This document shows, piece by piece, positions 1-64,000 of a stretch of DNA of 64,000 nt (position 1 is the stretch's first letter; each line of letters opens with the position of its first letter). The stretch covers positions 124,001-188,000 of the forward strand of contig JAQZBQ010000002.1 of assembly GCA_029237825.1 (NCBI GenBank). The letters are read 5' to 3'. The DNA is from Bacteroidota bacterium (GTDB lineage Bacteria; Bacteroidota; Bacteroidia; B-17B0; Aurantibacillaceae). The translations under genes and the position numbers were made by a program. The notes under the pieces were generated by a model. It did no database searches. It had not been told where the DNA came from and saw nothing but the letters and a program-made list of their open reading frames with translations.

Positions 1-852
1 CGTTGTATCATAAACAGTTGATGCATGAGGATTAATAACAGTGTTTTCTGCCGCTAATTCTTGATCTATTACGTCATCATTCTGTAAATCTGGTAACACA
101 TCCTTCTTGATGTTGAAATTTAAGTTAATACTCAATACTAAAAAAGCTAATAAACTAAATGCGAAGATTGCCAGTGTGCCTATGCTTCCTACATAGTTTG
201 CAAGCTGAATGTTTAGCACGTAACCATATCCACCACCGAGATAAAATAATTTATCATGAAAAAAGAACGAAGCAACAAGACTTGTCCATACCAGGAAAAA
301 CAGCCATTTTGCAGTGAAGGAAGGGGGTTTAGTTATTTTTCGATTAAGAATTTTTTGTAATCCATAAATAATTAAAACCGGTACCAGAATAAAGGATGCT
401 ACACCAAAACCTTTATACATAAACCAATAGGAAACTAAAGCACCGGATTTACCAAGCCAGTTAAACACCTTCGTGTCCAGAGCGAACAACTCCGACATTG
501 GTCCTAAAACCTTATCCTGATCTTTTTCCCAGGTGAAAATATATGACAGCAGAGCAATGAATAAATAAACACCGGCCATCATTAAAACCAGGCCAATCAG
601 TTTTTGCGTACGTTCATTTCGGTAGAGGATAAGTGTTTTATTCCATCGATCCAGCAAAGATTCTTTAGATTGATTACCCGGATTTTTTGACTCCGGTTTT
701 TTTACAGTAGAAGTCGCACTTTTGCTGGTCGGTTTACTCTTGTTTTTAGATGAATTTATTTTTTCTTCAATATCATTTTTACTAATCTCCGAATCCTCAA
801 CGATAGCGTCATCTGTCTTTTTCTCCCTGAATTTATTTTTTGTTGTTGCCAT
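1..852 (-). CDS. ftsK: DNA translocase FtsK, N-terminal part (runs off the window)
   Basis: Read on the minus strand from an ATG at 852, the frame stays open for 284 codons to the window edge. The first 75 or so residues are polar and rich in Lys, Ser and Glu. After them come four hydrophobic segments (roughly residues 88-106, 145-160, 178-195 and 215-235), the layout of the FtsK/SpoIIIE membrane domain that anchors the chromosome-segregation motor at the division septum. The motor domain with the Walker motifs would lie outside the window, so the assignment rests on the membrane topology and the basic, low-complexity start. mtaB lies upstream on the same strand, 176 bp away. Another four-helix membrane protein is possible but less likely. 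Confidence 0.7.
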   Translation of the reverse strand, partial: MATTKNKFREKKTDDAIVEDSEISKNDIEEKINSSKNKSKPTSKSATSTVKKPESKNPGNQSKESLLDRWNKTLILYRNERTQKLIGLVLMMAGVYLFIALLSYIFTWEKDQDKVLGPMSELFALDTKVFNWLGKSGALVSYWFMYKGFGVASFILVPVLIIYGLQKILNRKITKPPSFTAKWLFFLVWTSLVASFFFHDKLFYLGGGYGYVLNIQLANYVGSIGTLAIFAFSLLAFLVLSINLNFNIKKDVLPDLQNDDVIDQELAAENTVINPHASTVYDTT

Positions 853-1028
853 GATTTTCCGTATTAAATTTAAGCCTGAGCAAGCCAAAAACGGAAGAAT
901 AAGAGAAATGTTTTAAACCCTGAATTGTTTACTATTTCAGAGCATTTTTAACAAAATCGTGAAGTATTCGAATATGAAAAGAAACAGATCGTTCCATTTT
1001 TGTGAACTAGAAATATTGGGAAAGTGTA

Positions 1029-2372
1029 TTAAACGGTTTCCGTCACTAAATTACAGGTTACAATGCCTTCTTCGTTAAGACCTTCCAGAGTAATCGCAAT
1101 GGATTTGTTTACAAGGCCATCGTCAAACGGATGCGAAATTTTAATATAATTTTCCGTGAATCCATGCATGAAGCCATTTTTATTTTCATGCTCAAATAAA
1201 ACACTGTAATTTTTTTTGAGATGAGTTTCGTAAAATGAACGAAGTTTTTTCGCGGAAAGGATTCTAAGCATTTTATTTCGTCTTTTTCGTTCAGATAATT
1301 CAACCTTTCCGTTTAACAGGATCGCCTCTGTATTATCTCTTTCGCTATAAGTGAACACATGTAAATAAGAAACCTCGAGGGAATTTAAAAAATTGTATGT
1401 GTCTAAAAAATGCTCCGCTGTTTCACCCGGAAATCCAACAATTACATCAACGCCAATACAACAATCGGGCATCAATTGTTTAATCTTTGATACACGGTCC
1501 TGATACAATTCGCGTTTATACCGACGTTTCATTTTTGCTAAAACTTCATTACTTCCACTCTGGAGTGGAATATGAAAATGTGGCATAAACTTTTTGGACG
1601 ATGCAACAAACTCAATGACTTCATTAGTTAAAAGATTGGGTTCAATTGACGAAATGCGTATCCTTTCCACGCCCTCAACTTTATCAAGCTCCCTAATCAA
1701 ATCAATGAATGTATATTCTTTTCTCTTGCGGGTTATTGGATCAATGTCAACACCGTATCCAAAATCGCCCAGATTTACACCCGTTAAAACGATTTCTTTC
1801 ACGCCACTCTCCGCAATTCGTTTGGCATTGGCTACAGCGTTTTCAATGGTGTCACTTCTACTTTTACCACGTGCTAAAGGAATAGTGCAAAACGTGCAGC
1901 TATAGTCGCATCCATCCTGTACCTTCAAGAACGATCGCGTGCGGTCGCCAATCGAAAATGAACCAACAAAAGTATGCACATCTGAAATGTCACAATTATG
2001 AATTTCTGTATGCACGTTTTTTCCTGAGAACTGTATGTAATTCAATAATTTGAATTTCTCTGATGCGCCAAGTACTACATCAACGCCTTCAATATTTGAG
2101 ATTTCATCGGGTTTAAGCTGAGCATAACAACCAACAACAGCAATGAAAGTATCCGGATTGATAGATAGAGCCGACTTTACAATCTGCTTACATTCTCTGT
2201 CAGCGTTTTCAGTAACCGAACAGGTATTAATCACGCACACATCTGCGCCAGCATCAAACGGCACTTTCTTAAAACCTTTTTCCTGCATTAAACGAGCGAT
2301 CGTAGAGCTCTCCGAAAAATTCAGTTTACAACCGAGTGTATGAAAGGATACCGTTTTCCCTGTGAATGGCAT
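1029..2372 (-). CDS. mtaB: tRNA t6A37 methylthiotransferase MtaB
   Basis: This 447-residue protein has the full methylthiotransferase layout: an N-terminal UPF0004 domain with three cluster cysteines (TLGCKLN near residue 15, NTCSVT near 51, VVGCYAQ near 82), a radical-SAM domain with the CxxxCxxC motif in DGCDYSCTFC near residue 155, and a short C-terminal TRAM-like region. The TLGCKLN signature separates MtaB from MiaB (TYGCQMN) and RimO. The family converts N6-threonylcarbamoyladenosine at position 37 of tRNAs reading ANN codons into its 2-methylthio form, using two 4Fe-4S clusters and S-adenosylmethionine. A perfect -7 promoter element ends only 4 nt before the ATG, so the mRNA is probably leaderless or nearly so. 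Confidence 0.93.
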   Translation of the reverse strand: MPFTGKTVSFHTLGCKLNFSESSTIARLMQEKGFKKVPFDAGADVCVINTCSVTENADRECKQIVKSALSINPDTFIAVVGCYAQLKPDEISNIEGVDVVLGASEKFKLLNYIQFSGKNVHTEIHNCDISDVHTFVGSFSIGDRTRSFLKVQDGCDYSCTFCTIPLARGKSRSDTIENAVANAKRIAESGVKEIVLTGVNLGDFGYGVDIDPITRKRKEYTFIDLIRELDKVEGVERIRISSIEPNLLTNEVIEFVASSKKFMPHFHIPLQSGSNEVLAKMKRRYKRELYQDRVSKIKQLMPDCCIGVDVIVGFPGETAEHFLDTYNFLNSLEVSYLHVFTYSERDNTEAILLNGKVELSERKRRNKMLRILSAKKLRSFYETHLKKNYSVLFEHENKNGFMHGFTENYIKISHPFDDGLVNKSIAITLEGLNEEGIVTCNLVTETV

Positions 2373-2376
2373 TCAA

Positions 2377-2384
2377 CAAAGATA
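2377..2384 (-). promoter_or_regulatory. -7 promoter element of mtaB
   Basis: The minus strand reads TATCTTTG, an exact match to the Bacteroidota -7 consensus TAnnTTTG. Only four bases separate it from the mtaB ATG. Transcription would then start at or next to the initiation codon. Confidence 0.55.
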
Positions 2385-2478
2385 CGTTTTTTTAGTGTTT
2401 TTATTAACTCGCATAATCGGATTTCTAAACTAAAAAGTTAAAAACGCAACGCCCTGTTTTTTCTAAATGGACTTCTAT

Positions 2479-2486
2479 TATATTTG
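2479..2486 (+). promoter_or_regulatory. -7 promoter element of the PAS histidine kinase
   Basis: TATATTTG matches the Bacteroidota -7 consensus exactly and lies 25 bp upstream of the ATG at 2512, giving a short A/T-rich leader. Confidence 0.5.
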
Positions 2487-2511
2487 TTTATTCGTTTTCA
2501 TTTTCCCTTAA

Positions 2512-3579
2512 ATGCCTGAATCACCCTATAAACTGGAACTTTTCTTCGAGCTATCACCCGATTTGCTGTGTATTGCCGGGTATGATGGGCGATTTAAACG
2601 AATCAACCCCGCTGTATCTAAAGTGTTAGGTTTCAGTAAAGACGAGTTGCTTTCCGGTCACGTCAATGATTTCATTCATCCCGAGGACCGCGCCATAACC
2701 ACGCATGTGCGTACTGAATTAACAAAGAAAAAGCCATTATATAATTTTGAAAACCGGTATATTACTAAAACAGGTGAAATTGTGTGGTTATCCTGGACAT
2801 CGTTTCCGGATGATGCTAATCAACTGATTTATGCGATTGCTAAAAATATTACTCACAAAAAGAAGGAGGAGCATGATAGAAATCTTTTCTTAACAAACCT
2901 CACGAAGGTCAATAGTCAGCTGAAACAACTTACCTATCAAACTGCCCACGATTTGCGCTCGCCGGTTAATAATTTAATGGCGGCATTCAGTTTATTTGAT
3001 TTAAAGAAGGTCAAGAATAAAGAGGCAGCTGAGTTTATTCATTTATTGAAGCGCGCGAGTGAAAACATTCAGGAAACATTGGATAAGTATGTGAATGATC
3101 TCAATACCAAAGATGGCTTAAAGATTGTAACAGAAGAACTGAATTTAGCACAATGTTTGGAAAACGTTTTGTGTTCGATCCGGTCCCTTGTTGAAACTTC
3201 CCAGGCTAAGATAAATTGTGATTTTAAAGCGTTTGAAACCGTTATTTTTAATAAGGAATATCTCGAAAGTATTTTTCTTAATCTCATTTCAAATTCCATT
3301 AAATATGCGTTTCCCGGAAGGCCCCCCGTGATAACTATAAAAACTACCCTGTTGCATAATGCGCCACAGTTAATTATTGAAGACAATGGTTTAGGTTTTG
3401 ATATGCAGAAAGTAAAAGATAAAATTTTCGGCCTATACCAGAAATTTCATAATCATGTAGACAGTAAGGGTATTGGTCTTTACCTCGTATACAATCACGT
3501 AACCAATCTTGGGGGAACAATTGTAGCCGAAGGGAAAGTAAACGAAGGCGCTAAATTTACGATTACATTTAGCGTGTAA
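2512..3579 (+). CDS. PAS-domain sensor histidine kinase
   Basis: The 355-residue protein is soluble: no signal peptide or membrane segment is visible. Residues about 1-120 form a PAS domain with a PAC tail (ELSPDLLCIAGYDGRFKRIN at the start, then FENRYITKTGEIVWL). A dimerisation/phosphoacceptor helix follows with its H-box in TAHDLRSPVNN near residue 145. The C-terminal 150 residues are an ATPase domain with an N-box (NLISNSIKYAF), a G1 box (EDNGLGFD) and a G2 region (SKGIGLYLV). It should autophosphorylate on the H-box histidine in response to a cytoplasmic cue. No regulator lies beside it, so it is an orphan kinase here. It converges with the peptidase gene on the other strand, 13 bp away. 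Confidence 0.85.
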   Translation: MPESPYKLELFFELSPDLLCIAGYDGRFKRINPAVSKVLGFSKDELLSGHVNDFIHPEDRAITTHVRTELTKKKPLYNFENRYITKTGEIVWLSWTSFPDDANQLIYAIAKNITHKKKEEHDRNLFLTNLTKVNSQLKQLTYQTAHDLRSPVNNLMAAFSLFDLKKVKNKEAAEFIHLLKRASENIQETLDKYVNDLNTKDGLKIVTEELNLAQCLENVLCSIRSLVETSQAKINCDFKAFETVIFNKEYLESIFLNLISNSIKYAFPGRPPVITIKTTLLHNAPQLIIEDNGLGFDMQKVKDKIFGLYQKFHNHVDSKGIGLYLVYNHVTNLGGTIVAEGKVNEGAKFTITFSV

Positions 3580-3592
3580 AGAGAATTGCCTT

Positions 3593-5743
3593 TTATTTTA
3601 CCAATTTCATTTCATTTAAAAGGTAACCTGCTCCGGCAAATTTATCAATTACGAATAATGTATATCGAACGTCCAACACGATATTTCGGCATTGGTTAGG
3701 ATTATACATGATATCACTCATTGTTCCTTCCCAATTCCTGTCGAAGTTAGTTCCAATAAGTTCACCTTTTGCGTTCAAAACGGGGCTTCCACTATTACCA
3801 CCTGTTGTGTGGTTACTTGCTGTGAAAGCAACCGGAAGTTTACCATTTTTATCAGCATACTGTCCGTAGTCTTTCTTTGAGTACAGGTCTTTTAATTTTT
3901 CAGGAACATCAAATTCTTCATCTTTTGGAATATATTTTTCCATTATTCCATCCAAGGTGGTATAGTGTTTATATTCAACACCATCTTTTGGTTTATAACT
4001 GTTTACTTTTCCATATGCCACTCGCAGCGTTGAGTTAGCATCGGGATAAAATTTCTTGTCCTTAAAAATTTCTTTTTGTCCTTGTATATAAAGTTTTTGA
4101 AGTTCGTTAATTTCCCTTTCATCATATTGAAATTGGGGAAAAACAGATGTACTGTAATATTTCATAATGGCATTAGTAATATAATATACAGGGTCACGTT
4201 CATAAAGACTTAAATATTTTTCAAAGTCATTGAGCATAACTGAAGCCTTTTCCTTATCAACAAAATTGGTATTGCTATAAAGAAAATCCGTCATTTTTTT
4301 GGCGTTATTGTTATTTGCAATGATAAAGGAGTCTAAAACCGAAGGTCGATTGTTCGAGGGCACTCCTTTAATATATTCGGTTAACATGGCTTCGCAAATT
4401 TTAATATCGGTAGGTTTATTAAAATTTTTGAAAAACGCCATTTTTTTATATTCGTTAAGTGTATTTTCAAAGGTGTTATTTAAACCTTTTTGTTTCTTTT
4501 TTAATTCGTTAGATAGTGTTGTGAACGAACGTGCGTAGGTAAAAGCATCAATAGCCATTAAACATTCGCTGTAATAATCTACCTGTCTGTTTAAAATTCT
4601 GTACTCTGCATATACCTTTTTTAACTGGGGAAATAGATTTCCGTATTTTTCTTTTTTTGCAGGATCAGATGCCATTGCATCAGTGAATTGTTGTTCAAAG
4701 AGTTGCTTTTTTGTTACCGCATCATAATTTTTCAACCCATTCATTTCTCCCATCCATTTTTTATAGTAATTGGCAACGCTGGCATATTTGCTTGCATAAG
4801 CAATACGTACTGCATCGCTTTGAAGCATGTCTGCATTCATGATGTTTAATCTCTTTTCACGTAAATTCACCTTAAGGGGATCGCTCTCATTCATGATCAT
4901 ATCAACGGCATAACTTGATAAGTATTCCTGTGTGCGGCCGGGGAAACCATACACCATAGTAAAATCACCTTCATTGTACCCTTTTAACGAAATTGGTATT
5001 ACATTTTTTGGTTTATACGGAACATTATCCGTGCTGTATTCGGCGGGCTTATTTTCTTTATTGGCGTAAATCCGGAAAACTGAAAAGTCAGCGTTGTGTC
5101 TTGGCCACATCCAGTTATCGGTTTCCCCACCAAATTTACCGATAGCGGAAGGAGGGGCGCCTACCATTCTTACATCCTTAAAAGTCTCAACAATAAACAT
5201 GTAATATTCGTTACCATAAAAAAACGGTTTGATAAACGCTTCATAATGGGTTCCGGCTACTGCTTCTTTTTCCAGGATCTTTATATTGGATTTTATTGTA
5301 GAATCTATTTTCGCTTCGGTACTGGATAACGTAATTCCCTTTAATACTTTTGCTGTCACATCTTCGATTCGTTGAATAATGGTCGCATTTAAATTAGGGG
5401 TATACACTTCTTCATTTTTATTCATTGCCCAGAAACCATTAGTCAGGTAGTCTTTTTCTACCGTACTATGAAAAGCAATGGCGGAGTAACCACAATGGTG
5501 GTTCGTTAAAATAAGACCCTTGTCTGAAACAATTTCAGCAGTACAACCTCCACCGAACTGCACAATGGCGTCCTTCAGACTGGATTTATTAACGCTGTAA
5601 ATTTGTTCAGCTGTCAATTTTAATCCATTTTTTTTCATGTCTTTAATGTTCATCGCGTTCAAGAGTTGTGGAAGCCACATTCCTTCATCCGCTTTAGCGG
5701 TGATGGCGAAAATCAAAGTCAGGGATAAAATAAGGTGTTTCAT
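3593..5743 (-). CDS. S46 family dipeptidyl-peptidase, DPP11-type
   Basis: Peptidase of family S46 (DPP7/DPP11), a periplasmic enzyme that removes dipeptides from oligopeptides. The ATG at 5743 is chosen over one seven codons upstream because the signal peptide (MKHLILSLTLIFAITAKA) begins there. With this start the protein has 716 residues. Catalytic elements are visible: His in LTNHHCGY near 83, Asp in the stretch ETDNWMWPRHNAD near 220, and Ser651 in GGNSGSPV. In Porphyromonas DPP11 an Arg 18 residues after the catalytic Ser selects Asp/Glu at P1, while DPP7 has Gly there. Here the residue at +18 is Arg669, in NFDRNWEGTMSDI. Acidic-residue specificity is therefore expected. No T9SS sorting domain is seen, consistent with a periplasmic site. 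Confidence 0.9.
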   Translation of the reverse strand: MKHLILSLTLIFAITAKADEGMWLPQLLNAMNIKDMKKNGLKLTAEQIYSVNKSSLKDAIVQFGGGCTAEIVSDKGLILTNHHCGYSAIAFHSTVEKDYLTNGFWAMNKNEEVYTPNLNATIIQRIEDVTAKVLKGITLSSTEAKIDSTIKSNIKILEKEAVAGTHYEAFIKPFFYGNEYYMFIVETFKDVRMVGAPPSAIGKFGGETDNWMWPRHNADFSVFRIYANKENKPAEYSTDNVPYKPKNVIPISLKGYNEGDFTMVYGFPGRTQEYLSSYAVDMIMNESDPLKVNLREKRLNIMNADMLQSDAVRIAYASKYASVANYYKKWMGEMNGLKNYDAVTKKQLFEQQFTDAMASDPAKKEKYGNLFPQLKKVYAEYRILNRQVDYYSECLMAIDAFTYARSFTTLSNELKKKQKGLNNTFENTLNEYKKMAFFKNFNKPTDIKICEAMLTEYIKGVPSNNRPSVLDSFIIANNNNAKKMTDFLYSNTNFVDKEKASVMLNDFEKYLSLYERDPVYYITNAIMKYYSTSVFPQFQYDEREINELQKLYIQGQKEIFKDKKFYPDANSTLRVAYGKVNSYKPKDGVEYKHYTTLDGIMEKYIPKDEEFDVPEKLKDLYSKKDYGQYADKNGKLPVAFTASNHTTGGNSGSPVLNAKGELIGTNFDRNWEGTMSDIMYNPNQCRNIVLDVRYTLFVIDKFAGAGYLLNEMKLVK

Positions 5744-5795
5744 TGGTTTGTTTGTTAAGTACAAATGTTTTTAATTAATTTGAAGAATAGGTCAC

Positions 5796-6611
5796 TTATA
5801 ATGTTCGGATTACTTCTTTCACAATAAAGCTCATTTTGGGTTCAGCAGCAGAAGCGATATGCTGAACTTCTTCATGCGTAACTTCAATAATTTTTCCTTC
5901 TACGCCGAGATCTGTTACAATACTTACACCAAATACGCGCATGCCACCGTGTTTAGCAACAATCACTTCCGGTACAGTACTCATGCCGACAGCATCAGCG
6001 CCTATTCGCGCGATGTACCTGTATTCTGCCGGGGTTTCAAAACATGGGCCGGTAAGCCCTGCATAACAACCCTGGCTTACTTTGATGCCATTATTTTTCG
6101 CTATCTCCATAGCTTTTGCAATTAATTTCTTATCGTAGGCTTCACTCATATCCGGAAACCTCGGACCCAATTCGGCAATATTTTTACCTATTAGGGGGTT
6201 GGTCGGGAAAAGATTAATATGGTCGTTAATGATCATAATTTCGCCTATTTCAAAATCCGGGTTCATTCCTCCACTCGCATTAGAAACACACACTGTATGG
6301 ATGCCTAGCGCTTTCATCACTCGAACCGGAAATGTAATTTGTTGCATGGTATAACCTTCGTAAAAATGGAAACGGCCTTGCATAGCCATAACTTTTTTAC
6401 CTCCCAGTTCTCCAAAAATTAATTTCCCACTATGACCTTCTACCGTGCTAACAGGGAAATTAGGTATTTCCTCATATGGAATTACAAATTCAGCACTTAT
6501 TTCTTTTACAAGTCCGCCAAGCCCAGTGCCAAGTATAATTCCAACTTCAGGTTTAAAATTATTGGTTTTTTCAAGAATATTTTTTGTGGTAAAATTTATT
6601 TGTTCTAACAT
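5796..6611 (-). CDS. punA: Purine nucleoside phosphorylase, trimeric type
   Basis: 271 residues matching the trimeric (class II) purine nucleoside phosphorylases that split inosine and guanosine into base and ribose-1-phosphate. Visible motifs: the phosphate-binding GIILGTGLGGLV near residue 25, VEGHSGKLIFGELGG, MQGRFHFYEGY, VSNASGGMNPDFEIGEIM, the purine site AGLTGPCFETPAEYR with its Glu, and GADAVGMSTVPEVIVA. The ATG lies inside the 3' end of lpxK, with a 41-bp overlap, so the two are surely co-transcribed and probably translationally coupled. The lpxK-PNP pairing is common in Bacteroidota. The overlap argues against an independent promoter. Confidence 0.93.
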   Translation of the reverse strand: MLEQINFTTKNILEKTNNFKPEVGIILGTGLGGLVKEISAEFVIPYEEIPNFPVSTVEGHSGKLIFGELGGKKVMAMQGRFHFYEGYTMQQITFPVRVMKALGIHTVCVSNASGGMNPDFEIGEIMIINDHINLFPTNPLIGKNIAELGPRFPDMSEAYDKKLIAKAMEIAKNNGIKVSQGCYAGLTGPCFETPAEYRYIARIGADAVGMSTVPEVIVAKHGGMRVFGVSIVTDLGVEGKIIEVTHEEVQHIASAAEPKMSFIVKEVIRTL

Positions 6612-7656
6612 AGTTAATTATGGTTTCATTAAATTCCTGTGTTTTCTCCTTGAAATCCACTTCAATCGGTAAAACGTATAAAGGTAAGGTATTTGCGAGA
6701 TCCTGCAAGTCACCGCAACGTAATCTCATCGCATCTTTTTCAGTAGTTATCACAATTTTATTTCCGCCTTCAATTTTGTCAAGTACTGAGCGAATTTCTC
6801 CAATATCCTGAATGGAATATTGATGGTGATCTGCAAAAGGTATATGGACTACCTCGGAGGCATACTCTCTGAGGTATGTAACCAATGGAGATGGGTTCCC
6901 GATTCCGGTAAAAAGAACAATACGGTATCTGAAGAGATCATTTAACGTATCAATTGTTTCATCGGCATTTTGAAATCCAAACAATTCTCCATACTTCAGC
7001 CAGCTAAAAAATAGCTTCTGGTGTGCTAAGGGTTTCAGGTCTTTAATCAAATTCCTGATTTCCACAGCAGTTGTTTTTTCAGGAGTTTTGCTGACGATAA
7101 TGATGTCTGCTCTTGAAATTCCTCTTTTAGATTCCCGTAGGAAACCCGCTGGTATCATGCAATCATAAATGAACAAATTGTTGTATTCACTAATTACAAT
7201 TTTTAATTCACAATTTAGTGCCCTGTGTTGAAAGGCATCATCCAGAATAATTACCTGTGGTGGTTCTTTAAATTCCAGAATTTTTTTCACTCCATTCACC
7301 CGGTCACCATCTACGCAAACTTCAATATCGGGATTTTTCATTTTATATTGCAAAGGTTCATCCCCAATATCAATAGCTGTGCTGGTCTCATCAGCAGCAA
7401 TAAACCCCGACGTTTTACGCTTATAACCTCTGCTTAAAACTGCAATTTTAAATTCATTTTTTAAGAGGTTCACGAGGTATTCTACATGAGGTGTTTTACC
7501 AGTTCCTCCAACCGACAAATTGCCAACGCAAATGGTATGAACATTAAAAGATTTTGATTTTAATACTTTCCAATCATACAGTAAATTCCGAATGGTGGTT
7601 ATAATACCATAAATAATGGCAAAAGGGAATAATAATATTTTCCGTATAAACAACAA
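6571..7656 (-). CDS. lpxK: Tetraacyldisaccharide 4'-kinase LpxK
   Basis: LpxK phosphorylates the 4' position of the lipid A disaccharide at the inner-membrane face, giving lipid IVA. The 361-residue protein has the N-terminal membrane-associated helix (ILLFPFAIIYGIITTIRNLL), the P-loop VGNLSVGGTGKTPHVEYL near residue 48, and the family motif LDDAFQHRAL near residue 153. No ATG is available at the right place; the frame begins with two consecutive TTG codons at 7656 and 7653, and family members start with a very similar short hydrophobic stretch, so TTG is taken as the start. Its 3' end overlaps the nucleoside phosphorylase gene by 41 bp. Confidence 0.92.
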   Translation of the reverse strand: MLFIRKILLFPFAIIYGIITTIRNLLYDWKVLKSKSFNVHTICVGNLSVGGTGKTPHVEYLVNLLKNEFKIAVLSRGYKRKTSGFIAADETSTAIDIGDEPLQYKMKNPDIEVCVDGDRVNGVKKILEFKEPPQVIILDDAFQHRALNCELKIVISEYNNLFIYDCMIPAGFLRESKRGISRADIIIVSKTPEKTTAVEIRNLIKDLKPLAHQKLFFSWLKYGELFGFQNADETIDTLNDLFRYRIVLFTGIGNPSPLVTYLREYASEVVHIPFADHHQYSIQDIGEIRSVLDKIEGGNKIVITTEKDAMRLRCGDLQDLANTLPLYVLPIEVDFKEKTQEFNETIINYVRTNKFYHKKYS

Positions 7657-7753
7657 GGTTTCTAAAAGAAGTGAATGTAGGATTTTTTAGTAAAATTAGG
7701 AACTTTTTAGTGGCGATTTTAAAACCCTGTTGAAGTATAAAAATAATCAGTCT

Positions 7754-8974
7754 TTATTTTTCAGTCTTTACCTCGATCCATAATTTGCTTGGCTCCAGGC
7801 GACAACCATTATTTGTGGTTTCGATAACTTCCAAATAGCCACTTTGATGATCAACATCAATAGCAATATTAGGTCCGTTTTGCCCGGATTTTATCCACAT
7901 TCCGGCAGGCATCTTCCAGGTGTACGTAGACCCCTTGGTGGGAGGCACCGCATACATCAGGTTTTTAGCATCAGCCATCACAGATGCCGAACCTGAGATA
8001 GGGTAGGGCGGTTGAATGATGCCGAAAAATGATGCCGCCCAAAACGTGCTGTGAAATTTTTTTTGAATGGCAAACATCCCAGTTTTTCCACCTTGTGTCG
8101 AACACGTTCCTGTGTCAAGTGGTAATGTATGGCCTATTCCTTTTATTCTGAAATAGCGAACCACTTCCTCCTGCTTTTTGTTTTTGTAAATAGTTAATTC
8201 TATGTCTTCATGGTTTCCGAACCGGGCATAATGTTCATCTTCTTCATAATCTGTTTCGTGAACATTCACCCATTGCTTAATCAATTGATTGGCATTATTC
8301 ATACTCACCACTGGGTCGATACCGCCATGAAAAATAACCAGTTCAGGATATAGGCCTTTATATCCTGGGTTTTGTTCTCTTATCAAATTACCCCAATCTT
8401 CCGGGGATCTAGAAACCATTCCCATCATGGCTTGCCCTGCTTTCATGAATGATTCTGCGGATTTGTAGGGTCCACCGGCCATAACACCGCCTTTATCAAA
8501 AACTTCCGGATAAACAGCCATCATGATACTGCTCATAGCGCCCCCGGCAGATAATCCAATGATGTAAATTCGCGCAGAATCGATGTTCTTGTTTTTTTTC
8601 AAATGAGTAATCATTTGCATGATGGATCCTGGCTCACCTTTATTACGACTTTGGTCGGCAGCACGATACCAGTTAAAGCAATTCTCCGGGTTGTTTATCA
8701 TGATCTGTTCAGGATAGAGTACATAAAACTGATGGAGTTTCGCCAGCTTATTCCAACCGGATTGTTCGGCACAGGATCGTGCAGTTTGTGTGCAGCCATG
8801 TAAAACCACCACCAGTGGAGCAGGTTCGGATATATTTCCGGGATCATAAAACATAAGTTTTAAATTTCCAGGATTGGAACCGAACGGACGGATTTGTATC
8901 AAATCATCTTGTGCATTGACACCGCTAATACAAAGAAGAGAAATTACAACGCGGAAAAAATGTTTATTTATCAT
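7754..8974 (-). CDS. Secreted PHB-depolymerase-like esterase with C-terminal PKD-like domain
   Basis: The 406-residue protein begins with a signal peptide (MINKHFFRVVISLLCISGVNA). Residues about 30-300 form an alpha/beta-hydrolase of the PHB depolymerase/LpqC esterase type: oxyanion region VVLHGCTQTARSC, nucleophile elbow GLSAGGAMSS, Asp in GGIDPVVS, and His in GIGHTLPL. The last 80 or so residues resemble a PKD/Ig-like domain (YTWKMPAGMW). No recognisable T9SS sorting domain follows, so it may stay in the periplasm or use another route. Its ATG overlaps the stop of the upstream type B sorting-domain protein by 4 bp. The true substrate (polyhydroxyalkanoate, acetylxylan or feruloyl ester) cannot be told from sequence. 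Confidence 0.82.
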   Translation of the reverse strand: MINKHFFRVVISLLCISGVNAQDDLIQIRPFGSNPGNLKLMFYDPGNISEPAPLVVVLHGCTQTARSCAEQSGWNKLAKLHQFYVLYPEQIMINNPENCFNWYRAADQSRNKGEPGSIMQMITHLKKNKNIDSARIYIIGLSAGGAMSSIMMAVYPEVFDKGGVMAGGPYKSAESFMKAGQAMMGMVSRSPEDWGNLIREQNPGYKGLYPELVIFHGGIDPVVSMNNANQLIKQWVNVHETDYEEDEHYARFGNHEDIELTIYKNKKQEEVVRYFRIKGIGHTLPLDTGTCSTQGGKTGMFAIQKKFHSTFWAASFFGIIQPPYPISGSASVMADAKNLMYAVPPTKGSTYTWKMPAGMWIKSGQNGPNIAIDVDHQSGYLEVIETTNNGCRLEPSKLWIEVKTEK

Positions 8975-9969
8975 CTGAACAATGAAATGTGCCCGTTACG
9001 GATTACTTTTTTGTCATTGCCTTTTTGCACAGCTTCCAAGCGGTACACGTAAACGTCATCCGGGCATGGGTTTCCTTTAAACCTTCCATCCCACTTTGCG
9101 TTAATATTGGTTGAGGTATACACAGTGTTTCCCCACCGATCCATGATCGTGATCTGGAAATAGTTGTAATCGCACTGGAACACCGGAGCGAAGTGATCAT
9201 TGCGTTCATCATCGTTTGGCGTGAAACTATTTGGAATAAAAATATCGCAGTCACAATTTTTATATTTAATAGTGACGCTATCTGTTTTAATTCCGCATTG
9301 GGCTGAAGTGCTTTTTACCCAGTAGAGTCCTTCTTTTGTTGCATTGATGCTCGGAGTATTTGCACCGGTATTCCAAAATAGTTTTACATCAGCCGGTGCC
9401 TTGATGGATAAAATTTTTCCAGGTTCATTTTCACACATTGTTATCTCCCGGGTAAAATTTGGAATGGCGACATTTGCCTGAATGACTTTAAATGTATCGC
9501 TGAAAAAGCAACCTTTGTTATTCGCTTTTACCCAATACGTGCCCGGTCGTTCTATTTTAATCTGATCGCCAGTTTCTCCGGTGCTCCATGTATATTTATA
9601 CGATTTGTTAGTTAAGTGAAGATGGATTGGCTGGCCACACAGTGAGGTGTCCCTAAGTTTAAGTTTTGGTTTTTCATTGAGTTTTAAATAGGTAGTATCA
9701 ATCAGTTGTTTTTTTCCATCGTTAATTTTAACAATGTGCAAGCCTTTATATTTAAGGTAAATTTGTTTTGAATGAACAATGATTGCTTTTGGTGTTTGCC
9801 AGGTATAAGTAGCCAATCGGTTCACCTGATCTTCTGAAAATTTCACCAGAAACGAATCGCCGGCACAAATCACGGTTGTGTCTGGAAGCAGGTCTTGCGT
9901 TTTAAATTGCGCCATAGCCGAACTTGCAAAAAATACGGTTAAAAAGAGTATGTATTTTAGTTTATTCAA
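8971..9969 (-). CDS. Cell-surface protein with T9SS type B (CHU_C) sorting domain
   Basis: The 332-residue protein starts from TTG at 9969 (no ATG fits) with a clear signal peptide (LKYILFLTVFFASSAMA). Its middle holds two or three Ig/PKD-like repeats with the recurrent pattern YTWSTGETGD...PGTYWVKANNKGC and LFWNTGANTPSINATKEGLYWVKS. The last 90 residues are a gliding-motility-associated CHU_C domain: IFIPNSFTPNDDERNDHF, then IMDRWGNTVY and KGNPCPDDVYVY. That domain routes proteins through the Type IX secretion system for surface attachment. The function of the repeats is unknown, probably adhesive or structural. The esterase gene follows with an ATGA overlap, so the two products are made together. 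Confidence 0.88.
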   Translation of the reverse strand: MNKLKYILFLTVFFASSAMAQFKTQDLLPDTTVICAGDSFLVKFSEDQVNRLATYTWQTPKAIIVHSKQIYLKYKGLHIVKINDGKKQLIDTTYLKLNEKPKLKLRDTSLCGQPIHLHLTNKSYKYTWSTGETGDQIKIERPGTYWVKANNKGCFFSDTFKVIQANVAIPNFTREITMCENEPGKILSIKAPADVKLFWNTGANTPSINATKEGLYWVKSTSAQCGIKTDSVTIKYKNCDCDIFIPNSFTPNDDERNDHFAPVFQCDYNYFQITIMDRWGNTVYTSTNINAKWDGRFKGNPCPDDVYVYRLEAVQKGNDKKVIRNGHISLFR

Positions 9970-10020
9970 GTAGTATTAAAATTACTTCGTTTTGGTGCTC
10001 ACTATGTTGTAAAGTGCGTT

Positions 10021-12960
10021 TTAAATTTGCAAAGAAATTGTGATCCGGGTGCCTTGTTCAGCGGGCACGAGATCTGATTTGTCGATTATTTCTACTTTTT
10101 GTTTTTTGCCGGTTAATTTGGTATTTAATTCAAGTATGTTTTCAATGGTTTTAGTCCCAAGGGATTTATGGCCAGCTTTGGTATTTTCTTTTGCTTTATT
10201 AAATCCAATCCCATCATCTTCAATCACAATAAGCAGGGTCGAGGCATTTTCCTTTTTGAAATAAATGTTCAGGTTTCCATGCTCATGTTTCGGTAATATG
10301 CCATGTATGATAGAATTCTCCGCGTAGGGCTGGATGATCATATTAGGAATTTTTATTTCCAGCGTATTCACTTCAGGGTCAACATAGATAGAAAAGTCAA
10401 ATTTTCCTTTAAATCGTTCCCGTTCGAGGTCAAGGTAATAGTTTAACCGGGTTAGTTCTTCATGTAGCGAGATTTCACTCTGAGATGCTTTTTCGATGAT
10501 CATTCTGATCAACCTTGAGAATTTCGCAAGGTATTCGCTTGCTTTAAGCGAGTCGTTCAGGTTAATGTAATTTTGAATGGATGTTAAGGAATTAAAAATA
10601 AAATGAGGGCTCATCAGTGAATTCATAGCCTGATGTTTCAATAAATTCACCTGCCTGTCTTCCTGAACCCTTCGCGTTGCTTTTGTGCGCACCCTTTTTA
10701 GGAGTATATACAGAACAATCAGTACTAATAATAAGGCTCCAGCGATTAAAGAAATTAAAAACCAGGCTGTTTGTTTAAATGGTATTTCTTTATCAATATA
10801 AATTGTTACCGGATCCGACCAGTTAATACCATCGTACGAATTTATTATTTCAAGCTGGTGGGTGCCGCCATCAATAGAGGTAAGATGTATTTGTCGGTTT
10901 TCTAAACTGAACCAACCCTTATTGTCCTTGCTGTAATAACGGTATCGGTAGTATTGTTTATTAGGTTTAACGTACAGTGGACTCGAAAAACTGATCATTA
11001 CGTCGGATTGTGAACTGTTGAGTTTTAGCCGGTTGTTATGCAGCTCCAGAAAACTGCCATCTGCATCAATCGTGGTAATAAATAATTTATTCGCAATTCT
11101 TACTTGACTCAATAGGTCCTTTACCGAACACAAGGTTATTCCTTTGTCGCTACAGATGCAGCACTGATCACCGTCAAAAGCGATATCATTTATGGTATTG
11201 GATAATAAACCATTTGATTTGTTGTAAATGACAATCGGATTAAATTTACTATCACATATAAATAGTCCATCGAGCGTTGCTATCCAAATTTTATTTTGAT
11301 AAAACCTGATCTTTTTAACAGCCGTTAATTGTTGTTCTCCAATTTGCTGTATCAGTAGGGAATCTTCATAGATTGTTATCCCATTTTCATGAGCAAGGTA
11401 CGTCCGTTCATTAAAGCACTCAATATGATTGATACCAAAACTGAACAACTGATTATTAAAGTTTTTGTTACTTCTGTCTTTAAAAGAATAAACGCTTAAC
11501 CCATCGGAGGTTCCGATAAATAGTTTGTCACCTGAATCATATAAAGTGTTAATTCTAGTGCGGTAATCAGGAAATGAAACCAGTGTATCGCTGATTGTAT
11601 ATTTTTCCTGATTAAAGTTCTTTATTTTAAATAATGTTCCGGTTCCATCCGCCAGAAAAGCTTCGGCATATCCTTTGCTGTATTGAAATAGCCTGCATGC
11701 TATTGGTGAAAAATCATAAAGCATGTTATTGATAAGAAAGGAACGCTGAGCGTTCGTCATTGAATTAATTTTAGAATAAATGATATTTTTTCCATTCGGG
11801 TAAATTCCATAAACGGTTTCGTTAAACAACTCATCGGGCGCAATAACGGTTTGAGTGTTGTTTGAGGATTTATCAAAAATGAATAAACCGTTATTGGTTC
11901 CCACAACCACACTGTTATCAACAAACCTGGCAGAACTCACCGGCAAAATTTTTCGGCCTGATGTAAATGAAATGTTTTGTAAGGGAGGGTTCTGAATAAA
12001 ATAAACACCGTCGTTAAATGTTCCAATCCATAAATGGTCGTCAGAGTCTTTAAAGATGCAATTGATTAAAACTTTGTCAATTCCTAAAAGATCAAAAGCA
12101 TCGTAAGTGTTATTATTTTCAATTAGGTATAAATTATCGTCTGGTGTGTTTGTAAACCATATACGCTGGTATTTATCCACAATAAGTTTACTCACGTGCG
12201 CTATATTATTTGCACTGAAAAAGCTATTAATTTTTTGTGTTTTAACCGGGATGATTTTAATGATGTTGTTGTCTTTTAAACAGTAGATTGCATTGTCGCT
12301 TCCTAAATAGAGGACGCCGTTTACATCTTCTGTTATGGAATAAACAGGTGTGTTTTTTAACGAAGAAATTTTTTGCTGGCGCCCGTTTACAAACTCGTAT
12401 AATCCGTCACTCCTTCCTGATAGCACCCGGTTATTTTTGGTTTTGTAGAGGGCAAATGCCTGATTGGCGTTATTTTTCTCGCGTATATGATCACTGCTGT
12501 ATTCCCCGTTTTTTATATTAATGGAGGAAACCGAAATCTGATCGGTCAAGGAATAATAATATTCGCCGTCGCTAATTAATTCATCAACCGAATTTTTAAA
12601 TTTTAAAGAACCGATTAAAGCTGCGTCGTTTTTCTTTTTATCAAATTCATATATTCCTTCACGGCGGTTAATAATAATTAAATTATTACTTGTGTCAAAT
12701 CCGATGTTGCGAATGTAATTTGATTTTAACGGGGTCTTTGGCTTGATTTTTTCAAATTTGTAACCATCAAAATTATAAACTCCGTTCTCGGTTGCGAGGT
12801 ATAAAAGGTGAGTTTTGTCTTGTTTGATTGAAAAGACATTCGCGTTGCTTAATCCATCTTCAGGCCCATAATGCTGAAAGGAAAAACTTCTGTTTTGAGA
12901 ATACCCGTGGTACAGTAATTGTAAGCTAAAAACAAGAGCGAATATGCGTTTAAAACCCAT
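10021..12960 (-). CDS. Beta-propeller (Reg_prop/Y_Y_Y) LytS-type sensor histidine kinase
   Basis: The start at 12960 is preferred over an upstream ATG because it opens directly on a signal peptide (MGFKRIFALVFSLQLLYHGYS); the protein then has 979 residues. The large periplasmic part contains repeated two-component-regulator propeller blades (for example HYGPEDGLSNANVFSIKQD, DHLWIGTFNDGVYFI), followed by a Y_Y_Y domain (KQYYRYRYYSKDNKGW). One membrane helix (AWFLISLIAGALLLVLIVLY) leads to a LytS-type kinase: MSPHFIFNSLTSIQNYI with the phosphoacceptor His, and an ATPase domain ending EDDGIGFNKA. It senses an external ligand and presumably signals to the LytTR regulator encoded just upstream. 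No AraC domain is fused, unlike the hybrid systems that control glycan use. Confidence 0.9.
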   Translation of the reverse strand: MGFKRIFALVFSLQLLYHGYSQNRSFSFQHYGPEDGLSNANVFSIKQDKTHLLYLATENGVYNFDGYKFEKIKPKTPLKSNYIRNIGFDTSNNLIIINRREGIYEFDKKKNDAALIGSLKFKNSVDELISDGEYYYSLTDQISVSSINIKNGEYSSDHIREKNNANQAFALYKTKNNRVLSGRSDGLYEFVNGRQQKISSLKNTPVYSITEDVNGVLYLGSDNAIYCLKDNNIIKIIPVKTQKINSFFSANNIAHVSKLIVDKYQRIWFTNTPDDNLYLIENNNTYDAFDLLGIDKVLINCIFKDSDDHLWIGTFNDGVYFIQNPPLQNISFTSGRKILPVSSARFVDNSVVVGTNNGLFIFDKSSNNTQTVIAPDELFNETVYGIYPNGKNIIYSKINSMTNAQRSFLINNMLYDFSPIACRLFQYSKGYAEAFLADGTGTLFKIKNFNQEKYTISDTLVSFPDYRTRINTLYDSGDKLFIGTSDGLSVYSFKDRSNKNFNNQLFSFGINHIECFNERTYLAHENGITIYEDSLLIQQIGEQQLTAVKKIRFYQNKIWIATLDGLFICDSKFNPIVIYNKSNGLLSNTINDIAFDGDQCCICSDKGITLCSVKDLLSQVRIANKLFITTIDADGSFLELHNNRLKLNSSQSDVMISFSSPLYVKPNKQYYRYRYYSKDNKGWFSLENRQIHLTSIDGGTHQLEIINSYDGINWSDPVTIYIDKEIPFKQTAWFLISLIAGALLLVLIVLYILLKRVRTKATRRVQEDRQVNLLKHQAMNSLMSPHFIFNSLTSIQNYINLNDSLKASEYLAKFSRLIRMIIEKASQSEISLHEELTRLNYYLDLERERFKGKFDFSIYVDPEVNTLEIKIPNMIIQPYAENSIIHGILPKHEHGNLNIYFKKENASTLLIVIEDDGIGFNKAKENTKAGHKSLGTKTIENILELNTKLTGKKQKVEIIDKSDLVPAEQGTRITISLQI

Positions 12961-13086
12961 TGGAGTAAATAAAAATAGGAAATAATCTTTATTTCCCTCA
13001 ATTTGAACCGTGATCCTCAATTTTCGTTTGTGCTAAATTGCGTGCGTTGGGCTACTCAAAAAGCTGCAATTAGGTTTTAAGGAAGG

Positions 13087-13830
13087 TTATTTAGGAGTAA
13101 CTGCTCTTGTTTTTAAAAACTCCGCAAATTCCTGGGATCTGGCTTTAGATACTTGAATGCTTGTTCCGTCAGCCATTATTATGGTTCCCCCTTCCGCGTT
13201 TGAGTATTCTTTGATAAAATCGATGTTGATAAGAGATGACCGATGAATGCGGAAAAAAACGTTTGTCGGTAAAATAGACTCAAATTCCTTCAATGTTTTT
13301 GAAGCGACGATTTTTTTGGCATTATTTAGAAAGATATTTGTATAGTTATCGGATGCCTCGAGCCAAACAATATCTTTATAATCAATCAATGTAAATCCTT
13401 TGCTGTGGTTAATCAATACCAAATTTTTGTCATTCCCGGATGAAGGAGTTGGAGGGCTTTTTTGCTCATAGTGTTTAACTACCTTTTTTACCGCTCCTTG
13501 TAATTCGCTCAACAGTAACGGTTTTAATAAATAATCCAAAGCCCCTGCTTTTACGGCATTAATTCCATGCTCACTGTATGCGGTTAAAAAAATTAGGCAA
13601 AAATCACGGTGCAGAAGCCCATCAATCATTTCGAGTCCTGTCATACCGGGCATATTGATATCACAGAATACCACTTCCGGTTTAAGTTCCTGGATTAATT
13701 TTTTCCCATCCATGCCGCTTGATGCTTCGGCGATAACCTGGATTTCCGGACAATAACTCGCCAGCATACTTTTAGTATTACTTCTACTGTTCTCCTCGTC
13801 GTCAATGATTATCGTTTTGAAAGTTTGCAT
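13087..13830 (-). CDS. LytTR-family response regulator
   Basis: 247 residues: an N-terminal receiver (IIIDDEENSRSNT, phospho-Asp in VVFCDINMPGMTG, FLTAYSEHGINAV, conserved Lys in DYLLKPL) and a C-terminal LytTR DNA-binding domain (LVLINHSKGFTLIDYKDIVW through FFRIHRSSLINIDFIKEY). It is the expected partner of the propeller kinase encoded 126 bp downstream on the same strand. Its targets are unknown; LytTR proteins bind pairs of short direct repeats, none of which was identified here. The upstream gap to the divergent DPP4 gene is 138 bp. Confidence 0.9.
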   Translation of the reverse strand: MQTFKTIIIDDEENSRSNTKSMLASYCPEIQVIAEASSGMDGKKLIQELKPEVVFCDINMPGMTGLEMIDGLLHRDFCLIFLTAYSEHGINAVKAGALDYLLKPLLLSELQGAVKKVVKHYEQKSPPTPSSGNDKNLVLINHSKGFTLIDYKDIVWLEASDNYTNIFLNNAKKIVASKTLKEFESILPTNVFFRIHRSSLINIDFIKEYSNAEGGTIIMADGTSIQVSKARSQEFAEFLKTRAVTPK

Positions 13831-13968
13831 GGTGAAATTATTATAATGCTAATCTAATGAAAATTCACATAATATAATAGTCATTTATTTAATATAGCGA
13901 CCGTTTGAGTAAAATAGTGTTTGTTAATAGGGAGTATTGACTATATTCATCCCTTATAAAACACATCT

Positions 13969-16149
13969 ATGAAATCATTATTCTATTCAATAGCATTTTT
14001 ATCAATCTTTTCAATAAATTGTTTTTCGCAGAAATCAATCACTGTAGAGGACATCTGGAGTAAATACGCCTTTATGCCTGCCTCCGCTGCCGGTTTTAAT
14101 ACGATGAAGGATGGGATACATTATACTGATCTTGAAAAGGATGGTGATTTTGATAATATTGTTAAGTATGAATTAAAAACCGGAAAAAAAGTAGGGGTTT
14201 TGGTTAAAGGGGCGGATGTGAAGGTAAATGGAAATTCAATCGACATTAGTAATTATTCGTTTAGTCCGGATGAGCAAAAATTGTTCTTTTCCACTGAATC
14301 GGAAGGCATATACCGGCGGTCATCCCTGGAAAAAAATTACGTGTACGATTTGAAGACGGGTAAAGCCGTTGAGCTGTCTGAAGGTGGAAAGCAAATGTTT
14401 GCCACATTTTCGCCACTTGGTAATAAAGTTGCGTTTGTGAGGGCAAATAACCTTTTTATTAAGGATCTCGAAAATAATAGGGAAACGCAGGTAACAACCG
14501 ATGGTAAAATGAATGAAATTAAAAATGGATGGGCAGATTGGGTTTATGAAGAAGAGTTCAGTAAAGCGAATTACTTTGAATGGAACGCTGATGGAACTAA
14601 ATTGGCTTTTGTACGATTTGACGAAAGTAAGGTTAAAGAATACACGTTTGATACTTATAACAATAATTTGTACCCGGATAAAGTGACGTTTAAATATCCG
14701 AAGGCCGGGGAAGATAATTCTGTTTTATCGGTCCATATTTTTGACTTAGCAACTGCAAAAACAACTTTAGTGGACATTGGCCCGGAAAAGGACATTTACA
14801 TTCCACGTATTCAATGGACCACTGATAAAAATGTCTTATCATTTCAACGCATGAACCGCTTACAGAATAAAGTTGAATTAGTGTTTGCGAATGCCGGAAA
14901 TGGAACAACTAAAACAGTATTAGCTGACGAATCAAAAACCTACATTGACATTACAGATGACCTCACTTTTTTACCAAATAATAAAGGGTTTATTTGGAGC
15001 AGTGAGAAAGATAATTTTAACCATTTGTATTATTACGACAACAATGGAAAGCTGGTAAACCAGATTACAAAAGGTTCATGGGACGTTATTTCCTTCAATG
15101 GCTATGATGAGAAATTGAATACGCTGTACTATATTTCTACCGAACAGGGACAGATTAACCGTGACGTTTATAGTATTAAATTAAATGGCACTGGAAAAAA
15201 GCGCCTATCGAGTGCACAAGGAACCACATCTGCAGACTTTAGTACAGGCTTAAAATATTACGTAAGCACCTATTCAAACGCGAATACGCCTCCGGTTTTC
15301 GAATTGCACAGCTCTGATGGAAAGCTTGTTAAGGTTTTGGAAGATAATGCCGCCTTAAAAGCTAAAATGAAAGAATATACGCTATCAACCAAAGAATTCT
15401 TCACCTTTAAAAATGCGGATGGAGTTGATTTAAATGGTTGGATGATGAAACCGAAAAATTTTGATGCGAATAAAAAGTATCCGGTGTACATGTTTGCCTA
15501 TAACGGTCCCGGCTCTAATGAATGTAACAATGCCTGGGAAACGTTTGATTTTTGGTGGCATTCACTTTTAAACCAGGAGGGCTATATGGTTGTTTGCGTT
15601 GATGGGCGAGGCACCCTGGGGCGCGGCCGCGAATTTAAACACTGCACGTATCTACAGTTGGGAAAACTCGAAACTTTAGATCAGATAGATGCAGCAAAGT
15701 ACCTTGGAGGATTGCCGTTTGTGGATAAAAGCAGAATCGGATTTCAAGGGTGGAGCTACGGTGGCTATATGGCATCCCTTTTAATTACGAAAGGTGCCGA
15801 TTATTTTAAATCGGCGATTGCAGTGGCCCCTGTAACTAATTGGAAATTTTACGATAATATTTATACCGAGCGGTTTTTACGTAAACCACAGGATAATAAA
15901 AGCGGTTATGAAGATAATTCACCTGTGAATTTTACGAAGCAGATGAAAGGGAAATTTTTATTGATTCACGGTAGTGGTGACGATAACGTCCACTTTCAAA
16001 ACTCAATGGAATTGGCTAATTCGCTTATTAAAAACAATAAACCATTTGATTTTATGGCGTATCCTAATAAAAATCATGGTATTTATGGTGGTTATACCCG
16101 AACGCACCTGTACACAAAGATGCTCGAGTTTGTGAAGAATAATTTGTAG
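13969..16149 (+). CDS. Dipeptidyl-peptidase IV, S9B prolyl peptidase
   Basis: The 726-residue protein has a signal peptide (SLFYSIAFLSIFSINCFS), an eight-bladed DPP IV propeller, and a C-terminal alpha/beta-hydrolase. The double-Glu motif that holds the substrate N-terminus is present in ADWVYEEEFSKANYFEW near residue 190. The catalytic triad is Ser596 in GWSYGGY, Asp in GSGDDNVH near 671, and His703 in NHGIYGG. The family cleaves X-Pro and X-Ala dipeptides from peptides in the periplasm. Together with the DPP11-type enzyme 8 kb away this points to peptide use as a nutrient source. It stands alone, with divergent two-component genes upstream and a patatin gene 125 bp downstream. Confidence 0.92.
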   Translation: MKSLFYSIAFLSIFSINCFSQKSITVEDIWSKYAFMPASAAGFNTMKDGIHYTDLEKDGDFDNIVKYELKTGKKVGVLVKGADVKVNGNSIDISNYSFSPDEQKLFFSTESEGIYRRSSLEKNYVYDLKTGKAVELSEGGKQMFATFSPLGNKVAFVRANNLFIKDLENNRETQVTTDGKMNEIKNGWADWVYEEEFSKANYFEWNADGTKLAFVRFDESKVKEYTFDTYNNNLYPDKVTFKYPKAGEDNSVLSVHIFDLATAKTTLVDIGPEKDIYIPRIQWTTDKNVLSFQRMNRLQNKVELVFANAGNGTTKTVLADESKTYIDITDDLTFLPNNKGFIWSSEKDNFNHLYYYDNNGKLVNQITKGSWDVISFNGYDEKLNTLYYISTEQGQINRDVYSIKLNGTGKKRLSSAQGTTSADFSTGLKYYVSTYSNANTPPVFELHSSDGKLVKVLEDNAALKAKMKEYTLSTKEFFTFKNADGVDLNGWMMKPKNFDANKKYPVYMFAYNGPGSNECNNAWETFDFWWHSLLNQEGYMVVCVDGRGTLGRGREFKHCTYLQLGKLETLDQIDAAKYLGGLPFVDKSRIGFQGWSYGGYMASLLITKGADYFKSAIAVAPVTNWKFYDNIYTERFLRKPQDNKSGYEDNSPVNFTKQMKGKFLLIHGSGDDNVHFQNSMELANSLIKNNKPFDFMAYPNKNHGIYGGYTRTHLYTKMLEFVKNNL

Positions 16150-16213
16150 TTGATTTCCGTCCTCTTTATATTGTATCTTGTCTTATTTTATTTTGTTAAT
16201 TCGTTTATTTAGT

Positions 16214-16221
16214 TAAATTTG
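16214..16221 (+). promoter_or_regulatory. -7 promoter element of the patatin/porin pair
   Basis: TAAATTTG matches the Bacteroidota -7 consensus exactly, 53 bp upstream of the patatin ATG. Confidence 0.5.
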
Positions 16222-16274
16222 GTTGTCTTTTGCTAAAAGCTTTAAGGTTTTAAAATAGCGTTGGACATTTTACA

Positions 16275-17303
16275 ATGAGTCCTGAAATTAAGAAAGTTGG
16301 TATTGCCTTGCAAGGTGGAGGAGCTCACGGAGCATTTACCTGGGGAGTTTTGGATAAATTATTGGAAGTTGATCATTTAGTTGCCGACGCAATGTGCGGT
16401 ACAAGTGCAGGTGCGGTAAACGCTGTGACCTGTGCGTATGGCCTGCATGTGGGTGGTCCAAAGAAAGCAAAAGAGCTTTTAGAACAATTATGGCGTAAAG
16501 TTGCGCAATCCGGAAGCTTTTTTAAACCAAGTGGGTTTGACAAAGCGTTCAGTAATGGCGATATTCATAATTCTCCGGGGTACATGTTGTTCAATAACAT
16601 GACCCAATACATGTCGCCCTACAACTTTAATCCTTTTAACTATAATCCTTTACGTGATATCTTAACCGATTTAATTGATTTCAAAGAATTACAACTTTAT
16701 AGTAAAAAGAAATTATATATCTGCGCCACGAATGTAAAGACAAACAGGGCTAAAATATTCAGTAATAAAGATATTACAGTGGATGCTGTGCTGGCCTCTG
16801 CCTGCCTTCCATTTTTATTTCAAGCGGTTCAAATTGATGGTGAGTATTACTGGGACGGTGGATATATGGGAAATCCACCCATTTTCCCTTTAATTACAAA
16901 TACAAATTTGCACGATATTGTATTAATTAAGATTAATTCAGTTAATATTAGCTCGGTGCCTACTTCCGCAAGGGATATTGCAGACAGGGTGAATGAGATT
17001 TCCTTTAACAGCAGTTTAATCAATGAAATGAAGCTGATTCATTACCGTAACGAATTGCTAAGGAACGGTATCCTTAAATCGGATGAAAAAACCAATCGTG
17101 AAATTTTTGTTCACACAATCTCGGGCTATGACGCGTTAAGTCAATTAAGTTATAGCAGTAAGATGAACACATCGTGGGAGTTTCTGTTAAACTTAAAAGA
17201 AAGAGGCCGTCAAACCGCTACCAAGTGGTTAGAAACGGATTATAAACAGGTGGGAATAAAATCAACGTTTGATGTTGAAGAGCATTTCTTTGATAAATTT
17301 TAA
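16275..17303 (+). CDS. Patatin-like phospholipase
   Basis: 342 residues with all patatin landmarks: glycine-rich oxyanion loop LQGGGAHGAFTWG near residue 15, nucleophile elbow GTSAGAVNAV with the catalytic Ser near residue 46, and the catalytic Asp in DGGYMGNPP near residue 198. Patatins are Ser-Asp-dyad acyl hydrolases acting on phospholipids. No signal peptide or membrane helix is seen and no POTRA/barrel domain is fused, so this looks like a cytoplasmic or membrane-associated lipase rather than a type V secreted one. A -7 element precedes it. The porin gene starts 17 bp after its stop, so the two are likely co-transcribed. Confidence 0.88.
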   Translation: MSPEIKKVGIALQGGGAHGAFTWGVLDKLLEVDHLVADAMCGTSAGAVNAVTCAYGLHVGGPKKAKELLEQLWRKVAQSGSFFKPSGFDKAFSNGDIHNSPGYMLFNNMTQYMSPYNFNPFNYNPLRDILTDLIDFKELQLYSKKKLYICATNVKTNRAKIFSNKDITVDAVLASACLPFLFQAVQIDGEYYWDGGYMGNPPIFPLITNTNLHDIVLIKINSVNISSVPTSARDIADRVNEISFNSSLINEMKLIHYRNELLRNGILKSDEKTNREIFVHTISGYDALSQLSYSSKMNTSWEFLLNLKERGRQTATKWLETDYKQVGIKSTFDVEEHFFDKF

Positions 17304-17320
17304 TTTCTCATTTTCTGGAA

Positions 17321-19177
17321 TTGAACAGACATAAACAGGCTTTTTGTTGGAGTATCCTTCTTTGCTTGTATTTTGTAAGTTCTGACGCACAGGTTAAATA
17401 CCCTTCCGACAGCAGTTTTTTGAGGATTTTGACGTCCACAGAAAAGAATTATTTAAATGAGTTCAATTATTCCAAAGTTGATTCCTCCATCCAAAATTTT
17501 CAGAATTATTTTCCCCGGAATACCAATGGCCATTTGGGCTTACCTTCTGCACCCTTATATATCAATTACCAGGTAAAACCAATCGGGTTTAATATGATTA
17601 CTCCTCCTTACCAAAATGATATCGTAAGTGTTGATAAGGTGAAATATTTTCAAACGAAAGGCCCCTATGCCAGCCTAACCGGGATAGCTGGAAGTAAGCA
17701 GGAGCAGATTTTTAAAATGCTTTATGCTCATACTTTTAAGAATAAACTGAATATAGCTTTAGGGTTTAACCGGTATAGCGGTATCGGTTTTTATAAAAAC
17801 CAGGAAAGTTTCACTAATAATTTTTATACAACCTCAAACTATTCGTCACTAAACAACAGGTTTGGATATTTTGCTAATGTTGTATTCAACAAAGTTAAAC
17901 ATCAGGAGAATGGTGGAATTGCAAACGACAGTTTATTTCGCGAAAACGTACGTGTAAATAAGTTGTTGTTACCAGTTAATTTAAGCAGTTCTAACAGGGA
18001 GAGTGCCGCTAAACGAGAATGGAGGAATACGTCCGCTGAATTAAATCCATGGCTTCGGGTAAACCGAACAGAAGATAGTTCCACACTTTTTTCTCACTTT
18101 ATTGATTATCAGTTTATTTTCTCAGGAAGTTACACAAAATACTCAGATCCGTTAAGTTTCCTTCACCAGAATTATTATTCCGTTTATTACTTGGATACCA
18201 TTTCAACAAAGGATTCTTCTCACTGGTTGAGTGTAAGCAATGGTTTAAATTACATACTCCGCATTAACCCAATCAATGCAAAAATAAAAATTGGGTACAG
18301 AAACGAGATCAATCAGGTTCACCAATATTTCGATTCTTTGTTTGTAAACAATAGTTTAATAGGAGGCTTTTTTATTTCTGATAACCGTTACTCGGGCGAT
18401 GCGCGCTTTCATTATGTGCTAAATGGACCTAACTCGGGCGACTATATGCTTGGTCTTCATAATCGGTACGAAAGAAATATTTTCAAACTGCCTTTCGCAT
18501 TCAATCTGAATGTAAATTTAGAAAAGCGTCAGCCAGACTATATCCATAATACATGGGTAAGCAATCATTACATTTGGACGAATCGTTTTTCGCCGGTGAA
18601 TAAATTCCAGTCTTTGTTTTCTATGGAGACAAGAGATGGTAGGTTTAAGGCTGGTGTGATTTATCAAACGATTGAAAATATGATTTATTTCAATGAAATG
18701 TCAGTGCCGGATCAAACACCGGTCCCTGTTCAGAACATTGGAGCATTCATCAGGAAGGATCTTCTCTTGTTTAGACATCTTGGTATTAATGCGGGGTATT
18801 ACCACAACAGAAGTTCTTATCAGGCCATTGTAAGCGTTCCAAATCATATTTTAGATGGAGCCTTATATTATCAGGGTAATTTGTTTAAACGCGCTTTGCA
18901 AATACAGGTTGGTTTTAATGCACAATACTTTAGTGAGTTTTATGGCTATGCATACAATCCAGTTCTCAACCAATATTATGTTCAAACCAAAACCACAGTA
19001 GGCGACTATCCATTCATCGATTTTTTCCTGAACGCCAGAATTAAACCCGTTCGGATATTTATCAAAATAGATCACGTAACACAAGGCTTTTTGGGGAGCA
19101 ATTATTCTTTGGTTCCTGGATATTTACAAAATGACAGAGCTTTTAAATTCGGAATTAATTGGCTTTTCTTTGATTAA
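17321..19177 (+). CDS. Putative outer-membrane porin (Porin_10-like)
   Basis: 618 residues starting from TTG at 17321, with a signal peptide (CWSILLCLYFVSSDA). The rest is rich in aromatic, alternating polar/hydrophobic stretches typical of outer-membrane beta-strands, and the last residues (FKFGINWLFFD) form a C-terminal strand ending in an aromatic pair before the Asp. The overall pattern and length resemble the putative porin family of Bacteroidota (Porin_10). The cargo is unknown. The gene follows the patatin by 17 bp, which may mean a link to envelope lipid turnover, but that is only context. Its TAA stop shares the TTAA palindrome with the stop of the convergent antiporter gene. Confidence 0.7.
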   Translation: MNRHKQAFCWSILLCLYFVSSDAQVKYPSDSSFLRILTSTEKNYLNEFNYSKVDSSIQNFQNYFPRNTNGHLGLPSAPLYINYQVKPIGFNMITPPYQNDIVSVDKVKYFQTKGPYASLTGIAGSKQEQIFKMLYAHTFKNKLNIALGFNRYSGIGFYKNQESFTNNFYTTSNYSSLNNRFGYFANVVFNKVKHQENGGIANDSLFRENVRVNKLLLPVNLSSSNRESAAKREWRNTSAELNPWLRVNRTEDSSTLFSHFIDYQFIFSGSYTKYSDPLSFLHQNYYSVYYLDTISTKDSSHWLSVSNGLNYILRINPINAKIKIGYRNEINQVHQYFDSLFVNNSLIGGFFISDNRYSGDARFHYVLNGPNSGDYMLGLHNRYERNIFKLPFAFNLNVNLEKRQPDYIHNTWVSNHYIWTNRFSPVNKFQSLFSMETRDGRFKAGVIYQTIENMIYFNEMSVPDQTPVPVQNIGAFIRKDLLLFRHLGINAGYYHNRSSYQAIVSVPNHILDGALYYQGNLFKRALQIQVGFNAQYFSEFYGYAYNPVLNQYYVQTKTTVGDYPFIDFFLNARIKPVRIFIKIDHVTQGFLGSNYSLVPGYLQNDRAFKFGINWLFFD

Positions 19178-21462
19178 GAATTTTTCTCGCGGTGTTTGAG
19201 TATTAAAACGGAAGGAACATGCTCCAGCCAGTCAGGCTCATTTTCTGCAAAATATCTCCATCCAGATATACTAATCAATAGTAAATTCATAGATTGAAGC
19301 AAGGGTGCATTTAGTTTTTCTTTTTGGAATAAAACGGTATGATTTGGAGCTTGTTGTTCTATAGCACGGATTTTTTCTTTAATGGGTAACTTGTTTTTAA
19401 TGATGTCATTGTAGTCGATCATCGTGATTCTGGATTGGTTGTTATGAATCATTTTTTGCAAATATGAAATTAAAAATTCATCTTCTTCAGATAATAAAAG
19501 AACTATCACATCATCAACCCTTTTTAAACCCTTGTCTGCGAAAATGCCTAATTCCATTTTTGTTGAACGTATGATGGCATTGGTCCGGTCATTAAATCCA
19601 TTGTTCAGCATTTTTTCATGGCCCGTCAATGTATGGTATAATTTTTCAGGATTGATGATTGTGGTGGTAATTCCAATAATTTTACCCAGTAAACTCCCCT
19701 CATAAATGGATTGTCCCATTCCTACAATTAGGAGATCATAATCTCCATTGTTGGCTGTTTCAGCAATTTCTTTTTCAAAATCAAGTGTAGGTTTAAAAAA
19801 TGTTTCGAGGGCTAAATTATATTTGTTGGCTTCCCGTTTTATGGGTTTAAAACTAACTCTTTCTACCTCCTGAATATTGAACTGATGTAATTCGTTACTA
19901 GGTTCAAGGTGTAATGCTGTTATAGCCGAATTATTTGCATTTTTACCAATTAAGCTGCTTATCAACCGTACCATGCTTCTCCCACGTTCTGAGTCACCGA
20001 ATGAAAAAAGGATTTTGTATTTGCTTTGATTCTGTAATCCAGTAAGTTTATCGCTGGCTTTTTCAGGGAAAAGATAATTGATGAGATCGAGTACAGGACC
20101 AGTCATAAATGTTGTGACAAGCGCCATAATTACCATCATCGAGAATACTTCTGGTGTAAGCAAGCCAAGATCAAAGCCAATATTTAATGCAATGAGTTCC
20201 GTTAATCCCCTAGTGTTCATTAACACCCCAATAATTAAGCTGTCCCGCCAACTAATATTTGTAAACCGGGCTGCCAGAGCACTGCTGAGAAATTTCCCAG
20301 CAATGGCTAAGATGATTATAACACCGCACATCAGCCATTGATCTAAATCATTGAGAAGGCCAATCTGGGTGCGTAGACCACTAAACACAAAGAATAGGGG
20401 TAGCAAGAGAACAAGAGAAACATCTTCTACTTTTTCAATAAATACATTTCGGAAATGTAAGTTCTGCGGCATAATTACACCTGCAAGAAAAGCTCCAAAA
20501 AGTGCATGAATTCCAATAATTTCTGCAAGATAGGAAGATGATAATAGCGTAACGAAAAAAATTGCTACAACTGGTTTACTCAGGGTATCCTGGTGAGAAT
20601 AGATGTCGCCAATTCTTTTTAGAAATGGACGGACAAGTTTCAACATCATGATAACAAAGATTAATGCCAAAAGGATTGTATACAGCGCGCTGACAAACGA
20701 ACCCGCTTTCACAATAGCTACCACGGCAGCTAATATGCACCAGGCGGTTACATCATCTATGGCCGCACAGGTAATAGCGATTGAACCTACCCGGGTTTTA
20801 GTAAGTTGCCTTTCCTGAAGGATCCTTGCCAGTACAGGAAATGCGGTTATACTAAGTGATATGCCTATGAATAGTGCAAATGAAAGGAATTCCACGTTTG
20901 CTGGTGCGTGACTTTGGTAAATGTAATAGGCTAGAGCCATTCCTAAAGTAAACGGCACAATGATACTCGCGTGGCTTATGAGAAATGCCTCGTGTACTTT
21001 TTTTCTAAGAATTTTTAAGTCAAGTTCCATCCCAATGATAAACATGAAAAGAATTAACCCAATTTGACTGAAGAATTTCAAGTTGGAAAGTGAGCCTTCT
21101 GGAAAGAGAAAGTCCGAAAACCCTGGAAAATGGGTTCCAACGAACGAAGGCCCCAAGACAATTCCGGCAATGATCTCTCCGATTACTGAGGGCTGTCCCA
21201 TTTTTTTTAGTATGAAACCAAATATTCTTGCCGCTATTATTATTGAAATAATCTGAAGAATCAAAATACCAAGAGGTTCGGTAATATTATGGTGCAGAGT
21301 GGATTTAAATTGCTCAAGTCCACTATTCATAGTTTGAAAAATTTTTATGCTTGCAGCTTCAGTGGTTTCCTGTCTTTTACCCTTTTGTACTATAACAAAC
21401 ATTAAGAAGGAAAATCCCCCAATTACGATAATATAGAAAAGTATATTTTTGATGTTTTTCAT
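19174..21462 (-). CDS. CPA2-family cation/proton antiporter with C-terminal USP-like domain
   Basis: 762 residues. An extra N-terminal membrane segment (LFYIIVIGGFSFLMFVIV) and a short loop precede the Na_H_Exchanger core, whose signatures are visible: GEIIAGIVLGPS, IGLILFMFIIGMELDLK, the ion-binding region CAAIDDVTAWCILA, and HALFGAFLAGVIMP. About 12 helices fill residues 50-460. The last 290 residues are soluble and contain two alpha/beta stretches like universal-stress-protein domains (YKILFSFGDSERGRSMVR, YDLLIVGMGQSIYEGSLLG). Such transporters exchange K+ or Na+ for H+ in the inner membrane, with the cytoplasmic domain as a likely regulatory site. The ion is not determinable here. Confidence 0.85.
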   Translation of the reverse strand: MKNIKNILFYIIVIGGFSFLMFVIVQKGKRQETTEAASIKIFQTMNSGLEQFKSTLHHNITEPLGILILQIISIIIAARIFGFILKKMGQPSVIGEIIAGIVLGPSFVGTHFPGFSDFLFPEGSLSNLKFFSQIGLILFMFIIGMELDLKILRKKVHEAFLISHASIIVPFTLGMALAYYIYQSHAPANVEFLSFALFIGISLSITAFPVLARILQERQLTKTRVGSIAITCAAIDDVTAWCILAAVVAIVKAGSFVSALYTILLALIFVIMMLKLVRPFLKRIGDIYSHQDTLSKPVVAIFFVTLLSSSYLAEIIGIHALFGAFLAGVIMPQNLHFRNVFIEKVEDVSLVLLLPLFFVFSGLRTQIGLLNDLDQWLMCGVIIILAIAGKFLSSALAARFTNISWRDSLIIGVLMNTRGLTELIALNIGFDLGLLTPEVFSMMVIMALVTTFMTGPVLDLINYLFPEKASDKLTGLQNQSKYKILFSFGDSERGRSMVRLISSLIGKNANNSAITALHLEPSNELHQFNIQEVERVSFKPIKREANKYNLALETFFKPTLDFEKEIAETANNGDYDLLIVGMGQSIYEGSLLGKIIGITTTIINPEKLYHTLTGHEKMLNNGFNDRTNAIIRSTKMELGIFADKGLKRVDDVIVLLLSEEDEFLISYLQKMIHNNQSRITMIDYNDIIKNKLPIKEKIRAIEQQAPNHTVLFQKEKLNAPLLQSMNLLLISISGWRYFAENEPDWLEHVPSVLILKHREKNS

Positions 21463-21511
21463 TTCAAAATTGTTTGATTTTTTGAGAGGTAAAATGTAAA
21501 TCCTGTTGTGA

Positions 21512-21793
21512 TTAGGAGGCTACCTTGCTAATTATACTTTGTTTTAACGAAGGTGCAGAGATAAAATACCGACCTAAATGTTGAAACTTAAAGGTTTCAA
21601 AATTAATAGGTATAGCTGCACCATGGTTATATGAAGTGGAAAATTCAAGTAGCTTTTCGGAGTGATTTTTCCTGTATGAACTCTTTCTCCCGCAAAATGG
21701 TTCAGTATAGGTTGAATAAATGCCAACCGTTTTTTGGCATAGAATATTTACCGATAAAAATATTGGGATTAGAATGATTTCAGGTGTTCTCAT
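21512..21793 (-). CDS. Small hypothetical protein with signal-like N-terminus
   Basis: A 93-codon frame with ATG at 21793. The first 19 residues (MRTPEIILIPIFLSVNILC) are hydrophobic and could be a weak signal peptide; the rest contains several aromatic and basic residues and two further cysteines or so, with no family I recognise. The main support is positional: an exact -7 promoter element lies 11 bp upstream and the frame occupies an otherwise empty interval. Against it are the poor hydrophobic core (Pro and Asn inside) and lack of any recognised domain. It may be a decayed gene end. Confidence 0.35.
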   Translation of the reverse strand: MRTPEIILIPIFLSVNILCQKTVGIYSTYTEPFCGRKSSYRKNHSEKLLEFSTSYNHGAAIPINFETFKFQHLGRYFISAPSLKQSIISKVAS

Positions 21794-21804
21794 GTAAATA
21801 AGTA

Positions 21805-21812
21805 CAAAGTTA
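21805..21812 (-). promoter_or_regulatory. -7 promoter element of the small hypothetical gene
   Basis: The minus strand reads TAACTTTG, an exact TAnnTTTG match, 11 bp before the ATG at 21793. Confidence 0.4.
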
Positions 21813-21884
21813 AATCATTCCATCACAACTGGATTTAGGAAAATTCAGGAATGTAACAAGAAGAGGAAATATTGTAATGAAATA

Positions 21885-22607
21885 TTACGCTTTTATTTTT
21901 AACCGGAAGTCATTTCGGTACACCTCACTTAATACGAGTTTTAAAGAGTTAACACTTTTAATTACAATTGAGGTTTTTATTTCTTCGGATGTAAAATGCA
22001 CTACACATTTTAACGCGATAACTTCTTTTTTGTTTACACGACAAAATTGATTTTTGGGAAGCACTGTCAATAATTGCTCGAAGCTTGTATTTTTAATTAT
22101 GGTTTTTTGCCCGTTTTCAAGGATAACTATTTTATCCCTGCTGTCCGTGTCTGACGCGCAAATGTATAAGATCTCATTAAAAAATATTTGTGTTTTGCCT
22201 TTGTCAGTGTTCCAAACTGCATGTTTTTTTTCATCATTTTTCAGTGTTTGCAAAATACTTTTTGCTTTCATAATAGCTTTATTGAAACGATCTTTTTGAA
22301 TCGGTTTTCGGATATAATCTACCGCATTTAAATCAAATGCTTCTGCTGCAAATTCTTTGTGGGCAGTAGTAAATATGATTAACTTATTTTTTAGTTGCTG
22401 CGCAATTTCCAGACCAGTGTGTTGGGGCATTTGAATATCGAGAATACAGGTATTGAATTCTATCTGCGGAATAGTTTCAATAAAGCTGACCGGATTATTA
22501 AATGCTCTTACAACTTCTACATCGGGAATCTCTTGGCACAAAACTTTGATGTAGCTAAGTGCAGGTAACTCGTCATCCAGAAGCAAACACTTTAGCTTTG
22601 TAGTCAA
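21885..22607 (-). CDS. LytTR-family response regulator
   Basis: 240 residues beginning at a TTG (22607) that lies inside the 3' end of the kinase gene; a stop codon three codons upstream rules out a longer form. The receiver shows LLLDDELPALSYI, phospho-Asp in TCILDIQMPQHTG, FTTAHKEFAAEAF and DYIRKPIQKDRF. The LytTR DNA-binding domain follows (QIFFNEILYICASDTDSRDK, NQFCRVNKKEVIALKCV). The 35-bp overlap with the kinase gene makes the partnership firm. Target genes are unknown. Confidence 0.9.
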   Translation of the reverse strand: MTTKLKCLLLDDELPALSYIKVLCQEIPDVEVVRAFNNPVSFIETIPQIEFNTCILDIQMPQHTGLEIAQQLKNKLIIFTTAHKEFAAEAFDLNAVDYIRKPIQKDRFNKAIMKAKSILQTLKNDEKKHAVWNTDKGKTQIFFNEILYICASDTDSRDKIVILENGQKTIIKNTSFEQLLTVLPKNQFCRVNKKEVIALKCVVHFTSEEIKTSIVIKSVNSLKLVLSEVYRNDFRLKIKA

Positions 22608-23325
22608 GGAGGTTTAGTTTTAAATGTGAAATAAAGATGTCTTCTTCTTTAAATTGATCAAGTTTATAACATTCTTTATAAATAATGTCCAGCCGTTTTT
22701 TTGTACTCTCTTTTCCAACGCCACTATTTGGTTTTTTTAAACTTGGCCTCGTGCTTACTTTATTAGCTACTGTCAGTGAAAAATAGTCGTCCTTTAGTTC
22801 AAATGTTATGGAAATGAAGGAGTCAGGACTTTGCAAGTCGGCATGTTTAAAGGCGTTTTCGATAAGATCTATAGATATCATAGGCGCTAGGAGATCCTGA
22901 TCATATAGCGGATGATTTTCATCTACTTTGTTTTTTATTTTAATGTCAAACAGCGGGCTCAGTTTCAGCTTATTTATTTCAATAAGGTTTAACGCAAAGT
23001 CCAGTTCTTCTTTGACACTTACAAAGCGTTTGTCAGTCTCATACAAAATATAGTCTAATACATTACTTAACTTGTCTAGTGAAAAATATGTCTGATAGGC
23101 ATGAGATTGAATTGAGTTTAAAATGTTTTTGAATAAATGAGGATTGATTTTGTATTTCAAATCCTCCAGTTCAACCATATCCATCTTCGCTTCCAGTTTT
23201 TTGAATTCAGTTTCTATTTTTTTCTTTTCTTTTGTAAGTCTGAGGATTTTAAAGAGCAGAAATAGGATATATGCGCTTAAACAACAGAATAGAATGAGAA
23301 AAAACGTTACTTTTGAGATGATCAT
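22573..23325 (-). CDS. Short LytS-type histidine kinase
   Basis: 250 residues: one N-terminal membrane helix (VTFFLILFCCLSAYILFLLF), a Lys/Glu-rich coiled linker (residues about 30-50), then a LytS-type kinase core. The phosphoacceptor His sits in INPHLFKNILNSIQ near residue 62, a variant of the usual NPHFLFN. The ATPase domain has an N-box (SIDLIENAFKHAD) and a degenerate glycine-rich box (GVGKESTKKRLDII). With almost no periplasmic part, it must sense through the membrane helix, a partner protein or the cytoplasm. It overlaps its cognate regulator gene by 35 bp. Confidence 0.85.
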   Translation of the reverse strand: MIISKVTFFLILFCCLSAYILFLLFKILRLTKEKKKIETEFKKLEAKMDMVELEDLKYKINPHLFKNILNSIQSHAYQTYFSLDKLSNVLDYILYETDKRFVSVKEELDFALNLIEINKLKLSPLFDIKIKNKVDENHPLYDQDLLAPMISIDLIENAFKHADLQSPDSFISITFELKDDYFSLTVANKVSTRPSLKKPNSGVGKESTKKRLDIIYKECYKLDQFKEEDIFISHLKLNLLDYKAKVFASG

Positions 23326-23376
23326 TACTGGATAAAATTACAAAGAATATTGAACGTAACGTGAATGGTTTAAGAA

Positions 23377-24459
23377 TTAATAAGAGATATAGGACACGAT
23401 AGGGTAGTGGTCGGTTAGTGACTCTGTTATGTGGTGATAGTTTTTGCTGTTAAATTCTTTGCTATGTAAAATATAGTCGATCCTGAATTTAGGGAATTTT
23501 CCGGCATAGGTTTGTTCAAATCCCGAGCCTGATTCTACAAATGCGTCTTCGAGGTTCCCTCTTACGGTATGATACACATAGGAAGCTGGAGTATCATTGA
23601 AATCACCGCAAACGATAACTTTATGCCTGCATGCTTCAATGTGTGCAGAAATGGCGTCTGCCTGTATAGCTCTTTTCACAAAGGCTCTTTTAAGTCGTCT
23701 CAAAATATTTTTGCTTTTTTCCACTTCATCTTTAGTATCTGTTGTATCGTTTTTTACCTGATCTATGAATTTATAATCCGCTTTACTGAAACGGATAGAC
23801 TGAAGATGCATATTGTAGATGCGTACCGTGTCTTTTTTGATTAATATATCTGTATAAATACAAATATTGTTAGCGCTGGTATTAAATTCTATTTTGCCTT
23901 TTTTAATAATTGGATACTTTGTAAATGTTGCTATTCCCCAATGATCATTACCTCGAAGTGTTGTAGTAAATTCAACATGATTGTTTTTTGCGTTCAACAA
24001 ACCTGTAACTGTATCTATATTATTGAAATCGCCTTTTTCTTCGGATGTATAGAATTCCTGAAGGCAAAGAATATCAGGATTTTCTTCCGCAAGTGCTGTT
24101 AGAATCAAATTTCTGCTTTCTGAATTTTTTGACCAGTTATAAAGATCAAACAGCATTGAATTGTAGCTCATTACCTTGATATCTTTGTTTGAAACGTCGT
24201 CAGGATTCAAATCGAACTGGATAAATCCCAGGCAGGTTTTCGCACTGAAAAGGATTGCAACAAACGAGAAAATAAATTGCAGTTTAAATTGCGCAAACCA
24301 ATAAATAATAAAGAGAACATTAACAGCTAGGAAAAGTGGGAAAGCAAGGCCGAAGAAGGCAAGTAACCAAAAATGATTGGGAGAAATATATTTAGAAGCA
24401 ACAGCACCAAGAAGGGCAATAATGAATGCATAATTAATCCATAAAAGGATTTTGTTCAA
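23377..24459 (-). CDS. Membrane-anchored endonuclease/exonuclease/phosphatase-family protein
   Basis: The 360-residue protein opens with three hydrophobic helices (residues about 5-22, 30-52, 57-75), then an EEP (DNase I/inositol phosphatase-like) domain. Visible EEP landmarks: VMSYNSMLFDLYNW, DILCLQEFYTSEE with the metal-binding Glu, VRIYNMHLQS, VIVCGDFNDTPAS and LTDHYPIVSYI. No ATG is available; TTG at 24459 gives an N-terminus (NKILLWINYAFIIALLG) like that of family relatives. The substrate of these membrane EEP proteins in Bacteroidota is not known; nucleic acid, phosphoinositide-like lipid or another phosphodiester are all possible. It lies 121 bp downstream of lolD. Confidence 0.83.
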   Translation of the reverse strand: MNKILLWINYAFIIALLGAVASKYISPNHFWLLAFFGLAFPLFLAVNVLFIIYWFAQFKLQFIFSFVAILFSAKTCLGFIQFDLNPDDVSNKDIKVMSYNSMLFDLYNWSKNSESRNLILTALAEENPDILCLQEFYTSEEKGDFNNIDTVTGLLNAKNNHVEFTTTLRGNDHWGIATFTKYPIIKKGKIEFNTSANNICIYTDILIKKDTVRIYNMHLQSIRFSKADYKFIDQVKNDTTDTKDEVEKSKNILRRLKRAFVKRAIQADAISAHIEACRHKVIVCGDFNDTPASYVYHTVRGNLEDAFVESGSGFEQTYAGKFPKFRIDYILHSKEFNSKNYHHITESLTDHYPIVSYISY

Positions 24460-24580
24460 ATTGGAGAGTTTCTTGGCATTTCTCTTTTGAACGATAGCCC
24501 GAAGTTCGGTTACGGATATGTGTGAGAAAAAGTTGATAACAGTCGGTTTAATTTAGTGGTTCATGCAATTAAACTGATTT

Positions 24581-25231
24581 TTACTGAATGGCACCATCTT
24601 TCATGATTAATTTCCGGTCGGCCATGTTGGCAAGTGTTTCATTATGCGTAACAACTACAATGGTTTGTTTTAATTCATCACGTAATCTAAAAAAGAGCTG
24701 ATGTAAATTTTGAGCATTTTCACTATCCAGATTACCACTTGGCTCGTCGGCAAAAATTACCTTTGGGTTATTAATTAAGGCTCTCGCCACTGCAACACGT
24801 TGTTGTTCCCCACCCGAAAGTTCTGACGGCTTATGGTCAGCGCGTTGCTTCAGTCCCAAAAGATCCAATAATTCAAAAGCTTTCAGTTCTGCTTGTTTTT
24901 TTGGAGTTTTATTAATGAAGGCAGGAATACAAACATTCTCGAGTGCCGTAAATTCAGGTAATAAATGATGGAATTGAAAAACGAAGCCAATGTGTTGATT
25001 ACGAAATGCGGCAAGTTTCTTTTCATTTAAGGTCGTTATATTTACATTATTGAAAATTATTTCCCCAGAACTTGGTCTGTCAAGTGTTCCAAGAATTGTC
25101 AACAAAGTTGTTTTTCCTGCTCCAGATGATCCTACAATTGAAACAACCTCGGACTCCTGAATATGAAGGTTTACTCCTTTTAAAACTTCAAGCTTGCCGT
25201 AATGTTTCTTTATATTATTACCAATGATCAT
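24581..25231 (-). CDS. lolD: LolD-like ABC transporter ATP-binding protein
   Basis: 216 residues, a complete nucleotide-binding subunit: Walker [17 protein letters not shown] near residue 35, Q-loop [17 protein letters not shown], signature [15 protein letters not shown], Walker [14 protein letters not shown], and switch His in [10 protein letters not shown]. The Q-loop and length place it in the LolD/MacB group; LolD powers release of outer-membrane lipoproteins to LolA. No permease gene lies beside it. Its ATG overlaps the stop of the OmpA-family gene by 4 bp, so both come from one transcript. Confidence 0.85.
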
Positions 25232-27201
25232 TGTTTAGATACAATTTTTAATTCTGTTCTTCTGTTTTTAGCCTTGTTTTCAGCAGTATCATTTGGTGCT
25301 TTAGGTTTGGTATCGCCATAGCCTTTATAAGATAGATTTGTCGGTGATATCATACCTTTTTCAATTACATAATCATAAATGGCCTTCGCCCGGTTATTTG
25401 ACAAAGTTTTATTGAAAGCTTTATCACCACTATTATCTGTATGCCCACTAAATTCGACTTTCAAAGTTGGGTTAGCTTTTAAAAACGAAATTATTTTCTG
25501 CAGTTCGGCTTTGGATTCTGCTTTCAAATCCCATTTGTTTACATCGAAAAAAATATTTTTTAATTCGATAATTCCTGTATCTATTGGCTGCAAAGGAATT
25601 TCAAGCTTATAGGGTTTGTTATAGTCTGCGGGTTTGTCTTTAAGCGAGAAATTATCACTATAGAACAGAAAACCGGGTTTACTCACATTCACGAGGTAGT
25701 TATGATTTGATGTTAAAGTCACAAGAAATTCACCCGCACTGTTACTGAATGCTGATGTCACAGATTGTTGAGTTTCAAGATCAATTAATTCGAAGGAAGC
25801 TTCTAAGGGATCTTTAGTTCTTGCGTTATAAATATGCCCTTTCACATAAGTGATTTTCTCTGGCTGGACAGACTCAGGTAATTCAAATTGATAGATGTCT
25901 AATCCGCCAAACCCACCTTCACGTTCGCTCGCGAAATACGCTAATTTTCCGCTCGCATCTACAAGCAGACTGTTCTCATCCGCTACGGTGTTTATAGGGT
26001 ATCCCAGGTTTATTGCTTTTCCCCACGAGCCGTCGGCATTCCGTTTACTCATAAATATATCCAAACGGCCCATTCCCGGGTGACCTTCACTACTGAAATA
26101 AAGCGTTTGATTATCAGGATGAATAAAAACACTTTCTTCTCCCTCAGGAGTATTAATATTATCATTTAATTTAACAGGTTCAGAAAATTTTCCGTCTTCA
26201 CCGATCACTGAACAATAGATATCCGGGTTTTTAATTCCATCACGGGCAGCTATTCCGCGAATAAAATACAATGTTTTACCGTCGCTGCTGAAACTTGGTT
26301 GGGTCTCCCAATTGCGTGTATTTATCATTGGTCCAGCATTTCTTGGCTTACTCCATTTGCCATTAATTTTCTGAGCATAGAATATATCACAACTCCCATA
26401 TCCTTTTCGGTCTGCAGAGCCATAATCTCCGGTCATTTCCATACATGACGCAAAAAACATAATTTCTCCGTCAGCGCTTAAAGATGGTGCGCCTTCGTTC
26501 CCTGGTGTATTTACCGAATTGATAGGATTTGCTGTTTGCCAAGTGCTGTTTACTTTTTTACTTACATAAAAGTCTTCCTGCCGTGGGGCTTCCACACCGT
26601 TTCCTTCTCTAATATTCCTTGTAAATAAAAACGTATTTCCATCGGCGGTTAAAGCGGGAAAATACTCATACTCCTCTGTATTGATACCGGAACCCACATT
26701 AACGGGTTTAAATGGTTGAGGATTTTTAATTGCAGCTGAGCCGAATTTTGCGTTCCTCAGGTAACGAATAGCCTGTTCTTTAATATTAGGATTTATCCGT
26801 TCGGTTTTAATAATAGTTTCAAGGGGAAGTATTGCCTTCTCGTACATTGCTTCATTTAAATAGGCAACTCCGAGATAATAGTTATTTTCAATGTAAATTT
26901 TTGGATTAATTTGAAGGGCTTTTTCATAAAGCGGAATAGCTTCTTTAATTCTGTTTTTACCCAGGAGCAACTGGCCGTAGGCTGAATATGCCTCCACAAA
27001 ACCGGGATCTTCTTCAATAGCTTTTTTAACAAGCTTTTCCGCCTCGTCATCCCTTCTAATCTGGAACATTTTTTTGCTTTCTTCGTAGTATTTGACTGCT
27101 TTTTTATTTGTACTGCTGTACGTTCCAGGAGGAAGGTTATTTTGTGAGTAACTACTCAAAAAGGGAGTACAGATGAACAGGAAAGCGAAGATTTTTCGCA
27201 T
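25228..27201 (-). CDS. TPR-PD40-OmpA family protein (PorE-like)
   Basis: The ATG at 27201 opens on a signal peptide ([19 protein letters not shown]), giving 657 residues. In order: TPR repeats (about 20-150, with [20 protein letters not shown]), PD40/WD40-like blades (about 165-430, for example [35 protein letters not shown]), a carboxypeptidase-regulatory-like domain (about 440-530), and a C-terminal OmpA peptidoglycan-binding domain ([34 protein letters not shown]). This is the domain order of PorE, which anchors Type IX secretion parts to peptidoglycan. Bacteroidota carry several paralogues of this layout, so the PorE role itself is uncertain. lolD follows with a 4-bp overlap. Confidence 0.8.
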
Positions 27202-27274
27202 AATTATATAAAATTGCATATATAAATATAACGATATATTATAAAAGGAGATACTAAAAAAACAGAAGAAAATC

Positions 27275-27667
27275 TTAGAATTCTGATTTTCGTTGCTGTG
27301 ATTTTAACCATAGAACAGCCTCATCACGGTTGTCGAAAAACTTGGTGGGTACTTTTGGCCTGTTAATTTTGAGAAATAAGCTTCCAATTATTATTTCGTG
27401 CATTTTGTTACTAAATAAAGCCAGTGCCGCGACATGTTTTGTATATTCTTCAGAAGCGCCTGCCCGCCTTGCATCCCCGGACACATCGGCACCTTCTTCA
27501 CCTTCAAAGAGAACAAAAAATTTCTTACCCGGTAAATAGTTTACAGATAAGTCCCGCGATTCCCAAACATCACTTTCCTGGAGGATGATATTTTTCTTAA
27601 TCTTAAATTCGATGAGAAGGTCATCATAAATGGTCATCACGAATGAACGGGTATCAAATGTTTTCAT
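27275..27667 (-). CDS. Small STAS/SpoIIAA-like protein
   Basis: 130 residues without signal peptide or membrane helix. The pattern of short strands and helices (KKFFVLFEGEEGADVSGD, KHVAALALFSNKMHEIIIG, then FFDNRDEAVLWLKSQ near the end) is like SpoIIAA/STAS-like proteins common in Bacteroidota. That closing motif with Ala-Trp-Leu is typical of such folds, which often act as phosphorylation-controlled protein-protein switches. This is a weak fold impression, not a firm family call. It lies 38 bp downstream of the broken DUF985 gene and could be the last gene of the metH transcript. Confidence 0.6.
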   Translation of the reverse strand: MKTFDTRSFVMTIYDDLLIEFKIKKNIILQESDVWESRDLSVNYLPGKKFFVLFEGEEGADVSGDARRAGASEEYTKHVAALALFSNKMHEIIIGSLFLKINRPKVPTKFFDNRDEAVLWLKSQQRKSEF

Positions 27668-27705
27668 GAGCGCTAAAGTTACAAAATGGACTAAGATTTT
27701 TGAAA

Positions 27706-28205
27706 TTATATCAGTGTTAAATTCATGATCAGTTCTTCGTGTTGAGGGAATGCTTTCAGCAGTGCCCTGCGTTTTCCTAGTTCAAAATCTCTGAAGTCAA
27801 AACCTGGGTAAACAGTACATCCTACCAGCGAAAAACTTCCTGTACCCCAAACCCGGGAACCAAACCATGTATTTGATTTTACAGTATACTGGAAAGTTTG
27901 TTGATTATGTATGTCAGGTCCAATCAAGGTACTGCGAACATCGCCATTATCATTTATCTCGATCACTTCAAAGGGTCGCCGCAATAAAAATGCCATGTCT
28001 CATCGCCCCAAATTTTATGAAAAGCAGAGAAATTTCCATTTTCAATCAGAAAATAAATGGAGGTAGCGAGATTGCGTTCGCCCTGATAGTGCTTTGACAA
28101 ACAAGCGTTTCCTACAACTAACTCCGATCGAAAAACTTCTTTATAATAACCTCCTTCCGGATGAGGAATGAGGCCAAGTTTTTTAATTATTTCCCTTGCT
28201 GTCAT
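27706..28205 (-). pseudogene. DUF985 cupin gene split by a -1 frame change
   Basis: Two overlapping minus-strand frames together encode one DUF985 (Cupin_5) protein. The first (28205 to a TGA at 27963-27965) carries HPEGGYYKEVFRS, TSIYFLIENGNFSAFHKI and DETWHFYCGDPL. The second frame, read from about 27972 to 27706, continues with EVIEINDNGD, NTWFGSRV, SLVGCTVYPGFDFRDFELG and ends FPQHEELIMNLTLI. Joined at the site, the product reads WHFYCGDPLEVIEI, which matches the family continuation, and has about 165 residues, the usual length. The break is at CCCTTTG (27969-27975 on the minus strand), so it may be a lost base in a short run, a sequencing error, or a programmed -1 shift. It starts 5 bp after metH. 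Confidence 0.85.
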
Positions 28206-28210
28206 CCCAA

Positions 28211-31200
28211 CTAGTACGATAAGATACTACCTAACCAGCGCTCAACATCTTTCACGCTCATCTCTTTCCTCCGAGCATAATCTTCTACCTGTTCTTTATT
28301 TATTTTTCCTACTCCGAAATAATGTGATTGTGGATGTGCAAAATATAAACCACTTACAGCTGCAGTGGGAAGCATAGCCATGCTTTCTGTTAATTTAATT
28401 CCTGTGTTTTCGTTCACATTTAGCAGATTCCATATAGTTTTTTTCTCTGTATGGTCTGGCTGCGCAGGATATCCTGGGGCAGGACGAATGCCCTGATATT
28501 CTTCTTTGATCAGTTCATCGTTTTTAAGATTTTCGTTTTTTGCATATGCCCAGATTTCCTTCCGTACTTTTTTGTGCATTAATTCAGCAAAGGCTTCTGC
28601 AAGACGATCTGCCAGCGCCTTCACCATGATTGCACTATAATCATCATGATCTGCTTCAAACCGCGCTACGTGTTCATCAATTCCAATACCTGTAGTCAAT
28701 GCAAAGCATCCGATATAATCAGTTTTACCGTTTGGAGCAATAAAATCTGAAATTGATGTGTTAAATTGTCCTGCGGGTTTTTTGCTTTGCTGGCGGATGC
28801 CGTAAAAAGTTGCCAGTACTTTTCCGCTAGGATCTTTTACTTCAATATCATCATCGTTTACTGAATTAGCGGGGAATATTCCAACGACAGCATTAGCTTT
28901 AAGCCAGTGTTCTTTAATTATTTTTTGCAGCATGTTATTTGCATCCTCAAACAATTTTGTTGCTTCGTTTCCTCGTTCCCGGTCGCTCAATATTTTTGGA
29001 TAGGATCCTTTCATTTCCCAACTATGAAAAAACGGGGTCCAATCGATGAATTCTGCGATTTCGTTCAGGGGATATTCATTGAAAGTTTTGGCGCCAATAA
29101 ATTCTGGTGTTTGGATTTCAAGGTTTTTCCAATCGGTAGGGAACTTGTTCTTTTTGGCTTCCTCCAACGGAATCATCTTATTTTGAGATTGCGCATTTTT
29201 GTTTTGTTCACGAACGCGGTCATAATCCTTTTGAATTTCAGACATGAATTTTTCGCGCAGTTCATTTGAGATTAAACTGCTGGCAACGGGAACAGATTTA
29301 CTCGCGTCGTTAACATGAACCACAGGGCCAGAATAATTTAGCGCGATTTTTACAGCTGTATGCACTTTTGATGTTGTTGCACCACCTATCAATAATGGCG
29401 TTTTAAAATTTAGTCGTTCCATTTCCTTGGCTACGTGAACCATTTCATCCAGTGAAGGGGTAATTAATCCACTTAATCCAATAACATCCACATTATTTTT
29501 CCTGGCTTCTTCTAGTATTTTATCGCAGGATACCATAACGCCCAAGTCAATAATTTCATAATTATTACACGCTAAAACTACTCCCACAATATTTTTTCCA
29601 ATGTCGTGTACATCACCTTTAACAGTAGCTAATAGAATTTTTCCCGAATTAGTTCTTCCGTCTCCAACAATACCTGCTTTTCTATTAGCTTCCTTTTCAG
29701 CAATGAGGTATGGTTCAAGATAGGCTACGGCTTTTTTCATAACCCTGGCACTTTTCACAACCTGAGGCAAAAACATTTTCCCGCTTCCAAACAAATCACC
29801 TACAACATTCATTCCGTCCATTAAAGGGCCTTCAATAACATGCAGAGGACGGCCTAACTTTTTAAGGGCCTCTTCCGTATCATTTTCAATGTATTCAACC
29901 AAGCCCTTAACAAGGGCATAACTTAAACGTTCTTCAACAGTACCTTTTCTCCATGCCTCATCCTTTTCAGTTTTTTCTTTCGTGATCCCTTTTAATGACT
30001 CTGCATGGTCTACAAGCCGTTCCGTTGCGTCTGGTCTGCGGTTTAATAACACATCTTCAACAAGCTCGAGTAACGTTTTGTCTATATCATCATACACCAC
30101 CAGTTGTGCCGGATTAACAATCCCCATATCCATGCCATGTTTAATGGCATGATAGAGAAAAGCGGAATGTATAGCTTCACGTACGTGATCATTTCCACGG
30201 AAAGAAAAGGACACATTGCTTACTCCTCCACTTACTTTTGCATGTGGCAAGTTTTCTTTGATCCATTTAGTTGCATGAAAGAAATCCAGCGCGTTAAGTT
30301 TATGTTCTTCCATACCCGTGGCTACAGGGAATATATTTGGATCAAAAATAATATCCTGTGCAGGAAATTTGACTTTCTCTACTAGAATGTCGTAGGCCCG
30401 CTTGCAGATTTCTTTTCGTCTTTCCAGTGTATCTGCCTGGCCCACTTCGTCAAATGCCATAACAATAACGGCTGCACCATACTGTTTTATTTTATGAGCT
30501 TGTTCAATAAATTTTTCTTCGCCCTCCTTCAATGAAATAGAATTCACAATTGCTTTTCCCTGCACACATTTTAATCCGGCTTCAATTACATTCCATTTAC
30601 TGGAATCAATCATAATTGGAACTCTGGAAATATCGGGTTCGGATGCGATCAGGTTTAAAAATGTTGTCATAGCTTGTTCACTGTCCAACATACCCTCATC
30701 CATGTTCACATCAATAACCTGGGCGCCGCCATCAACCTGTTCTTTGGCAATCGACAACGCTTCTTCATAGTTTCCGTCCTTAATTAACCGAAGAAATTTT
30801 TTGCTCCCTGTAACATTGGTTCTTTCACCAACGTTTAGAAAATTACTTTCCGGTGTCAGTGTATAGGGTTCCAGCCCACTTAAATGCATGAGCTTATCTG
30901 GTTCTGGTTTCTTCCTTGGCTTTGCGTGTTTAGCAATTTCGGCTATCCTTTTAATGTGAGCGGGTGTAGTACCGCAACAACCGCCTACAATGTTCAGAAA
31001 CCCGGATTTTAAAAAATCTTCAATTTGGTGACCCATCTCATGTGCATCCTGATCATATTCCCCAAACTGATTGGGTAATCCCGCGTTAGGATAGGCGCTG
31101 ATATAAAATGGTGCTTTTCCCGATAACTCTTCGAGGTACGGGCGCATATCTTTTGCCCCTAGGGCACAATTTAAACCCACACTTAGTAAATCAACATGCG

Positions 31201-31903
31201 AGACAGAATTTAAAAAAGCTTCTGTGGTTTGTCCGGATAATGTTCTGCCGCTTGCATCAGTAATTGTTCCGGAAACCATCACAGGCATTTTCTTATTTAT
31301 TTTTTCGCAATAGTTTTGAATTGCAAATAATGCTGCTTTCGCGTTTAGTGTATCAAATATCGTTTCAATTAATAACACGTCGGCGCCGCCATCAATTAAG
31401 CCGCGTACCTGCTCTGTATAAGCTTCTGCTAATTCATCAAAGGTAATGGCCCTGTATCCCGGATCATTAACATTAGGAGACAGTGAAAGCGTTCGGTTGG
31501 TAGGACCAATTGCGCCAGCAACAAATTTTGGAACCTGAGCATGTTCCGGAAACTCAGATTTAAACTCTGCGATGGCTTCCCTGGCAATTTTTGCCGATTC
31601 AAAGTTAAGTTCATAAACAAATTCCTGCATATCGTAATCAGCCATGGCAACAGATGTGTCACTGAACGTATTTGTTTCAATAATATCAGCACCAGCTTTA
31701 AGGTATTCTTTATGAATTGTTTTAATAATATGGGGCTGTGTGATAGAAAGCAAATCGTTATTCCCCTGCAAATCTTTGTGCCAATCGGCAAATCGTTTGC
31801 CTCGAAAATCTTTTTCAGTTAATTTATATTGCTGTATCATGGAACCCATGGCTCCATCGATTACCAATATCCTTTTTTCTAATTCCTGCTGTATGTTACT
31901 CAT
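28211..31903 (-). CDS. metH: Cobalamin-dependent methionine synthase MetH
   Basis: A full-length 1230-residue enzyme that moves a methyl group from 5-methyltetrahydrofolate to homocysteine through cobalamin. Domains in order: homocysteine-binding (1-330) with zinc cysteines in VGLNCALG and [11 protein letters not shown]; pterin-binding (about 355-620, [23 protein letters not shown]); cobalamin cap and B12 domains (about 650-900) with the base-off His in [14 protein letters not shown]; and the AdoMet reactivation domain (about 930-1225) with [15 protein letters not shown]. It is a single unsplit polypeptide. Expression is predicted to be shut down by S-adenosylmethionine through the riboswitch and terminator upstream. 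A disrupted cupin gene and a small STAS-like gene follow closely. Confidence 0.97.
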
Positions 31904-31913
31904 ATACTTAAAA

Positions 31914-31948
31914 TAAAAAAATCCCTAATGCTGTTGCAGAAGAGATTT
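31914..31948 (-). terminator. Riboswitch-controlled intrinsic terminator before metH
   Basis: On the minus strand AATCTCTTCTGC, loop AACA, GCATTAGGGATT and then a run of seven T. Ten of the twelve positions can pair (one as G-U). It lies between the SAM-I aptamer and the metH ATG, where the expression platform is expected. An upstream AGATTT stretch could compete for the 5' arm as an antiterminator, but this is not certain. Confidence 0.7.
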
Positions 31949-31982
31949 ATATGTGATTACAATATTTATAAAATCTGATCTA

Positions 31983-32144
31983 CTTATTTTTCCTTGATAT
32001 TGGACGAATTCCCACCTTCTTTAAAGTTTAAAATGAAAGTTCTCATTTGAAAGTGACCTTACTTTTATAAATGAACTTGAATGTTAAACCATTACAGGGT
32101 TGGTAAAGCTTCATCGGGCGTATCCCTCTGCTTTTCTTAATAAG
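31983..32144 (-). promoter_or_regulatory. SAM-I (S-box) riboswitch aptamer upstream of metH
   Basis: On the minus strand the conserved S-box elements occur in order: closing stem CTTATT, then AAGA, GAGGGA, GCCCGATGAAGC, CCAACC, TGGT, a long A/T-rich extended stem, AAGGTGGGAATTC, and AATAAG pairing back with the start. The core matches the SAM-I consensus; the region between CCAACC and AAGGTG is longer than usual, making the aptamer about 160 nt. Binding of S-adenosylmethionine should favour the terminator at 31914-31948 and switch off metH. A near-match -7 element (TATCTTTA at 32164-32171) sits about 20 bp upstream. Confidence 0.85.
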
Positions 32145-32235
32145 TGTGTTAAAGAACGCGTGCTAAAGATAGAACTTTTATGTAAATTTAGTGGATTACC
32201 GGTTCACGAAATTATTAACATTAAATTGTCATACC

Positions 32236-32661
32236 ATGAAAAAAATCATAGTATTAATTCTTATCTTCTTAGTAACGCTCCTGCGAGCTCAAAACACTCG
32301 CCACGATGTGATGACGGTTCTAGGGAATATGGAAAAACAGGAAATGTCATGGAATAAAGGGGACATCGCGGGATTTATGGATTTCTACTGGCATAGTGAT
32401 AGTTTAAAATTTATTGGTAGTAAAGGCATCACGTATGGCTGGCAGAAAACATTAAGTAATTATTTGAATTCATATCCGTCTAAAGAGGCTATGGGCATTT
32501 TGAAATTTACCAATGTAGAGGCAACTCAGTTGTCAGATTCGGCGATTTATGTTATTGGAAAATGGGAGCTTAATAAAGAAAAAATGGCTGGCGGTTACTT
32601 TACGTTGCTATGGTGCAAAATTGACAATAAGTGGGTAATTGTTTCTGATCATACAAGTTAG
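32236..32661 (+). CDS. Secreted NTF2-like (DUF4440/SnoaL-type) protein
   Basis: The ATG at 32236 is chosen because a signal peptide (MKKIIVLILIFLVTLLRAQ) begins there; a longer form would bury it. The mature part, about 120 residues, looks like a DUF4440/SnoaL-like NTF2 fold: helix with EKQEMSWNKGDIAGFMDFYW, strand SLKFIGSKGITYGW, and terminal strands YFTLLWCKIDNKWVIVSDHTS. Family members are small dimeric proteins with a pocket and varied or unknown activities. It starts in the 332-bp gap that also holds the divergent metH riboswitch. The truncated DUF1653 gene starts 2 bp after its stop. Confidence 0.8.
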   Translation: MKKIIVLILIFLVTLLRAQNTRHDVMTVLGNMEKQEMSWNKGDIAGFMDFYWHSDSLKFIGSKGITYGWQKTLSNYLNSYPSKEAMGILKFTNVEATQLSDSAIYVIGKWELNKEKMAGGYFTLLWCKIDNKWVIVSDHTS

Positions 32662-32663
32662 GT

Positions 32664-32816
32664 ATGGAAATTACAAAAGGTTTATACAGGCATTATAAGG
32701 GCGATGTGTATGAAGTTCTTGGCTTCGCAAAACATAGTGAGTCGTTGGAAAAATTGATTGTTTATAAAAGAGCAGATTGCGCAACAGAATTTGTATCCAA
32801 CTCCGCGTATCGATAA
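32664..32816 (+). pseudogene. Truncated DUF1653 gene
   Basis: The 50-codon frame begins ATG, two bases after the NTF2-like gene, and encodes MEITKGLYRHYKGDVYEV followed by LGFAKHSESLEKLIVYK, the unmistakable N-terminal half of DUF1653 proteins (usually 65-75 residues). The conserved second half with a LWVRP-type motif is absent: after about residue 35 the frame runs on with unrelated residues that are antisense to the response-regulator gene and stops at 32816. The 3' end therefore seems lost in a deletion or rearrangement near 32770-32787. Too short for most gene callers. Confidence 0.7.
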
Positions 32817-33464
32817 AAAATGCACTGGCTCCTTCTGATTAAGTTCAAACAGTTTTCTGAAATTTAATATATAATTGTCAATCGTTCTTGACGACGGGTT
32901 TTCATCTTTGGTCCAAAGCTTATCGAGGATTTCATCTCTGGAGACTACATTATTTAGGTTATCGACCAGTATTTTTAACAAGGCTATTTCGCGTTTGGAG
33001 AGATCTTCTGTGTTTCCTTCGCGGTCAACCACCTGAAATGTTGCAAAATTTATTGAGCAATTACCAAATTTAAAAGTTGTTATTTCAGGTTTTTGCGGAT
33101 AGTTACGTTTTAAAACATTGTTGATTCTTAACAACAATTCTTCCAGATCGAACGGTTTTGTGATGTAATCGTCGGCGCCTAATTTTAAGCCTTCAATTTT
33201 ATCCTGTACATTGTTTTTTGCCGTTAAAAAAATTACAGGCGTCAGAATTTTCTCTGCCCTCATCTTACCATAAATTTCGAGGCCGTTAAATACAGGTAGC
33301 ATGATATCCAGTAAAATTAAATCCGGATTAAAAGTTTTAATCATGGTAAGTGCGTCTTTGCCTGAACTGCATGTTTCAACATAGTATTTTTCTAACTCTA
33401 AATTCAATTTCAGAGTTTCCAATAATGCTTTTTCATCTTCCACGACAAGAATCTTAAACGGCAT
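32682..33464 (-). CDS. OmpR-family response regulator with abnormal C-terminal extension
   Basis: Receiver domain (ILVVEDEKALLETL, phospho-Asp in LILLDIMLPVFNG, FLTAKNNVQDKIEG, Lys in DDYITKPFDLEELL) and winged-helix output domain (LSKREIALLKILVDN, SSRTIDNYILNFRKLF, FLSIRGVGYKF). OmpR regulators normally end within a few residues of GVGYKF, near position 226. Here the frame continues for another 34 residues of unrelated sequence that is the antisense of the truncated DUF1653 gene. The stop codon seems to have been removed together with the end of that neighbour. The regulator core is intact, so it may still work. No kinase gene is adjacent. Confidence 0.88.
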   Translation of the reverse strand: MPFKILVVEDEKALLETLKLNLELEKYYVETCSSGKDALTMIKTFNPDLILLDIMLPVFNGLEIYGKMRAEKILTPVIFLTAKNNVQDKIEGLKLGADDYITKPFDLEELLLRINNVLKRNYPQKPEITTFKFGNCSINFATFQVVDREGNTEDLSKREIALLKILVDNLNNVVSRDEILDKLWTKDENPSSRTIDNYILNFRKLFELNQKEPVHFLSIRGVGYKFCCAICSFINNQFFQRLTMFCEAKNFIHIALIMPV

Positions 33465-33531
33465 AATTTTTAAAATTGCTGATCTGGGATTAAATTGGAT
33501 GTAACTATTACCATGCTAGGCACAATTTTAG

Positions 33532-33539
33532 TAAATTTG
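33532..33539 (+). promoter_or_regulatory. -7 promoter element of the M43 metalloprotease
   Basis: TAAATTTG, an exact consensus match, 18 bp before the preferred ATG at 33558. It overlaps the longer frame's N-terminal codons, which supports the shorter start. Confidence 0.5.
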
Positions 33540-33557
33540 TTTATTAATGTTCTTATA

Positions 33558-34871
33558 ATGAGAAAAATAGTTTTCCAATTAATATTGACTCTAGGGGTTA
33601 GTTACTCAGCTTTTTCACAAAATGCGCAGAGGCATTGCGCTTCAACAAAATTTGATTCACTTTATGAGCAACGGTTTCAAAAGATGCTTGAGAGAGATAA
33701 CCAGTTTGCAAATGATAAAAAGCCATTCTATAGCTTTAAGATTCCGGTAATATTCCATATAATCCATTCCGGACAGAATGTTGGTTCCTCTTATAACATT
33801 AGCCAGGCACAAATTAATTCCCAACTTGCTATCTTAAACCAAGACTTCAGGAAGACAAATTCTGATTTTTCCAGTACTGTTACCCAGTCGGCTTTTCTTA
33901 GTGCTGCCGCCGATTGCGAAATCACTTTTTGCGCTGCCATGGTGGATCCGGCTGGTAACGCGCTTCCTGAACCTGGCATTGACCGAATTCTTGCGTATTC
34001 GAAGGAATGGAGTAATCCTCCTTATAGTTTTAATTATATTGAATCAACCATTAAACCCGGTTCCTCATGGGATCCTACCAAATATTTTAATGTTTGGGTT
34101 GTTGGGTTTAGCGACGGTATGACATTAGGTTATGCTCAATTCCCTCCCATCCCAACAACCCTAACAGCCGTTTCAGATATGGTTGGAAATGGTGGTCCGG
34201 CAAATACCGATGGAGTAGTTCTGAATTATAATGCTGTTGGGAATATGGGAAGCGCAACCTATCCGTTTAATAAAGGTCGGACAGCGACTCATGAGATCGG
34301 GCATTGGTTGGGATTATGGCATATTAATGGCGACTCGGGATGCGGAAATGATTTTTGTTCGGATACTCCGGCTCAGAGTTCATTAACCACCGGTTGTCCA
34401 TCAACTACAGGCGGCGTTTCGTCCTCGGGCTGCTCAGCTAGTCCAAACCCACCCGGAAAAAACTACCAGAATTTTATGGATTATTCAGATGACCGATGTA
34501 TGAGCATGTTTACAGCAAAACAAAAAGAGCGCATGCAAGCTGTTTTGTCAAACTGTGTGAGACGAAACACTTTAAATTATAGTGCGGTTTGTAATGCGGT
34601 GGGAATAGAAGAAAATGAAGCTTCGTTTAATTTCGATATTTTTCCAAATCCGGCACATGGACAATTTTTAATTGATATTGATTTGATTGGCCATCAAGAT
34701 TTAACGGTATCAGTTTTAAATACGCTTGGTCAAACTATAAAAGAAATAAAATATTTTCAGTCAAATACCGGCAGCTTAAAAGTTGATTTGAGTGGTAAAC
34801 CCGCTGGAATTTATTTTGTGTCAGTTAAATTAAATGGAGTTTCAAAAACCAAGCGATTGGTAGTTGAGTAG
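33558..34871 (+). CDS. Secreted M43 (pappalysin-like) zinc metalloprotease with T9SS type A domain
   Basis: With the ATG at 33558 the protein has 437 residues and a signal peptide (MRKIVFQLILTLGVSYSAFS). The catalytic domain bears the extended zinc motif in THEIGHWLGLWHINGD near residue 256 (HExxHxxGxxH) and the downstream Met-turn region NFMDYSDDRCMSMFT, as in ulilysin and pappalysin-type M43B enzymes. The last 80 residues form a type A sorting domain: FDIFPNPAHGQFLID, VLNTLGQTIKEI and AGIYFVSVKLNG. It should be exported by Sec, then across the outer membrane by the Type IX system. A pro-region of about 60 residues precedes the protease domain. Confidence 0.92.
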   Translation: MRKIVFQLILTLGVSYSAFSQNAQRHCASTKFDSLYEQRFQKMLERDNQFANDKKPFYSFKIPVIFHIIHSGQNVGSSYNISQAQINSQLAILNQDFRKTNSDFSSTVTQSAFLSAAADCEITFCAAMVDPAGNALPEPGIDRILAYSKEWSNPPYSFNYIESTIKPGSSWDPTKYFNVWVVGFSDGMTLGYAQFPPIPTTLTAVSDMVGNGGPANTDGVVLNYNAVGNMGSATYPFNKGRTATHEIGHWLGLWHINGDSGCGNDFCSDTPAQSSLTTGCPSTTGGVSSSGCSASPNPPGKNYQNFMDYSDDRCMSMFTAKQKERMQAVLSNCVRRNTLNYSAVCNAVGIEENEASFNFDIFPNPAHGQFLIDIDLIGHQDLTVSVLNTLGQTIKEIKYFQSNTGSLKVDLSGKPAGIYFVSVKLNGVSKTKRLVVE

Positions 34872-34988
34872 TATTTTATCTTCACTCATTTTTCTATTTA
34901 AAGCTGTCATAAATCCGTTTCTTGTTTCACGGGAAGTACAAACACTAATAGAAGGAGAATAAAAAGCCATGTTTAACACAAGGTATAA

Positions 34989-36173
34989 TTATTTTAATTG
35001 AATGAGTTCCGTATTAGCAATGATTTCTTTTAATGCATTATATAGCTTATCCAGATCCGTTTGATCGTTAAAAGCTTGTATTGAAAATCTGAGGTAAGTG
35101 TGATCTCCGTGTTGCATCACAGGTATTTCAATTTTATAGGCCTCGTAAAGGTCGCGTTGCAGTGTTTCTGGTTCAGTAGTATTAATTGGAAGGCTTAACA
35201 TCTGCCCGATAAATTCATCAGTCAATGGTGCAAGCGCCTTTGATTTTAATAATTCTGTAAAACGTTGAGCATTATCCTTCACAAGATTTCTACATCTTTC
35301 AGCATGTTTTACCCATTCATACCTCTCAAAGAATTCAATGCATTTTGGAATTGTAAGGTATGCTGAAAAGTCACGTGTTCCGTTCAGTTGATGATAATCC
35401 AAATATAGAGAGGATGACGGACGCGCATTTTTATACCCCCAACTGATGATAAGGGGATCCAGGCCAGATTGGAATTCCTTTTTTACATATAGAAATGAGC
35501 ATCCTTTGGGGGCCATCATCCATTTATGGCATGCACCAGTAAAAATGTCGGCCTGAAGTTTTGATAAATCAAGAGGGATATGCCCTGGAACATGAGCGCC
35601 GTCAACAATAGTCAAGACACCACGTTTTTTTGCCTGTTCACATATTTCATTTACGGGAAGAATTAAGGCTGTTGAACTGGTAATGTGACTTATGAAAATG
35701 GCTTTGGTTTTTTTAGAAATTTTTTTAATGAAACCATCCACCAAATCAGCTGTATTTTTAAGTGGTAATTCAATATTGTATCGGTTATAAACAGCTCCTT
35801 TCGAATTGCAATAATACTCCCAGGTTCTATCCATTGCGCCATATTCCAAATCAGTTGTCAAAATTTCATCTCCGGCCTGTAGGTTTAAATTTTTTGCTAT
35901 GAGATTAATTGCATGGGTTGGGTTAGGTGTAAAAACCAGATCATCCGCATCACAATGAATAAAAGCGGCTAACGCTTCACGGGAATTCTTCAGAAATTTT
36001 ATCCCTTTCACGGTTAGAAACTGCACCGGCTCTTTTTCAAGTTGTATTTGCCAATTTTGATAGTCCTCAAATATTGGTTTAGGACAAGCGCCAAACGACC
36101 CGAAATTAAGATAGGTAACATTTGTGTCTAATAAAAATAGCTTTTTAATTGATGAATTGTCTGAATGTTGCAT
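34989..36173 (-). CDS. Class V aminotransferase (isopenicillin-N-epimerase-like)
   Basis: 394 residues of the PLP-dependent class V family (fold type I). Visible: NFGSFGACPKPIFEDYQ at the start, TDLEYGAMDRTWEYY, the PLP-contacting Asp and His in VDGAHVPGHIPLDL near residue 195, and the Schiff-base Lys in TGACHKWMMAPKGCSFLY near residue 220. Relatives include isopenicillin N epimerase-like proteins and cysteine desulfurase-like enzymes; the position of His-Lys and lack of a mobile-loop Cys argue against a desulfurase. The exact substrate is unknown. An exact -7 element lies 4 nt before the ATG, a leaderless arrangement also seen for mtaB. Confidence 0.82.
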   Translation of the reverse strand: MQHSDNSSIKKLFLLDTNVTYLNFGSFGACPKPIFEDYQNWQIQLEKEPVQFLTVKGIKFLKNSREALAAFIHCDADDLVFTPNPTHAINLIAKNLNLQAGDEILTTDLEYGAMDRTWEYYCNSKGAVYNRYNIELPLKNTADLVDGFIKKISKKTKAIFISHITSSTALILPVNEICEQAKKRGVLTIVDGAHVPGHIPLDLSKLQADIFTGACHKWMMAPKGCSFLYVKKEFQSGLDPLIISWGYKNARPSSSLYLDYHQLNGTRDFSAYLTIPKCIEFFERYEWVKHAERCRNLVKDNAQRFTELLKSKALAPLTDEFIGQMLSLPINTTEPETLQRDLYEAYKIEIPVMQHGDHTYLRFSIQAFNDQTDLDKLYNALKEIIANTELIQLK

Positions 36174-36177
36174 CTAT

Positions 36178-36185
36178 CAAAAATA
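36178..36185 (-). promoter_or_regulatory. -7 promoter element of the aminotransferase gene
   Basis: The minus strand reads TATTTTTG, an exact match, separated from the ATG by four bases. Confidence 0.5.
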
Positions 36186-36287
36186 AGAATTATCGCATTA
36201 TGGATCATTTTATGGATCATTTTATCAAAAATTCTTACATACGTTGGGATGGCACTTATACCGAAAGCTTTGGGACAAGAGCATGAG

Positions 36288-36295
36288 TATTTTTG
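36288..36295 (+). promoter_or_regulatory. -7 promoter element of the 36308 gene
   Basis: TATTTTTG, an exact match, 12 bp before the ATG at 36308. Confidence 0.45.
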
Positions 36296-36307
36296 TGAAA
36301 AAAATTC

Positions 36308-36796
36308 ATGAAGACACCTATATTCATTTTCCTTTTCATTATAAGTAATATGATGGCTTCCCAGGAATTGCCTGTTTCTGGAGACCTTTTCGAAATTACC
36401 GGTGTTGCTTTAATTAACGACAAACGGGTATCCGATTATTCTGTTGCTGTGTATTTGGACGGAACTAAAATTGATTCGATTTTTGCAAAATCAAAAAGGT
36501 CCATTAAGTTTTATGTTGGGTTAAATAAGATCTATACTTTTTTGTATCAGAAGCCAGGGTATACGGACAAGATCATAATTGTGAATACACATGTGCCGGA
36601 AGGTTTGAAAACGCTTGCAGACAATACGTTTGATTTCTCTGTGGAATTATCAGGAGCTTTAACGGTGAATACTGAAGAGTTGGAAGATTATCCCGTAGCG
36701 GTATTATTAATTGATAAAGAAGAAGAAGTTCTGCAAGCGAGCGCAGATTATAATAAACTTACACATAAAGAAATAGAGATCAAAACTGGAAAATGA
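36308..36796 (+). CDS. Secreted hypothetical protein with one Ig/regulatory-like domain
   Basis: 162 residues with a signal peptide (MKTPIFIFLFIISNMMASQ). The mature part has a pattern seen in carboxypeptidase-regulatory-like domains: SGDLFEITGVALINDKRVSD, then SVAVYLDGTKIDSIFA, FYVGLNKIYTFLYQKPGY and KIIIVNTHVPEG. Such sandwiches are common on Bacteroidota envelope proteins and have no fixed activity. I do not recognise a specific family. Its TGA stop abuts, back to back, the stop of the convergent REC gene (TGATCA at 36794-36799). Confidence 0.65.
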   Translation: MKTPIFIFLFIISNMMASQELPVSGDLFEITGVALINDKRVSDYSVAVYLDGTKIDSIFAKSKRSIKFYVGLNKIYTFLYQKPGYTDKIIIVNTHVPEGLKTLADNTFDFSVELSGALTVNTEELEDYPVAVLLIDKEEEVLQASADYNKLTHKEIEIKTGK

Positions 36797-37264
36797 TCAG
36801 GATAACAATTTTTGGCGAAGCATAAATTCCAACTGCTCATTGTTCAGCAAAAGTTTTTCATTAAGTTCTTTTTGTTCTTTCTTTAACTGATAAATTTTAT
36901 GGGCGTTTTCGATGGTCTCTTTTAATTCTTCATCATTCCAGGGCTTTTGTAAATAATGATATATCTGGCCTTTGTTAATTGCGTCTTTAATAGCCTCCAT
37001 ATCGGCAAATCCGGTCAATAGGATCCTGATTTGGTCGGGATAAATTTTTACAACTTCTTCAAATAGTTCTGTACCAAGGGTTCCCGGCATCCGCTGATCC
37101 GAAATTAGTACGTGAATGTCGTTTCGCTCTAGTATTAGCCTTGCTTCGGCTGCGGATAGAGCAGTGAAGATGGAGAAGTGTCTGCGAAAGGAGGCTTTAA
37201 ATGATCGAAGGTTATTTTCCTCGTCATCCACATAAAGAACATTTATCAGTGGTTTGATGGCCAT
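36797..37264 (-). CDS. Stand-alone receiver (REC) protein
   Basis: 155 residues: one receiver domain with VLYVDDEENNLRSFKASFR, phospho-Asp in HVLISDQRMPGTLGTEL, LLTGFADMEAIKDAI and the conserved Lys in YHYLQKPWNDEEL, then a helical, charged tail (KIYQLKKEQKELNEKLLLN) and no output domain. The receiver is of the type found in front of HD-GYP or PP2C domains and closely resembles the receiver of the hybrid kinase at 42699 (same YVDDEENN, DQRMPG and QKPW motifs). It is transcribed away from the Rv1355c-like operon across a 179-bp gap, so both could share regulation, and it is probably a component of that system. Confidence 0.85.
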   Translation of the reverse strand: MAIKPLINVLYVDDEENNLRSFKASFRRHFSIFTALSAAEARLILERNDIHVLISDQRMPGTLGTELFEEVVKIYPDQIRILLTGFADMEAIKDAINKGQIYHYLQKPWNDEELKETIENAHKIYQLKKEQKELNEKLLLNNEQLEFMLRQKLLS

Positions 37265-37443
37265 TTTTTATTGATGTTAAAAAGCAAATCAGTTTTAAAG
37301 GTAAAAAAAATAGTGAAAATTTTCTTATGCATATCAAATATTATAGGCATTAAATTGGAAAAATGAATTACCTTGGTAATCAACAAAACCCTTTGTTATA
37401 ACTCCACTAGTTCTTTTTATTTTAAAATTTAATTTATGCCCCT

Positions 37444-39774
37444 ATGAAAGAAAAATTAGATAATTATGTAAAGAGACAAAGAGCCCCGGAGAATGTTTGC
37501 GTGCCAGTTTTTTACCGGATGGCTAATCCTGAGGACAGAAAAAAAATGGAGGCACTGTTGGAGGGAAACTCCAATATATCAGTTTTTGATGAGTTAATCG
37601 GTCAACTTGAAGAACTCGTTAAGTGTAAAAATCCAACGATCAGGTTTACGAAGGAAACTTTGTCGGAAGCAGTGTTAAAGTATGTAGGCGACACGCCGTT
37701 GGAACAGTACGGTGTTTGGGTGTATTATCCATGGTCGGAAAGACTGATCCATGTTTTGGATGAAGAAGAATTTGTATTCGTTAGAACGAACAGAAATCAA
37801 TATAAAATAACTCCCGAAGAGGAAGAGCTTCTTGCTAAGAAGAAGATCGGTGTCATAGGATTGTCTGTTGGAAAAGCGATAGCACTTACCCTTGCTATGG
37901 AAAGGATTTGTGGAGAGATACGCATTGCCGATTTTGATGTGATAGAGCTATCAAATTTAAACCGGATCCAAACCGGGATTCAGAATTTTGGAATAAAAAA
38001 AACGGTTGTCGTGGCACGGGAGATTGCTGAAATCGATCCCTATTTGAAAGTAATTACTTTTCCGGAGGGTTTGACAGAAGAAAATGTAGACGATTTTTTT
38101 GTTAAAGGAGGAAAGCTTGATATCTGTATTGAGGTATGTGATGGTTTGTATACGAAAATTTTCTCGAGACAAAAGGCTAAAGAATATGCAATTCCGGTAG
38201 TTATGAATTCCAGTGATCGAGGAACAACAGATATTGAGCGATATGATTTAAACCCTGAAATGCCGCTTCTGCATGGTTTAATTGATCATTTGGATCTGGA
38301 TCTGGTAAAACAAGCTAAAACAAACGAAGAGAAAGTGCCTTACTTACTTCCTATGCTGGGCGTTGAAACCTCATCAACACGCTTGAAGGCCTCTATGCTT
38401 GAAATTGAAGAAACGATCACGACCTGGCCACAATTGGCGTCCGGGGTAATTTTGGGTGGTGGAATTGTTACGGATGTTTGCAGGCGTATGCTTTTAGGGC
38501 AGCTGAAAGATTCAGGACGTTTTTTTGTTGATCTTGAAGATATTATACATGATAAAGACCGGCCTGCACCCGTGGAAACGAAGTTGGCTTTATCAGATTC
38601 CCTTACCAATGAGGATATGCTGGCGGTAATCAAACAGCATAATATTCCCGAGCTTAATGAACAAATTTTACTTCCGAAAGAAACGGTTGACGAACTGGTA
38701 AAGTTTGCATGCATGGCTCCTTCAGGGGCAAACATACAGTCGTGGCAATGGGTACACCATGGCAGAAGCCTTTATTTATTCAGGAATGATATTTATACCG
38801 CAGGCTTGCTGGATTGTAAAAAAACCACAATGATAAATGGCTTAGGCGCAGCGTTGGAAAATCTTGTATTGAAAGCGCATGACCTGAAACTGGAAGTAAT
38901 CTCCGACGTGCTTCCTAATCTTAACGAAAACAGTAAGCTTATCGCTGTTATCCGGTTTTTTGATAAATGGTTACCGCAATATGCAAATCGCATTGAACCA
39001 CACATTTGTGATAGTCTGGTTTCTGCAATTCCTATTCGTGAAACAAATAGAAATATTGTGGCGAGAAAGAGGATTTCACGAGAAAGGTTACTCCCGTTGG
39101 TGGATTTAGCGCGAACTGTGAAAGGAGGGGATTTGATCCTGATTGACGATGAAGCACTTATGGATAAAATTGGTGTGGTAACCGGGAAGGTTGACAGGAT
39201 GCGTATCATGCATAAAGGAGGACATGATGATTTTCATGGAGAAGTTAGGTGGAATGAGCAAGAAGTAAATATGTTGAAGAATGGTGTGGATCTTTTAGGA
39301 ACTGTTGACCTAACGCCTACCGAACTTGCAGGGTGGACCGTAGCTAAGAACTGGAACGTGATTAATCACCTGAATGAATGGAAATTGGGAAGCGGCCTTG
39401 AAAAAATTCAGCGAAAAAACGTTGCATCAGCCTCGGCTTTAGGGTTACTCACCATGCCGGAATTTTCTAATAATGCTTTTTTTGAAGCGGGCAGGGCCTT
39501 GGAGAGGATTTGGCTTGCTGCTAATAAAGACGGCATCGCGGTGCACACCTGCTCTTTATCAACACTTATTTTTAATACGTTAAAATATGCTGATAATACT
39601 GGGTTTTCAGAGTATATGGAAAAAGAAGCCTGGGAGTTGCGAAAGGATTTTGAAAAACTTTTTGCACTCAGCAATTCAAAAGTGGATGTATTGTTGATCC
39701 GCTTTTTCATAGCACCTCCACCAAAGCGTAGATCGGTTCGGTATCCACTGGAACGAGTTCTCAGTTATTTGTAA
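37444..39774 (+). CDS. ThiF-nitroreductase fusion protein (Rv1355c/MoeY-like)
   Basis: 776 residues. After a 120-residue N-terminal part comes an E1-like ThiF/MoeB domain (about 130-330): nucleotide-binding KKIGVIGLSVGKAIALTL, the acidic strand DFDVIELSNLNRIQTG, IEVCDGLYTKIFSR and MNSSDRGTTDIE. No CxxC zinc pair is visible. The second half (about 415-760) is nitroreductase-like, an FMN fold: ACMAPSGANIQSWQW, NGLGAALENLVLKAH, RETNRNIVARK, GWTVAKNWNVINHLN. The same fusion is known from mycobacterial Rv1355c (MoeY) and Bacteroidota relatives; its reaction is unknown. Adenylation plus flavin redox is expected by analogy. It heads a five-gene operon with an acyltransferase-fold protein and signalling proteins. 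Confidence 0.85.
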   Translation: MKEKLDNYVKRQRAPENVCVPVFYRMANPEDRKKMEALLEGNSNISVFDELIGQLEELVKCKNPTIRFTKETLSEAVLKYVGDTPLEQYGVWVYYPWSERLIHVLDEEEFVFVRTNRNQYKITPEEEELLAKKKIGVIGLSVGKAIALTLAMERICGEIRIADFDVIELSNLNRIQTGIQNFGIKKTVVVAREIAEIDPYLKVITFPEGLTEENVDDFFVKGGKLDICIEVCDGLYTKIFSRQKAKEYAIPVVMNSSDRGTTDIERYDLNPEMPLLHGLIDHLDLDLVKQAKTNEEKVPYLLPMLGVETSSTRLKASMLEIEETITTWPQLASGVILGGGIVTDVCRRMLLGQLKDSGRFFVDLEDIIHDKDRPAPVETKLALSDSLTNEDMLAVIKQHNIPELNEQILLPKETVDELVKFACMAPSGANIQSWQWVHHGRSLYLFRNDIYTAGLLDCKKTTMINGLGAALENLVLKAHDLKLEVISDVLPNLNENSKLIAVIRFFDKWLPQYANRIEPHICDSLVSAIPIRETNRNIVARKRISRERLLPLVDLARTVKGGDLILIDDEALMDKIGVVTGKVDRMRIMHKGGHDDFHGEVRWNEQEVNMLKNGVDLLGTVDLTPTELAGWTVAKNWNVINHLNEWKLGSGLEKIQRKNVASASALGLLTMPEFSNNAFFEAGRALERIWLAANKDGIAVHTCSLSTLIFNTLKYADNTGFSEYMEKEAWELRKDFEKLFALSNSKVDVLLIRFFIAPPPKRRSVRYPLERVLSYL

Positions 39775-39806
39775 GAATATATTTTGAAACAGGTTAATAA
39801 CTTTTT

Positions 39807-40526
39807 GTGAGTGATAAGGTTGAAATAAAAATAAAAGTATTCAGGGCTATTGATGAACCGGATTTGTGCGCCAAATATCTTAAGGGTCACGAAGAAGTAC
39901 TGTCTATCTATTATGGATTACACAAGGTAACGTCCAATAATCCTGAATGGCCAAATAATCCACAGGTATACGTTATTACTGCCGAATCCATTTCAGATGG
40001 AGAAATTCTGTGCGGCATTCGTGTAAATAAAGTGGGAGGAACACAACCACTGCCCGTTGAAACCGCAATAGGAAAAGTTGACCCTCGCATACACGACTTA
40101 ATAAAAAGCTATGAACATAAAGGTGCCGGTGAGCTTTGTGGCTTATGGAATTCAAGAAAGGTTGCAGGCAAAGGACTAAGTTTTTTACTTACACGAATGG
40201 GTATTTCCATCTTAAATCAATTAAAAGTAAATGTGATGTTTGGCATTTGCGCAGAATTAACGCTACCCATGTTTAAAAATGTGGGATTTGAAATTGAACG
40301 CTCACTGGGGAATAATGGAGAATTCCATTATCCAAAGGCTGATCTCCTTGCTTTTTCCCTCATTATGAAAGACGCGATTTCTCTTGATTCCGCCGATCCT
40401 GTTGAACGCGAAAAAATTTTTAACTTACGAAACATTTTAAAACAAAGTGTTTTGGAAAAAGGACCAAAAGGGGAATTGTATATTGAATATAATTTAGCAG
40501 TGCCAAAATCATGGATAATTATCTAA
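39807..40526 (+). CDS. GNAT-fold protein, possible acyltransferase
   Basis: 239 residues from a GTG start at 39807 (a TTG two bases earlier is immediately followed by a stop). The centre has the GNAT core: AGELCGLWNSRKVAGKGLSF (beta-4 and the acyl-CoA pyrophosphate loop, here with AGKGL), LLTRMGISILNQLKVNVMFG, then LTLPMFKNVGFEIERSLG. The closing NNGEFHYPKADLLAFSLIM recalls FeeM and autoinducer-synthase-type proteins more than ordinary ribosomal or antibiotic GNATs, but that is an impression only. The downstream sensor kinase gene overlaps it by 16 bp, so the two are tightly coupled. Confidence 0.68.
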   Translation: MSDKVEIKIKVFRAIDEPDLCAKYLKGHEEVLSIYYGLHKVTSNNPEWPNNPQVYVITAESISDGEILCGIRVNKVGGTQPLPVETAIGKVDPRIHDLIKSYEHKGAGELCGLWNSRKVAGKGLSFLLTRMGISILNQLKVNVMFGICAELTLPMFKNVGFEIERSLGNNGEFHYPKADLLAFSLIMKDAISLDSADPVEREKIFNLRNILKQSVLEKGPKGELYIEYNLAVPKSWIII

Positions 40527-42688
40527 AATATAGGAATCCAAATATCCCGATTTACTGGTTAGTTATCTTTACCGTTCTTGGATTTAGGGCGTTATCAGGT
40601 GCAAATGTGAAGTCGCCCGTAATAGCATTTACCGATAATCAACCAGATATCTATATCGGTAAATCAGTAAGTATATTAAAAGATCGCACCAATGCTTTAA
40701 GGGTTGGCGAAGTACTATCTGCGGGAAAATTTGTTCAAAGCAAACAATCAGTGCCCAATTTAGGTGTGTCTTCATCAGCCTTTTGGCTGAAATTTACCCT
40801 TCAAAACCGATCCTCTTATGAAAACCTGCTTTTAGAAGTCGCTAACCCTTCGCTTGATGAAATTGAATTGTATAGCGTGGATTCTACCGGACTGTGTCAA
40901 TTTATAAAAATGGGGGAGTACCTTCCGTTCTATCAGCGGGAATTTGAGCATCCCAGTTATATTTTCAGATTAAAGATTAAGAAAGGTGCTTCAATAAAAG
41001 TTTTAATGCGCTTTAAGTGTAATGAAGATATGTCGTTACCCATTAAAATCGGATCAGTAGTTTCCATCATGGATTCAATCCGGATGAAAGACCTTTTGTT
41101 TGGATTGTACGCAGGTATAATGATGGTGATGTTTTTGTATAATGCCTTTATTTATATTACAACCAAGGAAAAAAGTTACCTCTATTATATCGTTTATATT
41201 TTAGCGGTTACATTAACCCAAATCTGTTTTCAAGGATATACATATCAGTTTTTGTGGAGCGGTTCTCCCTGGTTGGCTCAAAGAAGCATTGTTTTACTGA
41301 GTGCTTTTGTAGGAATTAGTGCAGGAGAATTTGCGAAAGTGTTTCTGGAAATAAAAACTCAGCTTCCCAAACTTAGTAAATTTTTCATTTTGTTTTATCT
41401 GAGTTATGGCATATGTATTTTCCTTGCGGTATTTTATAAAAGCAATATGCAATTATTAAACATAACGGCCTTATCTATTTCTCTATTCATATTATGTATT
41501 GCAGTTATATTAGCGTTGAGAGGCCAACGCCCGGCTAAATTTTTTTTAACTGCCTGGGTTGTATTTTTGATCGGGGTAATTGTATTTGCTTTGAAGAATG
41601 AAGGTCTTTTACCATATAACAATTTAACCATTTATACTATGCCTGCCGGATCTGCCATTGAAGCGATCCTTTTATCATTAGCGTTAGCTGACCGGATCAA
41701 TATTCTTAAACGCGAAAAAGAATTTTCACAACGTATGGCACTGGAGACGCTCCTTGAAAATGAGAAATTGATCAAAGAACAGAATATAATTCTTGAACAA
41801 AAAGTTAATGAACGTACGATTGCATTAAAACACAGTAACGACGAGCTTACTGCAACCCTCGAAGATTTGAAGGATACGCAAACGCAATTGGTTAGTGTGG
41901 AAAAAATGGCTTCCCTTGGTCAGTTAACTGCAGGTATCGCCCATGAAATCAATAATCCCATTAATTTTGTAAGCGCAAATATTAAGCCGTTAAAACTGGA
42001 TATACAAGATGTGCTGGAGCTTGTGGATAAATATGAATCGTTGAATTTACCGAAAGGTCAGGAGGAGTATGACAAAATTGAAGACTTTAAACAAAGTATT
42101 GATTATGAGTATCTCAAGAAGGAGATGGCTGAATTACTCTCGGGAATTGAAGAAGGTGCCAAACGAACCGCAGAAATTGTTAAAGGACTGAAAAACTTTT
42201 CGCGGTTGGACGAGCGGGATGTTAAAATCGCAGATATTAATGAAGGTATTGATTCGACTTTGATTTTATTGCGAAACGTGCTTACTCCCGAGATTAAAGT
42301 TAATGTGCAGCTTGACAATGTTTCTAAGATTGAATGCCTTCCCGGCAAGTTGAACCAGGTGTTTATGAATTTGCTTACGAATGCCATATATGCCCTTAAT
42401 AAATCTGAATCAGGAAGGGACAAAATCCTTGCAGTCAAAACATTTGAACAAAACGACCAGGTCTATGTTTTAATTGAGGACACTGGAATGGGTATGACAC
42501 CCGAAACAAAAAAACGTGTATTTGATCCATTCTTTACAACTAAAGAAGTTGGAGAAGGAACCGGCTTAGGCATGGCAATTGTATTTAAAATCATAGAAAG
42601 TCACGGCGCTAAAATTGAAATTGAAAGTGAGTGGGGAAAAGGAACGGCCATAAAATTGATATTCAATAAAAAAATGAATTTAATATAA
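40511..42688 (+). CDS. 7TMR-DISM sensor histidine kinase
   Basis: 725 residues. The N-terminus has a membrane signal (IYWLVIFTVLGFRALSGA), then a periplasmic 7TMR-DISMED2 domain (about 55-185; FWLKFTLQNRSSYENLLLEV, DEIELYSVDS, YIFRLKIKKG), seven membrane helices (about 190-400), a coiled-coil linker, and a class I kinase core: H-box LTAGIAHEINNPINFVS near residue 480, N-box NLLTNAIYAL, EDTGMGMTPETKKRVFDPFF, and GLGMAIVFKII. DISMED2 folds resemble carbohydrate-binding modules, so an external small ligand is likely. It starts inside the GNAT gene (16-bp overlap), and the hybrid kinase follows after 10 bp. Confidence 0.9.
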   Translation: MDNYLKYRNPNIPIYWLVIFTVLGFRALSGANVKSPVIAFTDNQPDIYIGKSVSILKDRTNALRVGEVLSAGKFVQSKQSVPNLGVSSSAFWLKFTLQNRSSYENLLLEVANPSLDEIELYSVDSTGLCQFIKMGEYLPFYQREFEHPSYIFRLKIKKGASIKVLMRFKCNEDMSLPIKIGSVVSIMDSIRMKDLLFGLYAGIMMVMFLYNAFIYITTKEKSYLYYIVYILAVTLTQICFQGYTYQFLWSGSPWLAQRSIVLLSAFVGISAGEFAKVFLEIKTQLPKLSKFFILFYLSYGICIFLAVFYKSNMQLLNITALSISLFILCIAVILALRGQRPAKFFLTAWVVFLIGVIVFALKNEGLLPYNNLTIYTMPAGSAIEAILLSLALADRINILKREKEFSQRMALETLLENEKLIKEQNIILEQKVNERTIALKHSNDELTATLEDLKDTQTQLVSVEKMASLGQLTAGIAHEINNPINFVSANIKPLKLDIQDVLELVDKYESLNLPKGQEEYDKIEDFKQSIDYEYLKKEMAELLSGIEEGAKRTAEIVKGLKNFSRLDERDVKIADINEGIDSTLILLRNVLTPEIKVNVQLDNVSKIECLPGKLNQVFMNLLTNAIYALNKSESGRDKILAVKTFEQNDQVYVLIEDTGMGMTPETKKRVFDPFFTTKEVGEGTGLGMAIVFKIIESHGAKIEIESEWGKGTAIKLIFNKKMNLI

Positions 42689-42698
42689 CGGTTTTTCA

Positions 42699-43787
42699 AT
42701 GGCAAAGATCAAGGTATTATATGTTGATGATGAGGAAAATAACCTTATTGCATTCCGCGCGAATTTTAGAAAAATTTATGAGGTGTACACCGCCCTAAGT
42801 GCCCAGGATGCGTTAGAGATTTTAAAAGATCACATCATACAGATTGTCATTTCCGATCAGAGAATGCCTGGAATTACCGGTGTAGAATTCCTTGAACAGG
42901 TTGTGGATTTATATCCCGATACGATTCGCTTGTTAATTACAGGGCAAGCTGACATTGAAGTAGTTATTGAAGCAATTAACCGGGGCCAGGTAAGTAAATA
43001 CATCCAAAAGCCGTGGGACTGGGATAAGTTGTCGGTCGCCATTGATAATTGTGTTACACTTTACACATCTCGCGTGCAACTAAAAAGTAAGAATGAAGAA
43101 CTTCAAAAGATTAATGAAGAACTTAATAAATTCGTTTACAGCGTTTCTCATGACTTAAGATCGCCATTAACCTCTATTCTTGGAATTATCAATTTATCAC
43201 ATCTACTTCCCGAGCTGGAAAATGCGAAACCTTATTTTAACATGATCGAAAGTCGCGTGTTAAAATTGGATGGATTAATCAGGAAAATAATTGATTATTA
43301 TAAGAATGCACGCTCTGATGAGGAAATTGTACCAGTGGCTTTTGAACCGCTACTAATGTCTGTTTGGGAAAATTTAAAACCTCACGATCAGTCCATTGAT
43401 TTTAAATTGCATGTGAATCAGGGTACGACTTTTGCTGGTGATATATACCGAATAGGAGTGGTTATGGAAAATTTGATTTCTAATGCTATTAAATACCAGA
43501 TTCCAGAGTCAACAAACCGGCATATAGATGTGAAAGTAGATGTTAATGATATAAATGCAAGGTTAGTAATCTCTGATAATGGAGTTGGAATTAAGGAGGA
43601 ATATTTCCAAAGTATATTCAGGCTTTTTTTTCGCACTGAGGATGCAGTTCATACAGAAGGGACGGGAATCGGATTATATATTGTAAAAGAAGCGGTTGAT
43701 AAAATGAGCGGGGAAATAATCCTGAAATCTAATATTAATCAAGGTACCGCCTTTGAAATTATATTACCAAACAAAAAACAGGAATGA
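42699..43787 (+). CDS. REC-histidine kinase hybrid
   Basis: 362 residues: an N-terminal receiver (KVLYVDDEENNLIAFRANF, phospho-Asp in IVISDQRMPGITG, LLITGQADIEVVIEAI, YIQKPWDWDKL) joined by a short helix to a kinase core with the H-box VYSVSHDLRSPLTSILG near residue 150, an N-box NLISNAIKYQ, SDNGVGIKEEYF and GTGIGLYIVKEAV. It has no membrane segment, so it probably takes phosphate from the upstream 7TMR-DISM kinase on its receiver and controls its own kinase activity. Its ATGA overlap with the next REC gene marks that protein as a likely phosphate acceptor. Confidence 0.9.
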   Translation: MAKIKVLYVDDEENNLIAFRANFRKIYEVYTALSAQDALEILKDHIIQIVISDQRMPGITGVEFLEQVVDLYPDTIRLLITGQADIEVVIEAINRGQVSKYIQKPWDWDKLSVAIDNCVTLYTSRVQLKSKNEELQKINEELNKFVYSVSHDLRSPLTSILGIINLSHLLPELENAKPYFNMIESRVLKLDGLIRKIIDYYKNARSDEEIVPVAFEPLLMSVWENLKPHDQSIDFKLHVNQGTTFAGDIYRIGVVMENLISNAIKYQIPESTNRHIDVKVDVNDINARLVISDNGVGIKEEYFQSIFRLFFRTEDAVHTEGTGIGLYIVKEAVDKMSGEIILKSNINQGTAFEIILPNKKQE

Positions 43788-44185
43788 GTAAAAAAATTAA
43801 CGTAATGCTGATCGATGACAATAAAATCGATTTGTTTATACATAACGAATTTGTAAAAAAAATGAATGTGTTAGGGTCGATAACCCAATTTTGCTTCGCT
43901 AAGGAGGCCCTTGCATTCTTGAAAACTAAAGGATCAGATGAATGGCCGGATCTTATCTTGCTCGATATACATATGCCAATTATGAATGGGTTTGAATTTT
44001 TAGATGAATTTGCTCAACTTCCGGTTACCCTGCGGCAAAAATGTTCAATTGTAATTGTTTCATCCTCGTTAGACAACATCGACCACGCGAAAGCTGAAGA
44101 GAATAAATTGGTGTTAGCCTTATTTGAAAAGCCATTGAATATAAAGCGACTAACGGAATTCCTTCAGGAAAATAAAATCATTTAG
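43784..44185 (+). CDS. Stand-alone receiver protein, Rcp1-like
   Basis: 133 residues, a lone receiver of the Rcp1 type that usually pairs with soluble kinases: MLIDDNKIDLFIHNEF, phospho-Asp in LILLDIHMPIMNGFEFL, IVIVSSSLDNIDHA, conserved Lys in ALFEKPLNIKRL. No output domain. Its ATG overlaps the stop of the hybrid kinase by 4 bp. It is the last gene of the five-gene operon; where the phosphate ends up is not visible in this window. Confidence 0.9.
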   Translation: MSKKINVMLIDDNKIDLFIHNEFVKKMNVLGSITQFCFAKEALAFLKTKGSDEWPDLILLDIHMPIMNGFEFLDEFAQLPVTLRQKCSIVIVSSSLDNIDHAKAEENKLVLALFEKPLNIKRLTEFLQENKII

Positions 44186-44291
44186 GGTGTGTTTTTCTAC
44201 TCGAGCTCCTTCATTTCTCAATTTTCTTAACAATGGGGTTTTGCACGTAAATTTTATTTATTTTTAAATATAAAGCAACATCCTTTTTATA

Positions 44292-46259
44292 ATGAAGAAC
44301 CTATATCTTTTTATCCTTTTATTGCCTGTTTATACTGTTTTATTTGCTCAATCCTGGAATTTAAAACTGAAAAGTACTGTTGAGCTCAGGACATTTAAAC
44401 TCACTAATAAAATTGAGACCTCTGAAATAAAGCTTGCTGGTGCGACTATCACGCTCAATAAGGGTGGTTCCATAGTTTCACAGATTCAAAGTGACGGTAA
44501 CGGTGAATTTATCATTGATGTGCCAGCAAATGGCGATTACCTATTAGTGGTAACCTATCCGGGTTGTAACGCGAAACGTTTTGCTATATCCACCAATGGC
44601 GTACCTGAAAATATTGTTAACGAAAAATATTCTCCCTCTTTTGGTATTGAAGGTGTTGTGATGGCCAAAGGTTTGCCTGGTATCGATTATGGTTTATTAC
44701 AGCAACCTTTGGCGAGAATTGCGTACACAGACAAAGGAAAAAAATTTACTCATAATCAGATCTATACAGACCAAATGCTGGGTGGATTAATGAACCTAAG
44801 AAACGCGGAAAATGCATTAATGGAAAGTTTTACCAGTGCAAATAGCGCTGGCGACATTGCCCTTAATAAAGGCGATTGTGCTTTAGCCAAAATCCAATTT
44901 GAGAAGGCGTTGAATATTATTCCCGGGGAAAGGTATCCGGGCGATCAATTGATTCGTGTAGGAAACTGCTTAAAAGAAAAGGAGCTGGCAGAAAAGAAAA
45001 ATGCCGAGAAAGCCGCTCAAGAGAAGTTAGCTGCAGAGAAAGCAGCACAGGAAAAGTTATCTGCTGAGAAAGCCGCACAGGAAAAGTTAGCTGCTGAGAA
45101 AGCTGCTAAGGAAAAGTTAGCTGCTGAAAAAGCCGCTCAGGAGAAGTTAGCTGCCGAGAAAGCTGCTCAGGAAAAGTTGGCTGCTGAAAAAGCCGCTCAG
45201 GAAAAGTTAGCTGCAGAGAAAGCGGCACAGGAAAAGTTGGCTGCTGAAAAAGCCGCTCAGGAAAAATTAGCTGCTGAGAAAGCGGCACAGGAAAAGTTAG
45301 CTGCTGAGAAAGTCGCTCAGGAAAAGTTAGCTGCTGAAAAGGCCGCTCAGGTAAAGTTGGCTGCTGAAAAAGCTGCACAAGAGAAGTTAGCTGCTGAAAA
45401 AGCTGCACAAGAGAAGTTAGCTGCTGAGAAAGCTGCACAGGAAAAGTTAGCTGCGGAGAAAGCAGCACAGGAAAAGTTAGCTACGGAGAAAGCAGCTCAG
45501 GAGAAGTTAGCTGCTGAAAAAGCAGCACAGGAAAAGGTAGCTGCTGAGAAGGCGGCACAAGAAAAGTTAGCTGCGGAAAAAGCCGCTCAGGAAAAATTAG
45601 CTGCTGAGAAAGCGGCACAGGAAAAGTTAGCTGCTGAAAAAGCGGCACAGGAAAAGTTAGCAGCTGAAAAAGCCGCTCAGGAAAAATTTGCTGCGGAAAA
45701 AGCTGCTCAAGAAAAGTTAGCTGCTGAGAAAGCTGCACAGGAAAAGTTAGCTGCCGAGAAAGCTGCTAAGGAAAAACTCGCAGCCGAGAATGAGAGGGCG
45801 ATGCAGCAAAAACGAATTGCGGAGAAAGCAGCACAGGAAAAGCTTGCCAAGGAAAACGAACGAAAAACGCAGGAACAAAAGCAGAAAATAGAAGAGCAAC
45901 GCCGATTGGATGAAAAGCTTGCCAAAGAGAAAGTAGAAGCAGAACGTTTGGCCGCTGAAAAAGCGGAAGCAGAGAAACTTGCGATCGCAGGGGGAAAAGA
46001 TCCTAAGATTATCACTCCGATTACTTCAGGAGCTGAAGCAATTTCCGATAAAATTGGGTCGGGTGATGCCAGGTATAGCATTCCTCAAACCCTGGGTGCT
46101 GGAAAATACAAAGAAACGGTGAAGCGCGGCGACGAATTATTTAAAATGAAACGTTATGCAGAGGCAAAACCGGTTTATGAAGAGGCTCTAAAGCAAAAGC
46201 CAGCAGACCCATATGCAACTTCCAAACTAGCTGAACTTGAAAAGCTGATTAAAAAGTAA
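44292..46259 (+). CDS. Secreted repeat protein with long Ala/Glu/Lys helix and terminal TPR
   Basis: 655 residues. Signal peptide ([20 protein letters not shown]); an Ig-like regulatory domain (about 25-110; [36 protein letters not shown]); a TPR-like helix pair ([17 protein letters not shown]); then a 260-residue stretch of 26 near-identical 10-residue units [10 protein letters not shown], followed by a less regular Glu/Lys-rich coil; and a closing TPR ([20 protein letters not shown]). The repeat should form one long, TolA-like alpha-helix, perhaps 39 nm, that could bridge the periplasm or hold the two TPR modules apart. Function unknown. It follows the signalling operon after 106 bp but no exact -7 element was seen. 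Confidence 0.8.
45001..45780 (+). repeat. 26-copy tandem 30-bp coding repeat
   Basis: Each 30-bp unit encodes [10 protein letters not shown] or a one-residue variant (Ser, Thr, Val, Phe or Lys substitutions in a few copies). The copies are in perfect register with no indels across 780 bp. Codons drift at third positions (gct/gcc/gca/gcg, gag/gaa), so the array is not freshly amplified in all parts, though several neighbouring units are almost identical in DNA. It is a likely site for length variation and assembly collapse. Confidence 0.95.
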
Positions 46260-46354
46260 GAATGCCTATCGAACCGACACCTATAGGCAGCTGATTGTTT
46301 AAATGTCGGGTGATTTGTGATTAAGTTTTTAATATAATTTTGTCGGATCTTTTG

Positions 46355-46362
46355 TAACTTTG
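46355..46362 (+). promoter_or_regulatory. -7 promoter element of the DUF3127 gene
   Basis: TAACTTTG, an exact consensus match, 41 bp upstream of the ATG at 46404. Confidence 0.5.
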
Positions 46363-46403
46363 TTACTTATTCAAATTGTAATCAATAAACGTAAATATAG
46401 AAA

Positions 46404-46784
46404 ATGGAAGTAACAGGGCAATTGAAATTGAAATATGATACTCAAAAAGTGAGTGACAAATTTCAGAAAAGAGATTTTGTTTTAGCAACAGATTTAAGTA
46501 CACCTTATCCTCAGTACGTAAGTTTCCAGGTAACTCAGGATAAATGTTCTATGCTGGATTCGTTTAATCAGGGGGATGAAATAAAAGTTCAGTTTAATCT
46601 CCGTGGAAGGGAATGGAATGGACCACAAGGAATAAAATATTTTAATACCCTTGAAGCCTGGAGAATTGAAAAAGTGGGTGCTGGTCAGTCCAATGTTCAG
46701 CAAACAAATTCAGGAGTACAGGGAAATACATCAAGTCCTGTATTTAACAGTAGTATTTCTGATAACGACGATTTACCTTTCTAA
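46404..46784 (+). CDS. DUF3127 protein with SSB-like acidic C-terminal tip
   Basis: 126 residues. Residues 1-95 match DUF3127 (MEVTGQLKLKYDTQKVSDKF, KRDFVLATD, YPQYVSFQVTQDKC, FNLRGREWNGPQGIKYFN), an OB-like beta-rich domain widespread in Bacteroidota. A Gln/Asn/Ser-rich linker follows, ending in NDDLPF, very close to the DDDIPF tip with which single-stranded-DNA-binding proteins recruit repair enzymes. A role on single-stranded nucleic acid is therefore plausible, but no activity of the family is established to my knowledge. A strong terminator follows after 11 bp. Confidence 0.88.
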   Translation: MEVTGQLKLKYDTQKVSDKFQKRDFVLATDLSTPYPQYVSFQVTQDKCSMLDSFNQGDEIKVQFNLRGREWNGPQGIKYFNTLEAWRIEKVGAGQSNVQQTNSGVQGNTSSPVFNSSISDNDDLPF

Positions 46785-46795
46785 AAAAACATCAC

Positions 46796-46830
46796 GAAGC
46801 CTAAGATGACATCTTAGGCTTCTTTTTTTT
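46796..46830 (+). terminator. Strong intrinsic terminator after the DUF3127 gene
   Basis: Perfect 12-bp stem GAAGCCTAAGAT / ATCTTAGGCTTC with a 3-nt loop (GAC) and eight T. The T-run touches the ATG of ansA at 46831. The stem is also symmetric enough to act on the other strand, but only weakly, as the A-run there is shorter. Confidence 0.9.
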
Positions 46831-47862
46831 ATGTCTTCTAAAAAGCCTTCAGTCCTGCTAATTTACACCGGTGGCACCATTGGCATGATGCAAGATGCCC
46901 GCTCCGGTGAATTAAAACCTTTTAATTTTAAAGCACTTACAGAGCAAATTCCTGAACTTGAAAAGTTCGATATACGTCTTTCATCCGTATCCTTTCAAAA
47001 ACCAATTGATTCCTCCAATATGCATCCCAGAGTTTGGATTGAATTGGCCAATATTATCCGGGAAAATTATAAGAAATTTGATGGCTTTGTAATCCTTCAT
47101 GGATCAGACACCATGTCATATACAGCCTCCGCCTTGAGTTTCATGCTAGAGAACCTTGGGAAACCAGTGATTTTAACTGGTTCTCAATTACCGATTGGAG
47201 TTATCCGAACTGATGGGAAAGAAAATTTGATTACCGCTATTGAAATTGCTGCAGCTCAGCGGAATCGTCAACCTATTGTAAAAGAAGTTTGTGTCTATTT
47301 TGAATATAAATTATATCGCGGAAATCGCACATTTAAATATAACTCCGCCCATTTTGATGCGTTTAAGTCTCCCAATTATCCGGTTCTTGCTGAAGCAGGG
47401 GTTGATATTCAATATAACACTTCTGCGCTGCTGAAACCAGTGCATAAATCATTGTCGGTGCATACCAACCTCGTGAACGATATCGCAATTTTAAAACTGT
47501 TTCCGGGTATGAGCGAAAAGGTTACCAGTGCTATTTTAAACACTCCCGGAATTAGAGCCGTTATCATAGAAACATTTGGTGCAGGCAATGCAAATACCGA
47601 ATCCTGGTTTATAAATGCTTTAAAAAGCGTGATTGATAAAAATATTATTGTTTACAATGTGACCCAATGTCTAGAAGGAAAAGTGATTCAGGGCATGTAT
47701 GAAACCAGTAGTGCGCTTAAGCGTATTGGCGTAATTAGCGGCCATGATATTACATTTGAAAGCGCCATTGCAAAACTCATGTACGTTTTGGGAAAACGCC
47801 AAACACTTGCAAAATCGAAGAAAATGTTGCTTTCCAATTTGCGCGGAGAAATTTCCGTATGA
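46831..47862 (+). CDS. ansA: Type I L-asparaginase
   Basis: 343 residues of the cytosolic asparaginase I family, which hydrolyses asparagine to aspartate and ammonia. Both threonine motifs are seen: LLIYTGGTIGMMQD near residue 10 and FVILHGSDTMSYTASALSFM near residue 92; ILTGSQLPIG and VIETFGAGNANT are also typical. No signal peptide, so it acts in the cytoplasm. The ATG directly follows the T-run of the upstream terminator, leaving no room for a normal leader; expression would depend on read-through or a promoter inside the previous gene. FolB follows after 65 bp on the same strand. Confidence 0.92.
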   Translation: MSSKKPSVLLIYTGGTIGMMQDARSGELKPFNFKALTEQIPELEKFDIRLSSVSFQKPIDSSNMHPRVWIELANIIRENYKKFDGFVILHGSDTMSYTASALSFMLENLGKPVILTGSQLPIGVIRTDGKENLITAIEIAAAQRNRQPIVKEVCVYFEYKLYRGNRTFKYNSAHFDAFKSPNYPVLAEAGVDIQYNTSALLKPVHKSLSVHTNLVNDIAILKLFPGMSEKVTSAILNTPGIRAVIIETFGAGNANTESWFINALKSVIDKNIIVYNVTQCLEGKVIQGMYETSSALKRIGVISGHDITFESAIAKLMYVLGKRQTLAKSKKMLLSNLRGEISV

Positions 47863-47927
47863 ATTAGTGTATTTTTTATAATAGTAAATTAAAATGTAAG
47901 CCCTTTCTTTGTGGTTCATCTAGTACA

Positions 47928-48281
47928 ATGAGAAATCAGATTAATGTTGAAGGTATCAGGCTTTATGCTTATCACGGTTGTTTGCCGGAAGAAACCCAAA
48001 TTGGTGGCGAATATATTGTTGATGTGAACATGGTATATGATTTTCATGAAGCAGCAGCCAAGGATGATTTAAACCTTACCATTGATTACTGCGCGGTCTT
48101 TGAAATTTGTAAAGAAGAAATGGCAATTCCATCCAAGTTAATTGAACATGTTGGTAAACGGATTTATGACCGTATCGTTCGCGCTTTTCCTAAGCTGATA
48201 GAAACAAAAGTGAAAGTAACGAAACTTCTTCCCCCAATGAACGGACCTGTGGATAAGGTATCTATTATCATTGAAGATTAA
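47928..48281 (+). CDS. folB: Dihydroneopterin aldolase FolB
   Basis: 117 residues, a full dihydroneopterin aldolase, which splits dihydroneopterin to hydroxymethyldihydropterin and glycolaldehyde in folate synthesis. Visible: INVEGIRLYAYHGCLPEETQ at the start with the catalytic Tyr region, VDVNMVYDFHEAA, TIDYCAVFEIC and the Lys in VTKLLPPMNGPVDKVSI. The stop TAA shares the TTAA palindrome with the stop of the convergent zinc-ribbon gene. No other folate gene is in the window. Confidence 0.9.
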   Translation: MRNQINVEGIRLYAYHGCLPEETQIGGEYIVDVNMVYDFHEAAAKDDLNLTIDYCAVFEICKEEMAIPSKLIEHVGKRIYDRIVRAFPKLIETKVKVTKLLPPMNGPVDKVSIIIED

Positions 48282-48637
48282 TTCTCAGCTTTTCGCTTAA
48301 CCAGCAGAAAATGGTTCCCTTCTAAAGCAAGGTAACCGTACTCATAGCAAAACAGGTATTTCTTTCCGGCTTTCGTGGTTGTGATATTTGTATAGTAATT
48401 AAAATTAAATCCTTTATCCATCAGTTTTTGTTGCGATACAGTTGATGTTTCGTCAGGCAACAAATCTTCGATAATTCGCCGGTTCTTTCTTAGAATATTA
48501 TTGATATTACGGACATAATTAACCTGATCGCTGTTAAGCTTATTGTTGTAAGAATTACGGCAGAGATCGCTGCAGAATTTTTTATCTGCCCGCCCGTTAA
48601 ATGTTTCATCGCACTCTAAACATTTCCTTTTTTCCAT
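48278..48637 (-). CDS. Zinc-ribbon protein (DUF2116-like)
   Basis: 119 residues. The N-terminus carries a four-cysteine zinc ribbon: KCLECDETFNGRADKKFCSDLCRNS, of which only parts are given here (Cys at about 6, 9, 22 and 26). The rest, about 85 residues, is a mixed alpha/beta region (YVRNINNILRKNRRIIEDLL, FCYEYGYLALEGNHFLLVKR) seen in small Bacteroidota proteins of unknown role. No nuclease or DNA-binding catalytic motif was found. It ends inside the TTAA shared with folB and lies 4 bp downstream of nadE, so it is probably co-transcribed with that gene. Confidence 0.78.
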   Translation of the reverse strand: MEKRKCLECDETFNGRADKKFCSDLCRNSYNNKLNSDQVNYVRNINNILRKNRRIIEDLLPDETSTVSQQKLMDKGFNFNYYTNITTTKAGKKYLFCYEYGYLALEGNHFLLVKRKAEN

Positions 48638-48641
48638 GCAC

Positions 48642-49421
48642 TTAAATTAAAAATTCCCCGGGAATTTCGCAAACCGGAATTGGGATCATTTTGTGTTTAT
48701 TTGCAGTATGCCGGCCTTCGTAAATTTTCAATACTCTTTTTTGATGATCATTCAGGGCATAGTTTTCTTTATTTTCAAGGTATAACATGGCCCATTCAAG
48801 GTCATCATAACTTGCGCCGATTTGATCTTCATCGGTTCTTCCATCAGCAAAGAGGCCGTCAGTTGGTCTGGCTTTTAAAATACTTTCAATTATTCCGGCT
48901 TCTTTAGCAAGACTATAAACCTGGGATTTCATTAAGCCTGCAATGGGGCTAATATCCACCCCCCCGTCGCCATACTTAGTGAAAAAACCAATGCCGAAAT
49001 CTTCCACTTTATTTCCTGTCCCAGCTACTAACATTTTATGATGTCCGGCATAGGCGTATAACGTTGTCATCCTTAACCTCGCCCTAGTATTTGCCATTGT
49101 TAAAAAATCCTGAATGTCGGGCTCATAGGTTTTTTCAATTTCGTCGAGAACGGATGTCAGATTTACTTCGGCACTTCGCACGTTTTTATAATGGCTTTTC
49201 AACCATTCGATATGTTCGTTACCTCTGTCATATTCAGTTTTGTATTGCCGTATAGGCATGTTTAAACATATTACTTGTTTGTGCGTTTTGGCGCAAAGGG
49301 TTGAAGTAAGCGCAGAATCAATTCCTCCGGAGATGCCAATAACAAACCCTTCTGTTTTTGATGAATCTGAATAATCTGTTAGCCACTTTACAATATGATT
49401 GAGGATGAGTTGATGTTTCAT
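48642..49421 (-). CDS. nadE: Ammonia-dependent NAD+ synthetase NadE
   Basis: 259 residues of the short, ammonia-dependent type (no nitrilase domain), converting deamido-NAD to NAD. The PP-loop is GISGGIDSALTSTLC near residue 28; other signatures are NTRARLRMTTLYAYA, GTGNKVEDFGIGFFTKYGDG and ARPTDGLFADGRTDEDQIG. In Flavobacterium nadE is known to sit by gldB and gldC; here gldB is 1 kb away, separated by the PorT-like gene. A terminator for the PorT-like gene lies 15-50 bp upstream of the ATG. Confidence 0.93.
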   Translation of the reverse strand: MKHQLILNHIVKWLTDYSDSSKTEGFVIGISGGIDSALTSTLCAKTHKQVICLNMPIRQYKTEYDRGNEHIEWLKSHYKNVRSAEVNLTSVLDEIEKTYEPDIQDFLTMANTRARLRMTTLYAYAGHHKMLVAGTGNKVEDFGIGFFTKYGDGGVDISPIAGLMKSQVYSLAKEAGIIESILKARPTDGLFADGRTDEDQIGASYDDLEWAMLYLENKENYALNDHQKRVLKIYEGRHTANKHKMIPIPVCEIPGEFLI

Positions 49422-49436
49422 TTTTAGACGCCTTAA

Positions 49437-49469
49437 TTTAAAAAAAAATCCCGGCGTATAACCGGGATT
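49437..49469 (-). terminator. Intrinsic terminator after the PorT-like gene
   Basis: On the minus strand AATCCCGG, loop of seven bases, CCGGGATT, then about nine T. It directly follows the stop of the PorT-like gene and lies just before nadE. Confidence 0.85.
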
Positions 49470-49488
49470 AGGAACGGAAAATTATTTC

Positions 49489-50352
49489 TTAAAATAATAT
49501 ACCTACGTTAATACGGATTGCATTCATGAAAAGGCCCTGCTTAACGCGAAAGAAGGTCATGGTATTGTCTGAATGAACATTGGCGTCATACACCATATAT
49601 TTTGATTCTTTACGCATCAGGTTTGTAAAAGAACGGAAATAGTTTACACTGATAAATGCAGAGGTTGAACCTGATAAGCGGTATTCAGCACCCAATCCTA
49701 CATTCATTCCAACACGTAATGGAATCAGAGAACCATCCTTGTTAATGTTCATTTTGTCGTTTGTTCCACTGCTTAATGTGTAGCCTGTTGAGGTTCCTGT
49801 AGCTGTATAGCGATCCGTGGCTATTGATTTAACCCGGATTCCAAGTTCACCTCCGAACATTCCAAAATATTTAAATCCACCCATTTCTTTGGTCATCATT
49901 TTCAATAAAATAGGAATGGTAACATGTGTAGTTTTGATTTTACGTTCAGTAATTCCGCCGTAATATACGTCGCCAACCTGTACCATGTCAGCTGAGTTTA
50001 CCCCATCCTGTAATTCCTTCAGATTTCCAGAATTATCTGTCATGTAAGAAACAACATACGGAGAAAAAGCAAGCGGTTCGTATTTGTATTTTATACTACC
50101 ACCTTCAAAATCACCACCAATACCAGTTACAAATTGTGCTGTTTTAGAAAGTCTGAACTCGGTTACAAGTCCAAATCCAAATCCAAAACCTGTTCCTAAT
50201 TTTGAAGCCGAACTCTCATTGGATGAAAACCAGGTTGGTTGAGCAGCAACTTTTAAACCTAACCGAAATTTTTTATCATCGTCGGTATCCTGGGCAACAA
50301 AACTATTCGCTAACAATAATGTGCTTGAAACTATGAGTAAAATCTTTTTCAT
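49489..50352 (-). CDS. PorT-like outer-membrane beta-barrel protein
   Basis: 287 residues with a signal peptide (MKKILLIVSSTLLLANSFVAQ) and alternating strands to the end (FRLGLKVAAQPTWFS, FGFGFGLVTEFRLSKTAQFVT, THVTIPILLKMMTKEMGGF, FISVNYFRSFTNLM, IRINVGILF). The HVTIPILLK strand and GEL-type motif are typical of PorT-family barrels, small eight-stranded outer-membrane proteins, some of which are needed for Type IX secretion. Neighbouring gldB makes a role in that system plausible, but this is context, not proof. It is divergent from gldB with only 51 bp between. Confidence 0.78.
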   Translation of the reverse strand: MKKILLIVSSTLLLANSFVAQDTDDDKKFRLGLKVAAQPTWFSSNESSASKLGTGFGFGFGLVTEFRLSKTAQFVTGIGGDFEGGSIKYKYEPLAFSPYVVSYMTDNSGNLKELQDGVNSADMVQVGDVYYGGITERKIKTTHVTIPILLKMMTKEMGGFKYFGMFGGELGIRVKSIATDRYTATGTSTGYTLSSGTNDKMNINKDGSLIPLRVGMNVGLGAEYRLSGSTSAFISVNYFRSFTNLMRKESKYMVYDANVHSDNTMTFFRVKQGLFMNAIRINVGILF

Positions 50353-50403
50353 GTGTTTTGTTTTTTATATAATTTAACGTGGTAAAAATAATATATTTTT
50401 TCA

Positions 50404-51426
50404 ATGATTCATCTTTTTAGGCTTCTATTTGCCGCTTTCACGCTGATTTTATTAACAGGCTGCCAGCACGATCAGTTGGATATTGATACCAGCAATATAG
50501 AAGTGGAACCTGTTGTTTTTAAACGTCTTGATAAAGATGTTTTTGAGTTAACACCAGTTAATATTCACGAAAAAATGACTCTATTTCAAACGAAATATCA
50601 TACGTTTTATACAAGGTATGTTTCTACCATAGTTAATAACGGTGGTCAAATTGACTCTTTATACAGTCAAACTTTGCTTCGTTTTGTTACTAACCCTGAT
50701 ATATTAACTGCCCATAGAGATTTGGAAAAGGTATATTCGGATAACGATGTCGAACTTATCGGGGATGAAATGACCGAAGTAATAAAAAGGTATAAGGCTT
50801 TATTTCCTGAGAGGAAAGTTCCTAAGCAATACGTGACGTTTATGAGTGGATTTCAATATAACATTGTGTATGTAGATTCTACATTAGGTATTGGACTCGA
50901 CATGTATCTTGGGAGTAAAAATGCTTTTTATGACATGATGCAATTACCCAAATTCAGAACCAGGACCATGAATAAAGAACACCTATTATCCGATGCCGTA
51001 AGAGGATGGATCATAACAGAGTTTGATAATAATGAACCGGTGAACAATCTCTTGAATCACATGATATTTTACGGAAAAATATTTTATCTGTGCGACGGTT
51101 TGTTACCGCATATACAGGATTCAGTGAAAATGGGATATACTGCGGCACAAATGGAGTATTGTTCAAAGTATGAAAATAAGCTATGGGGTTTCTTTGCTAA
51201 GGATAATAAGTTGTATGATAATGATTTAAAACTGATTTCTGAATTTACGAGTGATGGTCCTTTTACGCGAGCAATTAGTAAAGAATGTCCGCCACGTATA
51301 GCAATGTGGCTTGGGAAACAAATCGTGACCTCCTTCATGAAGCATAATCCAAAGGTAAGCGTGGAGGAATTGATGAAAGAAAAGGATGCTCAAAAAATTC
51401 TATCTAAGTCAAAATATAAACCATAA
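50404..51426 (+). CDS. gldB: Gliding-motility lipoprotein GldB
   Basis: 340 residues. The N-terminus is a lipoprotein signal with lipobox LLTGC at about residue 20, followed by the GldB-type region (VVFKRLDKDVFELTP, KTKYHTFYTRYV-like stretch, YVTFMSGFQYNIVYVDST, GLDMYLGSKNAFYD, RGWIITEFDNN). GldB is an envelope lipoprotein essential for gliding and Type IX export in Flavobacterium and is found in many non-gliding members too. In Flavobacterium gldC follows; here the next gene is a SprT-like protein instead. No other gld gene is nearby. Confidence 0.9.
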   Translation: MIHLFRLLFAAFTLILLTGCQHDQLDIDTSNIEVEPVVFKRLDKDVFELTPVNIHEKMTLFQTKYHTFYTRYVSTIVNNGGQIDSLYSQTLLRFVTNPDILTAHRDLEKVYSDNDVELIGDEMTEVIKRYKALFPERKVPKQYVTFMSGFQYNIVYVDSTLGIGLDMYLGSKNAFYDMMQLPKFRTRTMNKEHLLSDAVRGWIITEFDNNEPVNNLLNHMIFYGKIFYLCDGLLPHIQDSVKMGYTAAQMEYCSKYENKLWGFFAKDNKLYDNDLKLISEFTSDGPFTRAISKECPPRIAMWLGKQIVTSFMKHNPKVSVEELMKEKDAQKILSKSKYKP

Positions 51427-51470
51427 GATCGTTTTCATTAAATGAGTTTTGTTTTTTTGCACTATAGTTG

Positions 51471-52115
51471 ATGAGTCCACGTGAACAACAAATCCATCGC
51501 AATTCAGAAATTCTTCGGAAATATATTCCTGAATTTGCTGTAACTCAAATTGCGATATGGATAATTGAGTTTGATTTTAAGCTTAAAATTACCCGCGAAA
51601 GAAGTACCAAACTTGGTGACTACACTTCCCCGAGAGATGGGCTGAACCATACAATTACAGTTAATCATAATTTAAACCAGTATTCTTTTTTTATCACGCT
51701 TGTGCATGAGATTGCACACTTATATACCTATAATAAATACCGTAACACCGTAGCGCCGCATGGAGAAGAATGGAAGCATTCATTTAGAATGCTGATGTCG
51801 CCATTTTTGAGTACAGACAATCTCCCTCTTGACATTCTTTATGCATTACGGAAGTATTTACAAAACCCTGCTGCGGCAAGTTGCAGTGATATGACACTCA
51901 TGCGAACCTTAAAGTTATACGATTCAGCAGATACAAATGCTCATTTAATTTTATTGGAACATTTACCCTTCAGGACCCAATTTTTATATAACGGATCTCG
52001 TGTTTTTGAGAAGGGGGAAAAATTAAGAAAGCGTTACCGTTGTCGGGAAATAAGTAGCGGAGCTATTTACTTATTCAGCCCGCTTGCTGAGGTTGAGGTT
52101 TTTGAAAACCAATAA
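51471..52115 (+). CDS. SprT-like zinc protein
   Basis: 214 residues. The ATG at 51471 is used rather than a TTG three bases earlier. The core carries the zinc site LVHEIAHLYTYNKY (HExxH near residue 80) and a further His in HGEEWKHSFRMLMSPFL, as in SprT-like proteins. The N-terminal helix starts with EQQIHRNSEILRKYIPE. The tail (FRTQFLYNGSRVFEKGEKLRKRYRC) is a positively charged, beta-rich segment without the usual four-cysteine ribbon. SprT relatives act on DNA-protein crosslinks or as metal-dependent proteases; the function here is unknown. It lies 44 bp after gldB and its stop abuts that of the convergent SpoIIE phosphatase. Confidence 0.85.
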   Translation: MSPREQQIHRNSEILRKYIPEFAVTQIAIWIIEFDFKLKITRERSTKLGDYTSPRDGLNHTITVNHNLNQYSFFITLVHEIAHLYTYNKYRNTVAPHGEEWKHSFRMLMSPFLSTDNLPLDILYALRKYLQNPAAASCSDMTLMRTLKLYDSADTNAHLILLEHLPFRTQFLYNGSRVFEKGEKLRKRYRCREISSGAIYLFSPLAEVEVFENQ

Positions 52116-54224
52116 TCAGGCACGAATGCCGAAAACACAAATATCATCTACCTGTTCCATTGTTCCTTTCCATTCCTCTATTTTCTTTTCGAGTTTACTC
52201 TCCTGTTCTTCCATCGGCAATTCATGAATTAAAACTAAAAATTCCTGAAGTTGCTTGTATTTGAATTTTTTTCCCTCTGAACCGCCAAACTGGTCTGCGT
52301 AGCCATCAGTATAGAGGTATAAGATATCGCCTTTTTCTAGAATGACGGAATATGATTTAAACGCATCACTTTTCGATCCTTTTCCTACAGGCATTTTGTC
52401 CACAGGAAGTTTGATGACTTCCTTTCCTTTATTTTTTATGAGCAAGGGTGTATTATTTGCTGCTGCATACTCAATATGCAACGTGCCATTTACTTTTTTT
52501 AATCGCACTAATATTGAGTCCATTCCGTCCTGCCGATCTTCCATGCTTTCAATTAATCTTTTTCGCACGTGATTAAAAACTTCATTAGGGGATTGTATAT
52601 TCTTTTCATTTATAGCCTCATTAAGAAAGGAGATATTTAATAAACTCATAAATGCACCAGGAACACCGTGTCCCGTACTATCGGATACAGACAAGTAGAA
52701 TGAATCATTCGTTTCTTTGTGAGTGGCCCAATAAAAGTCACCGCTCACAATATCTTTTGGTTTAAAAAGAACAAAGTAATTCTTGGAATTGTACTCGTTC
52801 AGTTTTTCATTTAGTAAGCTGTCGCTTGCCAATAGCGCATGTTGAATAAGTTTTGCATAATGGATTGAATCCAGAATTTCTTTTTGTTTCTCCTCTACAA
52901 CCGCTTTCTGTTCGGTGATGATTTTATTTTGTTTTTTGTTTTTTCTCAGGTTATTAAATATCACGCCTGCTAATATCAACAATAGAAGAAATCCCAAACT
53001 GATTGAATAGATAATGATTTTCTGAATGCGTTTCTCCTTATTGGCAAGGGCAGTTTCTTTTTCTTTTTCTGCGTTTAGTAGAGCCTCCTTTTTATCAAAT
53101 TCAAACTGAAGTTCTTTTTTTGTAATTTCTTTTTTGTTCTCATCATTTGTAATACTGTCTTTTATGCGAATCATTTTTTCGTAGAAAATTAATGCATTTT
53201 TATCATCGCCCACCGCTTTCTTTATTTTATAGAGCATTTCCAAAGCATCCATATAGGTGGTGGTGGTTCCCAGTTCATTCGACAGTCGTACGCCTTCTTC
53301 AGCATAACGCGTAGCAAGGACGAATTTTTTTTGATGGAAATATACATCTGATAATGCAGTATATGAATTTGCAACGAATTCCTGGTTGCCAATTTTCTGA
53401 TTTATTTCAATTACCCGTATTAAACTATGCTCAGCTTTATCAAACAATTTCATATCGAGGTAATTTAAAGACAGGTTTCCTAGTATAATTGCAATTGACT
53501 GATCATCTTTTCTTAACTGCGCGATGGATAGAGCTTTTTCAAGATAGTAATTGGATGAATCCATTTTATTGAGGAACACGCACACGTTTCCAATATTGAT
53601 ATAGGAGTTTAACAGGTCTTTTTGGTTCCCTGTTAATTTGGCTAATTCGGCACATTTCCGGTATTCCAGAATAGCTTTTTTAGGCTCTTTCATTTTTGCG
53701 TAAAGATTACCGATATTGGCTCTGGTATTTATAATCCCTGACGTGTCTTTCAAGTCTTCTTTAATCGACAAACTCTTTAACAGGTAATCCATTGCTTTAG
53801 GATAATCTGCTTTCTTTATATATACTGTACCGGTTGCCGATAATGCAGATGCATACAGAATAGGGTAGTCCGGATTTGCTCCCTGTATGATCATATCAAA
53901 GTGATACAACGCATTTTTATAATCCGAGGTCATGATATATGTTTTACCCATGGTAAAACTATTGGTGTATTCACCCTTTTTGAAGTTTAATTTTTTAGAA
54001 AGTTCGTAACCAGATTTAGCGTATTGAACAGCTTTTTTTGGTTCGTTTAAGAGTATATATTGCTTTGCAATCTTTTCAAACATTAATGCTTTTGCTGTAT
54101 CCTCTTTTTGAATGGAAAGCCTGTTTATTAAAGAGTCAAGTTTGCTGTTTTGGGATTGCAGCGGATAAGGGATTGTAATAAGAAAAATAAGGGCGCTCGT
54201 CAGTGTAGAATGTAAAAAATGCAT
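52116..54224 (-). CDS. TPR-SpoIIE family protein phosphatase
   Basis: The ATG at 54224 opens on a signal peptide (MHFLHSTLTSALIFLITIPY), giving 702 residues; a -7 element 18 bp before it supports this start over the codon at 54245. Periplasmic TPR repeats fill residues about 30-360 (AKSGYELSKKLNFKKGEYTN and others), then one membrane helix (IIIYSISLGFLLLLILAGVIF), a coiled coil, and a SpoIIE PP2C domain with metal-binding Asp residues (KPKDIVSGDFYW, SDSTGHGVPGAFMS, LYTDGYADQFGG, QVDDICVFG). Such proteins dephosphorylate Ser/Thr-phosphorylated partners, often STAS-type anti-sigma antagonists, in response to a periplasmic cue. A similar domain is at 58803. Confidence 0.9.
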   Translation of the reverse strand: MHFLHSTLTSALIFLITIPYPLQSQNSKLDSLINRLSIQKEDTAKALMFEKIAKQYILLNEPKKAVQYAKSGYELSKKLNFKKGEYTNSFTMGKTYIMTSDYKNALYHFDMIIQGANPDYPILYASALSATGTVYIKKADYPKAMDYLLKSLSIKEDLKDTSGIINTRANIGNLYAKMKEPKKAILEYRKCAELAKLTGNQKDLLNSYINIGNVCVFLNKMDSSNYYLEKALSIAQLRKDDQSIAIILGNLSLNYLDMKLFDKAEHSLIRVIEINQKIGNQEFVANSYTALSDVYFHQKKFVLATRYAEEGVRLSNELGTTTTYMDALEMLYKIKKAVGDDKNALIFYEKMIRIKDSITNDENKKEITKKELQFEFDKKEALLNAEKEKETALANKEKRIQKIIIYSISLGFLLLLILAGVIFNNLRKNKKQNKIITEQKAVVEEKQKEILDSIHYAKLIQHALLASDSLLNEKLNEYNSKNYFVLFKPKDIVSGDFYWATHKETNDSFYLSVSDSTGHGVPGAFMSLLNISFLNEAINEKNIQSPNEVFNHVRKRLIESMEDRQDGMDSILVRLKKVNGTLHIEYAAANNTPLLIKNKGKEVIKLPVDKMPVGKGSKSDAFKSYSVILEKGDILYLYTDGYADQFGGSEGKKFKYKQLQEFLVLIHELPMEEQESKLEKKIEEWKGTMEQVDDICVFGIRA

Positions 54225-54242
54225 AGCTCGGCAAAATATATT

Positions 54243-54250
54243 CAAAAGTA
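54243..54250 (-). promoter_or_regulatory. -7 promoter element of the TPR-SpoIIE gene
   Basis: The minus strand reads TACTTTTG, an exact match, 18 bp before the preferred ATG at 54224. Confidence 0.5.
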
Positions 54251-54354
54251 ATCTTTTTTTGTTTCAACATGTATCAATATTAATTGCCTTGATTTTCATG
54301 TGTTTATTTTTTCATTTGTTGATAATTCCTAGATATACAGCCTGTTTATAGGTT

Positions 54355-54362
54355 TATCTTTG
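54355..54362 (+). promoter_or_regulatory. -7 promoter element of tex
   Basis: TATCTTTG, an exact match, 18 bp before the tex ATG at 54381. Confidence 0.55.
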
Positions 54363-54380
54363 ATTTAATCATAAAAGAAA

Positions 54381-56627
54381 ATGACAGATACTACATTATT
54401 TTTTAAAATTGCCTCTGAACTTAGAATAGATGCGAAGCAGGTTAAATCTACTGTTGAATTATTAGATGAAGGCGCAACTGTGCCTTTTATATCGCGTTAC
54501 CGGAAGGAAGTTACCGGGAGCTTAGATGAAGTTCAGGTAATAACGATAAAAACGGAAATTGAACGCCTGCGACAACTAGAGCAGCGCAGAGAAAGTATAT
54601 TGAAATCCATTGAAGGACAAGGGAAGTTGACAGCTGAACTTTCCGACAAGATTTTAGCAGCGGAAACGTTGTCAACCCTGGAAGATTTGTATCTGCCATA
54701 TAAACCAAAACGGCGAACCAAAGCCACTGTTGCCAGGGAAAAAGGTTTGGAGCCATTGGCTCATGTTATTTTAGCACAGGAAGTCATTGATTTATTCCCT
54801 GAAGCCCTTAAGTTCGTGAATAAAGATCTGGGAGTAGAACATCCTGAGGACGCTTTGGCTGGAGCAAGAGACATTGTTGCCGAAATCATCAGTGAAGATG
54901 CTGTTGCACGCGAAGGGATGAGAACTCTGTTCAAACGAACCGCGCTAATTAAAACCAAAGTGATTCGCGGAAAGGAAGAAGAGGCACAGAAATTTGAAGA
55001 TTATTTTGACTGGGAAGAACCTTTGATGGCGTGCCCGAGTCATCGCATGATGGCTATGCGTCGTGGCGAAAAAGAGGACTTTTTGATTTTGGATATTGTA
55101 GTGGATAATGAACTTGCTCATGATCAGCTAAAAAGTCAGTTCATAAAATCCCGTAATGAATGCGCCGAACAACTTTCACTAGCAATTGAAGACGGATATA
55201 AACGTTTGCTTCAGCCAAGCATTGAAGCTGAAATGCGTTTGCTAACCAAACAAGCCGCTGATGAAAAGGCAATTCAGGTATTTGCTGATAATTTAAGAGA
55301 GTTGTTATTGGCGTCACCATTAGGTCAGAAATCGATGCTAGCGATCGACCCGGGTTTTAGAACCGGTTGTAAAGTGGTTGCGCTGGATGCACAAGGAAAA
55401 TTGTTAGAAGATACGGTTATTTACCCCCACGAACCTCAACGCAGGGTAGTTGATTCACAACATGTAGTTCTCGCTTTGTGTGCGAAATACCAATTGGAGG
55501 CGATCGCAATTGGAAACGGTACAGCCTCTCGTGAAACGGAACAATTCATCCGGGCTATTGAGGTATTGCCTAAAACCATTCCTGTCATCATGGTGAGTGA
55601 AGCTGGAGCATCCATTTATTCTGCATCAGATGTGGCAAGAGAAGAATTTCCGGATTATGATTTAACAGTGCGTGGGGCAGTTTCAATAGGTCGCAGGTTG
55701 GCGGATCCACTCGCTGAACTGGTAAAACTCGATCCAAAATCGATTGGGGTAGGGCAATATCAACATGATGTTGATCAAACGGCTTTAAAAAATAAATTGG
55801 ATGATGTGGTAATGAGTTGTGTAAATGGTGTTGGCGTTGAATTAAATACCGCTTCCAAACAATTGCTATCCTATGTTTCAGGAATTGGGGAATCTCTGGC
55901 GAAAAATATTGTTGACTACCGGAATGAACATGGCGCGTTTAAATCTCGAAATGAACTTCTGAAAGTGAACCGAATGGGAGATAAAGTATTTGAGCAGTGT
56001 TCAGGGTTTTTACGAATTAGGGATGGCGTTCATCCGTTAGATAAAAGTGCTGTTCATCCTGAGTCCTATTATATTGTAGAAAAGATGGCTAGTGATTTGA
56101 ATTGTGGAATTGATGACCTGATCCGTGATAAAGAACTAAGAAAAAAAATTAATCTTTCGTCCTATGTTACGGAATCAATTGGCTTACCCACGTTAAAGGA
56201 TATCATTGCCGAATTGGAAAAACCAGGTCGCGATCCACGTAAATCCTTTGAGGTGTTCAGTTTCGATGAAAGCGTTCATAGTATTGAAGATTTGCGGGAA
56301 GGCATGCGATTGCCGGGCATCGTAACCAACGTAACAAATTTTGGTGCTTTTGTCGATGTGGGAGTACATCAGGATGGATTGGTTCATATCTCCCAGTTGA
56401 GTGATACTTTTGTTGATGATCCTAATACCGTCGTTAAAGTGGGGCAGCAAGTGTGGGTAAATGTTACCGAGTGCGACGTGAAACGAAAACGTATTGCACT
56501 TTCAATGAAAGGTGAAAGTGCCATTCCGACAAAAAAAACGGTTCAAAAGAAGGAAGAAGCGGTTTCTTATGACCCCAACGACATGATGTCGGCTTTAGCT
56601 GCACTTAAAGGAAAGTTTAAAAAGTAA
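54381..56627 (+). CDS. tex: Transcription accessory protein Tex (S1 RNA-binding)
   Basis: 748 residues with the full Tex layout: helical N-terminal domain (about 1-190; VPFISRYRKEVTGSLDEVQV, LYLPYKPKRRTKATVAREKG), YqgF/RuvC-like domain (about 320-450; SMLAIDPGFRTGCKVVALD, AIAIGNGTASRETEQFI), helix-hairpin-helix repeats (about 490-560; GIGESLAKNIVDYRNEHG) and a C-terminal S1 domain (about 650-715; GIVTNVTNFGAFVDVGVHQD). Tex is a conserved nucleic-acid-binding protein linked to transcription and RNA metabolism. It has its own promoter and stands alone on the plus strand. Confidence 0.95.
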   Translation: MTDTTLFFKIASELRIDAKQVKSTVELLDEGATVPFISRYRKEVTGSLDEVQVITIKTEIERLRQLEQRRESILKSIEGQGKLTAELSDKILAAETLSTLEDLYLPYKPKRRTKATVAREKGLEPLAHVILAQEVIDLFPEALKFVNKDLGVEHPEDALAGARDIVAEIISEDAVAREGMRTLFKRTALIKTKVIRGKEEEAQKFEDYFDWEEPLMACPSHRMMAMRRGEKEDFLILDIVVDNELAHDQLKSQFIKSRNECAEQLSLAIEDGYKRLLQPSIEAEMRLLTKQAADEKAIQVFADNLRELLLASPLGQKSMLAIDPGFRTGCKVVALDAQGKLLEDTVIYPHEPQRRVVDSQHVVLALCAKYQLEAIAIGNGTASRETEQFIRAIEVLPKTIPVIMVSEAGASIYSASDVAREEFPDYDLTVRGAVSIGRRLADPLAELVKLDPKSIGVGQYQHDVDQTALKNKLDDVVMSCVNGVGVELNTASKQLLSYVSGIGESLAKNIVDYRNEHGAFKSRNELLKVNRMGDKVFEQCSGFLRIRDGVHPLDKSAVHPESYYIVEKMASDLNCGIDDLIRDKELRKKINLSSYVTESIGLPTLKDIIAELEKPGRDPRKSFEVFSFDESVHSIEDLREGMRLPGIVTNVTNFGAFVDVGVHQDGLVHISQLSDTFVDDPNTVVKVGQQVWVNVTECDVKRKRIALSMKGESAIPTKKTVQKKEEAVSYDPNDMMSALAALKGKFKK

Positions 56628-56694
56628 CAACTTTTAATCAAATTCCGGATAACCTTCTTTGATTGAAGTTGTAATCGGATTAAAGGAAAATTGA

Positions 56695-57219
56695 TTATTG
56701 AATTGACTCTTTAATTTTATCTAACAGTTGATTTTTTAACTCCGGGTTGGTAATTCCGTCTTCTTCATTAAAATTTTGGAAAAAAGACGGTAGTGAAAAT
56801 GTTGCTTTCACAACAGCTCCATATCTTGGAAACGATTGGGCAGCGAACTCTAATACCGATTGTGCACCGCGTTTACCGTCGGAAGTAGCCATAAGTAGCA
56901 TGGGTTTGTTTTGAAATACGTGCTTATTTTTTCGAGAAGCCCAGTCAAACAAATTTTTAAATCCAACATTGTACGAAGCATTGTTTTCAGCGAGCGACAA
57001 TACAATGAAATCGGCGGAATTGATTTTATCAAGAAAGGCCTGAGCCGCATCAGGAAAACCGATTTCTTTTTCGATATCAACGCTGAATAGAGGTAATGGA
57101 TAGTCATTAACGTCAATCACATCTACCTTAGCTTCAGAATAAAGCCCGGCTGCGTATACGGCCAATTTTTTGTTAATGGATTGTTTGCTGTTGCTTCCGG
57201 CAAAGGCTAGGATTTTCAT
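56695..57219 (-). CDS. NAD(P)H-dependent FMN reductase family protein
   Basis: 174 residues when started at the ATG at 57219; a TTG four codons earlier is also possible and would overlap the pirin stop. It is a flavodoxin-like fold: MKILAFAGSNSKQSINKKL (FMN phosphate loop GSNSKQS), VIDVNDYPLPLFSVDI, DFIVLSLAENNASYNVGFKN and LLMATSDGKRGAQSVLEFA. Relatives reduce FMN, azo dyes, quinones or chromate. It lies 8 bp downstream of the pirin gene. Pirin-like quercetinases and such reductases are often neighbours in quinone or aromatic stress clusters, but that link is only contextual. Confidence 0.87.
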   Translation of the reverse strand: MKILAFAGSNSKQSINKKLAVYAAGLYSEAKVDVIDVNDYPLPLFSVDIEKEIGFPDAAQAFLDKINSADFIVLSLAENNASYNVGFKNLFDWASRKNKHVFQNKPMLLMATSDGKRGAQSVLEFAAQSFPRYGAVVKATFSLPSFFQNFNEEDGITNPELKNQLLDKIKESIQ

Positions 57220-57227
57220 ATGCTTTT

Positions 57228-58100
57228 TCAAATAGACAATGGTACTTCCATGATAAGAAACTCAGAAGGAGATTTCGCTATTAATTTTATGCGTTGAGTT
57301 TCGATAAGCCCTAAGCCGTCACGGCTTTCCAGTTCAACATCATCAACCTGGAGTTTACCAGATAAATTAAAAATGTAAATACCGTTACCATTATTTTTTA
57401 TGTGATATTCCTGTTCGTTCCCGGCATCAAATTTTCCAAGATGAAACCATGCATTTTGATGAATCCACACACCTTCGTCCTTTGGATCAGGTGATAGTAT
57501 TTGTTGGAGTTTGTTGTGTCGGTCCTCTTCTTTTAATGTGATCTGATCATAACGAGGTTCCACATTTTTTTTATTTGGATAAACCCATATCTGCAAAAAC
57601 TTTACTGGCTTATCCTTGTTTTTGTTGTACTCACTGTGTTGTACGCCTGTACCGGCACTCATAACCTGAATGTCGCCATTTTTAATAACTGTGGTATTTC
57701 CCATGCTGTCTTTGTGTTCAAGATCACCTTCCAATGGAATACTGATAATTTCCATATTATCATGTGGATGTGTTCCAAAACCCATTCCCGCAGAAACAGT
57801 ATCGTCATTTAATACTCTTAGAACCCCAAAATTCATCCTTTCCGGATTGTAATAATTAGCGAAGCTAAATGTATGTTTGCTGTGTAGCCAACCATGATTC
57901 GCATCTCCACGGCTATCCGCTTTGTGTAAAATCTTATTTTTCATAATTTCAGATCTTGTATTTGGTATATGATTAAACCCTAAAATGACTGCTTTATCTG
58001 AATCGGTTCTTGTTTTTAACAATGTGTCACCCAAACTCGTTGAAGAGAAAAAGAGTCCGGAACCGAGAAGGCTTTTCTTTAAAAAATCTTTTCTATTCAT
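57228..58100 (-). CDS. Pirin-family protein with Tat-like leader
   Basis: 290 residues. Residues 60-280 are a pirin: a bicupin whose metal site is visible as GTHPHDNMEI (two His) and GTGVQHSEYN (His and Glu). The first 50 residues are unusual for the family: MNRKDFLKKSLLGSGLFF is like a twin-arginine leader (NRKDFLK in place of NRRDFLK) with a hydrophobic stretch, then a spacer TRTDSDKAVILGF. Pirins such as YhhW act as quercetin dioxygenases in vitro and sit in the cytosol, so export of a metal-loaded one through Tat would be notable. The FMN reductase gene follows 8 bp after its stop. Confidence 0.85.
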   Translation of the reverse strand: MNRKDFLKKSLLGSGLFFSSTSLGDTLLKTRTDSDKAVILGFNHIPNTRSEIMKNKILHKADSRGDANHGWLHSKHTFSFANYYNPERMNFGVLRVLNDDTVSAGMGFGTHPHDNMEIISIPLEGDLEHKDSMGNTTVIKNGDIQVMSAGTGVQHSEYNKNKDKPVKFLQIWVYPNKKNVEPRYDQITLKEEDRHNKLQQILSPDPKDEGVWIHQNAWFHLGKFDAGNEQEYHIKNNGNGIYIFNLSGKLQVDDVELESRDGLGLIETQRIKLIAKSPSEFLIMEVPLSI

Positions 58101-58184
58101 ATTCTAAGCGTAGATTAAAGGTATCAATTGTAAAACAGAAACTGCATCATCCACATTACGACTTTTACTCTTTTTATTATGAAT

Positions 58185-58757
58185 TTACTTTGTAACGTTA
58201 CTCTTGTTCTTCAAGGTTTCATCTGCTATTTTAACGAGACTTGTAATAGTTTTCCAGTTACGCGTTGTTGCGCTTACTTTTAATTTATTTTCCAAAAAAG
58301 TGTTATTGAGTTTTGTATTACCATAGCCATTTGGGCAAAATAAGTAAATGCAGTTTTCGTCAACTATAAATTCATCAGGCGGATACTTAACTTTCTGAAG
58401 TGTATCAACTTCTGATTTTTCGGGAATATCATTTAAAAAAGTAGCATGGAGTTTCGTAGGATCTTCGTTTCGCTTTTTTAAAAAGGGATTATTTTCAAAA
58501 ACAGTTTGCATTTCCTGTTGCGTTTTTATTATAACAGGGACATCAAAGTCATATTCAGACCTCAATGCGTTTTCAAGTAATTTCTCAATTGCTTTGTTTT
58601 TTGATTTTTTGAATTGGAAGATGATATTTCCGCTTTGGATGTAGGTTTTTGTGTTTTCGAAACCTAAACCCACACAAAGTGTTATAAGGTGGTCCATTTT
58701 AATGAGCTTATGCCCGCTCACGTTGATCCCACGCAAAATAGCAATATAAGTTTCCAT
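58185..58757 (-). CDS. DUF1697 protein
   Basis: 190 residues. The ATG at 58757 is preferred since METYIAILRGINVSGHKLIK is the conserved start of DUF1697 proteins; the codon 11 positions upstream would add an unrelated stretch. Further family marks: LGFENTKTYIQSGNIIFQF, TKLHATFLNDIPE and YGNTKLNNTFLENKLKV with TRNWKTI near the end. The family is widespread, single-domain and of unknown function. It lies between the pirin gene and the HAMP-SpoIIE operon, all on the minus strand, 45 bp after the latter. Confidence 0.9.
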   Translation of the reverse strand: METYIAILRGINVSGHKLIKMDHLITLCVGLGFENTKTYIQSGNIIFQFKKSKNKAIEKLLENALRSEYDFDVPVIIKTQQEMQTVFENNPFLKKRNEDPTKLHATFLNDIPEKSEVDTLQKVKYPPDEFIVDENCIYLFCPNGYGNTKLNNTFLENKLKVSATTRNWKTITSLVKIADETLKNKSNVTK

Positions 58758-58802
58758 GCAATTTAATTTTAATGAAATATGCCCTTGCAAAAAAAGGAAA
58801 AT

Positions 58803-60587
58803 TTAAACTCTTACTCCAATGATAAGAATATCATCAACTTGCTCCAAATTTCCTCTCCAATCTTCAATGGTTTGGTTTAACATGGCTTTTTGTCTTTCAA
58901 TTGGAAGTTTACTCACGTCTGATAACAACTGGCGGAAATTTCCTGCCATGAACTTTTTACCTCTGGGGCCACCAAACTGGTCAGCGTAACCATCTGAAAA
59001 AATATAGATACTATCGCCTTTCTGTAATTGAATTCTATGATTTGTAAAATTTTGTTTTTCTCCGATAAACATTCCAACCGGGAATTTATCAGCTTTGAAT
59101 TGAATTAACTCATTATTTCGGATTATATACAAAGGATTAAAGGCGCCAGCAAACTGCAATTCAAGGGTAGAATAATTCAACGCACATAAGGTCATATCCA
59201 TTCCGTCTTTAGTCTGTTTTCCGGACGTGGTATTTGTATGAAGTGTATGGGCAACGCCATCGTTCATTTTATCCATGATAACGGATGGTTCAATACTTTC
59301 GGTATTTTTCAGAATATCTTTTAATAGGTTATAACCAACAATGCTCATAAAAGCACCTGGGACACCGTGCCCTGTACAATCTACTGCTGCAAAGTAACTC
59401 CACTCATTTTTCTGGTCAATCCAGTAAAAATCTCCGCTGACAATATCCTTTGGCTTGTACAGTACAAACGATTCAGGAAGAATTTGTTTAACCAGGTTAT
59501 TCGGTGGTAAAATTGCTTCCTGAATCCGCTTCGCATAATGTATACTATCAGTTACTTGTTTAAAAAGTATTTCCAGCTCTTTCGTTTTTACTTCAATTTC
59601 TTCTTTTTGTTTAACAACCTGTTCGGTACGTTCAATTACTTTTTGTTCAAGCACCCGCTCATTTTCAGAAAGTCCGTCACGCATCTTTAAAAGAGCATGG
59701 CCTAAACTATCGTCTTTACTTAAAGGTTTGTAATACGCTTCAAAGTTCCCTTTCCCGGTTTGTTTCGCAAACTCGGTAGTACTTTCCATGGATTCAACAA
59801 GACTGTTCAGTGCAATTCCCATTTCCCCGATCTCATCTGTCCGGTAATTAATACGTTCTTTTGGAAGTATCCCTAAACCCATAGAAAGCAACATTTTCTT
59901 AAGTTGCTGAATCGGCTTCGTAATTGATCGGGTTGTGAAAATGGCGATGAGAATTCCGCCTATGAGTAAACCTATCCCTAATGATTTTACGAAATTATCA
60001 AGGAAGTCGAATGAACGGAACATTTCGTTAGTTGTGGTTTCGGCATTCAATTCCTTTTGGGTAATCAGTTCGTTGAGCTGGGAATACAGCATTTTAATTT
60101 TTTCCTGGCTATCTTCAAAGGGAAGTGTAACCAGAAATCCAACATTCGCGTCTTGGTAACTTTCCCAGGAATTTAAGGGAGTCATAATTTCTTCCTGGTA
60201 AAGTTTAAACAAGCCATCGCTAAACTGAATGATGGTTCTTGCTTTGGCAGCCTCTTCTTTTGTCCATCCTTTAGAAAGTGAATCAATCTTTGCTTTAATA
60301 TGCGGATAATCCTTGCTGATTAAATTTCGGAGCTCCGTTTTGGAAGGATCGTTATTTGGTGATTGTTTGAAGAACCATTTGGAAATAAGTGTTTGAGATT
60401 TCTGCAGAATAAAATTGTATTCTTTGAGTGCGGAAACAGAGGGAGTAACCTGCCCCACAACCGAATCAGTTTGTTGCTTACTACGTGTAATTGTAACAAT
60501 TGTGAAAAGAAAAGCAACAAGCGTAAGGAACAGTAAAATGCCAAAACCGGTTCCTATTTTTCTTCCAATTGTAAATCTAAATGCCAT
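58803..60587 (-). CDS. HAMP-domain SpoIIE family phosphatase
   Basis: 594 residues. Two membrane helices (about 12-32, GFGILLFLTLVAFLFTIVTI; about 205-222, LGIGLLIGGILIAIFTTR) bracket a periplasmic helical sensor of about 170 residues. Then come HAMP (RSITKPIQQLKKML, INYRTDEIGEMGIALNSL), a coiled coil (VIERTEQVVKQKEEIEVKTK) and a SpoIIE-type PP2C domain (KPKDIVSGDFYW, AVDCTGHGVPGAFMS, IFSDGYADQFGG, EQVDDILIIGV). It should act as a signal-controlled Ser/Thr phosphatase at the inner membrane. It follows a TPR gene and a YfiR-like gene, 15 bp apart, and thus looks like the output partner of that operon. Confidence 0.9.
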   Translation of the reverse strand: MAFRFTIGRKIGTGFGILLFLTLVAFLFTIVTITRSKQQTDSVVGQVTPSVSALKEYNFILQKSQTLISKWFFKQSPNNDPSKTELRNLISKDYPHIKAKIDSLSKGWTKEEAAKARTIIQFSDGLFKLYQEEIMTPLNSWESYQDANVGFLVTLPFEDSQEKIKMLYSQLNELITQKELNAETTTNEMFRSFDFLDNFVKSLGIGLLIGGILIAIFTTRSITKPIQQLKKMLLSMGLGILPKERINYRTDEIGEMGIALNSLVESMESTTEFAKQTGKGNFEAYYKPLSKDDSLGHALLKMRDGLSENERVLEQKVIERTEQVVKQKEEIEVKTKELEILFKQVTDSIHYAKRIQEAILPPNNLVKQILPESFVLYKPKDIVSGDFYWIDQKNEWSYFAAVDCTGHGVPGAFMSIVGYNLLKDILKNTESIEPSVIMDKMNDGVAHTLHTNTTSGKQTKDGMDMTLCALNYSTLELQFAGAFNPLYIIRNNELIQFKADKFPVGMFIGEKQNFTNHRIQLQKGDSIYIFSDGYADQFGGPRGKKFMAGNFRQLLSDVSKLPIERQKAMLNQTIEDWRGNLEQVDDILIIGVRV

Positions 60588-60602
60588 ACAATAAATAGCC
60601 TT

Positions 60603-61520
60603 TTATTGTTTATTTAAGGCTTCTTTCTTTTGTTTAAACTCGTTCGCTTTTTCTTCATCCAATAAAGCCGAGTAAATACCCTGTAAGCTCTCCAAAGCTT
60701 TTTCAGCCTTTGGATCCAGTTCATATACCTTAATCATAAAAGGTAATGACTGCTTAAATAATTTTTTGGCATTTTCCTGAATAACGTCTAATTGTGCTAA
60801 ATCAACATCATAGTCCATCATACGCATCAAAGTGGCGCCCTGGTTGTAATATAAAATTCCCAGATTAATGTTTGCACTGATGTTTTTATTATCAAGCTCT
60901 AATACCTTTAATAAAGCCGTTTTAGCAATGTCACCGTATTTTTGGTTGAAATTATTTTTCATATACAAGTCAGCAAAGATGCTACCTGTAGTGTTATAAA
61001 ACTCAATGTCTTTTTGTTTGAACTCAAAACCAGGATTAATAATGGTTGTATATTTTTTATAATTATCGTAAAATTGCTCAGACTTCACCGGATTTAATGA
61101 ATCCTGCAATAAAATGGTCGCAACTTTATAATAGGTAACAGCACCATTTTTTATAAAAGCATTATTGTTTTCAAGATAAGATTTGGAACTATCTAACGCC
61201 ATCGATTTTAATGCCGAAGCCATGGCTGTGTCGAGGAAATTAACTTTTGATGTATTGCCCTGACCAGCTTGCTTATACGATTGCAGGTAAGCAAATGACC
61301 GGATATGCCAAGAGGCAGGATCTTTACTCGTTTCAGGATGTAAAATCACCTTTTCCAACATAGGGATAGCCTGCTCATAATTTTTTTCGTTACAAAGTTT
61401 TTGAGCATCAAAAAGCAAATCTGTTTGAGCCGAAATTTTCTGGCACACACAAACCAGTAAAAAACAGAGACTGTTTTTTAGGTAAGAATATGATTTTGAT
61501 GTTGTTAACACTCTATACAA
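60603..61520 (-). CDS. Secreted TPR protein
   Basis: 305 residues as called, from a TTG at 61520; a GTG three codons on (61511) is an alternative, since the TTG lies inside a TAATTTTG sequence. The N-terminus is a signal peptide (LKNSLCFLLVCVCQKISAQ). The rest consists of TPR-like helices, with the units EKNYEQAIPMLEKVILH at the start, VLELDNKNISANINLGILYY near residue 210 and VYELDPKAEKALESLQGIYS near the end. It probably serves as a periplasmic adaptor. It sits between the YfiR-like gene (14 bp upstream) and the HAMP-SpoIIE gene (15 bp downstream) in one operon. Confidence 0.82.
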   Translation of the reverse strand: MYRVLTTSKSYSYLKNSLCFLLVCVCQKISAQTDLLFDAQKLCNEKNYEQAIPMLEKVILHPETSKDPASWHIRSFAYLQSYKQAGQGNTSKVNFLDTAMASALKSMALDSSKSYLENNNAFIKNGAVTYYKVATILLQDSLNPVKSEQFYDNYKKYTTIINPGFEFKQKDIEFYNTTGSIFADLYMKNNFNQKYGDIAKTALLKVLELDNKNISANINLGILYYNQGATLMRMMDYDVDLAQLDVIQENAKKLFKQSLPFMIKVYELDPKAEKALESLQGIYSALLDEEKANEFKQKKEALNKQ

Positions 61521-61534
61521 AATTAATAATTTTC

Positions 61535-62065
61535 TTAATCAACCGCAATTGCTAAACTGTTTAGACCGTCCCCGGTTTTTAAACCCGCTTTTTTGGCATT
61601 GTTTTCACTGTACTCAAATCTTTGCTTATTATCAGCTACTACAAAGTTTATAGCCGCTCCTGCTTTGGCTAAACCCGATTTTTCTGTAATAATTAAAGTA
61701 CCAATTCCTTTGTATTTATTACTTGCATCTTTCAAAAGGTCAGACGATTCGCTTAAAAGATAAATCATGTGTGGTTTTAAATTAGGATCGAGCGCAGAAG
61801 TAATCTTTATCTCCAGTTTTTGAGTTCCGATTTGTTTGGTAGCCGCCATTTTATTAAGTTCCTGACTCAGGTTGGCGTTTGAACCTACGATTTGAATAAT
61901 GAAATTTCCCGATTTCATTTTCTCCGGCCAATCAAAATACTTTGTAAAATTATATAAGAAAGCTGCTTTCACTTTAGAATTCGTGTCATAGTTCTGCATT
62001 TGCTGAAAACTAAGACTCGAAAAAGCCAAAATCAAAACAATACTATATCTAAAAAAAATTCTCAA
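61535..62065 (-). CDS. YfiR-family (DUF4154) periplasmic protein
   Basis: 176 residues, TTG start at 62065 (no ATG or GTG in frame upstream). Signal peptide (FFRYSIVLILAFSSLSFQ), then the DUF4154/YfiR pattern: VKAAFLYNFTKYFDWPEKM, NFIIQIVGSNANLSQEL, MIYLLSESSDLLKDAS, GTLIITEKSGLAKAGAAINF and NAKKAGLKTGDGLNSLA. YfiR of Pseudomonas is a periplasmic inhibitor of the HAMP-GGDEF enzyme YfiN. Here the operon instead holds a HAMP-SpoIIE phosphatase. An exact -7 element is found 44 bp upstream. Both YfiR cysteine pairs of the Pseudomonas protein seem absent. Confidence 0.9.
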   Translation of the reverse strand: MRIFFRYSIVLILAFSSLSFQQMQNYDTNSKVKAAFLYNFTKYFDWPEKMKSGNFIIQIVGSNANLSQELNKMAATKQIGTQKLEIKITSALDPNLKPHMIYLLSESSDLLKDASNKYKGIGTLIITEKSGLAKAGAAINFVVADNKQRFEYSENNAKKAGLKTGDGLNSLAIAVD

Positions 62066-62109
62066 TTTATTGTATAGAGCGCACCGTTTTTATAAAACTC
62101 TACAATCAA

Positions 62110-62117
62110 CAAATATA
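62110..62117 (-). promoter_or_regulatory. -7 promoter element of the YfiR/TPR/HAMP-SpoIIE operon
   Basis: The minus strand reads TATATTTG, an exact match, 44 bp before the YfiR start codon. Confidence 0.5.
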
Positions 62118-62200
62118 GCATTAACAAAATAGTAAACAAAGATTTTTTTTGAGATTACCTCAGTGTGCGTAGGTCATTAATGATTATATTTCGAGTAAGA

Positions 62201-62782
62201 ATGATCCACAACGAAAAATACAATCATTTTTCTGACAACGAATTAATATCAGAATACAAATCAACCAGAGATTCGGTGCTCGTTGGGATACTATATAAGC
62301 GGTATTCGCATTTGGTTTTAGGTTTATCGTTGAAATACCTTAAAGATATTGATGAGTCAAAAGACGCAGTCATGCAGATTTTTGAAAAATTGATGGGTGA
62401 TTTATTACGACACGATATTGAGTATTTTAAAAGCTGGTTATATACACTTTCTAAAAACCATTGCCTCATGATTTTACGGGCCAGGCAATCAAGATTAAAA
62501 AAGGAAATTGACCTGCAGGTAAATGCCGATTCGTTTATGGAAACTCGAACCGATGAGCATCATTATACCAGCGATGAAAAAGAACGACAGTACTTGCTGC
62601 TTGAAAAAGCCATCAACGAACTAAAAGATGATCAAAGGCGATGTATTGAACTGTTTTATTTAAAGGAAAAATCTTATAGTGAAATTGTGGACGTTACAGG
62701 ATATAGTTTAAACGAAGTGAAAAGCTTTATCCAAAACGGGAAAAGAAATTTAAAAATAAAATTAGAAAAAGCGGGTGAATAA
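62201..62782 (+). CDS. ECF-type RNA polymerase sigma factor
   Basis: 193 residues from the ATG at 62201, chosen over an upstream GTG at 62165 because family similarity begins near HFSDNELISEYKST. Region 2 is seen in FEKLMGDLLRHDIEYFKSWLYTLSKNHC (given here only in part: WLYTLSKNHCL), and region 4 in LKDDQRRCIELFYLKEKSYS with the helix-turn-helix VTGYSLNEVKSFIQNGKRNL. It is a short ECF sigma factor, held inactive by the membrane protein encoded next: the two genes overlap by 8 bp. A near-match -7 element TATATTTC occurs about 20 bp upstream, so autoregulation is possible but not shown. Confidence 0.9.
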   Translation: MIHNEKYNHFSDNELISEYKSTRDSVLVGILYKRYSHLVLGLSLKYLKDIDESKDAVMQIFEKLMGDLLRHDIEYFKSWLYTLSKNHCLMILRARQSRLKKEIDLQVNADSFMETRTDEHHYTSDEKERQYLLLEKAINELKDDQRRCIELFYLKEKSYSEIVDVTGYSLNEVKSFIQNGKRNLKIKLEKAGE

Positions 62783-63929
62783 AAAGGAGCACAATAAATC
62801 CATTAGTTCTGATGAACTCCTTGCTCGATTAAAAGACAAGCAAAGCGGGCAGAATAATGATTTGGACGATTTTGAATCTGAAGCTCTTGAGGGCTTCGCG
62901 AGCCATACGGATGTGCGGGAGGCTCGTACCTTAATAGATGAGATGAATCTTTCAATTTCAAAAAAGATTTCCAATCGTGATGAAAAATTAACGCAAAGAC
63001 GTGTTATGTGGTTTAGCGCTGCTGCCTCCGTTCTGGTTATTTTTTTGCTGACTGTTTTTTTTGTTAAAAAGAATGGCGATCAGGTTGGTGCCAATATCGC
63101 TTTAAATGAACCTAAGAATGAACAATTAATTGCTCCGGGTTTCCAGTCTCCCGCATCGGTATCAGCAGAAGGTAGTATGGGTAAAAATGACATTTTGAAA
63201 GAAACGCAATTAAACATCTCCGAAGGAAAAACGTTGAAACAACAGGAAAAAATTTTGGAAGAAGTAAACGAAAAGACAGTTCTTTCAGCCCCGGCGGTAC
63301 AGAATGTTGATAAAATGGAAAGCGATGAAGCAGCCAACATTTCGGGTCAGACCGATGTTGCAAGTGATTACGTTTCTGTGGAAGACAAGCTCGAAATGCA
63401 GGCTAATGGTGCAGTAGCGGAAGAAAAACAATCTGATAGTTATAATCGGGTGGCTCAAAATACCAGAACAAACTCTGAAAGCATTAAGGATTCTAAAATG
63501 CTAAGCAAAAATGCTGATAAGGACACTGAAGGTGAATCTGAACAAAAAAAGGGCAAGGCAGCTGAAAATGCCGCGGTAACAATTTCAACTGCTGCTCCCG
63601 CAAAAAAGGCTCCTTCAGTTTCCCAACCTTTAACTGAAGAACAGGCGTACTATAGGGGAGGGAATAACGCGCTGGTTGATTATTTAAAGAAAAAATTAAG
63701 TACCGATAATTCCATAGAATTAAAAGGGAAGTATTGGGTGCGGGCAATAATCTCAATAAATGGAAAGGTAAGTGTGGATACTATTAAGCAAACTTCAGCT
63801 TCCTCCTGTAATTGTATTGAAAAAATGAAAACTCTGTTAAACAACACAACCGATTGGCAGCCAGCTACATTTAATGGAATAAAAACAGAATCTGAAGTTG
63901 AATTCGAAATAAATTTAGATTCAAATTAA
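62775..63929 (+). CDS. Membrane-bound anti-sigma factor with TonB-like C-terminal domain
   Basis: 384 residues starting at GTG 62775, inside the end of the sigma gene. The cytoplasmic N-terminus (about 75 residues) contains DDFESEALEGFASHTDV, a conserved sigma-binding-like segment of Bacteroidota anti-sigma factors. One membrane helix follows (MWFSAAASVLVIFLLTVFFV), then a long, low-complexity periplasmic region rich in Glu, Lys and Ala, and an 80-residue C-terminal domain (GNNALVDYLKKKLS, KGKYWVRAIISINGKVSVD, TDWQPATFNGIKTESEVEFE) shaped like a TonB C-terminal domain. The role is inferred from operon overlap and topology. No zinc-binding HxxxCxxC motif is seen. Confidence 0.8.
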   Translation: MNKKEHNKSISSDELLARLKDKQSGQNNDLDDFESEALEGFASHTDVREARTLIDEMNLSISKKISNRDEKLTQRRVMWFSAAASVLVIFLLTVFFVKKNGDQVGANIALNEPKNEQLIAPGFQSPASVSAEGSMGKNDILKETQLNISEGKTLKQQEKILEEVNEKTVLSAPAVQNVDKMESDEAANISGQTDVASDYVSVEDKLEMQANGAVAEEKQSDSYNRVAQNTRTNSESIKDSKMLSKNADKDTEGESEQKKGKAAENAAVTISTAAPAKKAPSVSQPLTEEQAYYRGGNNALVDYLKKKLSTDNSIELKGKYWVRAIISINGKVSVDTIKQTSASSCNCIEKMKTLLNNTTDWQPATFNGIKTESEVEFEINLDSN

Positions 63930-64000
63930 GCCCCGTTTTTCGCGGTTTCCGTAATCTAAAATGAGGAAATAATAAAGCACTACTCCGAAGGCATATAAAC
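63921..64000 (-). CDS. Possible C-terminal end of a membrane protein (runs off the window)
   Basis: On the minus strand a frame open to the window edge reads LYAFGVVLYYFLILDYGNRE and a few more residues before a TGA at 63921-63923. A hydrophobic helix followed by a short charged tail is what the end of an inner-membrane protein would look like. With only 25 codons visible it cannot be named. It would overlap the anti-sigma gene by 9 bp at the stop codons. Confidence 0.35.
   Translation of the reverse strand, partial: LYAFGVVLYYFLILDYGNREKRGLI

Follow-up and report, generated by a model that had tools for sequence, protein, structure and literature searches.

The locus studied here raises the question of whether the biosynthetic enzymes and the histidine kinases encoded side by side in one gene block work together, the former making a compound that the latter perceive, as was proposed in a preliminary description made from sequence alone. 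The block lies in a 64,000-nucleotide stretch of Bacteroidota DNA (GenBank assembly GCA_029237825.1, contig JAQZBQ010000002.1), the whole of which is called the window below. On the whole, the earlier account of the parts held. Our ORF check shows all six ORFs to be present at the coordinates given there (36797-44185), five of them on the plus strand (37444-44185) with spacings of 32, -16, 10 and -4 bp, negative values being overlaps, and one divergent. The plus-strand genes encode a TrzS-like ThiF-nitroreductase fusion (37444..39774), a GNAT protein (39807..40526), a 7TMR-DISM sensor kinase (40511..42688), a soluble REC-HisKA-HATPase protein (42699..43787) and a lone receiver of 133 aa (43784..44185; Pfam REC, 49 bits), and the divergent gene (36797..37264, minus strand) encodes REC0, a lone receiver of 155 aa with a helical-looking tail (Pfam REC, 59.5 bits). 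Pfam confirms the domains described before, i.e. ThiF and Nitroreductase, DISMED2-7TM-HisKA-HATPase, REC-HisKA-HATPase and two lone receivers, and also the absence of any DNA-binding or enzymatic output domain among the six proteins; the GNAT fold call held as well, via an AlphaFold model and structural matches and not via Pfam. In addition, no exporter is recognised inside the block by the ORF list and Pfam, and Pfam finds no methyltransferase in the window's own block. Histone-like matches of the downstream gene at 44292-46259 look like low-complexity matches and are discounted.

The fusion protein belongs to NF005901 (715.4 bits against a curated cut-off of 476), the Rv1355c/TrzS family, to which mycobacterial TrzS belongs. 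TrzS of Mycobacterium smegmatis was demonstrated in 2025 to convert N-acyl-tryptophan to an oxazolone (PMC12856293). The protein consists of a ThiF/E1-like cyclase half (about residues 1-385; Pfam ThiF at 122-272) and a flavin oxidase half of the nitroreductase superfamily (about 386-776; Pfam Nitroreductase from 410). Its ThiF-type aspartate D233 is invariant across 10 aligned sequences, and R602, within the motif EVRW, stands in a column that is Arg in 65 of 68 aligned rows and is aligned to an Arg, residue 539, in a mycobacterial homologue of 718 aa. With D217 (ThiF catalytic Asp) and R540 (flavin-domain Arg) of M. smegmatis TrzS as reference, D233 and R602 are inferred to be their counterparts.

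The GNAT protein has no Pfam match at E 0.1, and NleH, the single NCBIfam match at that threshold, is noise (13 bits against a cut-off of 450). Since a PDB sequence search also gave nothing meaningful (best E 0.17), its fold was compared instead. The AlphaFold (AF2) model, with pLDDT 90.7, has a clear GNAT/acyl-synthase fold, and the highest-scoring structural match is FeeM (2g0b, Z 16.9 over 174 aa); the AHL synthases RpaI and BjaI (both Z 15.8) and LasI (Z 15.5) also score high, with sequence identities of only 8-10% in the LuxI/LasI/FeeM structural alignments. The same pattern, with FeeM at the top and AHL synthases scoring well, has been published for TyzA (PMC10404671). We therefore predict, from the fold and by analogy with the characterised TrzA and TyzA, that this protein is an N-acyl amino acid synthase analogous to TrzA/TyzA/OxzA, without claiming kinship in sequence. 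The fold alone is no proof of the reaction, and the FeeM score is tied with that of 1xeb, another acyl-CoA N-acyltransferase (Z 16.4). In the window the FeeM-fold N-acyltransferase adjoins the ThiF gene, as membership in the acyl-oxazolone pathways requires. Taken by family, fold and conserved residues, the pair is likely an oxazolone synthase, its ATP- and O2-dependent product formation being inferred, and we hold with fair confidence that the compound is an N-acyl amino acid derivative, and an oxazolone where ThiF is present, though the product has not been demonstrated.

The kinase comprises DISMED2 (residues 50-180), 7TM (194-395) and HisKA/HATPase parts. The model of its sensor half (pLDDT 92.3) matches the RetS periplasmic domain with Z 16.6, which is the only match used here; matches of the 7TM part to eukaryotic receptors were set aside, their level possibly reflecting mere helical arrangement.

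We then present the conservation of the block, related copies of which are called cassettes. Loci were counted as testable where at least 4.2 kb of contig was available, in three partly overlapping samples (loci L103 and L214, for instance, look alike), one of which takes the best 80 of 533 relatives and is thus biased toward the window. Immediately downstream of the synthase, the DISM kinase is present in 12/12, 75/75 and 59/60 testable loci, so that it is lacking in only one of 147 loci, L238, which does have ThiF and GNAT. Chance adjacency is ruled out by these counts. PF07695 is nevertheless scarce in the six cassette genomes examined (13 matches in total, of which 12 pass the cut-off; the cassette kinase accounts for 6). 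The block recurs in many Bacteroidota families, with synthases 29-48% identical to that of the window in the phylum sample, and the genera include Pedobacter, Chitinophaga, Algoriphagus, Sphingobacterium, Mucilaginibacter and Taibaiella; a link confined to close relatives is ruled out by this breadth. Both findings that would have refuted the proposed system, namely genes neighbouring only in close relatives and enzyme genes usually lying apart from kinases, are thus contradicted. The presence is patchy (76 of 395 genomes of the class, 2 of 15 of the window's own family), and in locus L063 the synthase and the ThiF-oxidase are joined in a single ORF of 1006 aa.

The relay proteins accompany the kinase less strictly. 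A short REC0-type protein is found within 9 kb in 10/12, 63/75 and 53/60 testable loci, and a long protein with the N-terminal REC of the window's REC-kinase in 12/12, 64/75 and 51/60, its kinase part being recognised in 12, 60 and 49 of these loci (of 12, 75 and 60), so that in the two larger samples the REC-kinase is not universal. Homologues of the 133-aa lone receiver occur in 4/12, 46/75 and 19/60. Outside Bacteroidota, two plasmid loci, of Streptomyces and Mycobacterium dioxanotrophicus, were examined and carry the ThiF family (435 and 349 bits, respectively, with the cassette ThiF profile). The GNAT next to the Streptomyces plasmid ThiF gives no match to the cassette GNAT profile, and no kinase is annotated beside ThiF at either locus, the gene tables being incomplete, which shows that the synthase-kinase link is not universal. 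About 5 kb from the Streptomyces ThiF gene lies a 'sensor domain-containing protein'.

The evidence bearing most closely on what the kinase perceives comes from the tailoring enzyme. Overall, 158 loci were scanned, 150 of which have a usable GNAT and a full-length kinase, and removal of 24 whose kinase is at least 80% identical to a retained one leaves 126 cassettes. The tailoring enzyme is shown to be variable among cassettes, being ThiF, ThiF-oxidase, methyltransferases or, once, an FAD oxidase, with a UbiE-like methyltransferase in place of ThiF in 16 of the 126; the type differs between genera and families, and also within Mucilaginibacter and within Taibaiella. Among deposited environmental strains, Pedobacter glucosidilyticus has a ThiF-oxidase cassette, Chitinophaga eiseniae one with ThiF, and Hufsiella ginkgonis one with a methyltransferase. 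When cassettes are labelled as methyltransferase or rest, the label changes 11 times on the GNAT tree, 11 on the kinase core and 9 on REC0, against 3 on DISMED2 (4 on the 70-row tree) and 1 on 7TM (FastTree and the 75-row tree; 2 on the 70-row tree). The 70-row counts for 7TM and DISMED2 are upper bounds, because the group-constrained tree was the better one. AU tests used 70 of the 126 cassettes (16 methyltransferase, 2 ICMT, 1 FAD oxidase and 51 of 102 ThiF-type, i.e. every second row of the latter, the window included). A single methyltransferase clade is rejected for the kinase core (dlnL 201, p 4e-17) and the GNAT (dlnL 229, p 5e-99) and is not rejected for 7TM (p 0.54) or DISMED2 (p 0.85), with the caveat that the group was chosen after parsimony counts on the same data.

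Pairwise comparison gives a consistent picture. In the 14 mixed-type pairs whose kinase cores are most alike (69-75% identity), the sensor domains share only 21-41% identity, and above 70% kinase-core identity the 7TM identity is 36% in MT-E pairs (n=9) versus 60% in E-E pairs (n=71). The identity profile along the kinase places the break between sensor and kinase near residue 397 (about 41699 in the window). ThiF distances correlate with DISMED2 at r 0.55 versus 0.30 with the kinase core, and the receivers show the reverse (0.64 and 0.49 with the kinase core versus 0.41 and 0.02 with DISMED2). With RpoB held constant in 30 genomes, the values are 0.38 for DISMED2-ThiF, 0.22 for kinase core-ThiF, 0.59 for kinase core-REC0 and -0.02 for DISMED2-kinase core, which weakens the notion that all cassette genes merely track the species tree. 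This control is limited in that some genes are absent in 10 of the 30 genomes and one RpoB (genome G383) is partial, and the Mantel and half-sample figures are uncorrected for shared ancestry beyond the controls named.

However, some results do not speak for matching of receptor and ligand. GNAT distances track DISMED2 and the kinase core alike (0.47 and 0.49), and GNAT-DISMED2 is just 0.09 with RpoB held constant (30 genomes). Over all pairs with kinase-core identity of at least 50% the sensor effect is small (3.0 points for 7TM, -0.2 for DISMED2), because most such sensors are near the floor, and it becomes clear only beyond about 60%. Among the 16 methyltransferase cassettes, the data do not support a closer tie of the methyltransferase to the sensor than to the kinase core (correlations of 0.73 with the kinase core, 0.78 with GNAT, 0.76 with 7TM and 0.63 with DISMED2). 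Gain and loss of the flavin domain are not tracked by DISMED2 (17 changes versus 16 for the kinase core; 11 for 7TM), and in the ThiF-only subset the advantage of DISMED2 is not significant, nor is this advantage significant when the oxidase domain is considered. We conclude that the sensor half and the tailoring type have a common history, unlike the synthase and the kinase core, which is indirect evidence for receptor-ligand matching and supports the view that the kinase perceives the tailored product.

Based on these results, a self-contained make-and-sense circuit is the likely reading, with product, ligand and density dependence undemonstrated; the earlier inference that the kinases perceive a compound made by the first two genes is thereby supported, its quorum-like behaviour being still only inferred. 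The GNAT protein would N-acylate an amino acid, as inferred from its fold and from TrzA/TyzA; the ThiF domain would adenylate the carboxylate and cyclise it to a 5(4H)-oxazolone, which the flavin domain would desaturate. These steps are demonstrated for M. smegmatis TrzS and are inferred here from the protein's family and its conserved residues. Sister cassettes would probably methylate or oxidise the acyl-amino acid instead, or leave it bare. The tailored product would leave the cytoplasm and bind to the DISMED2/7TM part of the kinase, as suggested by the finding that precisely this part is inherited together with the tailoring type. The kinase core would then pass phosphate to the REC-kinase and the lone receivers, a relay inferred from the domain order, the co-evolution of kinase core and receivers and the phcBSRQ precedent, with outputs acting elsewhere in the genome. 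Cell-cell signalling with type-specific signals is the likeliest role, private self-sensing not being excluded. Against the circuit, oxazolones were enriched in cell pellets in published work (PMC12856293).

Several known systems resemble parts of the cassette. The trzAS, tyzACB and oxzAB pathways of Actinomycetota and Pseudomonadota likewise pair an acyltransferase of FeeM fold with a ThiF cyclase, to which an oxidase of nitroreductase type is either fused or adjacent (PMC12856293, PMC10404671), whereas the Bacteroidota cassette is coupled to a two-component relay, often lacks the flavin domain and may have methyltransferases or an FAD oxidase in place of ThiF. The words kinase, two-component and sensor have zero occurrences in the main texts of those two papers, and only c-di-GMP genes are mentioned as neighbours in the 2025 discussion (PMC12856293). 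The N-acyl (dehydro)tyrosine clusters of Stieleria, Thalassotalea and Massilia also combine an N-acyl amino acid synthase with ThiF and nitroreductase (PMC12479983); that of Stieleria has methyltransferase genes too, one UbiE-like but judged a less likely candidate, and the word kinase is absent from the main text. The abstract of that paper places N-acyl tyrosines in Pseudomonadota, Actinomycetota and Planctomycetota, and the Bacteroidota N-acyl amino acids it names are glycine lipids and flavolipins. LuxI/LasI-type AHL synthases and FeeM share the synthase fold, but the block has a membrane kinase in place of the LuxR-type receptor of the LuxI/LasI systems. For the relay, the nearest likeness is phcBSRQ of Ralstonia, which unites in one operon a signal enzyme, a sensor kinase, a REC-histidine kinase without DNA-binding domain and a lone receiver (PMC8578825). 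The window block has all four together, co-transcription being inferred; the REC-kinase at 42699-43787 has the domain order of PhcR (PMC8578825), and the 133-aa receiver stands where PhcQ does. In Ralstonia, however, PhcB produces a 3-hydroxy fatty acid methyl ester as the signal, whereas GNAT and a tailoring enzyme of the cassette probably yield an acyl amino acid derivative, and the cassette sensor is DISMED2/7TM. With GNAT and ThiF-oxidase in place of a PhcB-type methyltransferase, the architecture is Phc-like only by analogy, with no sequence kinship claimed, and the block is not classed as Phc. In comQXPA pherotypes of Bacillus, too, a signal-modifying gene lies beside a kinase with a variable N-terminal membrane part and a conserved cytoplasmic part (PMC4008528), but there the signal is a peptide diversified within species, and in the cassette it is the type of small-molecule tailoring that differs, between genera and families. 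In the literature searched we found no report of such a make-and-sense circuit in Bacteroidota.

Other readings should be weighed against the circuit. That the genes are adjacent by descent or accident, without common function, could be argued from the general abundance of histidine kinases and receivers in Bacteroidota, but it is all but excluded by a near-fixed adjacency over many families at 29-48% synthase identity (phylum sample) in spite of patchy presence. Alternatively, the acyl-oxazolone may serve another purpose, as an envelope lipid, redox/stress agent or antimicrobial, with the kinases regulating its synthesis by an unrelated cue. Stress links and antimicrobial N-acyl tyrosines are discussed in PMC12856293, no output domain connects the kinases to density-controlled traits, and RetS-type periplasmic domains sense varied cues. 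This reading is nevertheless unlikely, as it leaves unexplained why the sensor half shares its history with the tailoring type, when the synthase, kinase core and receivers have a different one.

A reading that remains possible is private sensing, in which the product informs the kinase, by way of feedback, on the state of acyl-CoA, amino acids or the envelope and is no intercellular signal. In its favour, tryptazolones are mostly retained in cells (PMC12856293) and the block has no recognised exporter. On the other hand, the many tailoring types and their repeated changes resemble signal diversification, whereas a metabolic gauge should retain one chemistry, and N-acyl-tryptophan intermediates are chiefly in the supernatant (PMC12856293).

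Returning to the make-and-sense circuit, a bolder reading, which we consider as likely to fail as to hold, is that the cassettes form a widespread, undescribed communication class of Bacteroidota, in which a FeeM/LuxI-fold synthase makes acyl-amino-acid signals together with interchangeable capping enzymes, and a 7TMR-DISM kinase perceives them through a sensor half that swaps as one block with the capping enzyme. Capping would comprise closure to the oxazolone, methylation, for which three enzyme families serve, and oxidation, and the synthase, kinase core and receivers would stay, giving modular private chemical dialects. The physiological role of oxazolones is a major unresolved question according to the discoverers of the mycobacterial pathways (PMC12856293), and it becomes directly testable here, since enzymes of the same kinds are almost always found beside a single receptor architecture, and deposited strains exist in the genera concerned. 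From the swap pattern one would expect receptor chimeras to have their specificity exchanged, and it also provides a naturally occurring set of compounds as possible ligands of 7TMR-DISM sensors. If the bolder reading is true, acyl-oxazolones would gain a receptor and a function.

Six open reading frames had been placed at 36797-44185 in the preliminary description, five on the plus strand (37444-44185) with gaps or overlaps of 32, -16, 10 and -4 bp and one divergent lone receiver, REC0 (36797-37264, minus strand). These coordinates and spacings held, and a domain scan upheld the list of a ThiF-nitroreductase fusion, a GNAT-fold protein (the synthase below), a 7TMR-DISM kinase, a REC-kinase and two lone receivers. 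Against NF005901, the Rv1355c family (cut-off 476), the 776-aa ThiF-nitroreductase protein reaches 715 bits. Pfam has no match for the GNAT protein, and its hits in NCBIfam and among PDB sequences are not meaningful. Next to REC0, a 162-aa protein (36308-36796) without a Pfam match has a 25% identical relative near the cassette of another locus (L224, 2603-3154); no common function is known for the two. On the other flank, 44292-46259 encodes a protein of 655 aa that starts with a CarboxypepD_reg-like part and contains a long AEKAAQEKL repeat; its matches to histone-H1-like proteins and extensin resemble low-complexity artefacts.

The synthase is present in 13 of 395 genomes of the phylum sample. 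These 13 include every one of the 11 genomes whose ThiF match exceeds 140 bits, and there the genes are together (in G109 the contig end truncates the ThiF gene). At class level a profile search recovers the synthase, patchily, from 76 of 395 genomes, and in the window's own family from 2 of 15; from the named-genome scan, the best 80 of 533 relatives were kept. Where the contig permits the test (at least 4.2 kb), a DISM kinase lies directly downstream of the synthase in 12/12, 75/75 and 59/60 loci of three partly overlapping samples, the exception, L238, being a 64-bit outlier. Within 9 kb, 12/12, 64/75 and 51/60 loci have a long protein whose initial REC domain is of the type seen in the window's REC-kinase; a kinase part could be recognised in 12, 60 and 49 of these. 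A short REC0-type receiver lies in the same range in 10/12, 63/75 and 53/60. At two loci the place of REC0 is taken by a 161-163-aa protein without a Pfam receiver match (L058, 10911-11402; L216, 5289-5774); these are apparently degenerate receivers, with a similar C-terminal end. Among 13 DISM matches at E 0.001 in six cassette genomes examined (12 over the cut-off), six are the cassette kinase, each time the best of its genome.

Some loci carry peculiarities of their own. Contigs titled Azovibrio restrictus and uncultured Bacteroides (L117 and L125) agree in cassette layout, in gene lengths and in gaps, and the former is probably a misbinned Bacteroidota contig. In five loci from genomes of one family, f66 (L175, L185, L186, L193 and L196), the next gene after the cassette encodes roughly 900 aa; Pfam gives no match for the L175 copy, which looks AsmA-like by eye. 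A Streptomyces plasmid (L142, 5941-7739) encodes a ThiF-only protein that shares 42% identity with the ThiF part of the window's fusion; there the adjoining GNAT is not matched by the cassette GNAT profile and no kinase is annotated beside the two genes.

Classed by tailoring enzyme, the 126 non-redundant cassettes comprise 68 with ThiF-oxidase, 34 with ThiF alone, 16 with a UbiE-like methyltransferase, two with ICMT, one with an FAD oxidase, three in which nothing but the oxidase part is visible, and two unrecognised; in one of the latter (L219) a PF00891 O-methyltransferase sits between synthase and kinase, and in the other (L197) no tailoring enzyme is seen. These names are backed at family level by Pfam and leave the exact functions open, since none of the four tailoring proteins scanned reached a curated cut-off in NCBIfam. 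In the full locus set, all methyltransferase (18/18), ICMT (2/2) and FAD-oxidase (1/1) genes lie between synthase and kinase, and ThiF genes occur on either side of the synthase (98 before, 33 between). Two synthases stand in tandem in L182. In L063, ThiF-oxidase and synthase form a single 1006-aa ORF ending near 7021, which may be a natural fusion unless it is an assembly error; a sequencing error is possible because the sequence is a metagenome assembly.

The sensor half of the kinase (DISMED2 and 7TM) goes with the tailoring type. On FastTree trees of 120 labelled cassettes the methyltransferase label changes once for 7TM and three times for DISMED2, against 11 times each for GNAT and the kinase core, and nine times on the REC0 tree (111 labelled rows). 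Under a mixture model on 70 rows, forcing the 16 methyltransferase rows into one clade lowers the log-likelihood by 201 for the kinase core (p 4e-17) and by 229 for GNAT (p 5e-99), and is rejected for both; it is not rejected for 7TM (p 0.54) or DISMED2 (p 0.85). Pairs of different tailoring with kinase cores above 70% identical (n=9, mean core 72%) average 36% in 7TM and 29% in DISMED2, with 72% in GNAT and 76% in REC0; ThiF-ThiF pairs in that range (n=71, mean core 77%) average 60% and 37% in the two sensor parts. At 60-70% core identity, 7TM identity is 37% where the tailoring differs (n=125), 45% where both cassettes are of ThiF type (n=243) and 56% where both are of methyltransferase type (n=27), and below 60% all sensors are near the identity floor; taken over every pair of at least 50% core identity, the difference averages 3.0 points in 7TM and -0.2 in DISMED2. 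For example, Pedobacter glucosidilyticus (L100, ThiF-oxidase) and a Sphingobacteriaceae locus (L129, methyltransferase) share 82% in GNAT, 69% in the kinase core and 74% in REC0, and only 30% in DISMED2 and 40% in 7TM. Averaged over 11 different-tailoring pairs, drawn from the 14 with the most similar kinase cores, identity runs under six same-tailoring controls until about residue 396 and matches them from the 422-446 window onward, GNAT showing no such dip. Different tailoring kinds coexist within Mucilaginibacter and within Taibaiella.

Distances give two blocks. ThiF distances (102 cassettes) correlate with DISMED2 at r 0.55 vs 0.30 with the kinase core, the half-sample difference being 0.25 (range 0.12 to 0.38). 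For the receivers the kinase core is the closer partner: REC0 correlates with it at 0.64 and the receiver of the REC-kinase at 0.49, vs 0.41 and 0.02 with DISMED2. The same two blocks persist in 30 genomes after control for RpoB (DISMED2-ThiF 0.38, kinase core-ThiF 0.22, kinase core-REC0 0.59, DISMED2-kinase core -0.02). Other results lend this division no support: GNAT distances follow both kinase halves equally, the DISMED2 vs kinase core difference is not significant for the oxidase domain nor in ThiF-only cassettes, DISMED2 does not follow oxidase gain or loss, and among methyltransferase cassettes no gene stands out in its correlations.

As to chemistry, Rv1355c is TrzS; TrzA acylates tryptophan, and purified M. 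smegmatis TrzS uses ATP to cyclise the acyl-tryptophan into an oxazolone, which it desaturates in a second, O2-dependent step (PMC12856293). The ThiF-type aspartate D233 is invariant across ten aligned relatives, and R602, at the probable site of the published flavin-site arginine, is Arg in 65 of 68 rows. Fold neighbours of the GNAT model are headed by FeeM (Z 16.9), with which the Pseudomonas acyltransferase 1xeb (Z 16.4) is tied, and include ElaA (Z 15.9) and the CoA-dependent AHL synthases RpaI and BjaI (Z 15.8); the published neighbours of TyzA likewise included FeeM and BjaI (PMC10404671). In the model of sensor residues 1-420 (pLDDT 92.3), 137 residues match the RetS periplasmic fold at Z 16.6 and a bundle of long helices comes after them; a periplasmic location of DISMED2 is inferred because of an N-terminal hydrophobic stretch and the family. 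We infer that the window enzymes would use, on an unspecified acyl chain and amino acid, the acylation, cyclisation and desaturation shown elsewhere for family members (PMC12856293), that the product would be exported or partition to the periplasmic side and bind the DISMED2/7TM half, and that the relay may run onward via the REC-kinase and lone receivers.

The order of sensor kinase, REC-kinase and lone receiver is that of PhcS, PhcR and PhcQ in the Phc system of Ralstonia; PhcR and PhcQ lack DNA-binding domains (PMC8578825), as do the window's REC-kinase and lone receiver. A signal-specific block that is swapped while the relay stays constant is reminiscent of comQXPA, in which ComP combines a variable membrane part with a conserved cytoplasmic one (PMC4008528). 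Staphylococcal agr behaves similarly. No report of this cassette was found in the literature searched, whose coverage excludes most subscription papers. The cassette is likely to be a synthase-linked two-component signalling system with acyl-oxazolone-type chemistry.
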